Shown here piece by piece: positions 1-64,000 of a stretch of 64,000 nt of DNA. Below the pieces are notes generated by a model. The model was not told the DNA's origin and did no database searches. It saw nothing but the letters and a program-made list of their open reading frames with translations. Every line of letters starts with the position of its first letter. Within the stretch, counting starts at the first letter, position 1. Origin of the DNA: Alkalicaulis satelles (GTDB taxonomy: Bacteria > Pseudomonadota > Alphaproteobacteria > Caulobacterales > Maricaulaceae); contig NZ_VWOJ01000002.1 of NCBI RefSeq assembly GCF_008630495.1, positions 449,001 through 513,000 on the forward strand. The letters are read 5' to 3'. Both the position numbers and the translations under genes were made by a program.

Positions 1-527
1 AGCGAGTAGTGCCGGTCGAAGATCACCACCGAGCGGTTCTCGCGCAGCCACATCGCCATGGGGCGCTTGAGATCATTGGGATCACGCCAGAACAGCCAGC
101 CCATCCAGGCCCACAACTTGCCCTCGGCGGGGTTGTGCGGGTCGCCGGGCCGGTCTGACAGGCGGTGATGCTGGGAGTGGTAGTTCACCCAGTCCTTCAG
201 CTTGCCCTGCATGGCCACCACGCAGTTGAAGGCGGTGATCACTTGCGCCGGCCAGCGCAGCTCGCCCGCCTTGTGCTGCCAGACGCGGTGCATCACCCCG
301 ATGCCCACATTGCAGATCACCAGCGTCACCGCGCCGGTGAACAGGGCCAGCGGGATATACCACCAGACCAGGGTGACGCCCGAAAAGGACCAGCCGATGA
401 TGGCGGCGGCGATCAGGCCGAGCACGCCCAGGGCGGGATAGATGATGGCGGCGAAAACGCTGGCCCAGTCCAGGTTAGACCAGCTTTTGGGGATGGCGGC
501 CGAGCGCGGCGCCGGCAAGGCTTTCAT
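1..527 (-). CDS. Acyl-CoA/fatty acid desaturase (3' end beyond window)
   Basis: Membrane-bound diiron fatty acid desaturase of the stearoyl-CoA delta-9 type, introducing a double bond into acyl chains. The visible 175 residues hold two hydrophobic stretches near residues 25-70 and the first two histidine boxes, HRVWQH and HSQHH, the latter followed by the family-typical SDRPGDPHNPAEG. The third histidine box lies off the left edge. The start is the ATG at 527. The gene is divergent from fabI, so two lipid-synthesis genes share one upstream region. Family is clear from the histidine boxes; substrate and bond position are inferred. Confidence 0.87.
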   Translation of the reverse strand, partial: MKALPAPRSAAIPKSWSNLDWASVFAAIIYPALGVLGLIAAAIIGWSFSGVTLVWWYIPLALFTGAVTLVICNVGIGVMHRVWQHKAGELRWPAQVITAFNCVVAMQGKLKDWVNYHSQHHRLSDRPGDPHNPAEGKLWAWMGWLFWRDPNDLKRPMAMWLRENRSVVIFDRHYS

Positions 528-649
528 GCGTAACCTCTGACGTCTCGTTTTACCGGGCCGGGCGGGCCGCAATGTGCGAACCAGGCCCGGCTGAATCTGA
601 GACTGACACGGGTTCGCGGCGAAAAACAGGCCTGAATGTGCGCCCCTCA

Positions 650-665
650 GTCACGCGCGCGTGAC
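650..665. promoter_or_regulatory. Perfect 16-bp palindrome between desaturase and fabI
   Basis: GTCACGCGCGCGTGAC is a perfect inverted repeat in the 293-bp gap between the divergent desaturase and fabI genes. A shared operator for a fatty-acid regulator is a reasonable guess, but CG-rich palindromes arise by chance in this genome. No convincing -35/-10 pair was seen in the rest of the gap. Confidence 0.35.
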
Positions 666-820
666 CATTATGCGCGGCCCGGATCCGCCCGGGCCCGGCC
701 CTGCACGTCACGGGCGGCGCTCGACACGGGCGGCGCGGGTGGGCTATTGGCTGGGCGCACATACGGCGCATCCGGCGGGCCCTCCCGCCAGCGCCCTGAA
801 AAGAGTCAAGGGAGACCAGC

Positions 821-1654
821 ATGGCGGACGGTGATTTTCCAGCAGGCGGGCTGATGAAGGGCAAGCGCGGACTTGTCATGGGCGTGGCCAACAGGAACTC
901 CATCGCCTGGGGCATCGCCCGCCAGCTGCATGCGCAAGGCGCCGAGCTGGCCTTCTCCTACCAGGACGAGGCGCTGGAAAAGCGCGTGCGCCCGCTGATC
1001 GAATCACTGGGCGGCGAGCCTTTCATGGTCACCGCCGACGTGTCCGACGACGCCTCCATGGACGCCTGCTTTGAAACGCTGAAAGCCAAATGGGGCAAGC
1101 TGGACTTCCTGGTCCACGCCATCGCGTTCGCCGGCAAGGACGAGCTGCAGGGCTCGTTCACCCACAACACCACCCGCGAGGGCTTCAAGCGGGCCATGGA
1201 CATCTCCGCCTTCTCCTTCGTGGATGCGGCCAAGCGCGCCAGCGCCCTGATGCCCCCGCGCGAAGAAGGCGGCGGCGCCATGGTGACGCTGACCTATCTG
1301 GGCGCCGAACGCGTGGTGCCCAATTACAATGTGATGGGCGTGGCCAAGGCCGCGCTGGAGGCCTCCACGCGCTATATCGCGCGCGATCTGGGTCCGGCCG
1401 GCATCCGCGTCAACGCCATCTCGGCGGGCCCGATGCGGACCCTGGCCATGGCCGGCATCAGCGGCGGGCGCCAGCTGATGAAGACCGGCAAGGACTGGTC
1501 GCTCCTGAAAGAGGACACCACCATGGAGGGCGTGGCCGGCGCTGCGCTCTATCTGTTGTCCGATCTGGGCGCCTCGTGCACGGGCGAAGTCCTGCACGTG
1601 GACGCCGGCTTCCACGTGGTGGGCGTCCCCGACCCGGGCGAAGGGGAGGGGTAG
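821..1654 (+). CDS. fabI: Enoyl-[acyl-carrier-protein] reductase (NADH)
   Basis: Catalyses the last, NADH-dependent reduction step of type II fatty-acid elongation in the cytoplasm. The 277-aa protein has the divergent short-chain dehydrogenase fold: the nucleotide-binding segment GLVMGVANRNSIAWGIA near residues 18-34, and the FabI-type catalytic pair Tyr-x6-Lys in YNVMGVAK (Tyr169, Lys176), followed by the AGPMRTLAM substrate-loop region. Start ATG 821 is preceded by AAGGGAGA at good spacing. The C-terminus is slightly extended and glycine/glutamate-rich. Its stop lies 3 bases from the stop of the convergent DpnI-like gene, so the insert begins right at its 3' end. Confidence 0.95.
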   Translation: MADGDFPAGGLMKGKRGLVMGVANRNSIAWGIARQLHAQGAELAFSYQDEALEKRVRPLIESLGGEPFMVTADVSDDASMDACFETLKAKWGKLDFLVHAIAFAGKDELQGSFTHNTTREGFKRAMDISAFSFVDAAKRASALMPPREEGGGAMVTLTYLGAERVVPNYNVMGVAKAALEASTRYIARDLGPAGIRVNAISAGPMRTLAMAGISGGRQLMKTGKDWSLLKEDTTMEGVAGAALYLLSDLGASCTGEVLHVDAGFHVVGVPDPGEGEG

Positions 1655-1657
1655 GGG

Positions 1658-2425
1658 TTAACGGGCCAATTCATACTGGCCGTTTCCAAGAAAAATTAGC
1701 CACCCAGCATCACGCAGCACCTGTAACTGCTGCCTGATTTTTGGGCGTATATTATTATTGCCTGGGTATATTGTGCTCAGATGCTGTTCGTATGCGTACA
1801 CATCAGAAAGTGAAAACCGATCCTTTCCAATAAGCTCGACGCAATTCATTACCTCAGTCAACCACCCGCGCGCCTCTGAGCCCACAGACTGTAAGAATGC
1901 GGTCCTTTTCCACTGCTCCAAGACTAAATTCTTGTTTATAGTTATACCAGAGTCTACTATTTTAATTTTGCCAGATTCTGGGATTTTGCCGTAAATTATG
2001 TTGCAACCAACCCAACCGGCCCTCCTGGCTTTGGGCCCCAACGCCTTTCTTTTTTCTATAATATTTGGCGTAAAAAAGAATTTTGGCACAAGCGTTAGGG
2101 AATTCACACGAAGACTATCGATGTCATAAGTTAAGAGAAGCAGATTGGGATTATTCGCCTCTCCAAGTCGACCCATCATCGTATCATAGGCCCCGTCTAC
2201 AATCTTATTCGTAAAATTACGCTTAGAGCTTTTTAACTCATACTGCTCCTCACAAGTGCCGCAAAATAAATCCGCTACAGCCGCATTAGCCCTAAATGGC
2301 TCAAGTTTGATGGCGCCGCACGCTGGGCAGTACAGTTGCTCTTTAGCCCAGTCTTCCGTCCATTTCCTAGCAGACTGAGATGCGCTGATAAATGGAGTTT
2401 GGGTTTCTCTGAACTCAAATTCCAA
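1658..2425 (-). CDS. DpnI-like methyl-directed restriction endonuclease
   Basis: A 255-aa protein that aligns along its whole length with Streptococcus DpnI (about 254 aa) as I remember that sequence. DpnI cuts GATC only when the adenine is methylated. Visible are the TEDW segment, a zinc site formed by Cys33/Cys36 (YCPACG) and Cys55/Cys58 (FCGTC), and the PD-(D/E)xK nuclease residues Asp52, Glu63 and Lys65 (ELK). The DGAYDTMMGR and ARRAGWVGCNI blocks and a C-terminal winged-helix segment IRQQLQVLRD also match. The gene is clearly AT-richer than its neighbours, which points to horizontal transfer. No methyltransferase lies nearby, as expected for a methyl-dependent enzyme. The small gene just upstream is probably co-transcribed. 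Confidence 0.9.
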   Translation of the reverse strand: MEFEFRETQTPFISASQSARKWTEDWAKEQLYCPACGAIKLEPFRANAAVADLFCGTCEEQYELKSSKRNFTNKIVDGAYDTMMGRLGEANNPNLLLLTYDIDSLRVNSLTLVPKFFFTPNIIEKRKALGPKARRAGWVGCNIIYGKIPESGKIKIVDSGITINKNLVLEQWKRTAFLQSVGSEARGWLTEVMNCVELIGKDRFSLSDVYAYEQHLSTIYPGNNNIRPKIRQQLQVLRDAGWLIFLGNGQYELAR

Positions 2426-2448
2426 TTTACTAACCCGGATAAGCTACA

Positions 2449-2661
2449 TTATCGGGTGGATGACGAGTCGATTTCAGTCCCGTCATTTTCAATTGTAACA
2501 AAATGTCTGTCATCAAACTCGCTTAATCCTTCGAAATCCCACTCAAAAAGATATTCATGATCACTAGCTATATCTGCTGCTGTATCCTCATCAGGCGCGA
2601 CCACAGTCGCAACATAGTTAGCGTAAGCATCAACTCGTTTTCTTACGGTGAATCTCTTCAT
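2449..2661 (-). CDS. Small protein upstream of the DpnI-like gene (DpnD-like?)
   Basis: A 70-aa acidic protein beginning MKRFTVRKRVDAYANYV, with a pattern typical of small beta-alpha proteins of the DpnD/PcfM type (a strand, then a helix starting at DEDTAADIA). It ends 23 bases before the DpnI-like gene on the same strand, so the two form a likely bicistron. The pneumococcal DpnI cassette also carries a second gene, dpnD, of unknown function; homology here is a suggestion from size, context and pattern only. The start ATG at 2661 is only 5 bases past the stop of the upstream lipoprotein gene, whose end supplies the GGGG-type ribosome site. AT-rich like its partner. Confidence 0.6.
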   Translation of the reverse strand: MKRFTVRKRVDAYANYVATVVAPDEDTAADIASDHEYLFEWDFEGLSEFDDRHFVTIENDGTEIDSSSTR

Positions 2662-2666
2662 GGCCC

Positions 2667-3167
2667 CTACCCCACCGCGGGGCGTGGACGGAAGGTGGTC
2701 AGGCAGGCGTCGGCGAGGCGCCACTGGCCGTTTTCCATGACAAAGCGGCAGGCGGCGTGATCATAGCCCGGCTCGCCGGTCTGCAGCCCGGTCATGCCGG
2801 GGTTCTGCAGGGCGTCGAAGCGTCCGGCGGGGAACACATAGGTCACGCGCGCATTGGACCCCTGGGGCTCGTCAATCAGGCACAGGGGCGGACGCATCAT
2901 CACCGTGCGCACCGAGCGGTCGCCCATGCGCGTGCCGAACAGCTGGGCCTGGATCTCCGGGTCCAGCGCGCGCAGCCGGTTGGCGGTCTCGCGCCCCTCG
3001 GCGGCCATCAGCGAGGCCACCCGGTTCTGGTCATGGGCCACGATGGCGGCGAACAGGCTGCGCTCGGCGGCGTCGGCATCCCGGCAGGCCAAAGACTGGG
3101 TGGTGCAGGCGCTGGCGAGCGCGGCAAGCACGGCGATGGCGCCAAGGCGCGGCAGGCAGGCGGTCAT
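2667..3167 (-). CDS. Hypothetical lipoprotein
   Basis: A 166-aa protein with a lipoprotein signal peptide: hydrophobic residues 8-19 followed by a lipobox ending ASAC at about Cys21. The mature part is soluble, with several cysteines and a DUF-like alpha/beta pattern (LFAAIVAHDQNRVASLM) that resembles NTF2-like secreted domains, but I do not recognise the family. It probably sits in the cell envelope. GC-rich codon use matches the host, unlike the DpnI-like unit that directly follows its stop codon. Confidence 0.65.
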   Translation of the reverse strand: MTACLPRLGAIAVLAALASACTTQSLACRDADAAERSLFAAIVAHDQNRVASLMAAEGRETANRLRALDPEIQAQLFGTRMGDRSVRTVMMRPPLCLIDEPQGSNARVTYVFPAGRFDALQNPGMTGLQTGEPGYDHAACRFVMENGQWRLADACLTTFRPRPAVG

Positions 3168-3274
3168 GAAAGCGTCTCCCGGTCAGGCGTCCGCTCGCGG
3201 CGCCGGTCAGTCTGATTGCGCGCGAGCATGCACGCCCCGCGCCGCTTCGCCAAGCGGTCTTGATGCAAGCCCTG

Positions 3275-4441
3275 TCAGCCGCATCCACCCGCCATGGCGT
3301 CGATCCAGGCCGCGATCAGCGCCACGCCCGGGCCGTCGGCCACCGCCCGGCCCAGCTCGGGCATCATGGCGCCCACGCGCTCGGTCTCCATGCGGTAGAC
3401 GAAGATGGACCGGTCCGAATCGCCCGGCACGATGGAGTGCAGCCGCCCGCCCGTGCCGCGCCCGGCGGCGATGGGCGGCTTGCAGCGGCCCAGATTCGGC
3501 CCGTCCGGCTCCCAGGGCTCCAGATAGAGTCCCGAGGTGCGCGCCGGGCCTGTGCGCGAGTGGCAATGGGCGCAATTGATATCGATATAGGCCCGCGCCG
3601 CGCGCTCCAGCTGCAAGCCCGACAGATTGGCCTGACCGTGCCAGCGCGCCGCCCGGGGCGCGGCGTCCGGTTCCGGCGCGCCGGTCAGCAGCCCGGTTTC
3701 GCTCCAATGCGCAATCTGGTTGGCGCTCCCGTGCGCATAGAGGAAATCGCGGTTGAGATGGCGCGCCGCCGGGCCGATGGGCCGCACCGCGCCGTCGCGC
3801 GCATCGGTGACATGGCAGGCCGCGCACTGGTTCACGTCCGGCACGGCGTAGGGGAAGTCGCGCGCCGATCCGGCCGCGCTGATCAAGGTGAGGTCCAGCA
3901 TCGCGCCCGTGCGCGCCAGCGACGCGCCGGTCTGGGCGTCATCCCACAGATAGGGCAGGGCCTCCCATCCCGCCTCGCGGCGCACCAGCACCCGCGTCTC
4001 GATCAGGCGCAGGCCGGTGAGGTCCAGCGCCGCGCCGTCGAAATGATCGGACAGCACGCCCGCATCCGAAACCTGATCAAACCCGCCGCCGGCCAGCGGA
4101 TAGAAGAAGGTCTTGGTGATCACGGTCCCGGCGGGAAACTCGAACACGGCGCGCTCGTGATATTGCGCCGGTCCGGCGCCGTCCGGCATCCAGACCGTGC
4201 GCAGCTTGACCGCGTGATCGGAAAACAGCGCGGTGTTGAGCTCATAGGCCGTCACCCCCTCGCCCAGCACCAGTTGGCCGCCGCGCCGGGCGATCTGGCC
4301 CCAGGCGTCCAGGGACTGGGGCCGGCCCTCAGCGATATAGGCCGGTTCGGGCGCGCCGCCTTCCGGCGCCGGCGCACACGCCGCCAGCGCCATCAGCGCA
4401 CCCAGAACCAGGCCCAGTATCGCGCTGGCGGCCCTTGCCAT
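3275..4441 (-). CDS. SO2930-family diheme c-type cytochrome lipoprotein
   Basis: A 388-aa exported protein: N-terminal signal ending in a lipobox (ALMALAAC, about Cys22), then two c-type heme motifs, CAACH near residue 213 and CAHCH near residue 297. This layout and the flanking sequences (FSDHAVKLRTVWMP, GDSDRSIFVYRM) fit the SO2930/HNE_0200 family (TIGR03806). That family is recalled as occurring next to a beta-helix protein, and the neighbour 3 bases upstream is exactly that. It likely transfers electrons in the periplasm; its partner oxidase or dehydrogenase is unknown. Confidence 0.85.
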   Translation of the reverse strand: MARAASAILGLVLGALMALAACAPAPEGGAPEPAYIAEGRPQSLDAWGQIARRGGQLVLGEGVTAYELNTALFSDHAVKLRTVWMPDGAGPAQYHERAVFEFPAGTVITKTFFYPLAGGGFDQVSDAGVLSDHFDGAALDLTGLRLIETRVLVRREAGWEALPYLWDDAQTGASLARTGAMLDLTLISAAGSARDFPYAVPDVNQCAACHVTDARDGAVRPIGPAARHLNRDFLYAHGSANQIAHWSETGLLTGAPEPDAAPRAARWHGQANLSGLQLERAARAYIDINCAHCHSRTGPARTSGLYLEPWEPDGPNLGRCKPPIAAGRGTGGRLHSIVPGDSDRSIFVYRMETERVGAMMPELGRAVADGPGVALIAAWIDAMAGGCG

Positions 4442-4444
4442 CGC

Positions 4445-5677
4445 CTAGCGGTCCAGCACCACAGCCGGGCGGGGCTCATGGGCGCAATCGAACGCCTCGC
4501 GCCCCACCTGGGGATTGGCGTAGCCATTGGGGCCGTCCACATTGATCACGTCGGCGTCGGTGACGCAGATGCGCAAATCGTCCGGCAGCGCCCCGTCCAC
4601 CAGCCGCGCCGGGTTCACGAACCCGTCCCACATCACCGGAGGCATGCGCCCGGTGGGGCCGAATTTCATCACCCGCAGGGCCTGCAGCTCGATGGAGTCG
4701 GGATTATTGCCGCCCCCCTCATAGCTGTTGGAATGCACATGGATGCGCTCGGGGTAGGGATCGAAATCCTCGCTCACGCCCAGATCGGAAAAGCCCGAGG
4801 AATGGCCCGAGGAGATGATCACGTGGGCGGTGCGGTTATTGCGCAGACGGTTGTTGAAAATCTCCACATCGTCATTGGCGTTGATGAGGATGCCCGTGCC
4901 GGCCGGCACATTGGCCACCGGCGTGCCGGCATGGCCGAAATTGGCCAGATTATTGTCGTGCACGTCATTGTCGAACACCCGCGTGCCGGCGCCGGGCCGG
5001 GGCAGGTTGGGCATGTTGAACACCAGGATGCCGCCGGTATTGTTCACCGCCACATTGCCGTAGACATCGGCGTTGTTGGAGTTTTCGATCTCGATCCCGG
5101 CCACATTATCTTCGGCGCGGTTATTGCGCACGATGATGGTTTCCGACTGGCCCACATAAATGCCCGCATCCGAGGCGCCGATGGCCACCGAATCCTCGAT
5201 CAGCACATTGCGCGAGAGCACCGGATACAGCCCGTAGGCGCCATTCTCGCTGGACGGGCCGCGCGTCCATTCCACCCGCACGCCCCTGATCGTCACCCCG
5301 TCAGAGCCGGTGATCTTGACCGCGTCGCCCGCCGTGTCCTCGACGGCGAGATTTTCGATGGTGAAATTGTCCGAATTGGAGACCAGCAGGCCTTCGGCGC
5401 CCTGGCGCTGGCCGGCGAAGGAGAGAATGGTCTCGTCCATGCCCGCCCCGCGTATGGTCACGCCGCTGACGCCGCTCAAAGACAGCCCGCGCTCGAACAC
5501 GAAGCGCCCTGCCGGGATCTCGATCACCGCGCCGGGCTCGGCGTCCAGCAGCGCCTCGTGGAGCACGCCCTGGTAATCGCGGTCGAAATCGCTGGTGTCG
5601 CGCCCTTCAGGCTGGCCGCCGCAGGCGGCGAGCGCCAGCGCCCCGATCAGGGCCGGCAGCGTGCGGTAATGCGTCAT
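4445..5677 (-). CDS. Parallel beta-helix lipoprotein, partner of the diheme cytochrome
   Basis: A 410-aa lipoprotein (ALALAACGG, lipobox Cys about 20) made largely of right-handed parallel beta-helix repeats: recurring units such as NFTIENLAVEDT, GVTIRGVRVEWT, NVLIEDSVAIGA and TIIVRNNRAEDN run from about residue 60 to 310. This matches the TIGR03805 family that pairs with SO2930-type cytochromes. Such folds often bind or process polysaccharide, but no catalytic residues can be named. The chosen start, ATG 5677, has a strong GGGGAGGA site; longer in-frame forms lack the signal peptide at the N-terminus. Confidence 0.83.
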   Translation of the reverse strand: MTHYRTLPALIGALALAACGGQPEGRDTSDFDRDYQGVLHEALLDAEPGAVIEIPAGRFVFERGLSLSGVSGVTIRGAGMDETILSFAGQRQGAEGLLVSNSDNFTIENLAVEDTAGDAVKITGSDGVTIRGVRVEWTRGPSSENGAYGLYPVLSRNVLIEDSVAIGASDAGIYVGQSETIIVRNNRAEDNVAGIEIENSNNADVYGNVAVNNTGGILVFNMPNLPRPGAGTRVFDNDVHDNNLANFGHAGTPVANVPAGTGILINANDDVEIFNNRLRNNRTAHVIISSGHSSGFSDLGVSEDFDPYPERIHVHSNSYEGGGNNPDSIELQALRVMKFGPTGRMPPVMWDGFVNPARLVDGALPDDLRICVTDADVINVDGPNGYANPQVGREAFDCAHEPRPAVVLDR

Positions 5678-5803
5678 GACAGTCCTCCCCTGTACCGGGG
5701 GCCGCGTCTCATGCGCGCGCACCTCCCGGCGATGGCTAAGGGTAACCAGCGCGCTCCCGGCCTGTCGAGCGCAAAATGAACGCCGTTCACCCGATTTGCG
5801 CCG

Positions 5804-7219
5804 TCAGCCCGCCTGCAGCTTCTTGAAGAATTCGAACATCTTGCCATAGGGCGGGAAGATGAGGCGGCTGGGGTGCCAGACCGGCGCCTCGAACACGGCG
5901 CGCTCATGGGTGAAGGTCAGGAAGCCCGTCTCGCCGTGATAGGCGCCCTGGCCCGACGCGCCGACCCCGCCAAAGGGCAAATCCTCCACCGACAAATGCA
6001 GCATGGGCACATTCACCGCCGCGCCGCCGGACAGTGTGGAGGCCAGGAATTTGCGCGCGGTCTGTTTCGATTTCGAATACACATAGAGCGCCAGCGGCCG
6101 GTCGCGCTCATTGACGAAGCGCGCCGCATCCTTCAGCCCGTCATGGCCGAGCACCGGCAGGACGGGGCCGAAAATCTCCTCGCGCATCAGGGCGCTGTCC
6201 AGCGGCGGATCGACCACCACGGTCGGCGGGAAGACGCGGGTATTGCCCGCTTTGGCCGCATCGAATTCGGCCTGCATCACCTGCGCCCCGGCGGCGCGGG
6301 CCTGGTCGACCAGGGCGGTCAGGCGCGCATGGTGCTTTTCGGAGATGATGGCGGTGTAATCGCCATTGCCCGCCACGTCCGGCCACATGGCGTCCGCCTC
6401 GCGCAGCACCGCCTGGGCGAAGGCCTGCTGCCCGCCCTTGGGCGCCAGGGCGTAGTCCGGCGCCACGCAGGTCTGTCCGGCATTGAAGAACTTGCCCCAG
6501 GCGATTGTCTTGGCGGCCTCGTCCAGGCTGAAATCGGATGCGATGACGGCGGGCGACTTGCCGCCCAGCTCCAGCGTCACCGGCGTCAGATTGGCCGCCG
6601 CCGCCTGGGCCACCATCCGCCCCACCGGGGTGGAGCCGGTATAGAAAAGATGATCGAAGGGCAGCGAACAGAAGGCCTTGGCCATATCCGGTCCGCCTTC
6701 GATCACCGCCACATGATCCTCGGCATAGAGCTTTGACAGGCTCTCGCGGAGCAGTTCGGCGGTGTTCGGGGTGAACTCGCTGGGCTTGATCATCACCCGG
6801 CAGCCGGCCGCCAGCGCGGCGGCCAGCGGCGCCAGCGCCAGCTGCATGGCGTAATTCCACGGCGAGACGATGCCCGCCACGCCCTTGGGCTCGCGGCGCA
6901 CATAGGCCTTGCCCGGCGCCATGGTGGGCGGCACCGGCTTGCGCTTGGCCGCCGCCCACAGATCGAGATGCTTGCGCGCATGCTTGGCTGTAGCGATGAC
7001 GAAGCCGGCCTCGGCCACGGCGGTCTCGGCCTTCGAGCGGCGCCCGAAATCGGCGTCAATGGCCTTGGCGAAGTCATCGGCGCGCGCCTTGACCATGGCT
7101 TCGAGCTTTTTCAGGTCGGACTTGCGCTCAGTGATGGGCCGGTGGCGCTCGGCCTCGAAGGCGGCTTTCTGGCCGGCGAACACCGTGTTGAGGCGGGCCA
7201 TGGGGTCAGCATCGCTCAT
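5804..7219 (-). CDS. Aldehyde dehydrogenase, coniferyl-aldehyde dehydrogenase type
   Basis: NAD(P)-dependent oxidation of an aldehyde to the acid. The 471-aa protein shows the ALDH signature LELGGKSP with its catalytic Glu, the catalytic Cys in FNAGQTCVAPD, and the MREEIFGPVLPV block. Overall it looks like the coniferyl-aldehyde dehydrogenase (CalB) subgroup, including the long C-terminal FPPYGKMFEFFKK tail. Start ATG 7219 is preferred over an ATG 12 bases upstream because the AAGGA site would overlap the latter. It follows the GMC oxidoreductase gene by 18 bases; the two would take an alcohol to an acid in sequence. The natural substrate is not visible. Confidence 0.88.
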   Translation of the reverse strand: MSDADPMARLNTVFAGQKAAFEAERHRPITERKSDLKKLEAMVKARADDFAKAIDADFGRRSKAETAVAEAGFVIATAKHARKHLDLWAAAKRKPVPPTMAPGKAYVRREPKGVAGIVSPWNYAMQLALAPLAAALAAGCRVMIKPSEFTPNTAELLRESLSKLYAEDHVAVIEGGPDMAKAFCSLPFDHLFYTGSTPVGRMVAQAAAANLTPVTLELGGKSPAVIASDFSLDEAAKTIAWGKFFNAGQTCVAPDYALAPKGGQQAFAQAVLREADAMWPDVAGNGDYTAIISEKHHARLTALVDQARAAGAQVMQAEFDAAKAGNTRVFPPTVVVDPPLDSALMREEIFGPVLPVLGHDGLKDAARFVNERDRPLALYVYSKSKQTARKFLASTLSGGAAVNVPMLHLSVEDLPFGGVGASGQGAYHGETGFLTFTHERAVFEAPVWHPSRLIFPPYGKMFEFFKKLQAG

Positions 7220-7237
7220 GAGGGGCGTCATCCTTCT

Positions 7238-8839
7238 TCAGCTTCTGTCCGCAATGATCATATCGGCAGCGCGCGTGGCGATCATCATGGTGGGGGCGTT
7301 GGTGTTGCCGCCGACCAGGCGCGGCATGACCGAGGCGTCCACCACGCGCAAGCCCTTGACGCCGCGCACCCGGCATTGCGGATCGGTGACGGCGAGCTCG
7401 CCGCTTCCCATCGCGCAGGTCGAGGTGGGATGGTAGAGCGTCTCGGCGTTGGCGCGCACATGGTCGAGCAGCTCGGCGCGCGAGCCATCGGTTTTCGCCG
7501 GCAGCTCCAGCTCCCTGAATTCGCCGTCAAAGGCGTCGCTCAGAAGGATGTCGCGGGCGATCTCCAGGCAATCGGTCATCACCTCCGCATCCTCCTCATG
7601 ATCCATATAGTTGGGATCGATGAGCACCGGATCGGACGGGTCCGCGCTGGCCAGCCGCAAACTCCCGCGGCTTTGGGGATAGAGATGGCAGGCATGGACC
7701 ATAATGCCATGGCCGGTCATGGTTTCGCGCCCATGAGGACTGCCACGAGCAGGGATGAAGACCAGCTGGATGTCGGGCAGATCGCGCGCCCGGCTCGATT
7801 TCACAAAGCCGCAGCCCTGCACCGGATTGACGGTGAACGGCCCCGTGCCGGTGAGCGCCCATTGCAGCACGTCGCGCGCGGTGGCAGGCAATTTTTGCAG
7901 CGAATAGCCGATGGAGGTGGGCTTGCGCGTTGAGGCGCGCGCCATGATGTCGAGATGGTCCTGCAGATTGGCGCCCACGCCGGGCAGGTCCGCCTCCACC
8001 GAAATGCCATGCTCGCGCAAATGATCGCCCGGCCCGATTCCGGACAGCATCAGCAGCTGGGGCGAGTTGATGGCGCCCCCTGACGCGATCACCTCGCGCG
8101 CGGCCTCGATGACGCGCACCTCGCCCTCAACCTCGATCTCCAGCCCCGTCGCGCGCCCCTCCTCGATCACGATGCGCCGGGCAAGCGCGCCGGTGATCAC
8201 GGTGAGATTGGGGCGTTTGAGGGCCGGGCGCAGGAAGGCGTCCGCCGCCGAGCAACGCTTGCCGCCCTTCTGGGTCACCTGATAGGGGCCGAAGCCTTCC
8301 TGGCGTTCGCCGTTATGATCCGGGTTCTCCGGGATCTGGCGGGCCCGGCAGGCTTCGTAATAGCGCTCGGTCAGGGGGTTGAGGGGGGCGATGGTCTTGA
8401 CGTTGAGCGGCCCGCCCTTGCCGTGCCAGGGCGCGCCGTGATTTTCGTTGTTTTCCACACGGGTGAAGGCCTCCAGCGCCGCCTCGCGGCCCCAGCCTTG
8501 GGCGCCATAAACCTGCTCCCACTCGTCATAATTCTCCCAGGCGCCGCGCATGTAATGCATGGCGTTGATGGAGGAGGAGCCGCCCAGCGTCTTGCCGCGC
8601 GGCCAGTAGAGCTTGCGGCCATGGAGGTGGCGCTGGGGCTCGGTCCAGTAATTCCAGTTGATGGCCTCGTCGGTGATGGCGAACTGCAACAGCATGGGCG
8701 TGCGGATCACCGCCTTCTTGTCGCTGCCGCCCGCCTCGATCAGGCAGACCGTGACCGACGGGTCTTCGGACAGGCGGTTGGCGAGCACGCAGCCCGCCGA
8801 GCCCGCCCCGGCGATGACATAGTCATAGACCGCGCTCAC
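7238..8839 (-). CDS. GMC-family FAD-dependent alcohol/choline dehydrogenase-like oxidoreductase
   Basis: Flavoprotein that oxidises a primary alcohol. The 533-aa protein starts with the FAD-binding VIAGAGSAGCVLANRL, carries the GMC signature near residue 80 (GKTLGGSSSINAM) and the second signature GAINSPQLLMLSGIGP, and ends with the active-site His region YHPTSTCAMG and VGGNTNAPTMMIA. Length fits choline dehydrogenase-like members. Its start overlaps the stop of the serine hydrolase gene (ATGA), so it is translationally coupled to it, and the aldehyde dehydrogenase follows downstream. Substrate unknown; choline is not implied, since no betaine genes are present. Confidence 0.9.
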   Translation of the reverse strand: MSAVYDYVIAGAGSAGCVLANRLSEDPSVTVCLIEAGGSDKKAVIRTPMLLQFAITDEAINWNYWTEPQRHLHGRKLYWPRGKTLGGSSSINAMHYMRGAWENYDEWEQVYGAQGWGREAALEAFTRVENNENHGAPWHGKGGPLNVKTIAPLNPLTERYYEACRARQIPENPDHNGERQEGFGPYQVTQKGGKRCSAADAFLRPALKRPNLTVITGALARRIVIEEGRATGLEIEVEGEVRVIEAAREVIASGGAINSPQLLMLSGIGPGDHLREHGISVEADLPGVGANLQDHLDIMARASTRKPTSIGYSLQKLPATARDVLQWALTGTGPFTVNPVQGCGFVKSSRARDLPDIQLVFIPARGSPHGRETMTGHGIMVHACHLYPQSRGSLRLASADPSDPVLIDPNYMDHEEDAEVMTDCLEIARDILLSDAFDGEFRELELPAKTDGSRAELLDHVRANAETLYHPTSTCAMGSGELAVTDPQCRVRGVKGLRVVDASVMPRLVGGNTNAPTMMIATRAADMIIADRS

Positions 8840-10128
8840 GGCTCGAGGCCCCCCTCGCCCTCATCGCCGCCATCGCCCGCCTCACCGGTCCCGGGCCCGC
8901 CATCATCGCCGCCCGCATCCAGCGGCGCCACATGTTCGGCGATGGCGCGGAAGACGGTCACGGCTTCAGGATAACGCACATCCCAGACCGGATCTCCGGC
9001 ATTCTGGGCGATCACCACGCCGCGCCGCCGGTCGATCCAGATATACTGGCCGAACACGCCCGCAGCGTAGAACTCGCCGTCATAATTCTCGGGCACCCAG
9101 AAATGCAGGCCATAGCCCCGGCCCGGATAGGGCGTGGCGCCCGGCTCCTGGAAGGGCGCATTGGGCACGCCGGCCTGATTCACGAAGCCTTCGGGCAATC
9201 GCGCTTCACCGTTCCACACGCCATCTTGCAACAGGAACTGGCCGAAGCGGGCATAGTCCTCGCTGGTGGCCTGCAGGCAGCAATAGCCGATGGGAATGGC
9301 GCGGCCATCGGCGCGGTTCTGCAGCCAGCTCGCCGCCCCGGTCATGCCCAGCGCCGCCCACAGCTCACGCTCCACGATCTGCGCCAGCGGCGCGTCCCAT
9401 GCGCCGCGCACCACCGCCGAGAGCACATGGGAGTTGGGGCTGACATAATGATTGTCCTCGCCCGGCGCCCGGTTGGAGCGGATCTCGCCCACCATGGCGT
9501 CCACATCGCGGCCCAGAATGAAGGCGTTGAAGAAGAGCGGGCGCACGTCGGAGGGACGTTCTGGCGAGTATTCCTCGTTGAAGTCCACCCCCGCTGACAT
9601 CATCAGCAGATGGCGCAGGCTCACCGCGCCATAATCGGTCCCGGCAAATTGCGGCGCATAGCGCTCGGCCGGATCATCCAGGCTCTCGATCAGCCCCAGC
9701 TCCACCGCCCGGGCGATCAGCACCGCCACCACGCTCTTGGCCACCGACCACGAGGTGAAGCGCGTGTCCGGGCCGGCGCCGTGGCGGAAGTCCTGGGCCA
9801 CCACCACGCCATCGCGCAGCACGGTGAGGCCGGTGACCCGGCCTTCCTCCAGATAGGCGTCCAGCGCCTTGTCCTCACCCAGCCACTCATAGGCGATTTC
9901 CAGCGGCGCGGGCGCGCGCTCCAGCGGCGACGGCGCCGGGGCTGCGATCGGGCTGGAGGGCAGGATCTCGTCCATGCGCTGGAAGGTTTCAGGATAGGCC
10001 GCCGGATCATCCAGCGCCCTCACGGAGGCCGGTGAAAACGGCGACCAGGGCCGGTAATACCAGCCGGCTGCAGCGACCGCGGCCGCCACTGCCAGCGCCA
10101 CAACGCCGATCACAATACGCTTGAGCAT
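8836..10128 (-). CDS. Membrane-anchored beta-lactamase-fold serine hydrolase
   Basis: A 430-aa class C beta-lactamase-like hydrolase (esterase, amidase or 6-aminohexanoate-oligomer hydrolase relatives). An N-terminal membrane anchor (residues 4-25) precedes the catalytic domain, with the SxxK motif in SWSVAKS and the Tyr-x-Asn-like YVSPNS. The protein ends in a low-complexity acidic tail (GGDDGGPGTGEAGDGG) after the fold is complete, which is unusual. Start ATG 10128 has a strong GGGAGGA site. It is the first gene of an operon-like run with the GMC oxidoreductase and aldehyde dehydrogenase: hydrolysis of an ester or amide could release the alcohol that the next two enzymes oxidise (inference). 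Confidence 0.83.
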   Translation of the reverse strand: MLKRIVIGVVALAVAAAVAAAGWYYRPWSPFSPASVRALDDPAAYPETFQRMDEILPSSPIAAPAPSPLERAPAPLEIAYEWLGEDKALDAYLEEGRVTGLTVLRDGVVVAQDFRHGAGPDTRFTSWSVAKSVVAVLIARAVELGLIESLDDPAERYAPQFAGTDYGAVSLRHLLMMSAGVDFNEEYSPERPSDVRPLFFNAFILGRDVDAMVGEIRSNRAPGEDNHYVSPNSHVLSAVVRGAWDAPLAQIVERELWAALGMTGAASWLQNRADGRAIPIGYCCLQATSEDYARFGQFLLQDGVWNGEARLPEGFVNQAGVPNAPFQEPGATPYPGRGYGLHFWVPENYDGEFYAAGVFGQYIWIDRRRGVVIAQNAGDPVWDVRYPEAVTVFRAIAEHVAPLDAGGDDGGPGTGEAGDGGDEGEGGLEP

Positions 10129-10225
10129 GTATGTCCTCCCCATGCGCCCGCCTTGTCATGGCGAGTCGTCACTTGGGGGAGTGAACACCTTTCACGCCCG
10201 AAACGCCAGTCACTCTCTCGAGCGC

Positions 10226-11341
10226 TCAGGGCGCCGGGGTCAGCCGCAGCACCTGGCCGTCGGGCGCATCGGTGAGCAGCCAGAGCGCGCCGTCCGGCCC
10301 GCTCAGCACATGGCGCAGGCGTTGGCCGCGCTCTGTGAGCAGCCGGGTCTCGCGCGCCACGCGGCCCTGATCATCCAGCTCCAGCCGGTGCAGGGCTCTT
10401 CCGGCCAGCGCCGTCACATAGAGATCGCCCTCATGCAGGGCCAGGCCGGACGGGGCGATGGACGGCGTCCAGACATGGACCGGTTCGGGGAAGTCCGGCA
10501 GGGTCTCGAAGGGCGAGATGCGCGCGCCGGTGTAATCGATCCCCTGGCTGACGACGGGCCAGCCATAATTCACCCCCGGCTCGATCACGTTGAGCTCGTC
10601 GCCGCCGCGCGGGCCGTGCTCGTGGGACCACAAGACGCCGGTCTGCGGATCAAACGCCAGGCCCTGCACATTGCGGTGGCCATAGCTGTAGACATAAGCC
10701 GCAGCCCCGCCCCCGGCATGGAAGGGATTGTCCTCCGGCGCCGCACCGCCGTGCGTCAGGCGCACGATGGCGCCCAGATGATCATCGCGGTGCTGGGCGC
10801 GCTCGCGATAGGCGAAGCCGTCGCCCAGGGTCAGCACCAGCGATCCGTCGGGCAGGAAGACCATGCGCCCGCCATAATGATGCTCGGTGGCGCGGTCCGG
10901 GACGGCGCGGAAAACCGTCTCGCCGCCGCTGAAGCCCTGGCCGTCAAAGCGTCCGCGCCACAGGGCGGGGTGATTGGCCGAGGCCGTTCCGGCCGAGTAG
11001 CTGATATAGACCAGCCCGCTGGTTTCGAAATCAGGCGCCAGCACGATGTCCAGCAAGCCGCCCTGCCCGCCCGCGAACACATCGTCCGGCCCGCCGGTCA
11101 CGGCGGCGTCCTGGAGATTGCCATCGCCGTCTATCAGGCGCACCGCGCCATTGCGCTCGGTCACCAGCATGGCGCCATCGGGCAGGAAGGCCAGACCCCA
11201 GGGATGGTTGAGGCCGGAAGCGATCACTGTCAGCTGATAGTTCGCCGGATCAATGTCCTGCGCCTGCCATGAGCGCGGCGGATCGCTGCATCCGGCTAAC
11301 GCGACAAGGCTGGCGGCGGCGGCGAGACGGACCATCATCAT
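10226..11341 (-). CDS. PQQ-dependent aldose sugar dehydrogenase-like lipoprotein
   Basis: A 371-aa exported protein with a lipobox (VALAGCS) and the six-bladed propeller of soluble-type PQQ glucose/aldose dehydrogenases (YliI/Asd group). Family marks are GLNHPWGLAFLPDG, GHRNVQGLAFDP, EHGPRGGDELNVI and the closing WLLTDAPDGQVLRL. It would oxidise aldoses in the periplasm if PQQ is available; no PQQ genes are in the window. ATG 11341 is the start best spaced from AAGGAG. About 97 bases separate it from the serine hydrolase operon on the same strand. Confidence 0.86.
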   Translation of the reverse strand: MMMVRLAAAASLVALAGCSDPPRSWQAQDIDPANYQLTVIASGLNHPWGLAFLPDGAMLVTERNGAVRLIDGDGNLQDAAVTGGPDDVFAGGQGGLLDIVLAPDFETSGLVYISYSAGTASANHPALWRGRFDGQGFSGGETVFRAVPDRATEHHYGGRMVFLPDGSLVLTLGDGFAYRERAQHRDDHLGAIVRLTHGGAAPEDNPFHAGGGAAAYVYSYGHRNVQGLAFDPQTGVLWSHEHGPRGGDELNVIEPGVNYGWPVVSQGIDYTGARISPFETLPDFPEPVHVWTPSIAPSGLALHEGDLYVTALAGRALHRLELDDQGRVARETRLLTERGQRLRHVLSGPDGALWLLTDAPDGQVLRLTPAP

Positions 11342-11485
11342 GGCTCAGGCGCTCCTTGAAAGGCCCAGCGCCGCATGTTTCGGGATGCTGGCGCATTTAC
11401 GTTCAGACCACATCTGGTCCATCATAGCCCGCACGGCGCGCCTGCACACCCGTGGGCGCGCGTTTTCAGCCGGGGATAACCGCCC

Positions 11486-11938
11486 ATGGGCCTGATCCGC
11501 ATTGCGCTCGCCTGGATCGCCGCCGCGGCTTTCATGGCCGTCGCCGGCACAATGGCCCAGAGCGCTTTCGTGCTGGCGGACCTGGCCGCGATCGGCGCGC
11601 CGCTGGGCGCTGGCGACATCACCGGTCATATCGCGCACGATCTGGCCGGGCTGGCGCCGCTTTACGGCGCGCTGATCGCCATCGCTTTCCTGATCGCGTT
11701 CCCGGCCGGCGTTCTGGCCGCGCGCCTGACGCGCCTGCCGCGCGCGCTGGTGCTGGGTGCGGCGGGGCTGACAGCGATGGCGGTGATGCTGGCGCTGATG
11801 GAGCCGGTCTTCTTCGGCGTGCAGCCCATCGCCGGCGCGCGCAGCCTCGCCGGGCAAGGCGTTCAGGCACTGCTGGGCCTGATTTCCGGGCTGATTTTCG
11901 CAGGCCTGACGCCAAGGCGCGAAAAATCTGCAATCTGA
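11486..11938 (+). CDS. Hypothetical four-helix membrane protein
   Basis: A 150-aa protein with four hydrophobic segments (about residues 5-25, 60-85, 95-118 and 125-145), so an integral inner-membrane protein. I do not recognise a family; the pattern resembles small uncharacterised alphaproteobacterial membrane proteins. It stands alone between the divergent PQQ dehydrogenase and the downstream TonB receptor gene. Its ribosome site (GGGGA) is weak. Confidence 0.6.
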   Translation: MGLIRIALAWIAAAAFMAVAGTMAQSAFVLADLAAIGAPLGAGDITGHIAHDLAGLAPLYGALIAIAFLIAFPAGVLAARLTRLPRALVLGAAGLTAMAVMLALMEPVFFGVQPIAGARSLAGQGVQALLGLISGLIFAGLTPRREKSAI

Positions 11939-12023
11939 TATGGATCGTTAACGGCCCATGTGGCCTTTACGCCACGCTGGCGCGGGGGCGAGCGGCCTGT
12001 CTGGCTGACATGACGATCAGCGC

Positions 12024-12052
12024 ATGACAATGACGTAAAGCCTGCTTAGGAT
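12024..12052 (+). promoter_or_regulatory. Possible promoter of the TonB-dependent receptor gene
   Basis: ATGACA (12024-12029) and TAGGAT (12047-12052) are separated by 17 bases in the 184-bp gap before the receptor gene. The leader that follows can form a short GC hairpin (GCCGGG pairing with CCCGGC, near 12074-12092) just before the strong GGGGGAGGA ribosome site. Confidence 0.35.
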
Positions 12053-12122
12053 TTGGGATGTACGGGAGAACAGCCGGGTCAAGGCTGCCCCGGCGTCATC
12101 ATTAAGGGGGAGGAAGCCCGAC

Positions 12123-14666
12123 ATGAAACGATTCACCAAAGCGGGCGTGCTGGGCGCGACCGCGCTGGCCGCTGGACTCGTCACCACCGCCGCCCAGGCG
12201 CAGGTCGACGTGATCACCGTTACCGCACAGAAACGCGAACAGACCCTGCAGGAAGTGCCGGTCGCCGTCGCCGTCGTCACCGGCGAGACGGTGGAAATGG
12301 CCCAGGTGCGCGATGCGCGCGACCTGCAATTCCTGGTGCCGTCGCTGGAGGTGGGACAGGCCGCCTCATCGACCAACCAGACCTTCTCGATCCGCTCGCT
12401 GGGCACCGACACCTTCAACCCGGGCCTCGAGGCCTCGGTGGGCGTGTTCGTGGACGGCGTGTTCATGGCGCGCCAGGGCGCGGCCATCAATGACTTCCTC
12501 TCTCTGGAGCGGATCGAGGTCCTGCGCGGACCGCAATCGACCCTGTTCGGCCGCAACACGCCCGCCGGCGTGATCAGCTTCATCTCCAAGGCGCCGGAGT
12601 TTGAATATGGCGGCCAGGCCGAGGTGACCCTTGCCAGCCATGAAGGCCGCATCCTGCGCGGCACCGTGACCGGCCCGCTGGTGGAAGACCGCCTGGCCTT
12701 CCGCCTGGACGCCAACCGCAATGTCCGCGGCGGCTTCGTGCGCAATGTCACGGACGGGCGCGAGCTCAATGACCGCGACCGCTGGAGCACGCGCGCCCAG
12801 CTGCTGTGGGAGGTCTCTGACAACACCCAGGTGCGCTTCATCGCCGACTATTCGGAGATTGACGAGCAGTGCTGCGCCGCGCCGTTCTTCTTCTACGCCC
12901 CGGCTTCGCTGGGCGCCATCCCGGCCCTGGGCGGCACGCTGCTCGATCCCAATCCGTGGAACTACCAGATCGCCATCGACAATCCGGTCTTCACCGAGAA
13001 CCGCAATAGCGGCGTGTCGGCCCAGATCGACCATCAGTTCGACGGCTTCACCTTCACCTCCATCACCGCGTTCCGGAACTATTTCGAGAACCAGAATATC
13101 GACGCGGACTTCACCAATCTCGATCTGGCCGGCGACCGCCTGATCACCCAGCGCTACGACACCTTCACCCAGGAGGTCCGCCTGACCTCTGACGGCGGCG
13201 GCGATTTCGACTGGCTGCTGGGCGGTTTCTACTATGACAACACGCTGCGCCATAACAACCAGACGCCCTATGGCTCGCAGCTGCGCGCCTTCGCCGACGC
13301 CCTGACCGGCGGCGCCATCACCACGGTGGAAAGCCTGGTGGGCGCGCCTGCCGGCCTGTTCCTGGGCGAGGGCCAGGGCCTGCGTGAAGAAGACTATGTC
13401 TACAACACCAAGTCCTGGTCGGTGTTTGGTCAGGTGGACTGGCATGTCAATGACCGCCTGACCCTGACCGGGGGCTTGCGCTACACCCGCGAGACCAAGG
13501 ACATCGTGGCCGATATCGACATCGTCGATCCCTGGTCTGCGGTGGATCTCATCGGGCTGGGCGAACAGGTGATCTTCGCCCAGGCGTTCCAGACCCAGAC
13601 CGGCCTGGCGCCCACCCCGGCCAATATCGGCGCCTTCGCCGCCGGTTTCCCGGCTCAATTCCAGGCCCTTCAGGCCTTTGCCGCCGCCGGCTCCACCGAT
13701 CCGGCCGTCAACCCGTTCCTGGCGCTGACGCCGCTGCAGTTCAACCCGCCTGCGCCGGGCTTCACCGCCGACCGCTCCGAGGACAATGTCTCGGGCAATC
13801 TGATCGCGTCCTATCAGCTGACGGACAACACCAATATCTACGCCAGCTATTCGCGCGGCTTCAAAGCGGGCGGCTTCAACGTCTCGGCCAACGCCGCCCT
13901 GACCGGCGTGTTCGAGTTCGAGCCGGAAATCTCCACCGCCATCGAATTGGGCGCCAAGGCGCTGATCTTCGACGGCACCACCCAGGTCAATATGGCGCTG
14001 TTCCGCCAGAACCTGGAGGACTTCCAGGCCAATATCTTCACCGGCTCGGGCTTTGGCCTGCAGAACGCCGGTGAAGTGCAGCTGACCGGCTTCGAGTTCG
14101 AGTTCTTCTCGCGTCCGTTCGAGCGGCTCCTGCTGTCGGGCGGCTTCACCTACATGTTCGAATCGAAGTTCAAATCCTTCGATTCCAACGCCTGCTATCC
14201 TGACCAGGCGGTGGTGGCGGGCATTTTCGCCTCGCCGGCCGACGTGCCCGCCGGCCAGTGCGGCCGTTCCATCAATGTGGTGACCGGCCTGCCGGTGACC
14301 ACGCAGAACTCCACCGGCCAGGACCGCCAGACGCCGGACCTGACCGCCACGTTCAGCGCCATGTACACCCATCCCTTCGGCGACACGCTGGAAGGATTTG
14401 TGCGGGCGGACTATTCCTATGTGGGCGAACGCACCCTGGCGGGCAATTTCAATCCGCGCCGCGCGGTGGGCTCAACCGAGCTGGTCAACGCCTCTGTGGG
14501 CTTCGGCAACCGGGACGGCGACTGGCAGATGCAGCTCTGGGTGCGCAACCTGTTCGAGGAAGAGTACCAGCAAGGTAATTTCGAATCTGTGGGCCAGCCC
14601 GGCTCCATCAATGTCTATCCGGGCGACCCGCGCACGTATGGCGTAACCCTGCGCGCGCGCTTCTAG
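12123..14666 (+). CDS. TonB-dependent outer-membrane receptor
   Basis: An 847-aa outer-membrane active transporter. It has a cleavable signal peptide (residues 1-26, cleaved after AQA), a TonB-box-like DVITVTAQ at about 29-36, a plug domain (VPVAVAVVTG to RGPQSTLFGRNTPAGVISF), and a 22-strand barrel ending in the aromatic C-terminus YGVTLRARF. The plug motif VLRGPQSTLFGRN is typical of the large Caulobacter/sphingomonad receptor family (iron complexes, sugars or other nutrients). No substrate-specific genes adjoin it, so the ligand is unknown. A strong terminator follows, so it is a monocistron. Confidence 0.93.
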   Translation: MKRFTKAGVLGATALAAGLVTTAAQAQVDVITVTAQKREQTLQEVPVAVAVVTGETVEMAQVRDARDLQFLVPSLEVGQAASSTNQTFSIRSLGTDTFNPGLEASVGVFVDGVFMARQGAAINDFLSLERIEVLRGPQSTLFGRNTPAGVISFISKAPEFEYGGQAEVTLASHEGRILRGTVTGPLVEDRLAFRLDANRNVRGGFVRNVTDGRELNDRDRWSTRAQLLWEVSDNTQVRFIADYSEIDEQCCAAPFFFYAPASLGAIPALGGTLLDPNPWNYQIAIDNPVFTENRNSGVSAQIDHQFDGFTFTSITAFRNYFENQNIDADFTNLDLAGDRLITQRYDTFTQEVRLTSDGGGDFDWLLGGFYYDNTLRHNNQTPYGSQLRAFADALTGGAITTVESLVGAPAGLFLGEGQGLREEDYVYNTKSWSVFGQVDWHVNDRLTLTGGLRYTRETKDIVADIDIVDPWSAVDLIGLGEQVIFAQAFQTQTGLAPTPANIGAFAAGFPAQFQALQAFAAAGSTDPAVNPFLALTPLQFNPPAPGFTADRSEDNVSGNLIASYQLTDNTNIYASYSRGFKAGGFNVSANAALTGVFEFEPEISTAIELGAKALIFDGTTQVNMALFRQNLEDFQANIFTGSGFGLQNAGEVQLTGFEFEFFSRPFERLLLSGGFTYMFESKFKSFDSNACYPDQAVVAGIFASPADVPAGQCGRSINVVTGLPVTTQNSTGQDRQTPDLTATFSAMYTHPFGDTLEGFVRADYSYVGERTLAGNFNPRRAVGSTELVNASVGFGNRDGDWQMQLWVRNLFEEEYQQGNFESVGQPGSINVYPGDPRTYGVTLRARF

Positions 14667-14692
14667 GCGCCGCTCACGGGCCTGACTATAAC

Positions 14693-14730
14693 GCGGCGCC
14701 GGGATCATCCCGGCGCCGCTTTCTTTTTGT
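14693..14730 (+). terminator. Rho-independent terminator after the TonB receptor
   Basis: A perfect 12-bp stem, GCGGCGCCGGGA pairing with TCCCGGCGCCGC, with a 3-base loop (TCA), followed by a T-rich tract TTTCTTTTTGT. Confidence 0.9.
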
Positions 14731-14771
14731 CCGCGCCCACGCGCGCCAGACGCCAGCCACGGAGACTGCCC

Positions 14772-15494
14772 ATGCGCCCTGACGGCCGCCAGAGCGACGC
14801 CCTGCGTCCGGTCCGCTTCGAGATGGGCTTCAGCCCCTATGCCGAAGGCTCCTGCCTGGTGAAGCTGGGCGACACCCATGTGCTGTGCACCGCCAGCGTG
14901 GACGAGGCGACGCCGCCCTGGCTGCGCGGCCAGGGGCGCGGCTGGGTGACGGCCGAATACGCCATGCTGCCGCGCGCCACCCATCAGCGCACCCGCCGCG
15001 AGGTCACCTCCGGCAAGCCGTCCGGGCGCACCCAGGAAATCCAGCGCCTGATCGGGCGCTCCTTGCGCGCGTGCATCGATCTCAAGGCGCTGGGCGAGCG
15101 CCAGATCCTGATCGATTGCGACGTGTTGCAGGCCGATGGCGGCACGCGCACCGCGGCCATCACCGGCGCCTGGCTGGCGCTGAAATCGGCCTGCCTGTGG
15201 CTGAAAGAGGAGGGCGTGATCAAGACCGATCCCGTCCACGCCCAGCTGGCCGCCGTGTCGGCGGGCATTATTGGCGGCGAGGCGCGCCTGGATCTAGAAT
15301 ACGAGGAAGACCGGGTCGCCGAAACCGACGCCAATTTCGTGCTCACCGCCGGGGGCGGGGTGGTGGAGGTGCAGGCCACCGCCGAGGACAAGCCGATCAG
15401 CCAGGGCGAGTTCGACGCCCTGTTCGCCCTGGCCCGCCGGGGCGTGTCGGCCCTGTGCGACGCCCAGAGCGCGGCGCTAGCGGGCCGCTCATAG
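14772..15494 (+). CDS. rph: Ribonuclease PH
   Basis: Phosphate-dependent 3' to 5' exoribonuclease that trims tRNA 3' ends. The 240-aa protein has the RNase PH hallmarks MRPDGR at the start, [43 protein letters not shown], and the phosphate-site [22 protein letters not shown] 14772 is chosen because a GGAGA site lies 7 bases upstream and the family starts with MRPDGR. It has its own unit after a strong terminator; DUF2061 follows 125 bases later. Confidence 0.96.
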
Positions 15495-15619
15495 GCACGC
15501 TCATAGACGCGCCCTATCGCTGCGATCCTCATTATTCATGGGGTCAATCGGCTTTAGCGCTTGCCGGATGCGTAATTGCAAGTCAGTCTCATCTTCGGCC
15601 CTTTCGCCGGAGACCCGTC

Positions 15620-15895
15620 ATGACCGCCCTGGCCCGCATCCTGTTCCACCCGCCCGCCCGCCTGGCGCCGCCGCGCGCGGTGCTGAAAACGCTGACCTAT
15701 GGCCTGACCCATATGGTGGTGGCCATGGCGGTGGTGTTCGCGCTTACCGGCGACTGGCGCGCGGCGCTGGCGGTGGGGCTGATCGAGCCGGCAGCGCAGA
15801 CCCTCGCCTATGTGCTGCACGAGCGCGCCTGGGCGCGGGCGGAGCGTCAGCGCGCCGCCTCGCCCGCTTCGCCCTCGCACCAGGGCCCGGTCTGA
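15620..15895 (+). CDS. DUF2061 membrane protein
   Basis: A 91-aa protein with two hydrophobic helices (about residues 25-45 and 47-65) in the DUF2061 pattern KTLTYGLTHMVVAM and GLIEPAAQTLAYVLHERAW. Function unknown. ATG 15620 follows GGAGA. Its last 49 bases overlap the end of the convergent nuclease gene, so the C-terminal tail is coding on both strands. Confidence 0.78.
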   Translation: MTALARILFHPPARLAPPRAVLKTLTYGLTHMVVAMAVVFALTGDWRAALAVGLIEPAAQTLAYVLHERAWARAERQRAASPASPSHQGPV

Positions 15896-16317
15896 CGGAA
15901 GGGCACGGCCAGGCCGGCCGCCATCAGATCCTCTGACAGGTCCGCGCCATCGGCCTCGCGCACAATGCGCGCCACCACCCGGCCCCAGAAACTGTCCGGC
16001 CCGATCTCGGTCAGCATGACCGGGGCGAAGCCCTCGCCATCGGGCGCGCTCAGCCAGTCGCGGGTGAAGCCGGTGGCCTCATGGCCCTTCACGCGCTCGG
16101 CCTCGCACGCCACCCGCCGGATCTCGGGCGCATCCACGCCGCGCAGGCGCACGCGGATCTCCACATACTGGCCCGGCCAGGTATGGGCGCGCACCCCCAC
16201 CGTATCCCCGTCCACAATATGAAGCACCTCTGCCGGAACGGGTCCGGGCAGGGCTTGCGCGACGGCAGGTTGCGCAGTCATTACAAAACACGCGACTAGG
16301 GCGAAGAGCGCTCTCAT
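15847..16317 (-). CDS. Thermonuclease-fold (SNase-like) secreted protein
   Basis: A 156-aa protein with a signal peptide (residues 1-20) and the staphylococcal-nuclease core: [10 protein letters not shown], then [10 protein letters not shown] with the Arg/Asp/Glu set, then a C-terminal [10 protein letters not shown] helix. The usual second active-site segment is less clear, so catalytic competence is uncertain. Likely exported, acting on nucleic acid in the periplasm or outside. It overlaps the convergent DUF2061 gene by 49 bases. Confidence 0.8.
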
Positions 16318-16361
16318 GCCCCCAGAATAGGAAAATTATCTTCGGCAGGAAAGCACTATTC

Positions 16362-17138
16362 CTAGCCGCGCCGCCGTCCGGGCTTGCCCGGCTTGTCTGG
16401 CGCCGGGGCGAAGGGGCGCACGCGCAGCTTGGTCTTGTGATCGGCCGGACCCTTGGTTCCATCGGGCTTCAGCCCGCGGAAATAGCCCTTTTGCCATTTC
16501 TCCTCGGCCGCCTGGGGATCGTGGGTTTTCAGCCGCTTCATGAAGTCCGACCGGCTCTCGCGCCAGATATCGAGCTGCCCGGCGGTTTTCGGGTCGGCGT
16601 GAATGGAGCGCAGTTCGGGCTGGATGCGCTCGAACAGATCGCGGCGCACCGGGAACAGATGGGCGATGGCCTCGCCGGCCTCGAAGCGCACTTCGCCCGG
16701 CCGGGTGAAGCGCCAGTTCATGGTGAAGGTATAGGGGCTCCAGTCGGTCTCGATCACGCCGGTGAGCGGCGCGATGCCGTCCTTGGGCTGGTTGACCGGA
16801 CCCTGCACCCAGATATTCCAGCCTGGCGGGGTGCGCAAAAGGAAGCCCATCTCGAAGGTGAGAACGCCGGAGCCGAAATTGGCCATGGCCGAGCCCGGCC
16901 GGCCCATGGAGAGCGGCTGGTCAAGCTCCACCTCCACATCGTCCATGGCGACCCCGCCATTCCAGCGCGCGGTCAGGCCATGGGGGGCGAAGACCTCCCA
17001 GCCATGCTGGTTGGCCACCACCAGGGGCAGGCAGCGATAGGCGAAGGATTCAGGCGTGTCATCCATCCACTGGCGCTTCTGGGAGGCGGGGCGGATGGGC
17101 GGGTCCTCGCCCGAGAGGGTATGGCAGATGAGTTTCAT
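16362..17138 (-). CDS. DUF6065 family protein
   Basis: A 258-aa cytoplasmic protein starting [10 protein letters not shown], which fits the DUF6065 family as I recall it ([39 protein letters not shown]). Function unknown; the family is sometimes found with hydroxylase or cofactor-dependent enzymes, but nothing of that sort is adjacent. The C-terminus is strongly basic ([24 protein letters not shown]). Start ATG 17138 was chosen because upstream in-frame codons do not resemble coding sequence. Divergent from rlmN with 90 bases between. Confidence 0.72.
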
Positions 17139-17228
17139 GGGCCGCACTTGACGCGAACCGGCCCCGGCTTTCAAGGGCGCGTCGCGCACCCTCGCAATTT
17201 GGTCCTGATTGGCGTATATCGCGCGGCC

Positions 17229-18401
17229 ATGAGCACCGCGCTGAACCTTGATTTCGCCAACCGTCCCGCGCCCGGCCCGCAAAGCCTGGCCGGCCTCACG
17301 CGCGCGCAATTGCGCGATTGTCTAGTCGCCCATGGCCTGACCGACGCGAAGAAGGCGAAAATGCGCGCCGATCAGCTATGGCGCTGGATCTATCATTACG
17401 GCGTCACTGACTTTGACGCGATGACCAATGTCTCCAAGGATTTGCGCAGCGCGCTCAAGGAGCGCTTCACGCTGGCGCGCCCGGAGATCGTGGAGCGCCT
17501 GGTCAGCGTGGACGGCACGCGCAAATACCTGATCCGGTTCGCCCCGGGCGTGGAAGCCGAGACGGTGTTCATCCCCGATGTGGGCAAGTCCGGGGCGCTG
17601 TGCGTGTCCAGCCAGGTGGGCTGCACCCTCAACTGCACCTTCTGCCATACCGGCACCCAGAAGCTGGTGCGCAATCTCACCGCCGCCGAGATCGCCGCCC
17701 AGGTGATGATCGCGCGCGACGATCTGGGCGAATGGCCGACCTCCAACGAGGACCGCAAGATCACCAATATCGTGTTCATGGGCATGGGCGAGCCGCTTTA
17801 TAATCTCGACGCGGTCAGCGACGCCATCGACGTGATCTCGGACGGGGACGGCATGGCCATCGGCCGGCGGCGCACCACCGTGTCCACCTCCGGCGTGGTC
17901 CCCAAGATCGTCGAGCTGGGCGAGCGCACCCGCGCCATGCTGGCCATCAGCCTGCACGCCACCAACGATGATCTGCGCAACGAGCTGGTGCCGCTCAATA
18001 AAAAATACCCCATCGCCGAGCTGATGGACGCCATCCGCGCCTATCCCGACCTGTCCAATGCGCGCCGGGTGACGTTCGAATACGTGATGCTCAAGGGCGT
18101 CAATGACTCACCGGCCGAGGCCAGGGCCCTGGTGCGCCTGCTGCAGGGCGTGCCGTCCAAGATCAATCTGATCCCGTTCAATCCCTGGCCGGACAGCCCG
18201 TATGAGTGCTCGGACTGGGAGACCATCGAGCGCTTCGCCGACATCGTGAACCGCGCCGGCTACGCCAGCCCGATCCGCACCCCGCGCGGCCGGGACATTT
18301 TCGCCGCCTGTGGTCAGCTCAAAAGCGAAAGCGTCAAGATGCGCGCCAGCGAGCGGGTGCGGCTGGAGCGGGAGGGCGCAACCGGCGCCGGCGCGGAATG
18401 A
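17229..18401 (+). CDS. rlmN: 23S rRNA (adenine-2503-C2)/tRNA methyltransferase RlmN
   Basis: Radical SAM enzyme that methylates C2 of A2503 in 23S rRNA and A37 of some tRNAs. The 390-aa protein has the 4Fe-4S motif CxxxCxxC as Cys132, Cys136, Cys139 (CTLNCTFC), the glycine-rich [11 protein letters not shown] region, and the C-terminal mechanistic Cys in DIFAACGQL. Start ATG 17229 matches the N-terminal length of the family. Monocistronic by appearance; the DsbA-like gene starts 75 bases later. Confidence 0.96.
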
Positions 18402-18476
18402 TCATGGCGTCTTCCGGCCTGATCCGGCACAAAAACGCGCATTCCCTCCACGCCAAATCGCGCTAGCTTGGCGCCC

Positions 18477-19145
18477 ATGAACGCTGCCCCTGTCTCTGTC
18501 GATCTGGTGACCGATCCGGTGTGTCCGTGGTGCTGGCTGGGCCTGCGCTACTGGCGCCAGGCCCGGGCGCTGGCCCCGGAGATCGAAACCGAAACCATTC
18601 TGCGCCCCTTCCAGCTGGACGCCGCCGTGCCGCGCGGCGGACTGCCCTATCGCGACTATATGGCCCGCAAGGTGGCCAGCGCCGGCGCCGCCGAGCGCTT
18701 CAGCGCCATGCGCGCCCATCTCGAACAGGCCGGGCCGCAAGCCGGCATCGTGTTCAATTTCGACTCCATCGAGACCCGTCCCAACACGCTGGACGCCCAC
18801 CGCCTGGTGCGCTGGGCGCAAGGTCAGGGGCTGGGCGAGGCCGCGCTTGACCTGATCCACAAGGCGTTTTTCGAGGACCGGCGCGATATCGGCGATGCGG
18901 ACGTTCTCGTTGAAATCGCCGGCGAGGCCGGGCTGGACGCCGACACCGTGCGCGATCTACTGGCCACGGACCGCGACAGCGCCGAGGTGCAGCGCGAGGA
19001 GCAGTTCTACCGCTCGCTGGGCGTTCAGGGCGTGCCCTGCTTCATCTTCAACGGCCGCTTTGCGGTGTCGGGCGCCGAAGCGCCGGATGTTCTGGCTGAC
19101 GCCATCCGCAAGGCGGCCAAAACCCCGGCGGCCGGGGAAGACTGA
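18477..19145 (+). CDS. DsbA/FrnE-like thioredoxin-fold oxidoreductase
   Basis: A 222-aa protein of the DsbA-like, FrnE/2-hydroxychromene-carboxylate-isomerase superfamily. It has the redox motif CPWC at about Cys16-Cys19 (DPVCPWCWLG) and the cis-proline segment GVQGVPCFIFNGRFAVSGA. No signal peptide is visible, so it is probably cytoplasmic, as FrnE proteins are. ATG 18477 is used in place of a TTG 9 bases upstream. Confidence 0.87.
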   Translation: MNAAPVSVDLVTDPVCPWCWLGLRYWRQARALAPEIETETILRPFQLDAAVPRGGLPYRDYMARKVASAGAAERFSAMRAHLEQAGPQAGIVFNFDSIETRPNTLDAHRLVRWAQGQGLGEAALDLIHKAFFEDRRDIGDADVLVEIAGEAGLDADTVRDLLATDRDSAEVQREEQFYRSLGVQGVPCFIFNGRFAVSGAEAPDVLADAIRKAAKTPAAGED

Positions 19146-19165
19146 CAGTTTTTGGGGAGAGAGCG

Positions 19166-19567
19166 ATGACGGACATGACGGCGATGACGGCGGCGGGGCT
19201 CTATGTGGGGCTCAATATCCTCATTCTTCTGGTGCTGGGCGTTCTGGTCATGGTCCAGCGCAACAAGTCCGGGGTGGGCATAGGCCATGGCGGCAATGAA
19301 ACGCTGAGCCGCGCCAGCCGCGCTCACGCCAATGGCGCGGAATGGACCCCGGCGGCCCTGGTCGGCCTGGTGGCCGCCGCCGCGCTGGGCGCGCCAGTCA
19401 TCGCCATCCATGTGCTGGGCGTGATGCTCACGGCAGGGCGCATCCTCCACGGCTGGGGCCTGTCGCAGAATGCAGGCCGCAGCGTGGGCCGGATTCTGGG
19501 CACGCTCCTGACCCTGATCGTCTATCTCCTGCTGGGCGCAGGGCTCGCCATCCACGCCCTGATCTGA
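19166..19567 (+). CDS. MAPEG-family membrane protein
   Basis: A 133-aa four-helix protein of the membrane-associated eicosanoid/glutathione metabolism (MAPEG) family: the conserved loop RVSxAxxN-like SRASRAHANGAEWTP (residues 50-65) sits between helix 1 and helix 2. Members act as glutathione transferases or peroxidases, but for bacterial members the substrate is rarely known. It starts 20 bases after the DsbA-like gene with a GGGGAGA site, so co-transcription with that thiol-redox gene is likely. Confidence 0.82.
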   Translation: MTDMTAMTAAGLYVGLNILILLVLGVLVMVQRNKSGVGIGHGGNETLSRASRAHANGAEWTPAALVGLVAAAALGAPVIAIHVLGVMLTAGRILHGWGLSQNAGRSVGRILGTLLTLIVYLLLGAGLAIHALI

Positions 19568-19613
19568 TGGCCCCGCATTGCTCCGCGCGGCGGCGCGGGC
19601 TATGTGCCAAGCC

Positions 19614-20990
19614 ATGACCGACACCTCATCTCCCGCCCGTGACGGCGCGCCGGATCCGGCGGCGCTCCTGGATATCGCCCGCAGCTTGCGCGACGCCGCC
19701 CTGAAGGCGGGCGCGGACGCCGCCGAGGCCGCCGTGACTGAATCACGCGCGCTGGAGGCCGGCGTGCGTGAAGGCGCGCTGGAGGCGCTGGAGCGCTCCG
19801 AAAGCCGGGATGCGGGTCTGCGCGTCTTTATCGGCAAGCGCCAGGCCGGGGTCAGCTTCTCCGATCTCTCTTCCGCCGGGCAAAAGCTGGCGGTGGAGCG
19901 CGCCATCGCCATGGCCCGCATCGCGCCTGAAGACCCCTATTGCGGACTGGTGGAGCCTGAGGCGCTGGCCCGCACCCTGCCCGAGATCGCGCTTTATGAG
20001 CCCGCCGCCATGGACGAGGCGGGGCTGGAAGCCGCCGCCCTGACGCTGGAAGAGGCCGCGCGCGCCGTCAAAGGCGTGGCCATGGTCAGCTCGGCGGGCG
20101 CCAGCCTGGGCGCCGGCGCGGTGGCGGTGGCCGCCTCCAACGGATTTGAAAGCGCCCGGCGCAGCTCGCGCTATGGCCTGGGCGTGGCGGCGGTGGCCAA
20201 GAACGGCGAGGCCATGGAGCGCGATTACGACACCCACAGCGCCCGCCGCTTCAGTGATCTCAAGGATCCCGCAGGCCTCGGCCGCACAGCCGGCGAGCGC
20301 GCCGTGGCGCGCCTGGGCGCAGGCAAGCTGGCCTCGGGCAAGCGATCTGTCGTGTTCGAGCGCCGTCTGGCGGGCGTGTTCGTGTCCTCCCTGCTGGGCG
20401 CGATTTCCGGCCCGTCGATCGCGCGCGGCACGTCCTTCCTGCGCGGCAAGCTGGGCGAGCGGGTGTTCGCCGAAGGCATCGACATTATCGAGGACCCGCT
20501 CAAGGACTGGAGCTTTGGCGCGCGCGCCGCAGACGGAGAAGGCGTCGCCTGCCGTCCGCGCGCCCTTGTGGAGGACGGCGTCCTGACCACCTGGCTGCTC
20601 AACGCCGCCAGCGCGCGCCAGCTGGGCCTGCCGCTCACCGGCCACGCCCGGCGCAGCCTGGGCGGACCGCCGGGCGCGGGCGCGTCCCATGTGAATCTGG
20701 CGCCGGGCGAGGCGAGCCTGGACGATCTCATCGCCGAAGCCGGCGAAGGCCTGCTGGTCACCGACATGTTCGGACCCTCGCTCAACGCCAACACCGGCGA
20801 CTGGTCGGTGGGCGTGGCCGGCTTCGCCATCGAGGCCGGCCAGCGCGCCGGGCCGGTCAGCGAGATCACGGTGGCGGGCAATCTCATGGATATTTTCGCC
20901 CGCCTCATTCCGGGGGCCGATATCGAGTATGACGGCGCGCTCAATTCGCCCAGCGTGCTGGTGGAAGGCTTGTCGATTGGCGGGCGCTGA
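19614..20990 (+). CDS. pmbA: Metalloprotease TldD/E family, TldE (PmbA) subunit
   Basis: One half of the TldD/TldE metalloprotease heterodimer, which degrades unfolded or modified peptides. The 458-aa protein lacks the HExxxH motif, as TldE subunits do, and has the family blocks ESRDAGLRVFIGKRQAG, DIIEDPLKDWS, and LLVTDMFGPSLNANTGDWSVG. The catalytic partner TldD lies at 41.1-42.5 kb on the other strand. ATG 19614 is the family-like start. The 3' end overlaps the start of the cysQ-like gene by 14 bases. Confidence 0.93.
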   Translation: MTDTSSPARDGAPDPAALLDIARSLRDAALKAGADAAEAAVTESRALEAGVREGALEALERSESRDAGLRVFIGKRQAGVSFSDLSSAGQKLAVERAIAMARIAPEDPYCGLVEPEALARTLPEIALYEPAAMDEAGLEAAALTLEEAARAVKGVAMVSSAGASLGAGAVAVAASNGFESARRSSRYGLGVAAVAKNGEAMERDYDTHSARRFSDLKDPAGLGRTAGERAVARLGAGKLASGKRSVVFERRLAGVFVSSLLGAISGPSIARGTSFLRGKLGERVFAEGIDIIEDPLKDWSFGARAADGEGVACRPRALVEDGVLTTWLLNAASARQLGLPLTGHARRSLGGPPGAGASHVNLAPGEASLDDLIAEAGEGLLVTDMFGPSLNANTGDWSVGVAGFAIEAGQRAGPVSEITVAGNLMDIFARLIPGADIEYDGALNSPSVLVEGLSIGGR

Positions 20991-21756
20991 AGACGACCGG
21001 GCGCTGATCGCGCGCGCGGCCCGCGATGCGGGCCAGCTGGCGCTGGCGTTCCGGGCGCGCGGGCTGAAAGCCTGGGACAAGGCGGCGGGCGATCCGGTCA
21101 GCGAGGCCGATATCGCCGCCGACACGCTGCTCAAGGACCGCCTGATCCCCGCCCGGCCCGGTTATGGCTGGCTGTCGGAGGAAACCGCCGATGACCGCTC
21201 ACGCCTGAGCGCGGCGCGCAGCTTCGTGGTGGATCCCATCGACGGCACCCGCGCCTTCCTGAAAGGCCGGCCCGAATTCGTCGTCTCGGTCGCCGTGATC
21301 GAGAATGGCGCGCCGGTGGCCGCCGCCGTCTACGACCCCTCCACCGAACGCCTGTGGGATGCGGCTCTGGGCGCCGGGGCGCGGCTCAACGGCCAGCCGG
21401 TGCGCATGAGCGGCCATGGCGTTATCGCCGGCGCGCGCCTGCTGGGCGATCCGGGCCGGCTGACGGCGCTGCGCGATATGGGCGCGACGGCCTCCACGGT
21501 GAATTCCGCCGCCCTGCGCTTGGCGCTGGCCGCTTCGGGCCTGTTTGACGGGGTGGTGGCGGTGCGTCCGAAATGGGACTGGGATCTGGCCGCCGGCCAT
21601 TTGCTGGTCACCGAGGCCGGCGGGCGCATTACTGACCGCGCCGGCGATGTGCTGCGCTATGACCGTGATCTGCCGCGCCAGCCGGCGCCGCTGGCCGCTG
21701 GCCCGGCGCTTCACGCCTTGCTATTAGAGCGGCTCGCACAGGAAGAAGAGCCATGA
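20977..21756 (+). CDS. cysQ: 3'(2'),5'-bisphosphate nucleotidase / inositol monophosphatase family (CysQ-like)
   Basis: Mg-dependent phosphatase of the inositol-monophosphatase superfamily, probably clearing 3'-phosphoadenosine-5'-phosphate. Metal-site motifs are SEET (about residue 54), DPIDGTRAFL and WDWDLAAG. No ATG exists near the expected N-terminus; TTG 20977 is chosen because GGAAGG lies 8 bases upstream and gives the right length (259 aa). It overlaps tldE by 14 bases and its stop overlaps the DUF4170 start (ATGA), so the three are one operon. Confidence 0.86.
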   Translation: MAGAEDDRALIARAARDAGQLALAFRARGLKAWDKAAGDPVSEADIAADTLLKDRLIPARPGYGWLSEETADDRSRLSAARSFVVDPIDGTRAFLKGRPEFVVSVAVIENGAPVAAAVYDPSTERLWDAALGAGARLNGQPVRMSGHGVIAGARLLGDPGRLTALRDMGATASTVNSAALRLALAASGLFDGVVAVRPKWDWDLAAGHLLVTEAGGRITDRAGDVLRYDRDLPRQPAPLAAGPALHALLLERLAQEEEP

Positions 21757-22001
21757 GCCAGACCCATTCTCCGCAATTGCTGCACCTTGTCATCGGCGGC
21801 GAGCTGAAAGATATCGGCCCGGACGCCCATGAGTTCAAAGATCTCTCGCAAGTCGAGTTCGTCGGCGCCTATCCCAGCTATGAGGCGGCCCGCGACGCCT
21901 GGCGGGCGGCGGCCCAGAGCACGGTGGACAATGCGCATATGCGCTATTTCGTGATCCACGCCCACAAGCTGCTCGACCCGGCCCGGAGCGGCGGGTCCTG
22001 A
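21753..22001 (+). CDS. DUF4170 protein
   Basis: An 82-aa small soluble protein with the DUF4170 pattern HLVIGGELKDIG, VEFVGAYPSYEAARDAWRAAAQSTVDNA, MRYFVIHAHKLLDP. Function unknown. It is translationally coupled to the cysQ-like gene. In other alphaproteobacteria I recall this gene sitting in a lipid A/Kdo gene neighbourhood (tldE-IMPase-DUF4170-waaA); here an ABC exporter follows and waaA is absent. Confidence 0.85.
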   Translation: MSQTHSPQLLHLVIGGELKDIGPDAHEFKDLSQVEFVGAYPSYEAARDAWRAAAQSTVDNAHMRYFVIHAHKLLDPARSGGS

Positions 22002-22075
22002 CGCAGCCGGACGCCTCCGCGCCCCCCGGGCGCCCGGCCTCCCGCGCCCTGGCCATCAGGCTGTGGCGCGAGTGG

Positions 22076-23767
<1,692 letters not shown>

Positions 23768-23770
23768 CCC

Positions 23771-24523
23771 CTATTCCTCCAGCCTGCGCACCGCCTCGCG
23801 GCGGGCGCCCGCAGGGTCGCTGGCCAAGAGTGTTTTCAGCCGCCCCGCCTCGGCGCGGATCGCGTCTTCAAACGCGCCCGGCGCATCAGCGTCCTGCGCC
23901 TGCTCCAGCAGGGCTTGCGCCTCGGCGCCATGAGCCTCCGGGTCGGCCGCGATCAGGGCGAGGGCGAAATGGAAGGCCAGCGAGGGATCCTCCCCGGCGC
24001 GCGCGGCAGCGGCGCGGTAGAGCGTCAGCCCCTCTTCCGCATCCGATCCGAACAGGCCCGGACGGCCCCGGCGCGCCACCTCCATATGCCAGGCGCCCAG
24101 CATGCCTTCGCCCCAGGGATCCTCGGGGTCGAGCGCCATGGCGGTCTCGATATGGCGCCGCCCCTCCTGAGGCAGGCCCATGAGCGCGGCGCGCACCGAA
24201 CTCACATAACGCGCCTCGAAGCCCAGCGCGGCGGCCAGGCGCAAATGCGCTGGAGCGTGATCGGGATCGGCCTCCAGCGCCGCGCGCGCCAGTGTCTGGG
24301 CCCGCCGGGCCGCAGCACGGCGCTCTGACCGGGGCGCATGCGTCATCTCGCCCAGCATGAGCGGGGCCAGCGCCGCCTGGGCGGCCAGTGTCAGGGTTTG
24401 GGCGTCCGGCGCTTGAGCGGCGGCGGCTTCCGCTTCGCCCCAGGCGCCGCGCTGATAGGCCTCGCCCGCCGCATCGGAGGGCGCAGTCGCCAGTGCAAGG
24501 AAGGCCAGAGCCGCCGCAATCAT
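23771..24523 (-). CDS. Tetratricopeptide-like repeat protein, exported
   Basis: A 250-aa, alanine-rich helical protein with a signal-like N-terminus (residues 1-18). TPR-type helix pairs recur, for example around ALEADPDHAPAHLRLAAALG and AMALDPEDPWGEGMLGAWHME, so it is probably a periplasmic protein-interaction scaffold. No specific family recognised. It converges on the ABC exporter gene with 3 bases between stops. Confidence 0.68.
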   Translation of the reverse strand: MIAAALAFLALATAPSDAAGEAYQRGAWGEAEAAAAQAPDAQTLTLAAQAALAPLMLGEMTHAPRSERRAAARRAQTLARAALEADPDHAPAHLRLAAALGFEARYVSSVRAALMGLPQEGRRHIETAMALDPEDPWGEGMLGAWHMEVARRGRPGLFGSDAEEGLTLYRAAAARAGEDPSLAFHFALALIAADPEAHGAEAQALLEQAQDADAPGAFEDAIRAEAGRLKTLLASDPAGARREAVRRLEE

Positions 24524-24565
24524 GGCGTTGAGTATAGCGCCATCCGCCGCTCCGGCGACCGAAAC

Positions 24566-24997
24566 CTACCGGCTGGCGGAACAGGGCGCAGGGGGCCCCG
24601 AATGGATCGCCTCCGCCGACAGGCGTTCGGCGTGATCGGCCATGCGGGCGATTTCGCGCCAGGCGCGGGCCTGTTCAGTGGCGTCCGGGGCGGCGTCAAG
24701 GCGCTCGGGCCAGCTGGCCGCATCCGCGCTCAGCCCTCTGAAAATACACGCCAGATCACCCGCCCCGCGCGCCGCATCAATGGCGCGGGCATGGTCGGCC
24801 GCCAGCGCTGACAACCGGCCCAGCTGCTCCAGCACCGGGTCATCCGGCGACAGGGTTTGAGCCTGCGAAGCGTCCGTCAGGCGTTCGGCGCGCGCCGCGG
24901 CCTCGGCGTTGAGATCGGCGGCTGTGGCTTGCAGGGCTGACACATCCGGGGCGCTCGACAGCGCGAAGGCGGCCAGAAGTGTGGCGATCAGGGACAT
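24566..24997 (-). CDS. Small exported helical protein of unknown function
   Basis: A 143-aa protein with a short signal-like N-terminus (MSLIATLLAAFALSSAPDV) and an alanine-rich helical body; two cysteines occur late (DLACIF and APCSAS). No family recognised. Start ATG 24997 follows GGAGA. It is on the same strand as, and 42 bases upstream of, the TPR-like gene, so the two may be co-expressed. Confidence 0.5.
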   Translation of the reverse strand: MSLIATLLAAFALSSAPDVSALQATAADLNAEAAARAERLTDASQAQTLSPDDPVLEQLGRLSALAADHARAIDAARGAGDLACIFRGLSADAASWPERLDAAPDATEQARAWREIARMADHAERLSAEAIHSGPPAPCSASR

Positions 24998-25134
24998 GGG
25001 ATGCGGTCTCCGGCAGGTGTTGAGCGCAAGCCTGCAAGGCGCGGGCCGCTTGATCACGCCCGCCAAGGCGGCTAAGCCCCACTCCCGTTTCCCGGCGCCG
25101 GACGCGCCCGCCGCCAGCTCAAGCGAGACCCTCC

Positions 25135-26598
25135 ATGGCCAAGACCTTCCGCCCCAAGGCGCGCCGCCCGCGCGGGTTCGAGGACCGCTCCGCCAGCGTC
25201 ATCCGCGCCGAGCGCGCCCTGGTGAACGCGGCCAGCCAGGTCTATGAGCGCTGGGGCTTCGAGCCGCTGGAAACGCCCGCCTTCGAGTATGCCGATGCGC
25301 TGGGCAAATTCCTGCCTGACGAGGACCGGCCCAATGAGGGCGTGTTCGCCCTGCAGGACGATGACGAGCAGTGGATGGCGCTGCGCTATGACCTGACCGC
25401 GCCGCTGGCCCGGTTCGCAGCGGAGAATTTCCAGGATCTGGTCAAGCCCTTCCGCCGCTATCAGTTCGGCGAGGTGTGGCGCAATGAAAAGCCCGGCCCG
25501 GGCCGCTTCCGCCAGTTCGTCCAGTGCGACGCCGACAGCGTGGGCGCAGCCGGCCCCGCCGCCGACGCCGAGATGATCGCCATGGCCTGCGAGGTGATGC
25601 GCGCAGCCGGCCTGAAGGACGGCGAGTTCGTGATCCGGATCAATGACCGGCGCCTGCTGGACGGCGTGCTGGAAAGCCTGGGCTCCGCTGATGAAACCCG
25701 GCGCATGCGCGTCCTGCGCGCCATCGACAAGCTCGACCGGCTGGGCCTTGAGGGCGTGGAGCTCCTGCTGGGCAAGGGCCGCAAGGATGAGAGCGGCGAC
25801 TTCACCGAAGGCGCGGGGCTGGACGCGGATGGCGTGCGCACCGTGCTGGGCTTTCTGGACGCCGCCCAGGCCAAGGGCGCGCGCGCCGATATCGCCGCGC
25901 GCCTGGCCGATAGCGCGAAGGGCGCCGGCGTGGCGGGCGCTGAAGCGCTCAGCGAGATCGACGCCCTGCTCACCGCGCTGGGCGTCAGCGAGGCTGAAGC
26001 GGTGTTCGACGCCTCGGTGGTGCGCGGGCTCGGCTATTACACCGGGCCGGTGTTCGAGACCGAGCTTCTGGTCACGCCCGCCTATCCTGACGGCAGCCCG
26101 ATGCAGTTCGGTTCGGTGGCCTCGGGCGGGCGTTATGACGATCTGGTGGCGCGCTTCACCGGCCAGGCCGTGCCGGCCACCGGTTTCAGCTTCGGGGTCA
26201 GCCGCTTCGCCGCCGCCCTGTCGGCGCTGGGCCGTCTGGACGCGGCCGACGCCGCGCCTCTGGTGGTGGTGATCGCCGCCGACAAGGCGCAGATGGCGGG
26301 CTATTTCGCCATGGCCGCCGAGCTGCGTGCGGCGGGCCTGCGCGCCGAAGCCTTTGTCGGATCAGGCAATATGGGCAAGCAGCTCAAATACGCCGACCGG
26401 CGCGGCGCCGCCTTCGCCGTGATCGAGGGCGAAGCGGAGCGCGAACGCGGCGAGGTCCAGATCAAGGACCTGAAACTGGGCGCGCAGCTGGCCGAAGCCA
26501 TCTCTGACCGCGATGAGTGGAAGGAACAAAAGCAGCAATTCGCCGTCCCGCGCAGCCAGCTGGTCCAGGCCATCATGGAGCGCCTCAATCGCGTCTGA
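25135..26598 (+). CDS. hisS: Histidine-tRNA ligase
   Basis: Class II aminoacyl-tRNA synthetase charging tRNA-His. The 487-aa protein shows motif 2 (RRYQFGEVWRNEKPGPGRFRQF, seen with the tRNA-His-specific QCDADSVG), the histidine-binding RGLGYYTGPVFE, and motif 3 near GFSFGVSRFAAAL. A C-terminal anticodon-binding domain follows. A structured region and strong terminator lie 150-180 bases downstream. Confidence 0.96.
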   Translation: MAKTFRPKARRPRGFEDRSASVIRAERALVNAASQVYERWGFEPLETPAFEYADALGKFLPDEDRPNEGVFALQDDDEQWMALRYDLTAPLARFAAENFQDLVKPFRRYQFGEVWRNEKPGPGRFRQFVQCDADSVGAAGPAADAEMIAMACEVMRAAGLKDGEFVIRINDRRLLDGVLESLGSADETRRMRVLRAIDKLDRLGLEGVELLLGKGRKDESGDFTEGAGLDADGVRTVLGFLDAAQAKGARADIAARLADSAKGAGVAGAEALSEIDALLTALGVSEAEAVFDASVVRGLGYYTGPVFETELLVTPAYPDGSPMQFGSVASGGRYDDLVARFTGQAVPATGFSFGVSRFAAALSALGRLDAADAAPLVVVIAADKAQMAGYFAMAAELRAAGLRAEAFVGSGNMGKQLKYADRRGAAFAVIEGEAERERGEVQIKDLKLGAQLAEAISDRDEWKEQKQQFAVPRSQLVQAIMERLNRV

Positions 26599-26665
26599 CG
26601 CGCCTTCGCGCGCTCTGCCGCCTGAGATTGGGGGGTTGACGGCTCCATGACAGTTGAGTCACGTT

Positions 26666-26780
26666 TTCGTCAGACAGGGCCTGACCGTCTTGTCTCTAAG
26701 CGGTGTCTCTGGGGAGGAGACGTCTCTTAATCGACCAACCAAATTCAACGCCCGGCGCCGCAAGACGCCGGGCTTTTTTT
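26666..26780 (+). ncRNA. Candidate small RNA or structured 3' region after hisS
   Basis: About 115 bases with several strong stems: GTCAG/CTGAC near 26669-26685, GTCTC/GAGAC with loop TGGGGAG (26705-26721), and an overlapping perfect palindrome GAGACGTCTC (26717-26726). The GAGAC arm can pair with either neighbouring GTCTC, which allows alternative folds. A near-consensus -35 TTGACG sits at 26636-26641, but the matching -10 is poor. It ends in the terminator at 26750. It could equally be the 3' untranslated end of hisS. Confidence 0.4.
26750..26780 (+). terminator. Rho-independent terminator downstream of hisS
   Basis: An 8-bp perfect stem, GCCCGGCG pairing with CGCCGGGC, an 8-base loop, and a run of seven T. 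Confidence 0.9.
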
Positions 26781-26819
26781 ATTCAGTATTCCGGTTCCAA
26801 CGCGCGAAGGGGCCGCACA

Positions 26820-27012
26820 TGATCGCGTATTCCACGCTGGGCACGAACGACATGGACCGCTCGATCGCGTTCTACGATGCCGTGTTTGGCGCGCTTGGGG
26901 GCGTCTTTCGCTTTCGGCGTAAGGACAGCGTGCCGACTTCGCCACGCCCCTTCCGGCCCGTTTCATGCGAAAGCGCCGCGTACGGGTGGACAGGCCCGCC
27001 CTCCCGGCGTTA
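26820..27012 (+). pseudogene. Truncated VOC (glyoxalase-fold) gene remnant
   Basis: Residues 1-28 (MIAYSTLGTNDMDRSIAFYD and onward) are the clear N-terminus of a vicinal-oxygen-chelate family protein, normally about 120-130 aa. After AVFGALGG the frame turns into arginine/proline-rich sequence with no VOC features and stops at 64 codons. The other frames of the next 140 bases do not restore the family, so this is a truncation with replaced 3' sequence, not a single frameshift. Confidence 0.6.
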
Positions 27013-27051
27013 GCTGGGCTCAGGGGAAAATCAGGGGAATTCAGACACACC

Positions 27052-28170
27052 ATGCTGACCCGACGCCATGTCATGGGCGCGCTGGCCGCCAGCGCGGCTG
27101 CGCCTGCTGCGGCTTCCGGGCTCCTGCCCGCCGAATCCATCGCCCGCCACAGCGCCAACCCGCTGGACGCGCTGGTGGGACGCACGCTGATCCTGGGGTT
27201 TCTGGGCGCTGAAGCCGATGCGCCGGGCGCGGACGCCATCGAGGCCGATCTGGCCGCCGGGCGCATCGGCGGGGTCTTGTTCCTGCGCCATAATGCGCGC
27301 ACGCGCCAGGGCGTTGAAGGCCTCGCCCGCCGCTTCCGGGAAGCTGCGCCTGAAGCCTGGCTCGCCATCGACCAGGAAGGCGGGGTGGTCCAGCGCCTCA
27401 ATGCGGATATGGGCTATACCCGCATCCCGCGCGCCTCGGTGCTGGCTGAAGGCGGGCTGGACGCGGCCCGGCCCTTATTGGCCACTGCGGCCCAAGAGCT
27501 AAGTGAAGCGGGCTTCAATCTCAATCTGGCGCCCATCGCCGATCTGTATGACCCCGAAAATGACGCCATCGGCCAGTATGGCCGCGCCTTCAGCGCCGAG
27601 CCCGCCGGGACGGCGGACTGGTGCGCGGCCTTTATCGAGGCCTTCGAGGCCGAAGGCATAGCCTGCGCCATCAAGCATTTCCCCGGCCATGGCCGCTCGC
27701 GCGGCGACAGCCATGACGGCTATGTAGACATCACCGGCACCTGGACTTTCGAGGAGGCTGCCCCCTTCGGGCGGCTGATGCGTATGGACCGGGCGCATCT
27801 GATCATGGGCGCCCATCTGGTCAACCGGCGCCTGGATCCTGACGGCCTGCCCGTGACCCTGTCGCGCCGGGTGCTGCACGGCCTGCTGCGCGAGGTGATG
27901 GGCTATGAGGGCGCGGTGATCACCGATGATCTCGACATGGGCGCCATCCGCCATCACTACACCCGCGAACAGGCCCTGACCGGCGCGCTGGCGGCGGGCA
28001 ATGACCTGATCCTGATCTCCAATTCGGCCAATCCCGATCCCGATCTGGCCCGCAAGGCGGTGGACTGGACGGGCGCGGCGCTGGCGCGCGGGACGCTAAC
28101 GGTGCAGCGCCTGGCCGAAGCCAATGCGCGCATTGACGCCCTGCGCGGACATGTGGCGGCGCGCGCCTGA
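27052..28170 (+). CDS. Family 3 glycoside hydrolase, NagZ-like beta-N-acetylhexosaminidase
   Basis: Hydrolyses terminal N-acetylglucosamine from cell-wall fragments, as NagZ does in peptidoglycan recycling. The 372-aa protein carries the GH3 NagZ loop KHFPGHGRSRGDSHDGY with the catalytic His/Asp pair, and the nucleophile region ITDDLDMGAI. Unlike cytoplasmic NagZ it begins MLTRRHVMGALAASAAAP, a twin-arginine-like signal, so it may be exported. ATG 27052 is chosen over an upstream frame extension because it gives this signal. It follows the VOC remnant by 40 bases. Confidence 0.87.
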   Translation: MLTRRHVMGALAASAAAPAAASGLLPAESIARHSANPLDALVGRTLILGFLGAEADAPGADAIEADLAAGRIGGVLFLRHNARTRQGVEGLARRFREAAPEAWLAIDQEGGVVQRLNADMGYTRIPRASVLAEGGLDAARPLLATAAQELSEAGFNLNLAPIADLYDPENDAIGQYGRAFSAEPAGTADWCAAFIEAFEAEGIACAIKHFPGHGRSRGDSHDGYVDITGTWTFEEAAPFGRLMRMDRAHLIMGAHLVNRRLDPDGLPVTLSRRVLHGLLREVMGYEGAVITDDLDMGAIRHHYTREQALTGALAAGNDLILISNSANPDPDLARKAVDWTGAALARGTLTVQRLAEANARIDALRGHVAARA

Positions 28171-28178
28171 CACGCAAA

Positions 28179-28202
28179 CGGGCGGCCCGTCAGGACCGCC
28201 CG
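28179..28202. terminator. GC hairpin between convergent genes, possible terminator
   Basis: CGGGCGG pairs with CCGCCCG around a 10-base loop, 8 bases after the glycosidase stop. There is no T-tract, so termination is uncertain; the site lies between convergent genes. Confidence 0.35.
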
Positions 28203-28231
28203 CTGATATCGCCTTACAGACTTGGACCTGA

Positions 28232-28888
28232 TCAGGCCGCGCCGGCCTTGGCGTCGGCGGCCTTGAGCGCGTCTTCCGCCGCCGCATCGGCGCGCGGGCG
28301 CCGGGTGCGGGTGCGCTTGGGCGCGGGCTGTTCGTCCGCAGCTTCGCCGGACGCCTCTTCGCGCGGCGTGCTGGACGCTTCGGGATCGACCACGGCCAGG
28401 GGATCGCTCCCCCCCGCCTCGGCGTCGCCCTCGGGCCGGCGCCGGCGCGTGCGCTGGCGGCGCTGGCGGCCGCCCTCATCGCCCGCATCCCCTTCCGCGC
28501 CGGAGGCCGCGTCATGGCCATTGGAGCGATTGGGGCGGGATTCGCCCTCTGAACGCTCGGTGCGGGGCTGTTCGGTCTCGGACGGGTCCTGGCGCCGGGC
28601 CTGCTGACCGCCGGAGCGGTCCTGCTGGCGCTCGGAATCGCTGTCGCCATCTTCACGGCGGGGCTGGTTGGCCTGCACGATGCGCAGATAATGCTCGGCG
28701 TGCTGATAATAGTTTTCCGCCATCACCCGGTCGCCCGACGATGACGCATCGCGGGCCAGCTGCAGGTATTTCTCGCAGATATGCTGGGCGTTGCCCCGGA
28801 TCTTGACGTCCGGGCCGTTACTCTCGAACGACCGGTTGGAATTGTTCTGATGGCCGGATTTCCGGCCGCGGCCGCGTTGACGCTTCAT
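28232..28888 (-). CDS. DUF4167 protein, predicted RNA-associated
   Basis: A 218-aa protein: a conserved N-terminal DUF4167 domain (RGRGRKSG, then NAQHICEKYLQLARDASSSG, DRVMAENYYQHAEHYLRI, residues 1-75), followed by a long, disordered, charged tail rich in R, E, D and Q with basic RTRRRR and RTRTRRPR clusters. The N-terminal basic patch and tail suggest nucleic-acid binding (inference). Start ATG 28888 gives the typical MKRQRGRGRKS; upstream in-frame codons are not conserved-looking. Confidence 0.85.
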   Translation of the reverse strand: MKRQRGRGRKSGHQNNSNRSFESNGPDVKIRGNAQHICEKYLQLARDASSSGDRVMAENYYQHAEHYLRIVQANQPRREDGDSDSERQQDRSGGQQARRQDPSETEQPRTERSEGESRPNRSNGHDAASGAEGDAGDEGGRQRRQRTRRRRPEGDAEAGGSDPLAVVDPEASSTPREEASGEAADEQPAPKRTRTRRPRADAAAEDALKAADAKAGAA

Positions 28889-29212
28889 TGCCAAAACCTG
28901 ATCTCTTTCGGGCGGGTGTGAATGTCCGGACTGCAGCGGCGCCAGGGCGCCCGCGCTGAGCTTCAAGGCTACAACAGCTCACTGGCCGCCGCGCCGCTTG
29001 CATAAATGTCTGGGCCTTAACTGTCAGATGCGGGCGATCCGCCTCAAATACCGGAGCAGCCCCTGATCCGGTCCGCACCGCGTGTCTGACGGATCGCACC
29101 CTAGCCACATCCGCATGGTGATTCCAAGGCTTTTTTACATGGTCAGGCCAAGCGACGGCCCGTCCCGCAAACTGTTGGCGCCCCACCGGGCAAGTGGAGG
29201 CGGGCCGGATGA
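28889..29212. other. 324-bp gap with no recognised gene
   Basis: No open frame with coding character, tRNA or convincing hairpin-plus-T terminator was seen. A run of six T at about 29130 on the plus strand lacks a stem. It must contain the promoter of the DUF4167 gene on the minus strand, but no good -35/-10 pair stands out. Confidence 0.4.
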
Positions 29213-29638
29213 TCAGCGATACAGGCTGAAACCTTCGTGCAGACTGGCGGCGCAGCGCGCCTCACCGGCCGCATCACACTGCACGATGATCCAGTCCCCG
29301 GCCTCAATCGTGAAACCGGTTAGCGCAGGGACCGGACGAAGGCCTGAATGGCTGCGGCCCGCGCCGCTTTCCCGCACATGGATTTTGTAGACGCCCGCAG
29401 GCAGCGGCAGGGTCTGGCTCGACTGCAAGGCGTTTCGAGGATCCGGCGCGCCCAGCTTATGCACGATCACCCAGCGGCCGTCCGCGCCCCGCCTGGATAT
29501 CCAGTACCGGGGCTCAGCCTCTCGGAAAGGAATCTGGAAACGCCTGTGATCACCGGCCAGAGGCGTATACTCAAAACGGACCGCTGCGCCCGTCTCCAGG
29601 CCCAGGGCCATCGCCGCCATTCCGGCCATCAGGACCAT
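29213..29638 (-). CDS. Hypothetical exported protein
   Basis: A 141-aa protein with an N-terminal hydrophobic signal-like stretch (residues 1-16) and a beta-rich body (VRFEYTPLAG, GRWVIVHKLG, AGVYKIHVRESG, DWIIVQCDAAG) with a Cys pair (about residues 124 and 131) that could form a disulfide. No family recognised. Coding character and the isolated signal peptide support a real gene, but the evidence is modest. Confidence 0.5.
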   Translation of the reverse strand: MVLMAGMAAMALGLETGAAVRFEYTPLAGDHRRFQIPFREAEPRYWISRRGADGRWVIVHKLGAPDPRNALQSSQTLPLPAGVYKIHVRESGAGRSHSGLRPVPALTGFTIEAGDWIIVQCDAAGEARCAASLHEGFSLYR

Positions 29639-29712
29639 GCGGGCCTCTGCTTGCTGACAGCGCCAAAAACTCTTGGCTTACCGGGCGATCATAGCCCTGA
29701 CCGGCCGGATTT

Positions 29713-30594
29713 TCAATCCTGAGGCGTGCCTTGCGCCCCCTCAAAGCCGAACACCAGCGCCCGGCCGCGCCCGGCCAGATCACGGCGCAACTGCGCCTTC
29801 GCCGCGCCCGCCGCACTGGCCAGCGCCAGCGCCGCCTCGCCCTGGTCATAGCCGATCTCGAAAACCCCGCTTCCGCCCGGCTTGAGGAGGCGGCGGGCCT
29901 CGGCCAACAGATGAGGATAGGGCGCCAGCCCGTCCGGCCCGCCGTCGAGCGCCAGGCGCGGCTCGTGATCGCGCACTTCGGGCTCGAGCGTGTCGATCAC
30001 CGCGCTGGCGATATAGGGCGGGTTGGACACCACCAGATCAAACGGTCCGTCCACGCCGTCCGCCCAGCTGGTTTCGATGAAGGTGATGCGCTCTGAAAGG
30101 CGGTTATGCGCCGCGTTATTCCGCGCTACGGCGAGGGCGGCCGCGGAGATATCCGTCGCCACGGCCCGCGCGCTGGGCAATTCGCTTAGCAGCGCCAGCG
30201 CAATCGCGCCCGAGCCCGTGGCGATGTCGAGAATTTCCAGCGGGGCCGAGCGGTCGGGTACGGCCGCCAGCGCCGCCTCGACAACGGTTTCGGTGTCGGG
30301 GCGCGGGGTGAGGACATCGCGGGTGACGATCAGGTCCAGCGTCCAGAAGCCCACGGAGCCGACGATGTGGGACAGCGGCTCGCGCGCCGCGCGCCGGGTG
30401 ATGAGGGCGGCGAAGGCGTCGGCAAGGGCGGGCTCAACCGCCTCGCTCTTGCGCGCCATAAGCGCGGCGGGGCCCAGCCCGCTGGCCGCCTCCAGCAGGC
30501 GGCGCGCATCGCTCTGGGCATCCTCGCCCAGACCGGCGGCGCGCAAGGCTGCGGCGCCCTCGCGCAGGAGATCACGCCAGCTGGGCGCGCTCAC
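29713..30594 (-). CDS. prmC: Peptide chain release factor N5-glutamine methyltransferase
   Basis: Methylates the Gln of the GGQ motif of release factors. The 293-aa protein has the SAM-binding [15 protein letters not shown] (residues 121-135) and the diagnostic NPPY at 191-194. Its ATG overlaps the stop of prfA by 4 bases (ATGA), so enzyme and substrate are translationally coupled, the standard bacterial arrangement. Confidence 0.95.
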
Positions 30595-31664
30595 GCCTGT
30601 TCCATGGCCGCCAGGCGCGCGGCCTGGTCTTCGGCCAGAAGCGCGTCGATCACCTCGTCCAGCGCATCGCCGGAGAGGATTTCGCTGAGCTTGTAGAGGG
30701 TCAGATTGATGCGGTGATCGCTGACCCGGCCTTGCGGGAAATTATAGGTGCGGATGCGCTCGGAGCGGTCGCCGGAGCCGACCTGGCCCTTGCGCTCGGC
30801 GGCGCGGGCGGCGTCGCGCTCGGCGCGCTCCTTGTCATACAGGCGCGTCTTGAGCACCTGCATGGCGATGGCGCGGTTCTGATGCTGGGATTTTTCCTGG
30901 CTGATCACCACGATCCCGGTGGGGATATGGGTCATGCGCACCGCCGAATCGGTCTTGTTGACGTGCTGACCGCCCGCGCCCGAGGCGCGCATGGTGTCGA
31001 TGCGGATATCCTCGTCACGGATGACGATATCGACCTCTTCGGGCGCCGGGAGCACCGCCACTGTCGCTGCCGAGGTGTGGATGCGCCCGCCGCTCTCGGT
31101 GACCGGCACGCGCTGGACCCGGTGCACGCCCGATTCGAATTTCATGCGCCCGAACACGCCCGCCCCGGCGATGCTGGCGATGATTTCCTTATAGCCGCCC
31201 ACTTCTGATTCGCTGGCGTCGATCACCTCCAGCCGCCAGCCCTTGTTCGAGGCGTAGCGCTGGTACATGGAGAACAGATCGCCCGCGAACAACGCCGCCT
31301 CGTCCCCGCCCGTGCCCGCGCGGATCTCCAGAATGATGGAGGCCTCGTCATCGCGGTCCTTGGGCAGGAGCAGCAGTTGCAGCTCGCGCTCCAGCGCCGG
31401 GATCAGCTTTTTGAGCCGCACCCGCTCTTCCTCGGCCAGCGCGCTCATATCCTTGTCCGAGCCGTCCTCCAGGATGGATTCGGCCTCCTCCATGTCCGCC
31501 CGGGCGGACTTGAGCGTGCGCGCCTTGTCGGCCACGCGCTTGAGCTCGGCATGCTCGCGCGACAGGCGCACGATCTCTTCGGGATCAGCGGACGCCGACA
31601 GGCGCGCCTCGACCTGGTCGAAGCGGTCAATCATCTGGTCCAGCTTGGCGGTCTGAATGCTCAT
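30591..31664 (-). CDS. prfA: Peptide chain release factor 1
   Basis: Recognises UAA and UAG stop codons and triggers peptide release. The 357-aa protein has the codon-recognition tripeptide P-x-T as PVT (residues 187-189) and the catalytic GGQ at 231-233 in [15 protein letters not shown]. PrmC, which methylates this Gln, is encoded immediately downstream with a 4-base overlap. Confidence 0.96.
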
Positions 31665-31755
31665 GGGCTCTCAGTTACGCCAGCGCGCCGTCCCGGAAAA
31701 GCCCTGTCCTGCGTGAGGGGCGCTTGGGATTCGCCCGCGCTCATGAGATGCTGGG

Positions 31756-32049
31756 ATGATGACGCATGACATGGAACAACGCCTGAGCGCCCTCAAGCCC
31801 TGGCTCCTCAGCCGGGGGGTGACGCGCGTGCGCGTGTTTGGCAGTCAGATGCGCGGAGAGGCAGGCCCGCATAGCGATATCGACCTGATCGTCGAATTCG
31901 CCCCCGGCCGCACGCCCGGCCTGTTCGAATTCTCAGGCCTGAAGCGCGAGCTGGAAGACAGGCTGGGCCTGCGCGTTGACCTGTTCACGCCCGACAGCCT
32001 GCATCCCGCCATGCGCGCAGCGATTGAGCGGGATGCTGTGGATGCATGA
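31756..32049 (+). CDS. mntA: MntA-type minimal nucleotidyltransferase antitoxin
   Basis: A 97-aa MNT-family protein with the GSx10DxD motif (Gly29-Ser30 to Asp41-x-Asp43, GSQMRGEAGPHSDIDL) and a third acidic residue Asp75. In HepT/MntA (type VII) systems it adds AMP to the toxin's tyrosine and so neutralises it. The 3' end overlaps the hepT start by 8 bases, the typical paired arrangement. Divergent from prfA across 91 bases. Confidence 0.88.
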   Translation: MMTHDMEQRLSALKPWLLSRGVTRVRVFGSQMRGEAGPHSDIDLIVEFAPGRTPGLFEFSGLKRELEDRLGLRVDLFTPDSLHPAMRAAIERDAVDA

Positions 32050-32413
32050 TCAAGACTGGCGCCCATTCATCGCCGACATGATCACCTATGGCCAGCATGC
32101 CCGCGCCCATGCCAATGGACTGGACGAAGCGGGCTTCAAGGCTGATCTGAAAACCCAGCACGCCGTCGCACGGTGCGTGGAAATCATCGGTGAGGCCGCC
32201 AAGCATGTTCCGGAAGCAGTGCGCGAACGAGCTCCCGATACGCCTTGGCGCGACATAATCGGCGCGCGCAATGTCCTGGCTCATGCCTATGCGCGCGTGG
32301 ATCCGGCTATTTTGTGGGCGTTGGTGAATCGGGAGCTTGCAGTTATGGAGCGCAGCCTGAGCGCGCTTCTGGACAAAGCCCCTAAACCTGATGCCGGCTC
32401 AGATTCGCGATGA
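32042..32413 (+). CDS. hepT: HepT-type HEPN RNase toxin (DUF86)
   Basis: A 123-aa HEPN-domain protein with the HepT motif R-x4-H-x-Y intact: Arg76, His81, Tyr83 in RNVLAHAY. The Tyr is the residue AMPylated by MntA. The ATG at 32042 lies within the end of mntA. The last 32 bases overlap the end of the convergent LOG gene. Known members cleave RNA; the target here is unknown. Confidence 0.88.
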   Translation: MHDQDWRPFIADMITYGQHARAHANGLDEAGFKADLKTQHAVARCVEIIGEAAKHVPEAVRERAPDTPWRDIIGARNVLAHAYARVDPAILWALVNRELAVMERSLSALLDKAPKPDAGSDSR

Positions 32414-32966
32414 CGCCGGGATGTTCATAGGCCGCCAGCCGGTCCATCAGGGCGTCGGGATCGGCGTGCTCGATCAGCATGGCGCGGTGGCGGCCCTCGA
32501 CGAATTGCTCGCTTTGCATGTGATCGAGGAAGGCCAGCAGCCTGTCATAATAGCCCCCTGCATTGAGCACGCCCACCGGCTTGGCGTGACGGCCCAGCTG
32601 GGACCAGGTCCAGACCTCGAACAGCTCTTCGAGCGTGCCCAGCCCGCCGGGCATGGCGATGAAGGCGTCCGCCTCGTCGGCCATCACCTGCTTGCGCTCA
32701 TGCATGGAGGCGACCACGCGCATGTCGCTGACCTGCCCGTGGGCGATCTCCTTGTGGAACAGGAAGCCGGGAATCACGCCCGTCACCATGCCGCCCGCAT
32801 CCAGGCAGGCGTCGGCGACCGCGCCCATCAGCCCGACCTGGCCGCCGCCATAGACCAGGCGCACCCCGCGCCGGGCCAGCGCTTCGCCCATGGCCCTGGC
32901 CGCTGCGAGATAGTCGCCGTTCGCGCCGGTGCTGGAGCCGCAATAAATGCATACCGAGGAGATCAT
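32382..32966 (-). CDS. LOG-family nucleoside 5'-monophosphate phosphoribohydrolase
   Basis: A 194-aa Rossmann-fold enzyme of the TIGR00730/LOG family that cleaves cytokinin-type or ordinary nucleoside monophosphates to base and ribose 5-phosphate. It has SVCIYCGSSTG at the N-terminus, VYGGGQVGLMG, and the signature PGGLGTLEE. Start ATG 32966 fits the family; a very long open frame runs further upstream antisense to nrdA but is not this protein. Its 3' end overlaps hepT. Confidence 0.9.
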   Translation of the reverse strand: MISSVCIYCGSSTGANGDYLAAARAMGEALARRGVRLVYGGGQVGLMGAVADACLDAGGMVTGVIPGFLFHKEIAHGQVSDMRVVASMHERKQVMADEADAFIAMPGGLGTLEELFEVWTWSQLGRHAKPVGVLNAGGYYDRLLAFLDHMQSEQFVEGRHRAMLIEHADPDALMDRLAAYEHPGVIANLSRHQV

Positions 32967-33083
32967 GATTGCGGTCTTAGCCCTCTGGCGGGGCGCCGCC
33001 AAGGGCGCAAAAACTTTCCACAGGAAAGGGCGCCTGAAACGCAGCGCGCGCTTCCTTAACGAGTCTGCGCGCGGGCGCGGGTC

Positions 33084-33103
33084 TGGTAAGGTTTCGTTTA
33101 CCA
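33084..33103. promoter_or_regulatory. Inverted repeat between LOG and nrdA genes
   Basis: TGGTAA and TTACCA form a 6-bp perfect dyad with an 8-base spacer (33084-33103), in an AT-richer stretch of the 312-bp divergent gap. Possible operator for the LOG gene or nrdA; no known regulator is matched. Confidence 0.35.
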
Positions 33104-33132
33104 AAAAGTTCGGGTTCGGACGGTTTGGGGCG

Positions 33133-33161
33133 TTGACGCCGGTGCGGTGGCTCAGCACTAT
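33133..33161 (+). promoter_or_regulatory. Likely nrdA promoter
   Basis: TTGACG at 33133-33138 and CACTAT at 33156-33161 with 17 bases between. The -10 overlaps the first NrdR box, as expected for repression. Confidence 0.5.
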
Positions 33162-33203
33162 ATGTTGCGGTCTCTCGGGGAGGCCGCACACAATGTATTG
33201 GAA
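33155..33203 (+). promoter_or_regulatory. Two NrdR boxes upstream of nrdA
   Basis: GCACTATATGTTGCGG (33155-33170) and ACACAATGTATTGGAA (33188-33203) each match 12 of 16 positions of the NrdR-box consensus ACACWATATATWGTGT. They are 33 bp apart, about three helical turns, the spacing usual for paired NrdR boxes. They suggest NrdR repression of nrdA when dNTP/ATP is high. Confidence 0.8.
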
Positions 33204-33278
33204 TTCTCCAGCAGCGCGCGGGCCTGCGCCCGCCGTGACAGGTCTCCTGCGCGCTGCAGATGACGGGAGCGTTTGACC

Positions 33279-35153
33279 ATGACGCCGTTCGACCACGCCC
33301 ATGCCGCCGCGCCGGACCAGAGGGCGCCGAGCCAGAAGGGCAAGCCCAAAGCGGTGAAGCTGCGCCTGGTGGATTCGGTCCAGACCGATCCCTCGCGCGA
33401 CGCGCTGCTCACCGAGTTCGGCAAGAAGACGCTGGTCGACCGCTATCTCCTGCCCGATGAATCCTATCAGGACATGTTTGCGCGCGTGGCGCGGGCCTAT
33501 GCCGACGATATGGCCCACGCCCAGCGGCTCTATGACTATATGTCGAAGCTCTGGTTCATGCCCGCCACGCCGGTCCTGTCCAATGGCGGCGCCGACCGGG
33601 GCCTGCCGATTTCCTGCTTCCTCAACTCGGTGGATGATTCGCTGGGCGATATCGTCAACACCTGGACCGAGAATGTCTGGCTGGCGTCCAATGGCGGGGG
33701 CATCGGCACCTATTGGGGCGGGGTGCGCTCCATCGGCGAGAAAGTCGGTCAGAACGGCCAGACCAGCGGCATCATCCCCTTCATCCGGGTGATGGATTCG
33801 CTCACGCTGGCGATTTCCCAGGGCTCGCTGCGCCGGGGCTCGGCGGCGGTGTATCTGGACATCCACCACCCCGAGATCGAGGAATTCCTGGAGATCCGCA
33901 AGCCCAGCGGCGATTTCAACCGCAAGAGCCTGAACCTGCATCACGGGCTCAACATCACCGACGCCTTCATGGAGGCGGTGCGCGCGGACGCAGAGTTCGA
34001 GCTGCGCTCGCCCAAGTCCGGCGAAGTGGTCAAGACCGTCAACGCCCGCAAGCTGTGGCAGAAAGTCCTGGAGCTGCGCCTGCAGACCGGCGAGCCCTAT
34101 ATCATCTTCTCCGACACGGTGAACAACGCCCTGCCGGTGCACCAGCGCAAGCTGGGGCTGAAGGTGCGCCAGTCCAATCTGTGCTCGGAAATCATGCTGG
34201 CCACGGGGCTGGACCATCTGGGCCGCGACCGCACGGCGGTGTGCTGCCTGTCCTCTGTGAACGCCGAGACCTATCTGGACTGGAAGGACGATCCCGACTT
34301 CATCGAGGACGTGTTCCGCTTCCTGGACAATGTGCTGCAGGACTTCATCGAGCGCGCGCCCAGCGAGATGGAGCGCGCGCGCTATTCGGCCTGGCGCGAG
34401 CGTTCGGTGGGGCTGGGGCTGATGGGCTTCCATTCCTTCCTGCAGAAAATGGGCGTGGCGTTTGAATCGCCTACGGCGGCGAGCTGGAACAAAAAACTGT
34501 TCAAGCATCTGCGCCAGCAGGCTGATCGCGCTTCGGTGAAGCTCGCCGAAGAGCGCGGCGCCTGTCCCGACGCCGCCGAGCAGGGCATCAAGGCGCGCTT
34601 CTCTCACAAGCTGGCCATTGCGCCCACCGCCTCGATCTCCATCATTTGCGGCGGCACCAGTGCGGGCATCGAGCCGATCCCGGCCAATGTCTACACCCAC
34701 AAGACCCTGTCAGGCTCCTTCACGGTGAAGAACCCCTTCCTGGAAGCCCTGCTGGAGGAAAAAGGCGAAAATCGCGGGCCCGTCTGGGCCAGCATTATCG
34801 AGCATGAAGGCTCGGTGCAGCATCTTGATTGCCTGGACGAGCACGAAAAAGCGCTGTTCAAGACCGCGTTTGAGCTCGACCAGCGCTGGGTGATCGAGCA
34901 CGCCGCCGACCGCACCCCCTATATCTGCCAGTCCCAGTCCCTCAACGTCTTCCTGCCCGGCGACGTCAATAAATGGGATTTGCACATGCTGCACTGGACC
35001 GCCTGGGAGAAGGGCGTGAAATCGCTCTATTATTGCCGCTCCAAATCGGTCCAGCGCGCCGCCTATGCTGGCGCGGGCGAGAAGTCGGAGATGGAGCGGG
35101 CCATGGAGCAGGCCGCGCCCACCAATTACGAGGAATGTCTGGGCTGTCAATAG
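33279..35153 (+). CDS. nrdA: Ribonucleoside-diphosphate reductase, class I alpha subunit
   Basis: Makes deoxyribonucleotides, with a separate radical-generating beta subunit that is not in the window. The 624-aa protein has the active-site set: N-x-C-x-E as Asn300, Cys302, Glu304 (SNLCSEIML), the redox cysteines Cys113 (ISCF) and Cys322/323 (VCCLSS), and the C-terminal CLGC shuttle pair at 620-623. The ~90-residue N-terminal ATP-cone of E. coli NrdA is absent, so overall activity control by dATP is probably missing. ATG 33279 has GGGAG 9 bases upstream; a TTG 6 bases earlier is too close to that site. Confidence 0.94.
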   Translation: MTPFDHAHAAAPDQRAPSQKGKPKAVKLRLVDSVQTDPSRDALLTEFGKKTLVDRYLLPDESYQDMFARVARAYADDMAHAQRLYDYMSKLWFMPATPVLSNGGADRGLPISCFLNSVDDSLGDIVNTWTENVWLASNGGGIGTYWGGVRSIGEKVGQNGQTSGIIPFIRVMDSLTLAISQGSLRRGSAAVYLDIHHPEIEEFLEIRKPSGDFNRKSLNLHHGLNITDAFMEAVRADAEFELRSPKSGEVVKTVNARKLWQKVLELRLQTGEPYIIFSDTVNNALPVHQRKLGLKVRQSNLCSEIMLATGLDHLGRDRTAVCCLSSVNAETYLDWKDDPDFIEDVFRFLDNVLQDFIERAPSEMERARYSAWRERSVGLGLMGFHSFLQKMGVAFESPTAASWNKKLFKHLRQQADRASVKLAEERGACPDAAEQGIKARFSHKLAIAPTASISIICGGTSAGIEPIPANVYTHKTLSGSFTVKNPFLEALLEEKGENRGPVWASIIEHEGSVQHLDCLDEHEKALFKTAFELDQRWVIEHAADRTPYICQSQSLNVFLPGDVNKWDLHMLHWTAWEKGVKSLYYCRSKSVQRAAYAGAGEKSEMERAMEQAAPTNYEECLGCQ

Positions 35154-35203
35154 GCCGGAGCTGACGGTTTCGGGATCTGACGGTTCCGGCAAGCCTTGCG
35201 AAC

Positions 35204-35238
35204 GCCCGTCCCGGCCCCGCCGGGGCGGGCTTCGTCTT
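35204..35238 (+). terminator. Probable terminator after nrdA
   Basis: A 12-bp stem with one G-U pair, GCCCGTCCCGGC with GCCGGGGCGGGC, 3-base loop, followed by TTCGTCTT. The T-tract is weak. Confidence 0.55.
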
Positions 35239-35313
35239 GCCGGGACCGGGCGTTCACGCACGGTTCAGACCGTGGCTGGCATGCTGCGCGCCAGAATTGG
35301 GGCGCAACCTGAA

Positions 35314-35329
35314 TTAAGAGTTGATTAAC
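35314..35329 (+). promoter_or_regulatory. CtrA-type binding site
   Basis: TTAAGAGTTGATTAAC is an exact match to TTAA-N7-TTAAC, the consensus for the cell-cycle regulator CtrA in Caulobacterales and relatives. It lies about 94 bases upstream of the outer-membrane protein gene at 35423 in an otherwise GC-rich region. Confidence 0.65.
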
Positions 35330-35422
35330 CAAAAACTTCCCGCGCCCCACTGCCTGCGGCTGTGATGCATGCTATATTCACACCGCTCACCGCCCGCCTG
35401 GCGGGCCAAGGGAGAGGCCGAT

Positions 35423-36346
35423 ATGGCGCAGATGCGCATCATCGCCGCCAGCCTTGCCGCCGCCTTCATGGCCGGCGCAGGCGCTCCCGCATGGGCCGGT
35501 CCCGGCGCCGCCGAAGCGCAGGCCGGCATGGACATGCGCCTGTCGGTGATCACGCCCTTGATGGAAGACTTGCGCGCCGCCACGCCACGCCCGCCCGGCG
35601 CTCAGCTGGAACTGGGTTCGGCCTCCCTCCGGTTTGACGCAGACATTCCCGATTTTTCAACCCGCCAGGACGAAACGCGTCCGGGGGCGTCGCGCCTGGC
35701 CAGCGCCATCCTCAGCGCCCGCGCGCCCGAGATCGCCCGCGACATGCTCAGCGGGTTCGAGGCGTCCGAGACCCTGATTTCGGCCACGCCTTCGGGCGGG
35801 CGGCTGACCCTGAGCCTGATGGATGCAGAGGCGCCCAGCGCCATGGTCCTGGCCTTCGGGCCGGACTTCGCCGAAGCGGCCGGCCGGGCCCTGACCGGCG
35901 AACGCGAGCGCCCGCGCCGCATGGCGCTGCGCTATGAAGGCGCATTTGATTCGACCGGTTCGGACGGGCTTGATTTCGGCCTGTCGCCGCGGGCCGGCGT
36001 CTCGTTTGGCGATTACGGCCCGGCCGCCCAGGCCGGCGCCACGGTGCGCCTGGGCCGCTTCATCGGCGAGGATGCCGGACAGTCGCGTCCGGCCTGGTGG
36101 CTGTTCGCCGGCGCCGACCGGCAGGCCCTGTTGTATGATCCCGGCGCCGGCTTCACCCGGCTGGGCGCCTTTACAGTGGCGCCTTACGCCCTGGTGGGCG
36201 ACGCCCAGGCGGGCGTGGCCATGCGGATGGGCGGCGCGGACCTGTCGCTGGCCTATATACGCCGCGAGACCAGCTATTCCCTGCCGGCCCAGTCCTGGGA
36301 CACCCAGGAAGGCTTCGCCGCCTTCTCCCTGACCCTGCGCCGCTAG
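35423..36346 (+). CDS. Outer-membrane beta-barrel protein, LpxR-like C-terminal half
   Basis: A 307-aa exported protein with a signal peptide (AASLAAAFMAGAGAPAWAG, residues 7-25). The second half alternates in barrel fashion (GRFIGEDAGQSRPAWWLFAGADRQALLYD, broken here, then AYIRRETSYS, and the terminal FAAFSLTLRR) and resembles the C-terminal part of LpxR/DUF2219 lipid A 3'-O-deacylases. The N-terminal catalytic segment of LpxR is not recognisable, so enzyme activity is doubtful. ATG 35423 follows AAGGGAGAGG. A CtrA-like site precedes it. Confidence 0.6.
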   Translation: MAQMRIIAASLAAAFMAGAGAPAWAGPGAAEAQAGMDMRLSVITPLMEDLRAATPRPPGAQLELGSASLRFDADIPDFSTRQDETRPGASRLASAILSARAPEIARDMLSGFEASETLISATPSGGRLTLSLMDAEAPSAMVLAFGPDFAEAAGRALTGERERPRRMALRYEGAFDSTGSDGLDFGLSPRAGVSFGDYGPAAQAGATVRLGRFIGEDAGQSRPAWWLFAGADRQALLYDPGAGFTRLGAFTVAPYALVGDAQAGVAMRMGGADLSLAYIRRETSYSLPAQSWDTQEGFAAFSLTLRR

Positions 36347-36373
36347 GCATGCCCCTGCCACAGAATTAAAGGG

Positions 36374-37441
36374 TTACGGCTCGCCCGACGGGTCGCGCGC
36401 ACGCCGCGGCGTGATCATGGGCGCGTCCCGGCGGCCGGCCTCGTCACGCTCCATCTGGCGCAGGATCGGGGACTGGGTGACCGCCTGACGGCGCGCCTCG
36501 GCCAGCTCGGCCATGATGCGCCGGATCTGGCCGGAGCCTGCGCCCAGCTGGGCCAGCTCGAACTCCAGCCGGTCCATATCTTCCAGAAAGCGCGGCGGGA
36601 CCGCACCGAAACCGGTCAGGCCGAAGCGGGCCAGATCAATCTCGCCGGCCGGGCCGTCCTCGGGGCAATCGCCCGCCTCGCGATTGGCGTCGGAGGAGGA
36701 CAGACAGAAGGAATCGCGCACCACCAGGCGTGAAGCGATGGCGCCTTGCACCATGCGGAACTCGTCCGGGTCGAGCCGGATCGCGACCTGGGCCATAAGC
36801 GCATCAATATCGATATCAGCCGCCTGCGCCGGCGCGGCGCCGGGCTCGGGAGGGGGGAGCTGGGTGGTGGCCACCGGCCTGTCAGGATCGCGCGGCAGGC
36901 TGAAAGGATCGGGTTCGTCACGCGGTTCGGACGCCGGGACGGGCGGCGCCTCATCGGGCGTGTCCGCGGGCTGAACAGGCCCGGTTTCGCGCAGCGCCTC
37001 GTCCGTTTCAGGCTGTGACGGCCCGGTTTCGGGCGGATCGGGCGCCGGCGCTTCAGGCTCTGGCTCGGGCGCGGGCTCTGGCTCCGGTTCCGGATCAGCC
37101 TCAGGCTCCGGCGCCGCGTCGTCTTCAGCTTCGGCTTCGGTTTCGGCCTCACCCACGCCTGCGCCGCGCCCCTCCCCGTCCGCCTCTCCGCCCGCGCCGG
37201 CCGCCTCGTCCAGGGGCGGTTCGAACAGGGGCGAGTCGCTCTCGGCGCCCTCGGCGACGAAGACGTAGAACGCCAGCGACGCGCCCGGCGCGCGCTCTGG
37301 CGGCGGATCGGTGACGGCGGCGGGCAGGGCGGCGAGCCCGGCCAGCGCCAGGGCGTGCAGGCTGACCGCCACGCCATACCCGGCCAGGCGCGGCGGCGTC
37401 AGGGCGCCCCGCGCGGACGAATGGGCCGGAAAGGACGCCAT
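36374..37441 (-). CDS. Membrane-anchored Pro/Glu-rich protein (TonB-like architecture)
   Basis: About 355 aa: an N-terminal transmembrane helix (VAVSLHALALAGLAALPAAV), a long acidic, proline-rich region (residues ~90-200) with EPEPEP-type repeats, and a C-terminal soluble part (IDIDALMAQVAIRLDPDEF, then a coiled-coil-like AELAEARRQ). This is the layout of periplasm-spanning energy transducers, but the TonB C-terminal fold is not evident. ATG 37441 is used; in-frame alternatives at GTG 37498 and TTG 37534 exist. It converges on the outer-membrane protein gene. Confidence 0.6.
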   Translation of the reverse strand: MASFPAHSSARGALTPPRLAGYGVAVSLHALALAGLAALPAAVTDPPPERAPGASLAFYVFVAEGAESDSPLFEPPLDEAAGAGGEADGEGRGAGVGEAETEAEAEDDAAPEPEADPEPEPEPAPEPEPEAPAPDPPETGPSQPETDEALRETGPVQPADTPDEAPPVPASEPRDEPDPFSLPRDPDRPVATTQLPPPEPGAAPAQAADIDIDALMAQVAIRLDPDEFRMVQGAIASRLVVRDSFCLSSSDANREAGDCPEDGPAGEIDLARFGLTGFGAVPPRFLEDMDRLEFELAQLGAGSGQIRRIMAELAEARRQAVTQSPILRQMERDEAGRRDAPMITPRRARDPSGEP

Positions 37442-37581
37442 GACGGGTTTGGGCGTCTCGCCGTCAGGCGGGCCGTCAGGGGGGGTGCGCGCGCTCACAA
37501 CCTCACAGATGGCCGAGGCGCGCGCCCGGTTCAAATAAATTCCCGGTCAGGGCGCAGCCGGGACGCCGGCCAGGCCCAGGC

Positions 37582-37737
37582 CTAGCGCTGGGCGCTGGCC
37601 ACGGTCTGGGCGCCGCTCACATAAAGCCCGCCAGACTGGCGCGGGCCGGCATGAAACACCCAGGCGGCGGCCAGGCAGCACAGGGCGGCGAGCACGAGGC
37701 TGCCCAGACCGGTGGCGTTGGCGGCGTTGCGGGTCAT
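37582..37737 (-). CDS. Small single-helix membrane protein
   Basis: A 51-aa protein (MTRNAANATGLGSLVLAALC at its start) with one membrane helix at about residues 10-30 and a short polar tail. ATG 37737 has a GGGAGA ribosome site at good spacing, which decides for this short form over a longer open frame. Function unknown. Confidence 0.5.
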   Translation of the reverse strand: MTRNAANATGLGSLVLAALCCLAAAWVFHAGPRQSGGLYVSGAQTVASAQR

Positions 37738-37937
37738 GTCCGTGTCTCCCGTACAGGCGGCGTTCAGCGAGATGAACGCCAGCTGAAGGCAGATTCGCCG
37801 CCGCGCAAGGCGGGCGCAGGGCCGGATTGGGGCGCAAGCAGGGTCAATCATGGCGCGATTGAGGCGCCGAGGCGGGATGCGCGCCGCGCCCGGGCCGGTC
37901 TAGACTAAGCGCCTGACAACCCTGATCAGGAGCGCCC

Positions 37938-38474
37938 ATGCGCGCGGCATGCCTTGGACCGGACGGCAGTTTCACCCATCGCGCCGCGCTGGTGCTGGCG
38001 GCGGGGTGCGAGCTGGTATTGATGGAGTCGGTCGAAGCGGTGCTGGCGGCGCTGGATGACGGCAGCGTGGATCTGGCCGTGGCCGCCTATGACAGCGCAG
38101 CCGGGCCGGTGGAAGCGGTTCATGAGGCGGTGCGCACGGGCCGGGTTGAGATCGAGGCGCGCCATGGCCTGGCCGTCAGCTTCAATCTCTACCGCGCGCC
38201 CGGCGATGACGCGCCGCTGGAAGGCGTGTTCGGCCATGACAAGGCGCTCGGCCAGATCGAAGCCTTTCTCAAAGCCCATGATCTCAAACGCGAGGCGCTG
38301 GCCTCCAACACGCTCGGTCTGGTCCTGATGCGCGATGCGCCGCGCCCGGGCTGGGGCGCCGCCGGACCGCCAGGTCTTGAAAACACCTACCCGCTTGTCG
38401 TAACGCACCAGCGTCTGGAGGGTGAAACGCCCAACGAGACGGTCTTCGTGCGCCTTGCGCGCCGCCTTCCCTGA
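37938..38474 (+). CDS. Prephenate dehydratase-like protein without ACT domain
   Basis: A 178-aa protein matching the start of the prephenate dehydratase domain (LGPDGSFTHRAA) and its general length without the regulatory ACT domain. The catalytic T-R-F motif is not found: the matching place reads ENTYPLVV. So it is either a divergent, possibly inactive dehydratase or a binding-only relative. It lies 12 bases before an aminotransferase of the aspartate/prephenate type, which supports a link to phenylalanine/tyrosine synthesis via arogenate. Confidence 0.65.
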   Translation: MRAACLGPDGSFTHRAALVLAAGCELVLMESVEAVLAALDDGSVDLAVAAYDSAAGPVEAVHEAVRTGRVEIEARHGLAVSFNLYRAPGDDAPLEGVFGHDKALGQIEAFLKAHDLKREALASNTLGLVLMRDAPRPGWGAAGPPGLENTYPLVVTHQRLEGETPNETVFVRLARRLP

Positions 38475-39713
<1,239 letters not shown>

Positions 39714-39756
39714 TCCCCATAGCCTCAGCCTATATCAGATGTCACGCAAACCAGTT

Positions 39757-39775
39757 GGACGCGCCCCGCGCGTCC
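39757..39775 (+). promoter_or_regulatory. Perfect hairpin in the dps upstream region
   Basis: GGACGCG pairs with CGCGTCC around CCCCG. It falls between a possible -35 TTGGAC (39755) and a GATACT -10-like hexamer (39780), so could be an operator for dps, or a U-less terminator for the aminotransferase gene. Confidence 0.3.
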
Positions 39776-39822
39776 GGGCGATACTGCGCGCCATAGAAAC
39801 ACGCCCTTTGAGGAGAGCTGAG

Positions 39823-40290
39823 ATGGATATCAATATGGGCCTGTCGAAAGACCAGCGCGAAGCCATGGCGAAAGCCGTGCAGGCGCTGCTGGCCGACACC
39901 TATGCCTTGTATTTCAAGACCCACGCCTATCACTGGAACGTGACGGGGCCGCGCTTTCACGACCTGCACGCCATGTTCGAGACCCAGTATACCGAGCTGT
40001 GGACGGCCACCGACGATATCGCCGAGCGCATCCGGGCGCTGGGCGTGCTGGCGCCCATCTCCTATGACGAGATGGCGGCCTCGGCCAGCATCAAGCACGA
40101 TGCAAAAACGCCTGACGCCAACACCATGATCGCCAATCTGGTGTCCGGCCATGAACAGGTGGTGCGCACCGCGCGCGCCGCGCTGAAACTGGCTGAAGAG
40201 CATGGCGACGAGGCCACGGCCGATCTGGTCACCCCGCGCATCACCGCCCACGAGAAAACCGCCTGGATGCTGCGCGCCACGCTGAGCTAA
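39823..40290 (+). CDS. dps: Dps-type DNA-protecting ferritin
   Basis: Mini-ferritin dodecamer that stores iron and protects DNA from peroxide. The 155-aa protein has the inter-subunit ferroxidase set His37, His49, Glu53, Asp64, Glu68 in the pattern HWNVTG to DDIAE, with Glu in place of the usual Asp at 53. ATG 39823 follows GAGGAGA. Its stop overlaps the end of the convergent protease gene by 4 bases. Confidence 0.93.
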   Translation: MDINMGLSKDQREAMAKAVQALLADTYALYFKTHAYHWNVTGPRFHDLHAMFETQYTELWTATDDIAERIRALGVLAPISYDEMAASASIKHDAKTPDANTMIANLVSGHEQVVRTARAALKLAEEHGDEATADLVTPRITAHEKTAWMLRATLS

Positions 40291-41117
40291 GGGCTTACAC
40301 GCGCGCACGCGCCCTCAGCGCTCACCACCAGACGCACCACCGCGCCGTCCAGAAGATCAGCGCCCGCGATCAGGACGGGCGGCGCGGCGGGGTCTGCATC
40401 AGCGAATACCGGCAGGCCGGCCAGGGCGATCTGCGCGCTCCCGGCGTGATAATCATCAATCACCACACGCCGGACGCTGACCAGGCGGGCTGGAACCTGC
40501 GTTCCACCGGCGCCGGTAATCGCGCCGCGCCCGGCATCGCGCACGGCGATCCGGGCGGTCAGGCGCGGCGCGGCCACCGACCCGGCGAGCCCGGTATCGA
40601 TCCGCACGCGCACCGGCGCGCCCTGCACCGTTCCGCCTGTCTGCGGCAGGCCGGGCCGGGGATCGCAGGCCGGGGTGGTATCGCGGATCACGCGCAAGGC
40701 GCGCAGGTCCAGCACGATGGCCTCCCCTGCAAACGCATCCAGCCCCAGAAACCCGTCCAGCGCGCGCGCCGAGTCCGGCGCATGATCGATGATCACCGGT
40801 CTCAAGCCCGGCAAGGCGAAATCACCTAGCCGCGCATCGTCCAGATGGCGGCGCTGTGCGGGCGCCGAGCCGGTCAGGGTGTCGAGCCGGGCGGGGTCTG
40901 CCTCTGGCAGGTCCAGACGGACTGCGGCGGCCCGGGTGAGCGCGCTGGCTTCAGCCCCCGTATCGAGCACAAGGCGCAAGGCGCCGCCGGGCGTATCCAC
41001 ACGCACCACAAAATGCCCGTCCGCGCTGCGCGTCAGGGGGATGTCCAGATCTGCGCCCGCAGGCGGCGTGAACGCCAGAGCCGCCGCCAGCATCAGGGCG
41101 GGCGGCGCGCAGAGCAT
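40287..41117 (-). CDS. Retropepsin-like aspartic protease, exported
   Basis: A 276-aa protein with a signal peptide (LMLAAALAFTPPAGA) and two aspartic-protease half sites: VLDTGAEASALT near residue 50 and RIDTGLAGSVAAP near 172, so a single chain may form a full active site. Typical of bacterial clan AA (retropepsin-like) proteins. It begins 2 bases after the tldD stop on the same strand. ATG 41117 gives the signal peptide; longer forms do not. Confidence 0.82.
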   Translation of the reverse strand: MLCAPPALMLAAALAFTPPAGADLDIPLTRSADGHFVVRVDTPGGALRLVLDTGAEASALTRAAAVRLDLPEADPARLDTLTGSAPAQRRHLDDARLGDFALPGLRPVIIDHAPDSARALDGFLGLDAFAGEAIVLDLRALRVIRDTTPACDPRPGLPQTGGTVQGAPVRVRIDTGLAGSVAAPRLTARIAVRDAGRGAITGAGGTQVPARLVSVRRVVIDDYHAGSAQIALAGLPVFADADPAAPPVLIAGADLLDGAVVRLVVSAEGACARVSP

Positions 41118-41119
41118 GT

Positions 41120-42532
41120 TCAGCCCGCCCCGCCCAGGGTCAGGCCTTCCACCCGCAAGCTGGGCTGGCCGACGCCCACGGGCACGCCCTGGCCGGCCTT
41201 GCCGCACGTGCCGACGCCGGGATCAAGGGCCATGTCATTGCCGATCATGGTGATGTTCTTGAGCGCCGCCGGGCCGCCGCCGATCAGGGTGGCGCCCTTG
41301 ACGGGCTCCATGATCCTGCCGCCGCGCACGCGGTAGGCCTCGGTGCAGCGGAACACGAATTTGCCCGAGGTGATGTCCACCTGGCCGCCGCCGAAATTCC
41401 TGGCGTAGACGCCGTCTTTCAGGCTTTCCAGGATCTCGCCCGGCTCCATCGCGCCGTTTTCCATGATGGTGTTGGTCATGCGCGGCATGACGGTGTGGGC
41501 GTAGCTCTCGCGCCGTCCATTGCCGGTGGGCGCCATGCCCATGAGGCGGGCGTTCTGGCGGTCCTGCATATAGCCGGTCAGCACCCCGTCCTCGATCAGC
41601 ACGGTGCGGCTGGTGGGCGTGCCCTCGTCATCAAAGGACAGCGAGCCGCGCCGCCCGGCCAGCGTGCCGTCATCCACGATGGTGACGCCCCTGGCCGCCA
41701 CCTGCTGGCCGATCTTGCCGGAAAACGCGCTGGTGCCCTTGCGGTTGAAATCGCCCTCCAGCCCGTGGCCCACCGCCTCGTGCAGCAGCACGGCGGGCCA
41801 GCCCGGGCCCAGCACCACGGGCATTTCGCCCGCCGGCGCGTCCACCGCGTCCAGATTGACCTGCGCCAGGCGCAGGGCTTCGGCCGCCAGGCCTTGCCAG
41901 CTGGCCGCATTGAGCCAGTCGGCGAACGCCGCGCGCCCGCCCGCCCCGGCCGAGCCGGTCTCGCGCCGTCCGTTCTTCTCGCACGTCACGGAAACATTGA
42001 GCCGGACCAGCGGGCGCACCTCGGCGCGCACATCGCCGCCCGCGCGCACAATGGCGATCACCCGGCGCGATCCGGCGAGCGAGGCCGAGACCTGCACCAC
42101 GCTGGGGTCCTGCGCGCGCACCCAGGCGTCGATCTCGGCCAGCAGCGCCGATTTGGCTTCAAAGCCCGGCTCGGCGATCACGTCCACATCTTCATACAAG
42201 CGCTGATTGGCCCGCGCCGGGGGCGGCGCCATCACCGCGTCCCGGCCCTTGCGGGCGGCCTGTGCGGTCTCGGCGGCGCGGCGCAGCGCCTCCAGCGAGG
42301 GATCGCTGGAATGAGCAAAACCGGTGGTCTCGCCATACACGGCGCGCAGGCCGAAGCCGCGATCAGAGGAGAAATTGGCGACTTTCAGCCGGCCATCATC
42401 AAAGGCCAGGGATTCAGACGCCGCCGTTTCCAGAAACAGCTCGCCATCATCAGCGCCGGCCAGCGCCGCGTCCAGCACGCGCCCCGCATCGGCGGCGTCG
42501 AAGGCGAAGGCGGCGAACGGATCGGTGCTCAT
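41120..42532 (-). CDS. tldD: Metalloprotease TldD, catalytic subunit
   Basis: Catalytic half of TldD/TldE. The 470-aa protein has the zinc motif HEAVGH (HExxxH, LLHEAVGHGLEGD), the family start region FDDGRLKVANFSSDRGFGLRA (longer stretch split), and the C-terminal FGGGQVDITSG and GNDMALDPGVGTCGK. The TldE subunit is at 19.6-21.0 kb on the other strand, so the complex is complete within this window. It sits between hemN and the retropepsin-like gene on the same strand. Confidence 0.95.
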   Translation of the reverse strand: MSTDPFAAFAFDAADAGRVLDAALAGADDGELFLETAASESLAFDDGRLKVANFSSDRGFGLRAVYGETTGFAHSSDPSLEALRRAAETAQAARKGRDAVMAPPPARANQRLYEDVDVIAEPGFEAKSALLAEIDAWVRAQDPSVVQVSASLAGSRRVIAIVRAGGDVRAEVRPLVRLNVSVTCEKNGRRETGSAGAGGRAAFADWLNAASWQGLAAEALRLAQVNLDAVDAPAGEMPVVLGPGWPAVLLHEAVGHGLEGDFNRKGTSAFSGKIGQQVAARGVTIVDDGTLAGRRGSLSFDDEGTPTSRTVLIEDGVLTGYMQDRQNARLMGMAPTGNGRRESYAHTVMPRMTNTIMENGAMEPGEILESLKDGVYARNFGGGQVDITSGKFVFRCTEAYRVRGGRIMEPVKGATLIGGGPAALKNITMIGNDMALDPGVGTCGKAGQGVPVGVGQPSLRVEGLTLGGAG

Positions 42533-42608
42533 GGCGTCTCCCGGCGGATCTCTTCAAGATATCAGAGATAGCCGCTCGGGCGCGCGCTTGCGAGGGGGCG
42601 GGTGCGCT

Positions 42609-43949
42609 TTACACCGAAACCGAGTGACGCGCCGCGCTGGCGGGCAGATACCCATCAAACGCCGCCGCCGCCAGCCGGGCCAGCGGACGGTAGGCGCGCG
42701 GGACGATGATGCGCGCGCCGTCACGGCGCACAATCCCGGCTGCTTCCAGTTCAGACAGATCAGCCTCAGGCTCAGCCAGGCCATGGGCGGCGGCGAGCGC
42801 GGCGGGGTCAACGTCGAGATAGGTCATCAGCTGTTCGATGATGGCGCGGCGCAGGCGGTCCTGCGCGCTCACCGCCACACCCCGGCGCGCAGGCAGGCGC
42901 CCGGCCTCCACCGCCTGGCCCCAGGCGCGCACATCGCTATGGGCCTGCACATAGCCGTGGGGCAGGGCCGAAATCGCCGAGGCGCCCAGCCCGATCAGCA
43001 CGTCTGAAGGATCGGTGGTGTAGCCCTGGAAATTGCGCTTCAGGGTGCGGGCCTTGAGCGCGCGGGCCATGGAATCGCCGGGAAGGGCGTAGTGATCAAT
43101 GCCGATGGCCTGATAACCCGCCGCCAGAAGCGCGTCTTCCATGGCGTCGGCCTGGTCGAGGCGGCTGCGCGCATCGGGCAGCTCCTCGTCACGGATGAGG
43201 CGCTGATGGGCCATCATGTGGGGCACGTGGGCGTAGCCGAACACGGCCAGCCGGTCGGGGGCGAGATCGGCCGCCGCCTCGGCGCTGGCGCGCGCGCTGG
43301 CTGCGCTCTGGCGCGGCAGGCCGTAGAGCAGGTCGATATTGATGGCGCCCACGCCCGCCTCGCGCAGCCGGTCAAAGGCGATGGCCGCCAGCTCCCAGGG
43401 CTGGATGCGGTTGATGGCCGCCTGCACCGCCGGGTCAAAGCTCTGCACCCCGGTGGAGGCGCGGGTGAAGCCGTTGCGGGCAAGACCCACAGCATCGGCG
43501 CGGGTGAAATGGCGCGGGTCGATCTCGATGGAAAGCTCGGCGCCGGGCAGGAGATCAAAGCGCGCGCGCACCGCGTCCATCAGCCGGGAGATCTGGTCCG
43601 GCGAGAGGATGGCCGGCGTGCCCCCGCCCATGGCGAAATGCGAGATCGCCATGCGCCCCGGCAGGCGCGCGGCGGTCAGTTCCAGCTCTTTCAGCAGCCG
43701 CTCAAGATAGGCCGCCACCGGTTCGGCGCGCGTGGTCGCGCGGGTGTTGCAGCCGCAATACCAGCACAGCGACCGGCAATAGGGCACATGCACATAGAGC
43801 GAGACCGGCCGGGCCGGGTCCAGCGCGCCCAGCCAGCGCTCCATCACCGCGCCGTCCACGCCCTCATGGAAATGCGGGGCGGTGGGATAGCTGGTATAGC
43901 GCGGCGTGCGGGCATTGGCATGGCGCAGAAGGGTGGCGCGGCGGCTCAT
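42609..43949 (-). CDS. hemN: Oxygen-independent coproporphyrinogen III oxidase
   Basis: Radical SAM enzyme that converts coproporphyrinogen III to protoporphyrinogen IX without oxygen, in heme synthesis. The 446-aa protein has the hemN motif CxxxCxxCxC (Cys58, Cys62, Cys65, Cys67), GGGTPAILS, and the SIEIDPRHF block. Start ATG 43949 matches family N-termini (RTPRYTSYPTAPHF follows); an upstream TTG would place the start inside a palindrome. That palindrome overlaps the only ribosome-site-like GGGGA, see that entry. No FNR box was found. Confidence 0.95.
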   Translation of the reverse strand: MSRRATLLRHANARTPRYTSYPTAPHFHEGVDGAVMERWLGALDPARPVSLYVHVPYCRSLCWYCGCNTRATTRAEPVAAYLERLLKELELTAARLPGRMAISHFAMGGGTPAILSPDQISRLMDAVRARFDLLPGAELSIEIDPRHFTRADAVGLARNGFTRASTGVQSFDPAVQAAINRIQPWELAAIAFDRLREAGVGAINIDLLYGLPRQSAASARASAEAAADLAPDRLAVFGYAHVPHMMAHQRLIRDEELPDARSRLDQADAMEDALLAAGYQAIGIDHYALPGDSMARALKARTLKRNFQGYTTDPSDVLIGLGASAISALPHGYVQAHSDVRAWGQAVEAGRLPARRGVAVSAQDRLRRAIIEQLMTYLDVDPAALAAAHGLAEPEADLSELEAAGIVRRDGARIIVPRAYRPLARLAAAAFDGYLPASAARHSVSV

Positions 43950-43958
43950 GACGGGTAT

Positions 43959-43975
43959 CCCCAAATTATTTGGGG
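43959..43975 (-). promoter_or_regulatory. Perfect 17-base palindrome overlapping the hemN ribosome site
   Basis: CCCCAAATTATTTGGGG is symmetric around its central base and ends 10 bases before the hemN ATG. In RNA the GGGGA ribosome site would be locked in an 8-bp hairpin; as DNA it could be an operator. Confidence 0.55.
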
Positions 43976-44027
43976 ATTAATGACGCGCTTTGCGTCCCCG
44001 CACTATGGGGCGCCTCGCCGCAGGCTT

Positions 44028-44867
44028 TTAGCCGCGCTCCAGGGCGCGCAGGCGCTCTACCGCGGCGATCTTGCCGATGACGGCTTCCATATAGGCGTCC
44101 AGCGCCGAGCCTTCGCAATAATCGGCCTCGGCCGTGAAATGCACCCGGCGGTCGGCCTTGAGCTGGGCGGTCTTGGCCGCCAGCGCCTCGTCGGCGGGCG
44201 GGTGAACGGCGATGGACACCCCGCCCTGCTCCTTGACCATGCGCATGCACGGCACATCGGTATCGCCATCGCCCACATAGATCATGTTGCGGAACGGCAC
44301 CGGGCGCTCGTCTTCAGGCGTATAGCGGTTGACCGCCACATGGTCGCCGGGATCAAGCGCGCCCTTGTTGATGCGGAACAGGAACTGGGTCTTGTTGGTG
44401 TAATTGACCGCCGCCGCTGCCCATTCGGGCACGTCATTGGCGTCATACTTGAACTCCGAGGCGAAGATGGCCGTGAAATGGCGCCCGATGGCGCTGGCCG
44501 CGATCATTTCTTTGAGCCCCGACGAGATGATGAAGTGCTGGACCTCCAGCCCCGCCGCCGCGCCGCGCTCGCGCTGGCGGTCGAACCAGCCCTCGGCGAC
44601 GCCCGGGAACAGCCCCACGCGCGCGCCATGGCGCTCGATATCCTCCTTGCGGCAGCGCACGCCCTGCTTGCGGGCGGCTTTGACCATCTCGTGCATGTAG
44701 ATGAGGATATTGTCGGCTTTGAGCCGCGCCGCCTCGCCATTGACGCGTTCCCAGAACGCCTCCTTGGATTCCTTGATCTCGGGGATGAAGGAATGCTCCT
44801 GCATGGAGCCCGGCGACAGCGTGCCGTCAAAATCATAGGCGATGGCGAGGATGGGGCGCTGGGTCAT
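44028..44867 (-). CDS. HAD-superfamily hydrolase
   Basis: A 279-aa phosphatase-like protein with HAD motif I DFDGTLS, motif II ISSGLKE, and motif IV VGDGDTDVPC. It resembles uncharacterised family members of this length with a C1-type helical cap (residues 25-110). Substrate unknown. It is upstream of hemN on the same strand and divergent from the riboswitch-led thi operon, so a thiamine-phosphate role was considered but cannot be shown. ATG 44867 is clear. Confidence 0.83.
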   Translation of the reverse strand: MTQRPILAIAYDFDGTLSPGSMQEHSFIPEIKESKEAFWERVNGEAARLKADNILIYMHEMVKAARKQGVRCRKEDIERHGARVGLFPGVAEGWFDRQRERGAAAGLEVQHFIISSGLKEMIAASAIGRHFTAIFASEFKYDANDVPEWAAAAVNYTNKTQFLFRINKGALDPGDHVAVNRYTPEDERPVPFRNMIYVGDGDTDVPCMRMVKEQGGVSIAVHPPADEALAAKTAQLKADRRVHFTAEADYCEGSALDAYMEAVIGKIAAVERLRALERG

Positions 44868-44996
44868 GGATGCCGGTTTAACGCGCTTCGCAGGCCGGCG
44901 GGAGCGGGAATTGCGCTTTCGATGCGGCGACCGCGCGCGCCGCATCCCTGACACCCTTGCGCGCCCCGCCCGGCGCGTGCGAAGCTTGAATCTCAA

Positions 44997-45079
44997 CGTT
45001 CCAAGGGGCGTCCCGTGATGAGCACGGGGCTGAGAGAGCACCCTCAGGACCGGATCCGGGTCATGCCGGCGTCGGGATG
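44997..45079 (+). promoter_or_regulatory. TPP riboswitch (THI element)
   Basis: The thiamine-pyrophosphate aptamer is recognisable: P1 CGTTCC pairing with GGGATG, the conserved CTGAGA (45030-45035), the ACCC junction (45040-45043), and the GACCGGATCCGGGTCATGCC / GGCG core near 45048-45071. The ribosome-site-like GGAG at 45079-45082 and ATG 45087 follow directly, which suggests translational control of the first gene rather than termination. Confidence 0.93.
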
Positions 45080-45086
45080 GAGCCAG

Positions 45087-45473
45087 ATGACGCTGGACGA
45101 CTACAACACCCATTGCGCTGCGCTGCCCGCCACATCCCATGTGATCCAGTGGGGCGACGCCCATGTGTGGAAGGTGGGCGCGGGCGAGGGCCAGACCGGC
45201 AAGGTGTTCGCCGTGGCCGGCTGGCAGGACGAGGGCGAGGCGCTGGCCGTCACCTTCAAATGCTCCGATATCGTGTACGAGGTGCTGCGCGAGGCGCCCG
45301 GCTGCCGGCCGGCGCCCTATCTCGCCTCGCGCGGGATGAGCTGGATCCAGCGCACCTCTGACGCCAGCGTCAGCGATGACGAGCTTAAATCCCACCTTGC
45401 CGAAAGCTGGCGGCTCGCCGCCCTCAACCTCACCCGAAAGCGCCGCGCGGCGCTGGGGCTTACAGATCTCTAG
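45087..45473 (+). CDS. YjbR/MmcQ-family DNA-binding-like protein in a thi operon
   Basis: A 128-aa protein of the MmcQ/YjbR (DUF419) fold: MTLDDYNTHCAALPATSHVI, WGDAHVWKVG, GKVFAVAGW, ALAVTFKCSD, GMSWIQ. Family members are called DNA-binding-like, but no biochemical role is established. It is the first gene behind the TPP riboswitch, 43 bases before thiC, so it is probably repressed by thiamine along with thiC. Longer in-frame starts would run through the riboswitch, so ATG 45087 is chosen. Confidence 0.88.
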   Translation: MTLDDYNTHCAALPATSHVIQWGDAHVWKVGAGEGQTGKVFAVAGWQDEGEALAVTFKCSDIVYEVLREAPGCRPAPYLASRGMSWIQRTSDASVSDDELKSHLAESWRLAALNLTRKRRAALGLTDL

Positions 45474-47393
<1,920 letters not shown>

Positions 47394-47575
47394 GGTTTGT
47401 GCTGCCATGAAATGACACTTCCGTAGGTTGGCAGACGTAAGTTGCCTAGCTCGCTCACCTATGTGACCAAGTTACAATGGGCATCTCGTGCTTGGCTCAA
47501 TCTGCTGTCTGAACTAATGTCTGCGCGTACAAAGCTGCCGCTTTCGATGCAGTGCGATGCAAGCTTTAAATAGCA

Positions 47576-47604
47576 TTGGCACTCTGCGCGAAGCACCGTA
47601 TCAT
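47576..47604 (+). promoter_or_regulatory. Near-consensus promoter of the AT-rich cassette
   Basis: TTGGCA (47576-47581) and TATCAT (47599-47604), each 5 of 6 to the sigma-70 consensus, with an ideal 17-base spacer. The likely start of transcription is about 20 bases before the first ATG. Confidence 0.6.
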
Positions 47605-47630
47605 CACCTCAAGAAGCTGGTTCCATATTC

Positions 47631-48434
47631 ATGCACGCCCGTCCCGAACATTTGCCCGAATTCAGCCACCCTCCACTTGTGGAGCTGGCGCTAGGGGTGC
47701 AATTCGCACCACTACCAAATTATTCAAGCCTATTCTTGGGCGATGTTTTCCGCATCTTTCAAGATGAGTTTCCCGGCTTTCAAGAGCACCCCCCCCTGAA
47801 TCCGCAGTTTGAAACGTTTGGTGGGGGCGGAACTGACGCGGAGTTTAGCATTGGGCTTGGGCCAAGTGTAGCCTTTAATAGAGCATGGTTCTTATCTACT
47901 GATAATAGCCATTTGATTCAGTTCCAACCGGATCGATTCATATTGAATTGGCGACGCCAAGCGGACGGCAATGTTTACCCAAGATTTGACAATATCGCGA
48001 TGCAATTTAAAAATTTATTCAGTAAGTTTGATGAATACTGTAAAGCGCGTTTCGAGCTTCCTATAAATATTAATCAGGTCGAAGTGACCTATTTTAACGT
48101 TATAGTCGTGTCGGACTATTCATCTATTGGCGAGTGGCTTACGGTAGCAAACCTATCCCGTTTTGAGATAGAAGGATTCTCAGCTAACTTCTCTACGGTT
48201 GTTGGTTCTGACGGCGGCGAGCCTATTGGACGATTGCATCACGAAATTGGCTCAGTGGTGGGGCGGAACCTTGCATCGAAGGCTTTCAGGTACAACTTGA
48301 CCTGCCGAGGCGCGCCGCAAGCCAACGATATCGACAGTGCGTTAGACTTTTCGGCTTGGGCGCGTGAGAAAATCGTAACGCGTTTCACAGAAACCACTAG
48401 CGGTGATGCGCATTTGCGTTGGGGAAAGAAATGA
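47631..48434 (+). CDS. TIGR04255-family protein (first gene of AT-rich cassette)
   Basis: A 267-aa protein with the marks of the sporadically distributed TIGR04255 family: an N-terminal PPLVELALGVQF (about 14-25), then AWFLS and LIQFQPDRFILNWRR (about 84-108), and a beta-rich second half. The family has no established function. Codon use is AT-rich and unlike the neighbouring genes, which points to transfer. The next gene starts inside its stop (ATGA), so the products are translationally coupled. No signal peptide or membrane helix. Confidence 0.85.
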   Translation: MHARPEHLPEFSHPPLVELALGVQFAPLPNYSSLFLGDVFRIFQDEFPGFQEHPPLNPQFETFGGGGTDAEFSIGLGPSVAFNRAWFLSTDNSHLIQFQPDRFILNWRRQADGNVYPRFDNIAMQFKNLFSKFDEYCKARFELPININQVEVTYFNVIVVSDYSSIGEWLTVANLSRFEIEGFSANFSTVVGSDGGEPIGRLHHEIGSVVGRNLASKAFRYNLTCRGAPQANDIDSALDFSAWAREKIVTRFTETTSGDAHLRWGKK

Positions 48435-48937
48435 ACCTTAGCCATTCAGCCTATACCTTCGATTATATCGAGCGCCCTAAAATGAAAGGGAGCACTGAAA
48501 CGATCGCGGCGTTCCGGGGGGGCGCTACGTGCAGGGTATCTAGTCATTCCTCAGAATGGATGAAGGCCCTTAAGCTCAGATTCGACCGAATAACGGCGTT
48601 ACCAATTGGATGGGACGGGTATGCTGGCCGACCTGTATCTTTTTCTTGTGCCGCCTTCGCGGCGAACATTCTGGAGCGATTGTGCCATGAGTTCCCTGAC
48701 CTGCCTCCACCCGGCGTAGTGCCCGGAAGTGACGGCACCGTTCAATTGGAGTGGCATGCGGGAGGCTTTGACATTGAGCTTGACGTTCTTGGGGTCAACA
48801 GCGTCGCGGCGGAAAGGTATGTTCACGAAACTCGCGAAATCGAAGAAATTGAGATTCGCACCGATTTTTCACGTGTAGTCCAATGGTTGGAGGAGTTATC
48901 CCAACGACGGCGCGAAATGCAAAATCAAGCGGCTTGA
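48431..48937 (+). CDS. Unrecognised soluble protein, second gene of the cassette
   Basis: A 168-aa protein with no named family. Conserved-looking features are LPIGWDGYAGRPVSFSC (around residues 59-75), PPPGVVPGSDGTVQLEWH (about 95-112) and FDIELDVLG. I recall similar WDGY/DG-VQLEWH proteins as small genes beside TIGR04255, but give no function. GGGGAAAG precedes ATG 48431, inside the end of gene 1. Soluble by appearance. Confidence 0.8.
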   Translation: MNLSHSAYTFDYIERPKMKGSTETIAAFRGGATCRVSSHSSEWMKALKLRFDRITALPIGWDGYAGRPVSFSCAAFAANILERLCHEFPDLPPPGVVPGSDGTVQLEWHAGGFDIELDVLGVNSVAAERYVHETREIEEIEIRTDFSRVVQWLEELSQRRREMQNQAA

Positions 48938-48947
48938 TGCATTGGGT

Positions 48948-49397
48948 ATGGAGCCGTTCGATGACAAGACCATTGCGGACGAAGACCCTATTGTCCGCCG
49001 CGTGAACCCTACAGAACACGTTGTCTTGGATGAGAATCTGGGAAAGCGACGTCTGTCTTCAAAACTGTGGTCCCCATCTACGAACCCTAAAGGCGGTATG
49101 TCCTGTGACCTGCCCAAAGCTATCGAAGCGGATGGATTAGATCCTTATGCCTTTGTTACAACACCAAAATATATAGCGTCGGTCGCCTTTGCAGCGAGGG
49201 ATGCGCGCCAAGCAAACTTAAGAATTGGGTGCTCACCTGTGCCTGAGGGACCGAGCGCACCTGGCAATCCGTACCATGCAGAAGTTTGGGGCGCTGAGGA
49301 GAAGGCGTACAAATTCACTGGTGCTCAGAAACGCGCGCTAATGAGAAGCTCAAACTGGTTTGTTCCCCTCGAAGGCGTAGAGATTCCTAGGGATTAG
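48948..49397 (+). CDS. Unrecognised soluble protein, third gene of the cassette
   Basis: A 149-aa protein containing RRLSSKLWSPSTNPKGGMSC (about 34-53), a middle segment FVTTPKYIASVAFAARDARQ (near 71-90), and a C-terminal NPYHAEVWGAEEK. The pattern is shared, as I recall it, with other hypothetical proteins found in such cassettes. No catalytic motif can be named. Start ATG 48948 is 10 bases after the second gene's stop, with a weak ribosome site. The AT-rich block ends just after this gene. Confidence 0.75.
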   Translation: MEPFDDKTIADEDPIVRRVNPTEHVVLDENLGKRRLSSKLWSPSTNPKGGMSCDLPKAIEADGLDPYAFVTTPKYIASVAFAARDARQANLRIGCSPVPEGPSAPGNPYHAEVWGAEEKAYKFTGAQKRALMRSSNWFVPLEGVEIPRD

Positions 49398-50095
49398 CAC
49401 CCAACCACAGAGAAGCATGCCTTCAGAAAACCGGGGATACACACCTATTTCCGCCCCACGGTCACTCTCACCCCTCCCAAACGCCCCCATCCCAACCCGC
49501 TGCCCCCCAACCCGCTCAGCCCGCATCAAGCTCCACCAGCCTGGCTGCCGCCCGCTGCGCGCCGTCCCGGGTCAAGCCCGGGACGGTCTTGACCCGCCCT
49601 GATGCTGGCGAGACGGACGGGCAGGGTTTGAGGGGGCGGGGTGCTGCGCCTACGCCTGAACATGGCCCGCATCATGTCCCCCATGCGTTTTCCCGTCGGA
49701 AGACGGGACCCAGAATCACCGGCGCAGCTGGACCCCGGCTTGCGCCGGGGAAACGCGCAGGTATGGGCGCGGCGTGACGCGGTGCTTTCCCTCCCCTTGA
49801 GGGGAGGGTCAGGGTGGGGTGGAGAGGCGGCGCGACATGATCACCCGCGCCCCCTCACCTTTATCCTTCGCTCAGTCGATTGATCCCCCGGATCAATCTT
49901 TGTGAGCTCAGCCCCCATGGTCATGGGGGAGAGGGGGCTTCTGGCGCTGCGTTTTATCCTTTGAGCCTGGGGTCAGGCATTTCCGAAACGAACCCGGCGT
50001 CAAAGCCTCCTCTCCCCTCTGTCAGAGAGGGGAGAGGGTAGGGTGAGGGGTGCGGCGCCTGCGTCTGAACATTATTCGCATCATGTCCCCCCACG
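49398..50095. repeat. Gene-free repeat field left of the GIY-YIG composite
   Basis: About 700 bases with no credible gene. Recognisable pieces are: CCGTCCCGGG/CCCGGGACGG near 49561-49587; a dyad GCGTTTTCCCG with CGGGGAAACGC (49685-49756); CCCTCCCC-TTGA-GGGGAGGG (49789-49808); and CCTCTCCCCTCT with AGAGGGGAGAGG (50009-50037). The line GCGCCTACGCCTGAACATGG at 49647 recurs with changes at 50056, both followed by CGCATCATGTCCCCC. The minus strand near 49520-49590 could be the decayed C-terminus of a gene, but this is not supportable. Confidence 0.6.
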
Positions 50096-50219
50096 CTGCC
50101 TTCCCGGGCGAGCGGAGCGAGACCCGGGACCCATCTACCGGTCATTGGCGACCGCTGAGGCGGTTGGGAACTATGGGGGATGGGTCCCGGATATTTGCTT
50201 CGCAAATTCCGGGAAGGCA
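50096..50219. repeat. Palindromic element copy A
   Basis: One of four copies of a ~125-bp element. Outer arms CTGCCTTCCCGG and CCGGGAAGGCA, inner arms GACCCGGGACCCATC and GATGGGTCCCGG, centre ACCGGTCATTGGCGACCGCT followed by a GCGGTTGG-type segment. The whole can fold into one long hairpin. Confidence 0.85.
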
Positions 50220-50264
50220 CGGGTGGGGGTTTGGGGAGGTGTGGGCAAATCACATCACCCCACG

Positions 50265-50389
50265 CTGCCTTCCCGGGCGACCGTAGGGAGACCCGGGACC
50301 CATCTACCGATCATTGGCGACCGCTGCGGCAGTTGGGATTTATGGAGGATGGGTCCCCGATATGGGCTTCGCCCATTCCGGGAAGGCAG
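50265..50389. repeat. Palindromic element copy B
   Basis: 125 bp, same arms and centre as copy A, with complete outer arms CTGCCTTCCCGG / CCGGGAAGGCAG. Separated from A by a 45-bp spacer that ends in CACATCACCCCACG and is repeated between copies C and D. Confidence 0.87.
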
Positions 50390-50403
50390 GCGTAGGCATT
50401 TGA

Positions 50404-50700
50404 TCAGACTGTCAGATCGTGGGCGAGGTCGCGCCAGTCGGGGTTTTCGGTTTCGATGAGGGTGATCTTCCAGGCGCGCCGCCAGCGCTTGAGCCGGCGC
50501 TCATGGGCCATCGCCTCCACCACATCGCTGTGATGGGCATACCAGACCAGGCGGGTCACGCCATACTGGCGCACAAAGGCCGAGCCCACGCCCTCGCGAT
50601 GCTCCCACACCCGGCGCAGCAGGTCATTGGTCACGCCGGTATAGAGCGCGCCCTGTTTCCGGTTCGCCATCATGTAGACGTAGAAATTATAATCGCGCAT
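50404..50700 (-). CDS. GIY-YIG nuclease-fold protein
   Basis: A 98-aa protein of the UPF0213/YhbQ-like GIY-YIG family: the YVY (GIY) and YTG (YIG) signature pair FYVYMM and ALYTGVTNDLLRRVWEH, followed by a late GSAFVRQYGVTRLVWY segment and a conserved KRWRRAWKI C-terminal helix. These single-domain proteins are mostly uncharacterised. ATG 50700 is the family-like start. It lies exactly between two pairs of palindromic elements and nothing else. Confidence 0.87.
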   Translation of the reverse strand: MRDYNFYVYMMANRKQGALYTGVTNDLLRRVWEHREGVGSAFVRQYGVTRLVWYAHHSDVVEAMAHERRLKRWRRAWKITLIETENPDWRDLAHDLTV

Positions 50701-50741
50701 GGCGCGAGTTTGATGCACTTGGGGCGCCCAGTACAGCCCAC

Positions 50742-50878
50742 ATGCCTACCCGGGCGACCCCGGACTTGATCCGGGGGAGACCCGGGACCCATCCACCGAT
50801 CATTGGCGACCGCATAGGCGGTTGGAAATTATGGGAGATGGATCCCGGATAGCCGCTTCGCGGCTTCCGGGAAGGCAG
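50742..50878. repeat. Palindromic element copy C
   Basis: 137 bp; like A and B but with a short extra GC-rich segment (GGACTTGATCCGGGGG region, 50762-50777) in the left half and TGCCTACCCGG for the left arm. Confidence 0.83.
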
Positions 50879-50924
50879 GGGTGGAGGTTTGGGGGCGATG
50901 TGCGGGCGATCACATCAACCCACG

Positions 50925-51049
50925 CTGCCTTCCCGGGCGACCGTAGGGAGACCCGGGACCCATCCACCGGTCATTGGCGGCCGCTGAGGCGGTTGGAAAT
51001 TATGGGGGATGGGTCCCGGATATGGGCTGCGCCCATTCCGGGAAGACAG
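50925..51049. repeat. Palindromic element copy D
   Basis: 125 bp, nearly identical to copy B at its left end (CTGCCTTCCCGGGCGACCGT), right arm CCGGGAAGACAG with one change. The spacer before it ends CACATCAACCCACG, as between A and B. Confidence 0.85.
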
Positions 51050-51085
51050 GGGTATGGGAACGGCGTGGCGCGGCAGGGGCCGGCG

Positions 51086-52219
51086 CTATTCCACCGCGTG
51101 CTCGTGCGGAACCAGCTCCTCATTATCCAGCCCTGTGGCCAGCCGCCATGCGGCCTCGATGATCGGGCGCTTGAACCAGACATCGAACCGGCCGGTCCAG
51201 AACGGATCGCCGCCGGTGAAGCGGGGCTCCAGCGCGCTCCAGTCAAAATTCTCCCGCACGCCGTCAAGATCATGGCCCTCGGCCACCAGGGCGGCGGTCT
51301 GGTCGGCTATGGACTGCAAGGTCTCGATCAGCAGATCGACATAGGCCCAGTCGGTCATCGCATCGCCATGGCCGGGTATGATCAGGTCCACGTCGAAGGC
51401 CCGCAAGCGCCTGAGCGCGCCGGCCCAGCTTTCGGGATAGCTGAAGAAGCCGTAAGGGGTTGGATGCACCACGGCGTCGCCCGCCGCGATCATGCGCGCA
51501 TCGGGAATGTGCAGCAGGATATCGCCCTTGGTATTGCCATGACCCAGATGGACGAGGCTGACCGTGCGCCCGCCCAGATCGATCTCCAGACTGTCGTCAA
51601 ACACCAGATCAATTTCGGGGATTTGCGCGGCCCGTCCCTGTTCCTCGATCAGATCCGCCCAGACAAGGGCCTGCTCCAGCCGGGCCCGGTCGGGTTCGGG
51701 AAGACCGGGATTGGCCAGCGCGTCTTCCAGCTGGGCGGTGAACGCCCCGGGCGGCGCAGCGTCAGGGTTGCGCGCTGAATCCATCAGCGTGCTGTCCATG
51801 ACGTCGCGGGTGAAGCTGTGGCTGACCGTAACGGCCTGCGGCCAGGCCTCGCGCAGCGCGCCGAGGCCCAGATGGTGGTCGCCATGCCAGTGGCTGATGG
51901 CGATATGGGTGAGCGGCAAGTCCGTCTCTGCGCGGATTTTCTCCGCCACACGTTCCGCCTGCAGCCGCGCGCCGCCCCCGTCGAAGACAAGAACGCCTGT
52001 CCCGCCGATCACGATCACGCTGGTCCCGGTGACGGGCAGGCGCGCCGATTGCGGACGCACGCCCACCCAGACGCCCGGCGCAGGACCGGTCCAGTCCAGC
52101 TCGAACGGATCACGCCCGGCGCTGAAATCGGGGGCGGGAGGCGGCGTGTGGACCGGCGCATCCGGCCCGGCCTGGGCGCAGACGGCCAGGGCGGCGGCGG
52201 CGGCTAAAGACACAAACAT
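51086..52219 (-). CDS. Metallo-beta-lactamase-fold hydrolase, exported
   Basis: A 377-aa protein with a signal peptide (residues 1-17) and the MBL zinc motif HWHGDHH (HxHxDH) plus later His ligands in VHLGHGNTKGD and PGHGDA. It resembles quinoprotein-relay-type or general MBL hydrolases. Substrate unknown; not a proven beta-lactamase. ATG 52219 gives the signal peptide. Confidence 0.85.
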   Translation of the reverse strand: MFVSLAAAAALAVCAQAGPDAPVHTPPPAPDFSAGRDPFELDWTGPAPGVWVGVRPQSARLPVTGTSVIVIGGTGVLVFDGGGARLQAERVAEKIRAETDLPLTHIAISHWHGDHHLGLGALREAWPQAVTVSHSFTRDVMDSTLMDSARNPDAAPPGAFTAQLEDALANPGLPEPDRARLEQALVWADLIEEQGRAAQIPEIDLVFDDSLEIDLGGRTVSLVHLGHGNTKGDILLHIPDARMIAAGDAVVHPTPYGFFSYPESWAGALRRLRAFDVDLIIPGHGDAMTDWAYVDLLIETLQSIADQTAALVAEGHDLDGVRENFDWSALEPRFTGGDPFWTGRFDVWFKRPIIEAAWRLATGLDNEELVPHEHAVE

Positions 52220-52521
52220 GCACAAGACTCTCTGTGAAATTGACGAAGGCACGCCACGCTAGGCAGGCCCGCCCCGCCGCGCAGCTTAAGGAATGGTCAC
52301 GGGTGGGTAATGTGGCGCTGCCCCTCCCCTTATCCGCCCCGGCCCCTCGCGGCGGTACACTCGCCTTCGCCATGACCCATGATGAAGCCCGCGCCGCGCC
52401 CCTGATGACCGCAAGGCGCCAGACGGCCGCGCAGGCGCGGGCCGGGCGCAAGCGGAAGGGGGATGGGGATGGTGATAATGATGATAAGAGATAAGCAGGC
52501 CCGATTTTCACCCGCCGGCTC
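52220..52521. other. 302-bp gap, possible tiny ORF only
   Basis: No recognised gene. A plus-strand open frame from ATG 52372 to 52494 would give 40 residues ending in a charged KGDGDGDNDDKR tail; it has no family signal and weak support, so it is not called. It must hold the promoter of the MBL gene on the minus strand. Confidence 0.4.
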
Positions 52522-54675
<2,154 letters not shown>

Positions 54676-54727
54676 TTATGGTCCACCCCGCGCACGCGCG
54701 CCAGCGTGGGCGTGCAGAAGCCGCTCT

Positions 54728-54873
54728 TTCCTCCCCCGTTTACGGGGGAGGTGTCAGCGCAGCTGACGGAGGGGGGGATGCGGCGGTCAGGGCAGGTGCA
54801 AAGACTTCAAGCGTGGATTCCCCCCTCCGTCTGACGCTTCGCGTCATCCACCTCCCCCGCAAGCGGGGGAGGA
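54728..54873. repeat. Long palindromic repeat between ligA and recN
   Basis: A 146-bp element with inverted arms: CCTCCCCCGTTTACGGGGG on the left and CCTCCCCCGCAAGCGGGGG on the right, each with a second half TGTCAGCGCAGCTGACGG / CCGTCTGACGCTTCGCGTCA. Typical alphaproteobacterial intergenic palindrome. The rest of the 269-bp gap shows nothing else. Confidence 0.85.
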
Positions 54874-54905
54874 CAGAAACTCAGCGCTCGGTTTCACTCA
54901 AACCC

Positions 54906-56615
54906 TCACCCGCCCATCAGCTCCGCCGCGGCGGCGCGGGCGGCGTCGGTGATTTCGGCGCCGGAGAGCATGCGGGCGATTTCCTCGCGGCGTTCGGCGT
55001 CGGAGAGCGGGCGCACGCGGGTGCGCACGCCGTCTGCACCGCCGGCTTTCTCGATGCGGAAATGAGCCTGGGCGCGCGCGGCCACTTGGGGCGCGTGGGT
55101 CACCACCAGCGCCTGATTGCCCGAGGCCAGCCGCGCCAGGCGCTGGCCCACCGCGTCGGCCACCGCGCCGCCCACGCCCTGATCGACCTCGTCGAACACC
55201 ATCACCTTGTCGCCCGCCCCGATCAGGCAGACCTTCAGGGCCAGCGCAAAGCGCGACAGCTCCCCGCCCGAGGCGATCTTGTCCAGCGGGCCGAACGGCG
55301 CGCCGGGATTGGTGGAGACCTCGAACGCCACCTTGTCCCAGCCTGACGGGCCGGGGCGGGCCGGATCGGGCGTCACAGCGGCGCGAAAGCGCGCCTTGTC
55401 CATTTTCAGCGGGACGAGCTCGGCCTCCACCATCACCGCCAGGCGCCCGGCCGCCTCCTGACGGCGCGCCGAGAGCGCTTCAGCGGCGCGCGCATAATCG
55501 GCATCAGCGGCGGCCAGCGCGGCTTCGGCCTCGTTCAGACGGTCTCCGGCATGGGCGATCAGCTCCAGCCGGGCGGCCAGATCGGCACGCAATGCGGGCA
55601 GGGCGTCGGGCTCCACCTGATGGCGCCGGGCGGCGGCGCGCAGGGCGAACAGGCGCTCCTCCACCGCGTTGAGACGTCCAGGCTCCACCTCGAAAGCCGA
55701 GGCCGCATCGCCCAGCGCATCTTCGGCCTCGTTGAACTCGATCAGCGCCCGGTCCAGCGCCGCCGCGGCGCGGTCCACCGCCGCGCGGGCCTGACCGGCG
55801 CCGCCTGCGTCCGGCGCGTCCTCCCCGCCAGCACCCAACGCCGCGCGCACCCGCTCCAGCCCGCGCAGCGCCGTATTGAGCCGGGCGCCCAGACCCTGCC
55901 CGCCGGCCAGGGCCTCAGCCGCGCCTTGCATTTCACTGAGCGCGGATTCGGCCTGCTGAAGAAATTTGCGCTCGTCAGCCAGGCCCGCTTCCTCGCCCGG
56001 ACGCGGATCAAGCGCCTCCAGGGTCTCCAGCGCATCGCGCAGGAACGCCTCTTCCTGGGAGGCTTTCATTTGCGCATCCTTCAAGGCGTCCAGGCGCTCA
56101 CGCGCAGCGCTCAAGGCGGCCCAGGCCTTGGCCGCCGCCGCGCGTTCCGCGCTTGAATCGGCATAGGCGTCCAGAAGCGCGCGATGGGTTTTGGGGTCCA
56201 GAAGCCCGCGCCCGTCATGCTGGCCATGAATCTCCACCAGCATCTCGCCCAGGCGCGCCAGCAGCGCCACGCTGGCGGGCTGGTCGTTGACATGGGCCCG
56301 CGAGCGCCCGTCAGCGCTCAGCGTGCGGCGCAGGATCAGCGCCTCACCGGGCGCGGCGTCGATCCCGGCTTCCTCCAGCACCGGCCAGACCGGATGATCC
56401 GGTGGCGGCTCGAACAGCGCGCTGGCCGCAGCCTGGTCCGCGCCCGCGCGCACCAGCGCCCGGTCGGCCCGGTCGCCGCAAGCCAGGCCCAGCGCGCCCA
56501 GCAGGATGGATTTGCCCGCCCCGGTCTCGCCGGTCAGCGCCGACAGGCCCGGCCCGAAAGCCAGATCGAGCCGGTCGATCAGGACGATGTCGCGAATGGA
56601 CAATGATGCCAGCAT
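54906..56615 (-). CDS. recN: DNA repair protein RecN
   Basis: SMC-like ATPase acting in double-strand-break repair. The 569-aa protein has Walker A TGETGAGKS near residue 30, an alanine-rich coiled coil (about 170-370), and the C-terminal signature/Walker B SGGELSRFALALK and VMVFDEVDQGVGG. It starts 27 bases after bamD on the same strand, a common pairing in alphaproteobacteria. No LexA box was found. Confidence 0.95.
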   Translation of the reverse strand: MLASLSIRDIVLIDRLDLAFGPGLSALTGETGAGKSILLGALGLACGDRADRALVRAGADQAAASALFEPPPDHPVWPVLEEAGIDAAPGEALILRRTLSADGRSRAHVNDQPASVALLARLGEMLVEIHGQHDGRGLLDPKTHRALLDAYADSSAERAAAAKAWAALSAARERLDALKDAQMKASQEEAFLRDALETLEALDPRPGEEAGLADERKFLQQAESALSEMQGAAEALAGGQGLGARLNTALRGLERVRAALGAGGEDAPDAGGAGQARAAVDRAAAALDRALIEFNEAEDALGDAASAFEVEPGRLNAVEERLFALRAAARRHQVEPDALPALRADLAARLELIAHAGDRLNEAEAALAAADADYARAAEALSARRQEAAGRLAVMVEAELVPLKMDKARFRAAVTPDPARPGPSGWDKVAFEVSTNPGAPFGPLDKIASGGELSRFALALKVCLIGAGDKVMVFDEVDQGVGGAVADAVGQRLARLASGNQALVVTHAPQVAARAQAHFRIEKAGGADGVRTRVRPLSDAERREEIARMLSGAEITDAARAAAAELMGG

Positions 56616-56642
56616 GGGGCGCGCCGATCCCCGCCCGCCGGG

Positions 56643-57476
56643 CTAGCCGAAGATGCGGCCCAGGGCGCGGCGCATCAGGCTGGGATCCTCATCGGGACGC
56701 ACCGCATCAGGCAGATCAATCCCGCGCGAGGTCATCAGCCGGTAGCTGTCGGCATACCAGGGCGAGCCGGGGAAGTTATAGCCCAGTACAGAAGCGACCA
56801 TGCGCGCCTCGTCATCCACGCCCAGCGCCACATACACCTCCACCAGGCGGTGCAGGGCTTCGGGCGTATGGCTGGTGGTCTGATAGTCGCGGATCACATT
56901 CTGGAAACGGTTGGACGCAGCCAGGAAAAAGCCGTTGCGCAGATACCAGCGGCCCACCGCCATTTCCTTGCCCGCCAGGTGATCGCGGGTCATGTCGATC
57001 TTCACCCGCGCATCGCGCGCATAGGCGCTGTCGGGGAAGCGGCGCACCACCTGTTCCAGCGCGTCCAGCGCGTTCTGGGTGGTGGACTGGTCACGGCCCA
57101 CATCCATGATGCGCTCATAATGGCTGATGGCGATCAGATAATAGGCGTAGGGCGCGCTGGAGCTGCCCGGATGCAGGGCGATGAAGCGGCGCGCATTGCC
57201 GATGGCCCGGTCATAGCGGTTGGCCCGGTAATGGGCGTAGGCGGCCATCAGGATGGAGCGGCGCGCCCACTCGGAGAAGGGGTGCTGGCGCTCCACCTCG
57301 TCGAAGAAGGCCGCTGCGCGGTCGAAATTGCGCCGCTCGAGCTGGCGGAAGCCCTCATTGTAGAGCTGCTCCACAGGGCGCTCCACATAGGCCAGCTGGG
57401 TGCGTTCGCGGCCTGCGCAGGAGGCAAGCACAAGGGCGGCGGCAAGGAGCGCAATCAGGCGCAGGGCAAGCTTCAT
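56643..57476 (-). CDS. bamD: Outer-membrane assembly lipoprotein BamD
   Basis: Part of the BAM complex that inserts outer-membrane proteins. The 277-aa protein has a lipobox (LVLASCAG, Cys about 20) and TPR-like repeats matching BamD (YNEGFRQLERRNFDRAAAFF, HPFSEWARRSILMAAYAHYR, PYAYYLIAISHYERI). ATG 57476 gives the signal peptide; longer in-frame sequence is not conserved-looking. Upstream of recN. Confidence 0.93.
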   Translation of the reverse strand: MKLALRLIALLAAALVLASCAGRERTQLAYVERPVEQLYNEGFRQLERRNFDRAAAFFDEVERQHPFSEWARRSILMAAYAHYRANRYDRAIGNARRFIALHPGSSSAPYAYYLIAISHYERIMDVGRDQSTTQNALDALEQVVRRFPDSAYARDARVKIDMTRDHLAGKEMAVGRWYLRNGFFLAASNRFQNVIRDYQTTSHTPEALHRLVEVYVALGVDDEARMVASVLGYNFPGSPWYADSYRLMTSRGIDLPDAVRPDEDPSLMRRALGRIFG

Positions 57477-57675
57477 CGTTTCAAGACCTTCCGTCCGGCG
57501 GTCGGGCGCTGACGGGCCCATCGAGGCCCCCACACGGAAGGTTTAGCCGATCCCGGCGCGCGGCAAAAGCACCCTGTCAGCCCGGCGCTGGAAAGGCGCA
57601 TCACGCCGGCACGCTTGAGACGGCCCGGGTCGCGGCCTAGTTTGCTGCATTGACGCCGCATGACGGAACCCTTCC

Positions 57676-58617
57676 ATGCCTGACACAGCCTGGCCCGCCC
57701 CCTTCACCGATCCGGACGTGACCGCCAAGGGCGAGACCCGCGCCAGCGTGGCGTTCAAAGGGCTCAAGACGCTGTGGTTCAACACCGGCACGCTGTGCAA
57801 TATCGAATGCGTCAACTGCTATATCGAAAGCTCGCCGAAGAATGACCGGCTGGTCTATCTGACGCCTCAGGACGCCGCGCCCTATCTCGACGAGATCGAC
57901 GCCATGGGCGCCGGACCCGTTGAGATCGGGTTCACCGGCGGCGAGCCCTATCTCAATCCTCACATGAACACGCTCGCCGCCATGGCTCTGGAGCGCGGGC
58001 ATGAAGCGCTGGTGCTGACCAACGCCATGCGTCCGATGATGCGCCCGGGCGTTCAGGACGGCCTTGCAGACCTGCAGCGCCGGTTCGGCCCCCGGCTGAC
58101 GCTTCGCGTGAGCCTGGATCATTACACGCCCGCGCTGCACGACGCCGAGCGCGGGGCTGGAGCGTTTGACGAGACGCTCAAAGGCCTCGCCTGGCTGGTG
58201 CAGAACGGCGTCCGGCTGAGCGTGGCCGGCCGCAAGGCCATGGCCGAGAGCGAGGCCGAAGCGCGCGCCGGCTTCGCCGCGCTGTTCGCCCGCCTGGGCG
58301 CGGACATTCCGGCCGATGATCCCGGCCGCCTGGTGCTGTTTCCTGAAATGGACCCGGAAGGCGCGCCGCCGGAGATCACTACCGCCTGCTGGGGTATTTT
58401 GAAGCTCGATCCGGCCACCATCATGTGCGCGTCCAGCCGCATGGTGGTGCGCCGCAAGGGCGCGGACCGCGCCAGCGTCATTTCCTGCACGCTCCTGCCC
58501 TATGATGAGGCCTTCGAGCTGGGCCAGACGCTGGGCGACTCCCTCGCCCCGGTAAAGCTCAAGCACAAATTCTGCGCCCAGTTCTGCGTGCTGGGCGGGG
58601 CCAGCTGTTCAGCGTGA
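57676..58617 (+). CDS. Radical SAM protein with C-terminal cysteine cluster
   Basis: A 313-aa radical SAM enzyme: CxxxCxxC as Cys41, Cys45, Cys48 (CNIECVNC), then IGFTGGEPYLNP. The C-terminus has further cysteines (CASSRM, ISCTLLP, FCAQFCVLGGASCSA) in an arrangement suggesting an auxiliary Fe-S site as in SPASM/Twitch proteins. Product unknown. It is between bamD (divergent) and mnmA (99 bases downstream, same strand). Confidence 0.8.
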   Translation: MPDTAWPAPFTDPDVTAKGETRASVAFKGLKTLWFNTGTLCNIECVNCYIESSPKNDRLVYLTPQDAAPYLDEIDAMGAGPVEIGFTGGEPYLNPHMNTLAAMALERGHEALVLTNAMRPMMRPGVQDGLADLQRRFGPRLTLRVSLDHYTPALHDAERGAGAFDETLKGLAWLVQNGVRLSVAGRKAMAESEAEARAGFAALFARLGADIPADDPGRLVLFPEMDPEGAPPEITTACWGILKLDPATIMCASSRMVVRRKGADRASVISCTLLPYDEAFELGQTLGDSLAPVKLKHKFCAQFCVLGGASCSA

Positions 58618-58716
58618 GACGTCGAGCCGCCACTGGCGCATTCGCCCGCATTGACCTATATGCACGCGCCTGATGCTGTTCGCCGCCGGCCTTGACCCGG
58701 CGGGGGAGAGGAAAAA

Positions 58717-59955
58717 ATGACGACGCTGATTTCCAATCCGCCGCGCGCGGATTCCCCGCGCCGCGTGAGCGGCCCGCCTGTCATGGACGCCGCGCGCGCC
58801 GATGCGCTGCTGGCCGAGTACGGCCTCACCGGCGATTTTCTCGGTCTGGGCGGCGATCCCGCCAGCCACCGCGTGGTGGCGGCCATGTCCGGCGGGGTGG
58901 ATTCCTCCGTCGCCGCCGCCGCCGCCCGTCGGGCGGGCTATGACGTGGTGGGCGTCACCCTCCAGCTCTATGACCATGGCGAGGCGATCGCGCGCGCAGG
59001 CGCGTGCTGCGCAGGCCAGGACATCCAGGACGCCAGGCGCGTGGCCGAGGCCATGGGCTTTGACCATTACGTGCTCGATTACGAGACCCGCTTCCGCGAA
59101 GCGGTGATGGAGGATTTCGCCGACACCTATCTGGCCGGCGCCACGCCAATCCCCTGCGTGCGCTGCAATCAGTCGGTCAAGTTCGCCGATCTGCTCGCCA
59201 CCGCCCGGCAGCTGGGCGCCGATGCGCTGGTCACCGGCCATTACATCCGCCGCGAGGCCGGCGAAGCGGGGCCTGAGCTGCGCCGCGCCGCCGATGCGGG
59301 CAAGGACCAGTCCTATTTCCTGTTCGCCACCACGGCGGAGCAGCTCGATTTCCTGCGCTTCCCGCTGGGCCATCTGACCAAGGACCAGACCCGGGCGCTG
59401 GCCGAAGCCTTCGGCCTGATCGTGGCGGCCAAGCCCGACAGCCAGGATATCTGCTTTGTGCCCGACGGCGATTATGCGCGGGTGGTGGAGCGGCTGCGCC
59501 CCGGCGCGGCGCGTCCGGGCGAGATCGTCCATCTCGACGGGCGGGTGCTGGGCCGTCATGACGGGGTGATCCACTACACGGTGGGCCAGCGCCGCGGCCT
59601 CGGCATCGCGGCGGGCGAGCCGCTCTATGTGATCGCGCTGGATGCAGACGCAGCGCGCGTCATCGTCGGCCCGCGCGAGGCGCTCACGGTGCGCCGCATT
59701 GCCCTCAAGGACGTGAACTGGCTGGGTGACGCCGCCTTGTCTGACGCAGACGGAACGCGCGTGGGCGTGAAAGTGCGCTCCACCCGCCCGCCCGCGCCGG
59801 GCGTGCTGGAGGTGGGCGCGGACGGCGCCGTGCATGTGCTGCTGGAGGCCGGCGAGGAGGGCGTGGCGCCCGGACAGGCCTGCGTGTTCTACAGCCCGGA
59901 CGGTCACACCCGCGTGCTGGGCGGCGGCTGGATCGCCGGCACGGACCGGGGCTGA
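58717..59955 (+). CDS. mnmA: tRNA 2-thiouridine synthase
   Basis: Adds sulfur to U34 of tRNA-Glu, -Gln and -Lys. The 412-aa protein has the PP-loop [12 protein letters not shown] (about residues 56-67), and the catalytic cysteines in [11 protein letters not shown] and [12 protein letters not shown]. The N-terminal extension of ~40 residues is longer than in E. coli; a strong GGGGGAGAGG site at ATG 58717 supports it. Confidence 0.95.
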
Positions 59956-60085
59956 GCGCGCATCACGCGCCTCGCTGCATCTGCGAAGAGGCTTGACGCG
60001 GCGCCGTCCGAAAGGGTCATGTGCGCGCCATCCGCCAGGGCGCGGCTGACGCGCCCGGCCACACACATTTTGAGGAGACGGGCTC

Positions 60086-61270
60086 ATGAGTTCCGAAGAT
60101 CCGATCGTCATCGCCGGCATGGCGCGCACGCCCATGGGCGGCCTCTTGGGCGAGCTGTCCGCCCTGTCCGCCAACGAGCTGGGCGCGCTGTCAGTGAAAG
60201 CCGCGCTGGCCGAAGCCGGGGTGGCGGGCGAGGACGTTGACCAGATCTATATGGGCAATGTGCTGGGCGCCGGTCAGGGCCAGGCGCCCGCCCGCCAGGC
60301 GGCCATCAAGGGCGGTCTGCCCAAATCGGTGGAGGCCACCACGCTCAACAAGATGTGCGGCTCGGGCATGCAGGCGGCCATCATGGCGCGCGCAGCCATT
60401 GCGTCAGGCGAAGCCTCGGTGATCGTGGCGGGCGGCATGGAGTCCATGACCAACGCCCCGCACCTCCTGCCCACCCACCGCACCGGCTTCAAATACGGCC
60501 ATGACGCGCTCAAGGACCATATGGCGCTGGACGGGCTGGAAGACGCCTATGAGCACAAGGCCATGGGCGTGTACGCCGACATGATCGCGCGCGAGCACCA
60601 GTTCACCCGCGAGGACCAGGACGCCTACGCCGTGGAGACCCTGGCGCGCGCCCTGAAAGCGGCCGAAACCGGCGCCTTCAAGCGCGAGATCACGCCGGTC
60701 ACCATCACCGACCGCAAGGGCGAGACGGTGGTGGATTCCGACGAGCTGCCCAAGCGCGCGCGGCCCGACAAGATCCCGCAGTTGCGGCCCGCCTTCTCCA
60801 AGGACGGCACGGTGACGGCCGCTAACGCCTCGGCCATTTCCGACGGCGCGGCGGCGCTGGTGCTCATGCGCCGCTCGGAAGCCGAACGCCGGGGGCTGAA
60901 ACCGCTGGCGAAAATCGTCTCCACCGCCGCTCACGCCCACGAGCCGGCCTATTTCACCACCGCCCCGGTGCCCGCCATGCGCAAGGCGCTCGATCGCGCC
61001 GGCTGGAGCGTGGGCGATGTGGATCTGTGGGAGATCAACGAGGCCTTCGCGGTGGTGCCCATGATCGCCATGAAGGAGCTGGGTCTTGGCCATGACGTGG
61101 TCAATATCAATGGCGGCGCGTGCGCGCTGGGCCACCCGATCGGCGCCTCGGGCGCGCGCATCATGGTCACGCTCATCGCCGCGCTTGAGGCGCAAGGCCT
61201 GAAAAAAGGCATGGCCTCGCTGTGCATTGGCGGCGGCGAAGGCACGGCGGTGGCGCTGGAGCTGATCTGA
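60086..61270 (+). CDS. Acetyl-CoA C-acyltransferase (thiolase)
   Basis: Condenses or cleaves acyl-CoA with acetyl-CoA. The 394-aa protein has the nucleophile Cys in LNKMCGSGM, the second set NEAFAVVP (Asn/His region), and the GGACALGHPIGASGAR and CIGGGEGTAVALEL motifs. Biosynthetic (PhaA/AtoB) and degradative thiolases are alike by motif, so direction is open. ATG 60086 follows GAGGAG. A strong terminator ends the unit. Confidence 0.93.
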   Translation: MSSEDPIVIAGMARTPMGGLLGELSALSANELGALSVKAALAEAGVAGEDVDQIYMGNVLGAGQGQAPARQAAIKGGLPKSVEATTLNKMCGSGMQAAIMARAAIASGEASVIVAGGMESMTNAPHLLPTHRTGFKYGHDALKDHMALDGLEDAYEHKAMGVYADMIAREHQFTREDQDAYAVETLARALKAAETGAFKREITPVTITDRKGETVVDSDELPKRARPDKIPQLRPAFSKDGTVTAANASAISDGAAALVLMRRSEAERRGLKPLAKIVSTAAHAHEPAYFTTAPVPAMRKALDRAGWSVGDVDLWEINEAFAVVPMIAMKELGLGHDVVNINGGACALGHPIGASGARIMVTLIAALEAQGLKKGMASLCIGGGEGTAVALELI

Positions 61271-61317
61271 CCGGCGCCCCGGAACCAGCCTGAAACCAGA
61301 CCGGCCTGAAATGAAAG

Positions 61318-61346
61318 CGGGGCCGCAGCGATGCGGCCCCGTTTTT
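61318..61346. terminator. Rho-independent terminator between convergent genes
   Basis: CGGGGCCGC pairs with GCGGCCCCG, 6-base loop, followed by TTTTT; it serves the thiolase gene and may also end the convergent DUF1465 transcript. Confidence 0.87.
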
Positions 61347-61368
61347 CATGCGCAGGCGTGAAGCGCAA

Positions 61369-61887
61369 TCAACGCCCGAACGCCTCGTGCAGGCGCGAGA
61401 GCTGGCCGGCCACCGGATTGGGCGTCTCGGGCGCGGTCTCGCCGTCAAACAAGGTCCGGTCGAGGCGTGAAAGCCGCTCATGCAGGGTCGCCGCGCGCGC
61501 AGCAAGATCGCCCAGCCGCGGCGGGCAGGGATCATCGCCTGCGGGCCAGACCGGGTCTTTCTGGCGCGCCGGGGTCAGGCGGTAGCGCTGCTCGGAAGCC
61601 TCGCCCGGCGTCATATCGCCTTCGGCCACAGCGCGCTGGGTCAGAAGCCAGGAGGCGCATTGCATGAGCTGGGTGGTCAGGCTCATGGATTCAGACGCAT
61701 AGGCCAGCGCGCCGGACCGTCCCAGGCGCTTGGCGTCCTCACGCCCGGCGCCGTCGAGATAGCTGGCGGTTTCCTCCACCAGATCCATGCCGTCCCGGAA
61801 CAGCCGCCGGAACAGCTCGGACGCTGCGAAATCGGCCACGCGGCGCTCTGCGCCAGCGCCGGACGTCTGTGGATCAACCGGGCTCAT
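61369..61887 (-). CDS. DUF1465 protein
   Basis: A 172-aa helical protein with the DUF1465 core (FRDGMDLVEETASYLDG to YASESMSLTTQLMQCASWLL, residues ~30-85). Function unknown; largely alphaproteobacterial. ATG 61887 has GAGGG at 6 bases; two GTG codons directly upstream are alternatives. Confidence 0.85.
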   Translation of the reverse strand: MSPVDPQTSGAGAERRVADFAASELFRRLFRDGMDLVEETASYLDGAGREDAKRLGRSGALAYASESMSLTTQLMQCASWLLTQRAVAEGDMTPGEASEQRYRLTPARQKDPVWPAGDDPCPPRLGDLAARAATLHERLSRLDRTLFDGETAPETPNPVAGQLSRLHEAFGR

Positions 61888-62016
61888 CACCACCCTCTAC
61901 CCCTCATACTTTCGTGCGCCCTTTTGCAGTTCACGCGTCCGGGCCGTTCAGGTCAACCAAGCAAGCCCGGGGCCAGAACCCGCCCAGGCGCGCCCGCGCG
62001 CTGTCATTGGCGCCGA

Positions 62017-62208
62017 TCAGCCGCGCCGGAAAACCGCCTCGGCGGCGCTGAGCTTGTCGCGTTTATGGGCGATCATCGCCTCGGCGCGCGCGATTTCGGC
62101 GCGCAGGGTCTCGATGCGCGCCTCCAGCTCGGCCACCGCCAGAAGGCTGAGATCCTCGCCGGGACGGATGGCGCCGGCCGGTTCACGCTGCGGTTCATCC
62201 TGAAACAT
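62017..62208 (-). CDS. DUF1192 protein
   Basis: A 63-aa protein with the DUF1192 core LSLLAVAELEARIETLRAEI followed by a short coiled coil ending in AEAVFRRG. Function unknown. Start ATG 62208. Same strand as DUF1465, divergent from the quinone oxidoreductase by 73 bases; I recall this cluster with DUF1013 as conserved in alphaproteobacteria. Confidence 0.87.
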   Translation of the reverse strand: MFQDEPQREPAGAIRPGEDLSLLAVAELEARIETLRAEIARAEAMIAHKRDKLSAAEAVFRRG

Positions 62209-62281
62209 GGCTCGCCCCGCTTCCGCTTCACGTGGAAAGTCTGCCAATCTAACGCCAAACCGCTCCGGAGTCCCGCATTCC

Positions 62282-63262
62282 ATGTCCCGCCGCACACGGA
62301 TCATCACCACGCCCGCACCCGGCGGGCCGGACGCCCTGAAGATCGAGACCCGCGAGCTGGACCCGCCGGGTCCGGGCGAAGTGCTGATCGATGTGGCCGC
62401 CGCCGGGGTGAACCGTCCTGACGTGTTCGAGCGCATGGGCCTCTATCCGCCCCCGCCCGGCGCGCCCGAAGGGCTGGGCCTGGAAGTCTCCGGCCATGTG
62501 CGCGAGACGGGCGAGGGCGTCGATCATCTGCGGCCCGGCGATGCGGTGGTCGCGCTGGCGGCGGGCGGGGGATACGCCGATATTGCACGCGCCGATATGG
62601 GCTGCGTGCTGCACGCGCCGCAGGGCGTGGACCTTATCCACGCCGCAGGCCTGCCCGAGACCGTCTTTACCGTGTGGACCAATGTGTTCGACCGCGCGCG
62701 CCTGCAGCCCGGCGAGCGCCTTCTGGTGCAGGGCGGGGCCAGCGGGATCGGCACCACCGCCATCCAGATGGCCGCCGCCCATGGCGCGCGCATCGCCGCC
62801 ACCGCCGGGTCTGAAGACAAATGCGCCCTGTGCCGGGAACTGGGCGCGGAGCTGGCGCTCAACTATCGCAATGATGACTGGGAGACGGCCCTGCGCGAGA
62901 GCGGCGGGGCGGATGTGATCCTGGATATGGTGGGCGGCGATTACACGGCCCGCCACCTCTCCCTGCTCAACACCGAAGGCCGGCTGGTGATGATCGCCTT
63001 CCTGAAAGGCGCGCGCGTTGAGCTCGATCTGATGCGGGTCATGCTCAAGCGCCTGACCCTGACCGGCTCCACCCTGCGCAGCCGCTCCAAAGACGAGAAG
63101 GCCGCCATTGCGCGCGCTGTGGAGACCCATGTCTGGCCATGGATTGCGCAAGGCAAGCTGCGCCCGGTGATCGATTCAGTGTTCACGCTTGAAAACGCAG
63201 CCAAGGCCCATGCCCGCATGGACGCCATGGCCCATGCGGGCAAAATCCTGCTCACCCCGTGA
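62282..63262 (+). CDS. NAD(P)H-quinone oxidoreductase, zeta-crystallin/PIG3 type
   Basis: Zinc-free medium-chain dehydrogenase that reduces quinones with NADPH. The 326-aa protein has AAGVNRPDVFERMGLYPPPP, GGASGIGTTAIQMAAAHGA (NADP-binding), and IAFLKGARVELDL matching the PIG3 subgroup. ATG 62282 is the family-like start; no zinc ligands are present. Confidence 0.92.
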   Translation: MSRRTRIITTPAPGGPDALKIETRELDPPGPGEVLIDVAAAGVNRPDVFERMGLYPPPPGAPEGLGLEVSGHVRETGEGVDHLRPGDAVVALAAGGGYADIARADMGCVLHAPQGVDLIHAAGLPETVFTVWTNVFDRARLQPGERLLVQGGASGIGTTAIQMAAAHGARIAATAGSEDKCALCRELGAELALNYRNDDWETALRESGGADVILDMVGGDYTARHLSLLNTEGRLVMIAFLKGARVELDLMRVMLKRLTLTGSTLRSRSKDEKAAIARAVETHVWPWIAQGKLRPVIDSVFTLENAAKAHARMDAMAHAGKILLTP

Positions 63263-63287
63263 CGCCGCCAGGGATTGCATTGCGCTG

Positions 63288-63316
63288 TTTTCAGCCGGGC
63301 GCTTGCGCGCTATAAG
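63288..63316 (+). promoter_or_regulatory. Promoter of the structured RNA before trcR
   Basis: TTTTCA (63288-63293) and TATAAG (63311-63316), spacer 17 bases; the likely start is near A63324. Confidence 0.55.
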
Positions 63317-63323
63317 CGCCTTC

Positions 63324-63411
63324 AACAAATCCTTTCATCGCTGGATCGCTAATAGCGCCGCTGATGAAGGGTCGGTCGACGGAAAGCCCGGCGGTCCGCG
63401 CCGGGTTTTTT
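63324..63411 (+). ncRNA. Candidate small RNA or attenuated leader upstream of trcR
   Basis: About 88 bases from the predicted start. CCTTTCATC (63331-63339) pairs with GATGAAGGG (63363-63371, one G-U); inside, CGCT and AGCG form a small hairpin. A short linker leads to a 7-bp terminator stem with six T. Either an independent sRNA or an attenuator controlling trcR, 23 bases downstream. Confidence 0.6.
63387..63411 (+). terminator. Rho-independent terminator before trcR
   Basis: CCCGGCG pairs with CGCCGGG, 5-base loop GTCCG, then six T. Confidence 0.88.
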
Positions 63412-63434
63412 GTATTCAAGCGAGGTTTGACGAC

Positions 63435-64000
63435 ATGGCTGACATTCTCATGCCCAAAGCGACGGCGGTCTGGCTGGTGGACAATACCGGCCTGACTTTC
63501 GAGCAGATCGCCGATTTCACCGGCCTGCATCATCTCGAGGTCAAGGGCATCGCCGACGGGGATGTGGCTGCGGGCGTGCGCGGCTCCGATCCGGTGGCCG
63601 CCGGCCAGCTGGCGCGCGAGGAGCTGGACAAGGCCGAGGCCGATCCGGCCTACCGCATGCAGGCCAGCAAGCCCAAATACGCCGAGTATCAGGAAACCAC
63701 TCGCAAGGGCCCGCGCTACACCCCGCTGTCGCGCCGCCAGAACCGGCCCGACGCCATCGCCTGGCTGGTGCGCAATCACCCCGAGCTGACCGACGGCCAG
63801 ATCTCCAAGCTGATCGGCACCACCAAATCCACCATTGAGTCGGTGCGCAATCGCGAGCACTGGAACTCGGCCAATATCAAGCCCACCGACCCGGTCTCGC
63901 TGGGCCTGTGCACCCAGATCGATCTGGACGCCCAGGTGACCAAGGCCTCGGCCCGCCGCGCCCAGATGGAAAAGGACGGCACGGTGAAGGTGGAAGAGGA
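63435..64000 (+). CDS. trcR: Cell-cycle transcriptional regulator TrcR (DUF1013), 3' end beyond window
   Basis: The visible 188 residues match DUF1013/TrcR: MADILMPKATAVWLVDNTGL, FEQIADFTGLHHLEVKGIAD, YTPLSRRQNRPDAIAWLVRN, ISKLIGTTKSTIESVRNREH. The two helix-turn-helix-like parts resemble sigma-region folds. It is known in alphaproteobacteria as a conserved, cell-cycle-linked regulator. ATG 63435 follows GAGG. A terminator-ended structured RNA lies directly upstream. Confidence 0.92.
   Translation, partial: MADILMPKATAVWLVDNTGLTFEQIADFTGLHHLEVKGIADGDVAAGVRGSDPVAAGQLAREELDKAEADPAYRMQASKPKYAEYQETTRKGPRYTPLSRRQNRPDAIAWLVRNHPELTDGQISKLIGTTKSTIESVRNREHWNSANIKPTDPVSLGLCTQIDLDAQVTKASARRAQMEKDGTVKVEE

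Follow-up and report, generated by a model that had tools for sequence, protein, structure and literature searches.

We found that the stretch of DNA analysed here (64,000 nucleotides, hereafter the window) carries, directly behind thiC, a cassette of three coupled genes, A, B and C. On balance we read it as a mobile operon, most likely anti-phage, that was inserted at a defence hotspot and belongs, as a TIGR04255-headed variant, to a wider group centred on B and C. A role in defence or conflict is quite probable from the genomic context. The initial annotation had proposed an undescribed defence or conflict cassette. The defence part of this proposal is strengthened by the hotspot behind thiC and by the presence of related genes, PDC-M32, in restriction–modification and prophage-immunity loci, with anti-phage activity itself inferred from such context. 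The undescribed part has to be qualified, since B and C proved to be tied to PDC-M32, a catalogued but unvalidated candidate.

Three coupled genes of foreign composition

The host gene thiC (45516–47393, + strand) lies outside the cassette and has a variable insertion site on its 3' side. Gene A (47631–48434, + strand, ATG start) encodes a protein of 267 aa that matched the NCBIfam model TIGR04255 with 61.2 bits against a cut-off of 30, which confirms the family to which it had first been assigned. Gene B (48431–48937, + strand, ATG start) encodes a 168-aa protein with a WDGY...EWH domain and a C-terminus reading ...QNQAA. It overlaps A by 4 nt, its start being placed on the stop of A as ATGA, and an alternative TTG start is possible at 48419. 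Gene C (48948–49397, + strand) follows after a gap of 10 nt; we took its start as the ATG, giving 149 aa, by agreement with relatives, and a possible TTG start at 48942 would give 151 aa. The coupling of the genes is thus as initially described, and so is their foreign composition: the cassette has a GC content of 0.506 and a GC3 of 0.52 (GC 0.48–0.53 for the single genes), compared with 0.66 and 0.86 for thiC and a GC content of 0.67 for the whole window. Chance open reading frames are excluded because 25–47% identity is kept across many loci.

Two other features of the initial description carry less weight. A sigma-70-like site (47576–47604, + strand; TTGGCA-17-TATCAT, a 10/12 match) is well placed, 27 nt upstream of gene A, but a scan of the region returned two promoter-type sites where 1.7 were expected by chance, and we dropped it as evidence for the cassette. 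The reported repeat field also exists, adjoining the cassette on its outside (49631–50891), yet it consists of an ordinary dispersed 154-nt element, one copy of which returned 20 matches in the genome, and several copies cluster here. Since the element is dispersed and no flanking direct repeat was found, we do not treat the repeats as cassette boundaries. Amid them lies a GIY-YIG-like ORF (50404–50718, – strand), and similar GIY-YIG ORFs occur near thiC in two other genomes (G083 and G173).

No Pfam model matched any of the three proteins, B and C had no NCBIfam match, and a profile scan returned no PADLOC match for A. An AlphaFold2 model of A (pLDDT 86.5, pTM 0.85) gave no significant fold match in the PDB; many Bet v 1/PR-10 and PRELI entries stood among its top hits, a weak likeness in the helix-grip/SRPBCC comparison (best E 0.02, TM about 0.1–0.25). 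The model of C (pLDDT 94) likewise had no significant match in the PDB, and its one weak viral look-alike is a protein of unknown function (A0A9E7QQI2, E 5.5e-3, TM 0.40). An R-S-H pattern in C, and the presence of HopF and DarT among the fold matches, brought ADP-ribosyltransferases into view. We do not claim this assignment, as the best PDB entry, AvrPphF ORF2 (1s21), reached E 0.61 and TM 0.32, and DarT ranked 26th with E 5.8. In a set of 24 C sequences, Arg19 and His112 never vary and Ser54 and Pro99 hardly do, a pattern that would suit a putative active site.

Distribution of the trio and cargo of the thiC site

TIGR04255 was present in 10 of 200 genomes of the order. Both B and C occurred in exactly the same five of these 200 genomes and in no others, each time in the order A-B-C, which bears out the sporadic distribution noted at the outset and rejects the possibility that the partners are not co-conserved. 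The class yielded a further four genomes with this order (G268, G234, G424 and G299, the last of them very diverged), and seven IMG/VR contigs have it too (L030, L031, L032, L035, L041, L047 and L048). Among the GTDB genomes that carry it are Rhodobacteraceae KLH11, Mesorhizobium amorphae, a UBA6178 MAG, Henriciella, Litorimonas and Robiginitomaculum. In all, the order was seen in 12 bacterial and 7 viral or prophage loci. Identities drop to about 15–25%, and the conserved motifs initially seen in B and C are nevertheless retained. Across 12 loci, A, B and C show correlated pairwise distances (0.72–0.77). In six of seven diverged loci tested, A scored above the TIGR04255 cut-off; the exception was L032, where B is apparently frameshifted. 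All three genes are genuine, inherited together and scattered in their distribution.

Some operons headed by TIGR04255 have different partners, namely an HTH protein (L117) and DUF7689 (L119). Three further TIGR04255 operons (G179, G082 and G192) share the shape of the cassette and have similar motifs. We do not claim their third genes as C homologues, the profile probabilities being 0.2–7%. A scan of viral sequences with the C alignment found no relatives, and a scan with a viral C returned that protein only.

To map what follows thiC, we used its homologues in 51 of 59 genomes of the window's bacterial family. The cassette lies directly 3' of thiC in three genomes (G000, G029 and G125), and in a fourth, G179, the same position is taken by the different TIGR04255-headed three-gene operon mentioned above (L118, 469–2229), whose third gene showed no profile tie to C. 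In the tree, G029, G125 and G198 form a clade with 100% support, apart from the window cassette, and the G198 copy lies elsewhere in its genome. Because the cassettes at the thiC site fall into two tree groups, one of them together with G198, the site was entered at least twice.

The position after thiC is often occupied by foreign DNA: an AT-shifted ORF stands right after the gene in 14 of the 27 family members with enough sequence. When we compared ten cargo proteins from this site with ten control genes from the same loci, nine of the former and one of the latter matched PADLOC, the single control match being an ABC-F-type ATPase. This enrichment supports the defence reading independently. 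The matched cargo comprised Drt8 (351 bits), RT_UG20 (548 bits), PDC-M31A/B (281 bits for PDC-M31A), PD-Lambda-3_B/HEPN with PDC-M34A, a Beta protein (161 bits), an HNH protein of the CBASS-effector/PDC-M68A type (99 bits) and PDC-M63A. After thiC, seven or more relatives have unrelated AT-rich genes that belong to known or candidate defence systems (loci L095–L114), and the Beta protein is accompanied by an ImmA/IrrE-like protein. One of the ten cargo proteins had no PADLOC match and some relatives look empty after thiC; the site can also hold non-defence cargo. We conclude that this family has a compact defence hotspot directly behind thiC. One relative (G138; L066/L111) has a diverged second thiC 3' end, 57% identical and with a broken frame, about 0.5 kb after thiC and beyond a DUF4262-like gene. 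This duplicate suggests cargo exchange by recombination at the gene end; as it was seen only in G138, we do not regard it as a general integration mark.

The recurrence of the cassette after thiC in three genomes, together with the other TIGR04255 operon in the fourth, might instead be taken to mean that it is a metabolic or housekeeping operon tied to thiamine synthesis by position. We consider this highly improbable. The cassette is confined to 5 of the 200 genomes and elsewhere sits at unrelated sites (uvrB, a tnaA-like gene and prophages), and most relatives have other genes or none after thiC, the same site holding reverse transcriptase, HEPN and HNH genes instead. Homology of the set to a metabolic operon, which the initial annotation had named as evidence against a defence cassette, was not seen, and nothing else we found points to such an operon.

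Relation to PDC-M32 and exchange of the first partner

The candidate to which B and C are tied, PDC-M32, consists of two genes, M32A and M32B. Gene B aligned with the C-terminal part of the PADLOC model PDC-M32A (residues 257–360 of 375, E 5.9e-8), and comparison with the C-terminal domain of genuine PDC-M32A genes by hhalign gave 97% and E 1.9e-11; the WDG..EW domain that ends PDC-M32A is present in gene B. For C the tie is more distant. The window C had no PADLOC match at E<=1, and its link to M32B comes from profile comparison (hhalign 69%, E 4.3e-5) and synteny, the gene being in the right position, while relatives of C matched PDC-M32B at E 0.005–0.04. Every genome in which M32B turned up had a B domain next to it, and in these cases the M32A and M32B genes co-occur and adjoin. 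From its length, the N-terminus of PDC-M32A was expected to be TIGR04255; sequence and profile comparison rejected this (with hhalign, gene A and the M32A N-terminus gave 0.2% and E 0.25), and no M32A N-terminal domain was found fused to gene B. The statement that B and C match no family holds for Pfam and NCBIfam but needs qualifying in view of PDC-M32. Judged by these comparisons, the cassette is a TIGR04255-headed variant related to the candidate PDC-M32.

Other first components were also found with B and C. As read by eye, B is fused to TPR-like repeats in L060 and to a zinc-ribbon-like N-terminus in L140; in one locus, L044, the partner is a ClpP-like SDH protease (NF047768, PF01972), so that the exchanged parts span binding types (TPR-like) and enzyme types (ClpP-like protease). 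B and C are the constant core, and the first partner swaps among TIGR04255, the M32A domain, TPR-like repeats, a zinc-ribbon-like domain and the ClpP-like protease.

B domains were also seen outside this arrangement. On an Acetobacter persici plasmid (L052, 6025–7330), two tandem B domains in one protein are followed by an SspB-family gene (PF04386), without C. Three phage contigs (L039, L040 and L042) carry stand-alone B domains of 74–83 aa, which are possibly decoys or reflect an older function of the domain.

A further observation concerns the end of B. Nine of 12 B proteins of the close group, including that of the window (48926–48937), end in Ala-Ala, as opposed to 13 of 265 background ORFs (4.9%). 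This end resembles a ClpX degron, which would be compatible with a labile inhibitor. The cassette could on these grounds be an addiction or toxin–antitoxin-like module in which C is the toxin, B a labile antitoxin that ClpXP would clear by way of its Ala-Ala C-terminus, and A a chaperone or co-inhibitor. The proximity of B domains to SspB, a ClpXP adaptor, and to the ClpP-like protease fits this idea, and the Ala-Ala end is found in G140 too, where B does not overlap C. However, SspB and the protease were each met at a single locus, the Ala-Ala end is missing from distant B proteins and from M32A, and in most loci that have it gene B runs into the start of gene C, such that the codons may be constrained. 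Three conserved components would also be unusual for a simple toxin–antitoxin pair, and the thiC site is enriched for defence genes. We regard such a module as unlikely, and retain the anti-phage operon as our preferred reading.

The surroundings of PDC-M32 itself bear on function. In three genomes PDC-M32 stands behind hsdM-like genes, recognised by eye from an NPPF methylase motif, and in five of six prophage loci (L134–L139) M32A-M32B lies directly downstream of an HTH repressor, one of which matched 434 CI and C.AhdI. In the prophage loci the GC content of PDC-M32 is lower than that around it by 5–14 points. A position behind a prophage repressor is typical for genes of superinfection immunity, and the picture is the expected one for immunity genes that the lysogen expresses. 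The same position behind CI-type repressors, and the close and distant copies in viral contigs, some of them beside tyrosine recombinases (L031 and L035, both by motif; L117, by a PDB match), are also what one would expect if the cassette were cargo of prophages or mobile elements with another role (lysogen control, counter-defence or superinfection exclusion only) that happens to occupy a permissive site. We think this improbable, since many copies are chromosomal with no phage genes nearby, the thiC site is common to dedicated defence genes, and M32 also stands behind hsdM-like genes; superinfection exclusion would, moreover, itself be anti-phage defence.

Proposed design and comparison with known systems

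Under the anti-phage reading, the three proteins would act together. A would be the exchangeable component that receives the infection signal, B a bridge that other branches have joined to their first component, and C, the most constant part, an effector that stays silent until phage triggers A and B. We base this design on three observations: C is constantly present, B is often fused to the first component, and that component is exchanged. The assignment of trigger, bridge and effector to A, B and C is rather doubtful in its particulars. We also put forward, tentatively, that B and C may form the centre of a modular immune system, as yet undescribed and made of uncharacterised folds, in which a B-type bridge would link the effector C to interchangeable triggers. 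If that is true, TIGR04255 would be one phage-sensing head of the system. Our comparisons make PDC-M32 one branch of a wider group with a swapped first component. What had been a lone database entry is now a three-protein design open to testing, and further systems may be worth looking for at the thiC site.

The family TIGR04255 (NCBIfam 'sporadTIGR04255') has no described function, and our literature search found no paper naming it. It now gains two constant partners and a genomic niche in the company of defence genes, and it is linked to a catalogued, untested defence candidate. A likeness to Dodola (DolA/DolB) is restricted to the A protein of one relative, G140, which touches the DolA model weakly (E 0.011), probably by chance. 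The window A has no DolA match and there is no ClpB-like DolB among the ORFs of the operon; we accordingly do not assign A to DolA or the cassette to Dodola.

The closest known relative is PDC-M32. PDCs are guilt-by-embedding candidates, mostly without experimental validation (PMC12988326; PMC11811056), and we found PDC-M32 in one paper, in which PDC-M32A/B appear, as PADLOC hits only, in prophage phiUSDA1157-039 of the Sinorhizobium phiLM21-like prophages (PMC12429752). That prophage carries the canonical two-gene form, without TIGR04255. In M32A the B domain is fused to an N-terminal domain of about 255 aa, whereas in the cassette B is a stand-alone protein and the N-terminal domain is replaced by a separate, unrelated TIGR04255 gene; the window C falls below PADLOC detection. 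What the two share is the gene order, the homology of B with the C-terminal domain of M32A and, probably, a distant homology of C with M32B. On these sequence relationships, the TIGR04255-headed B-C form is a variant related to PDC-M32, itself an unvalidated candidate.
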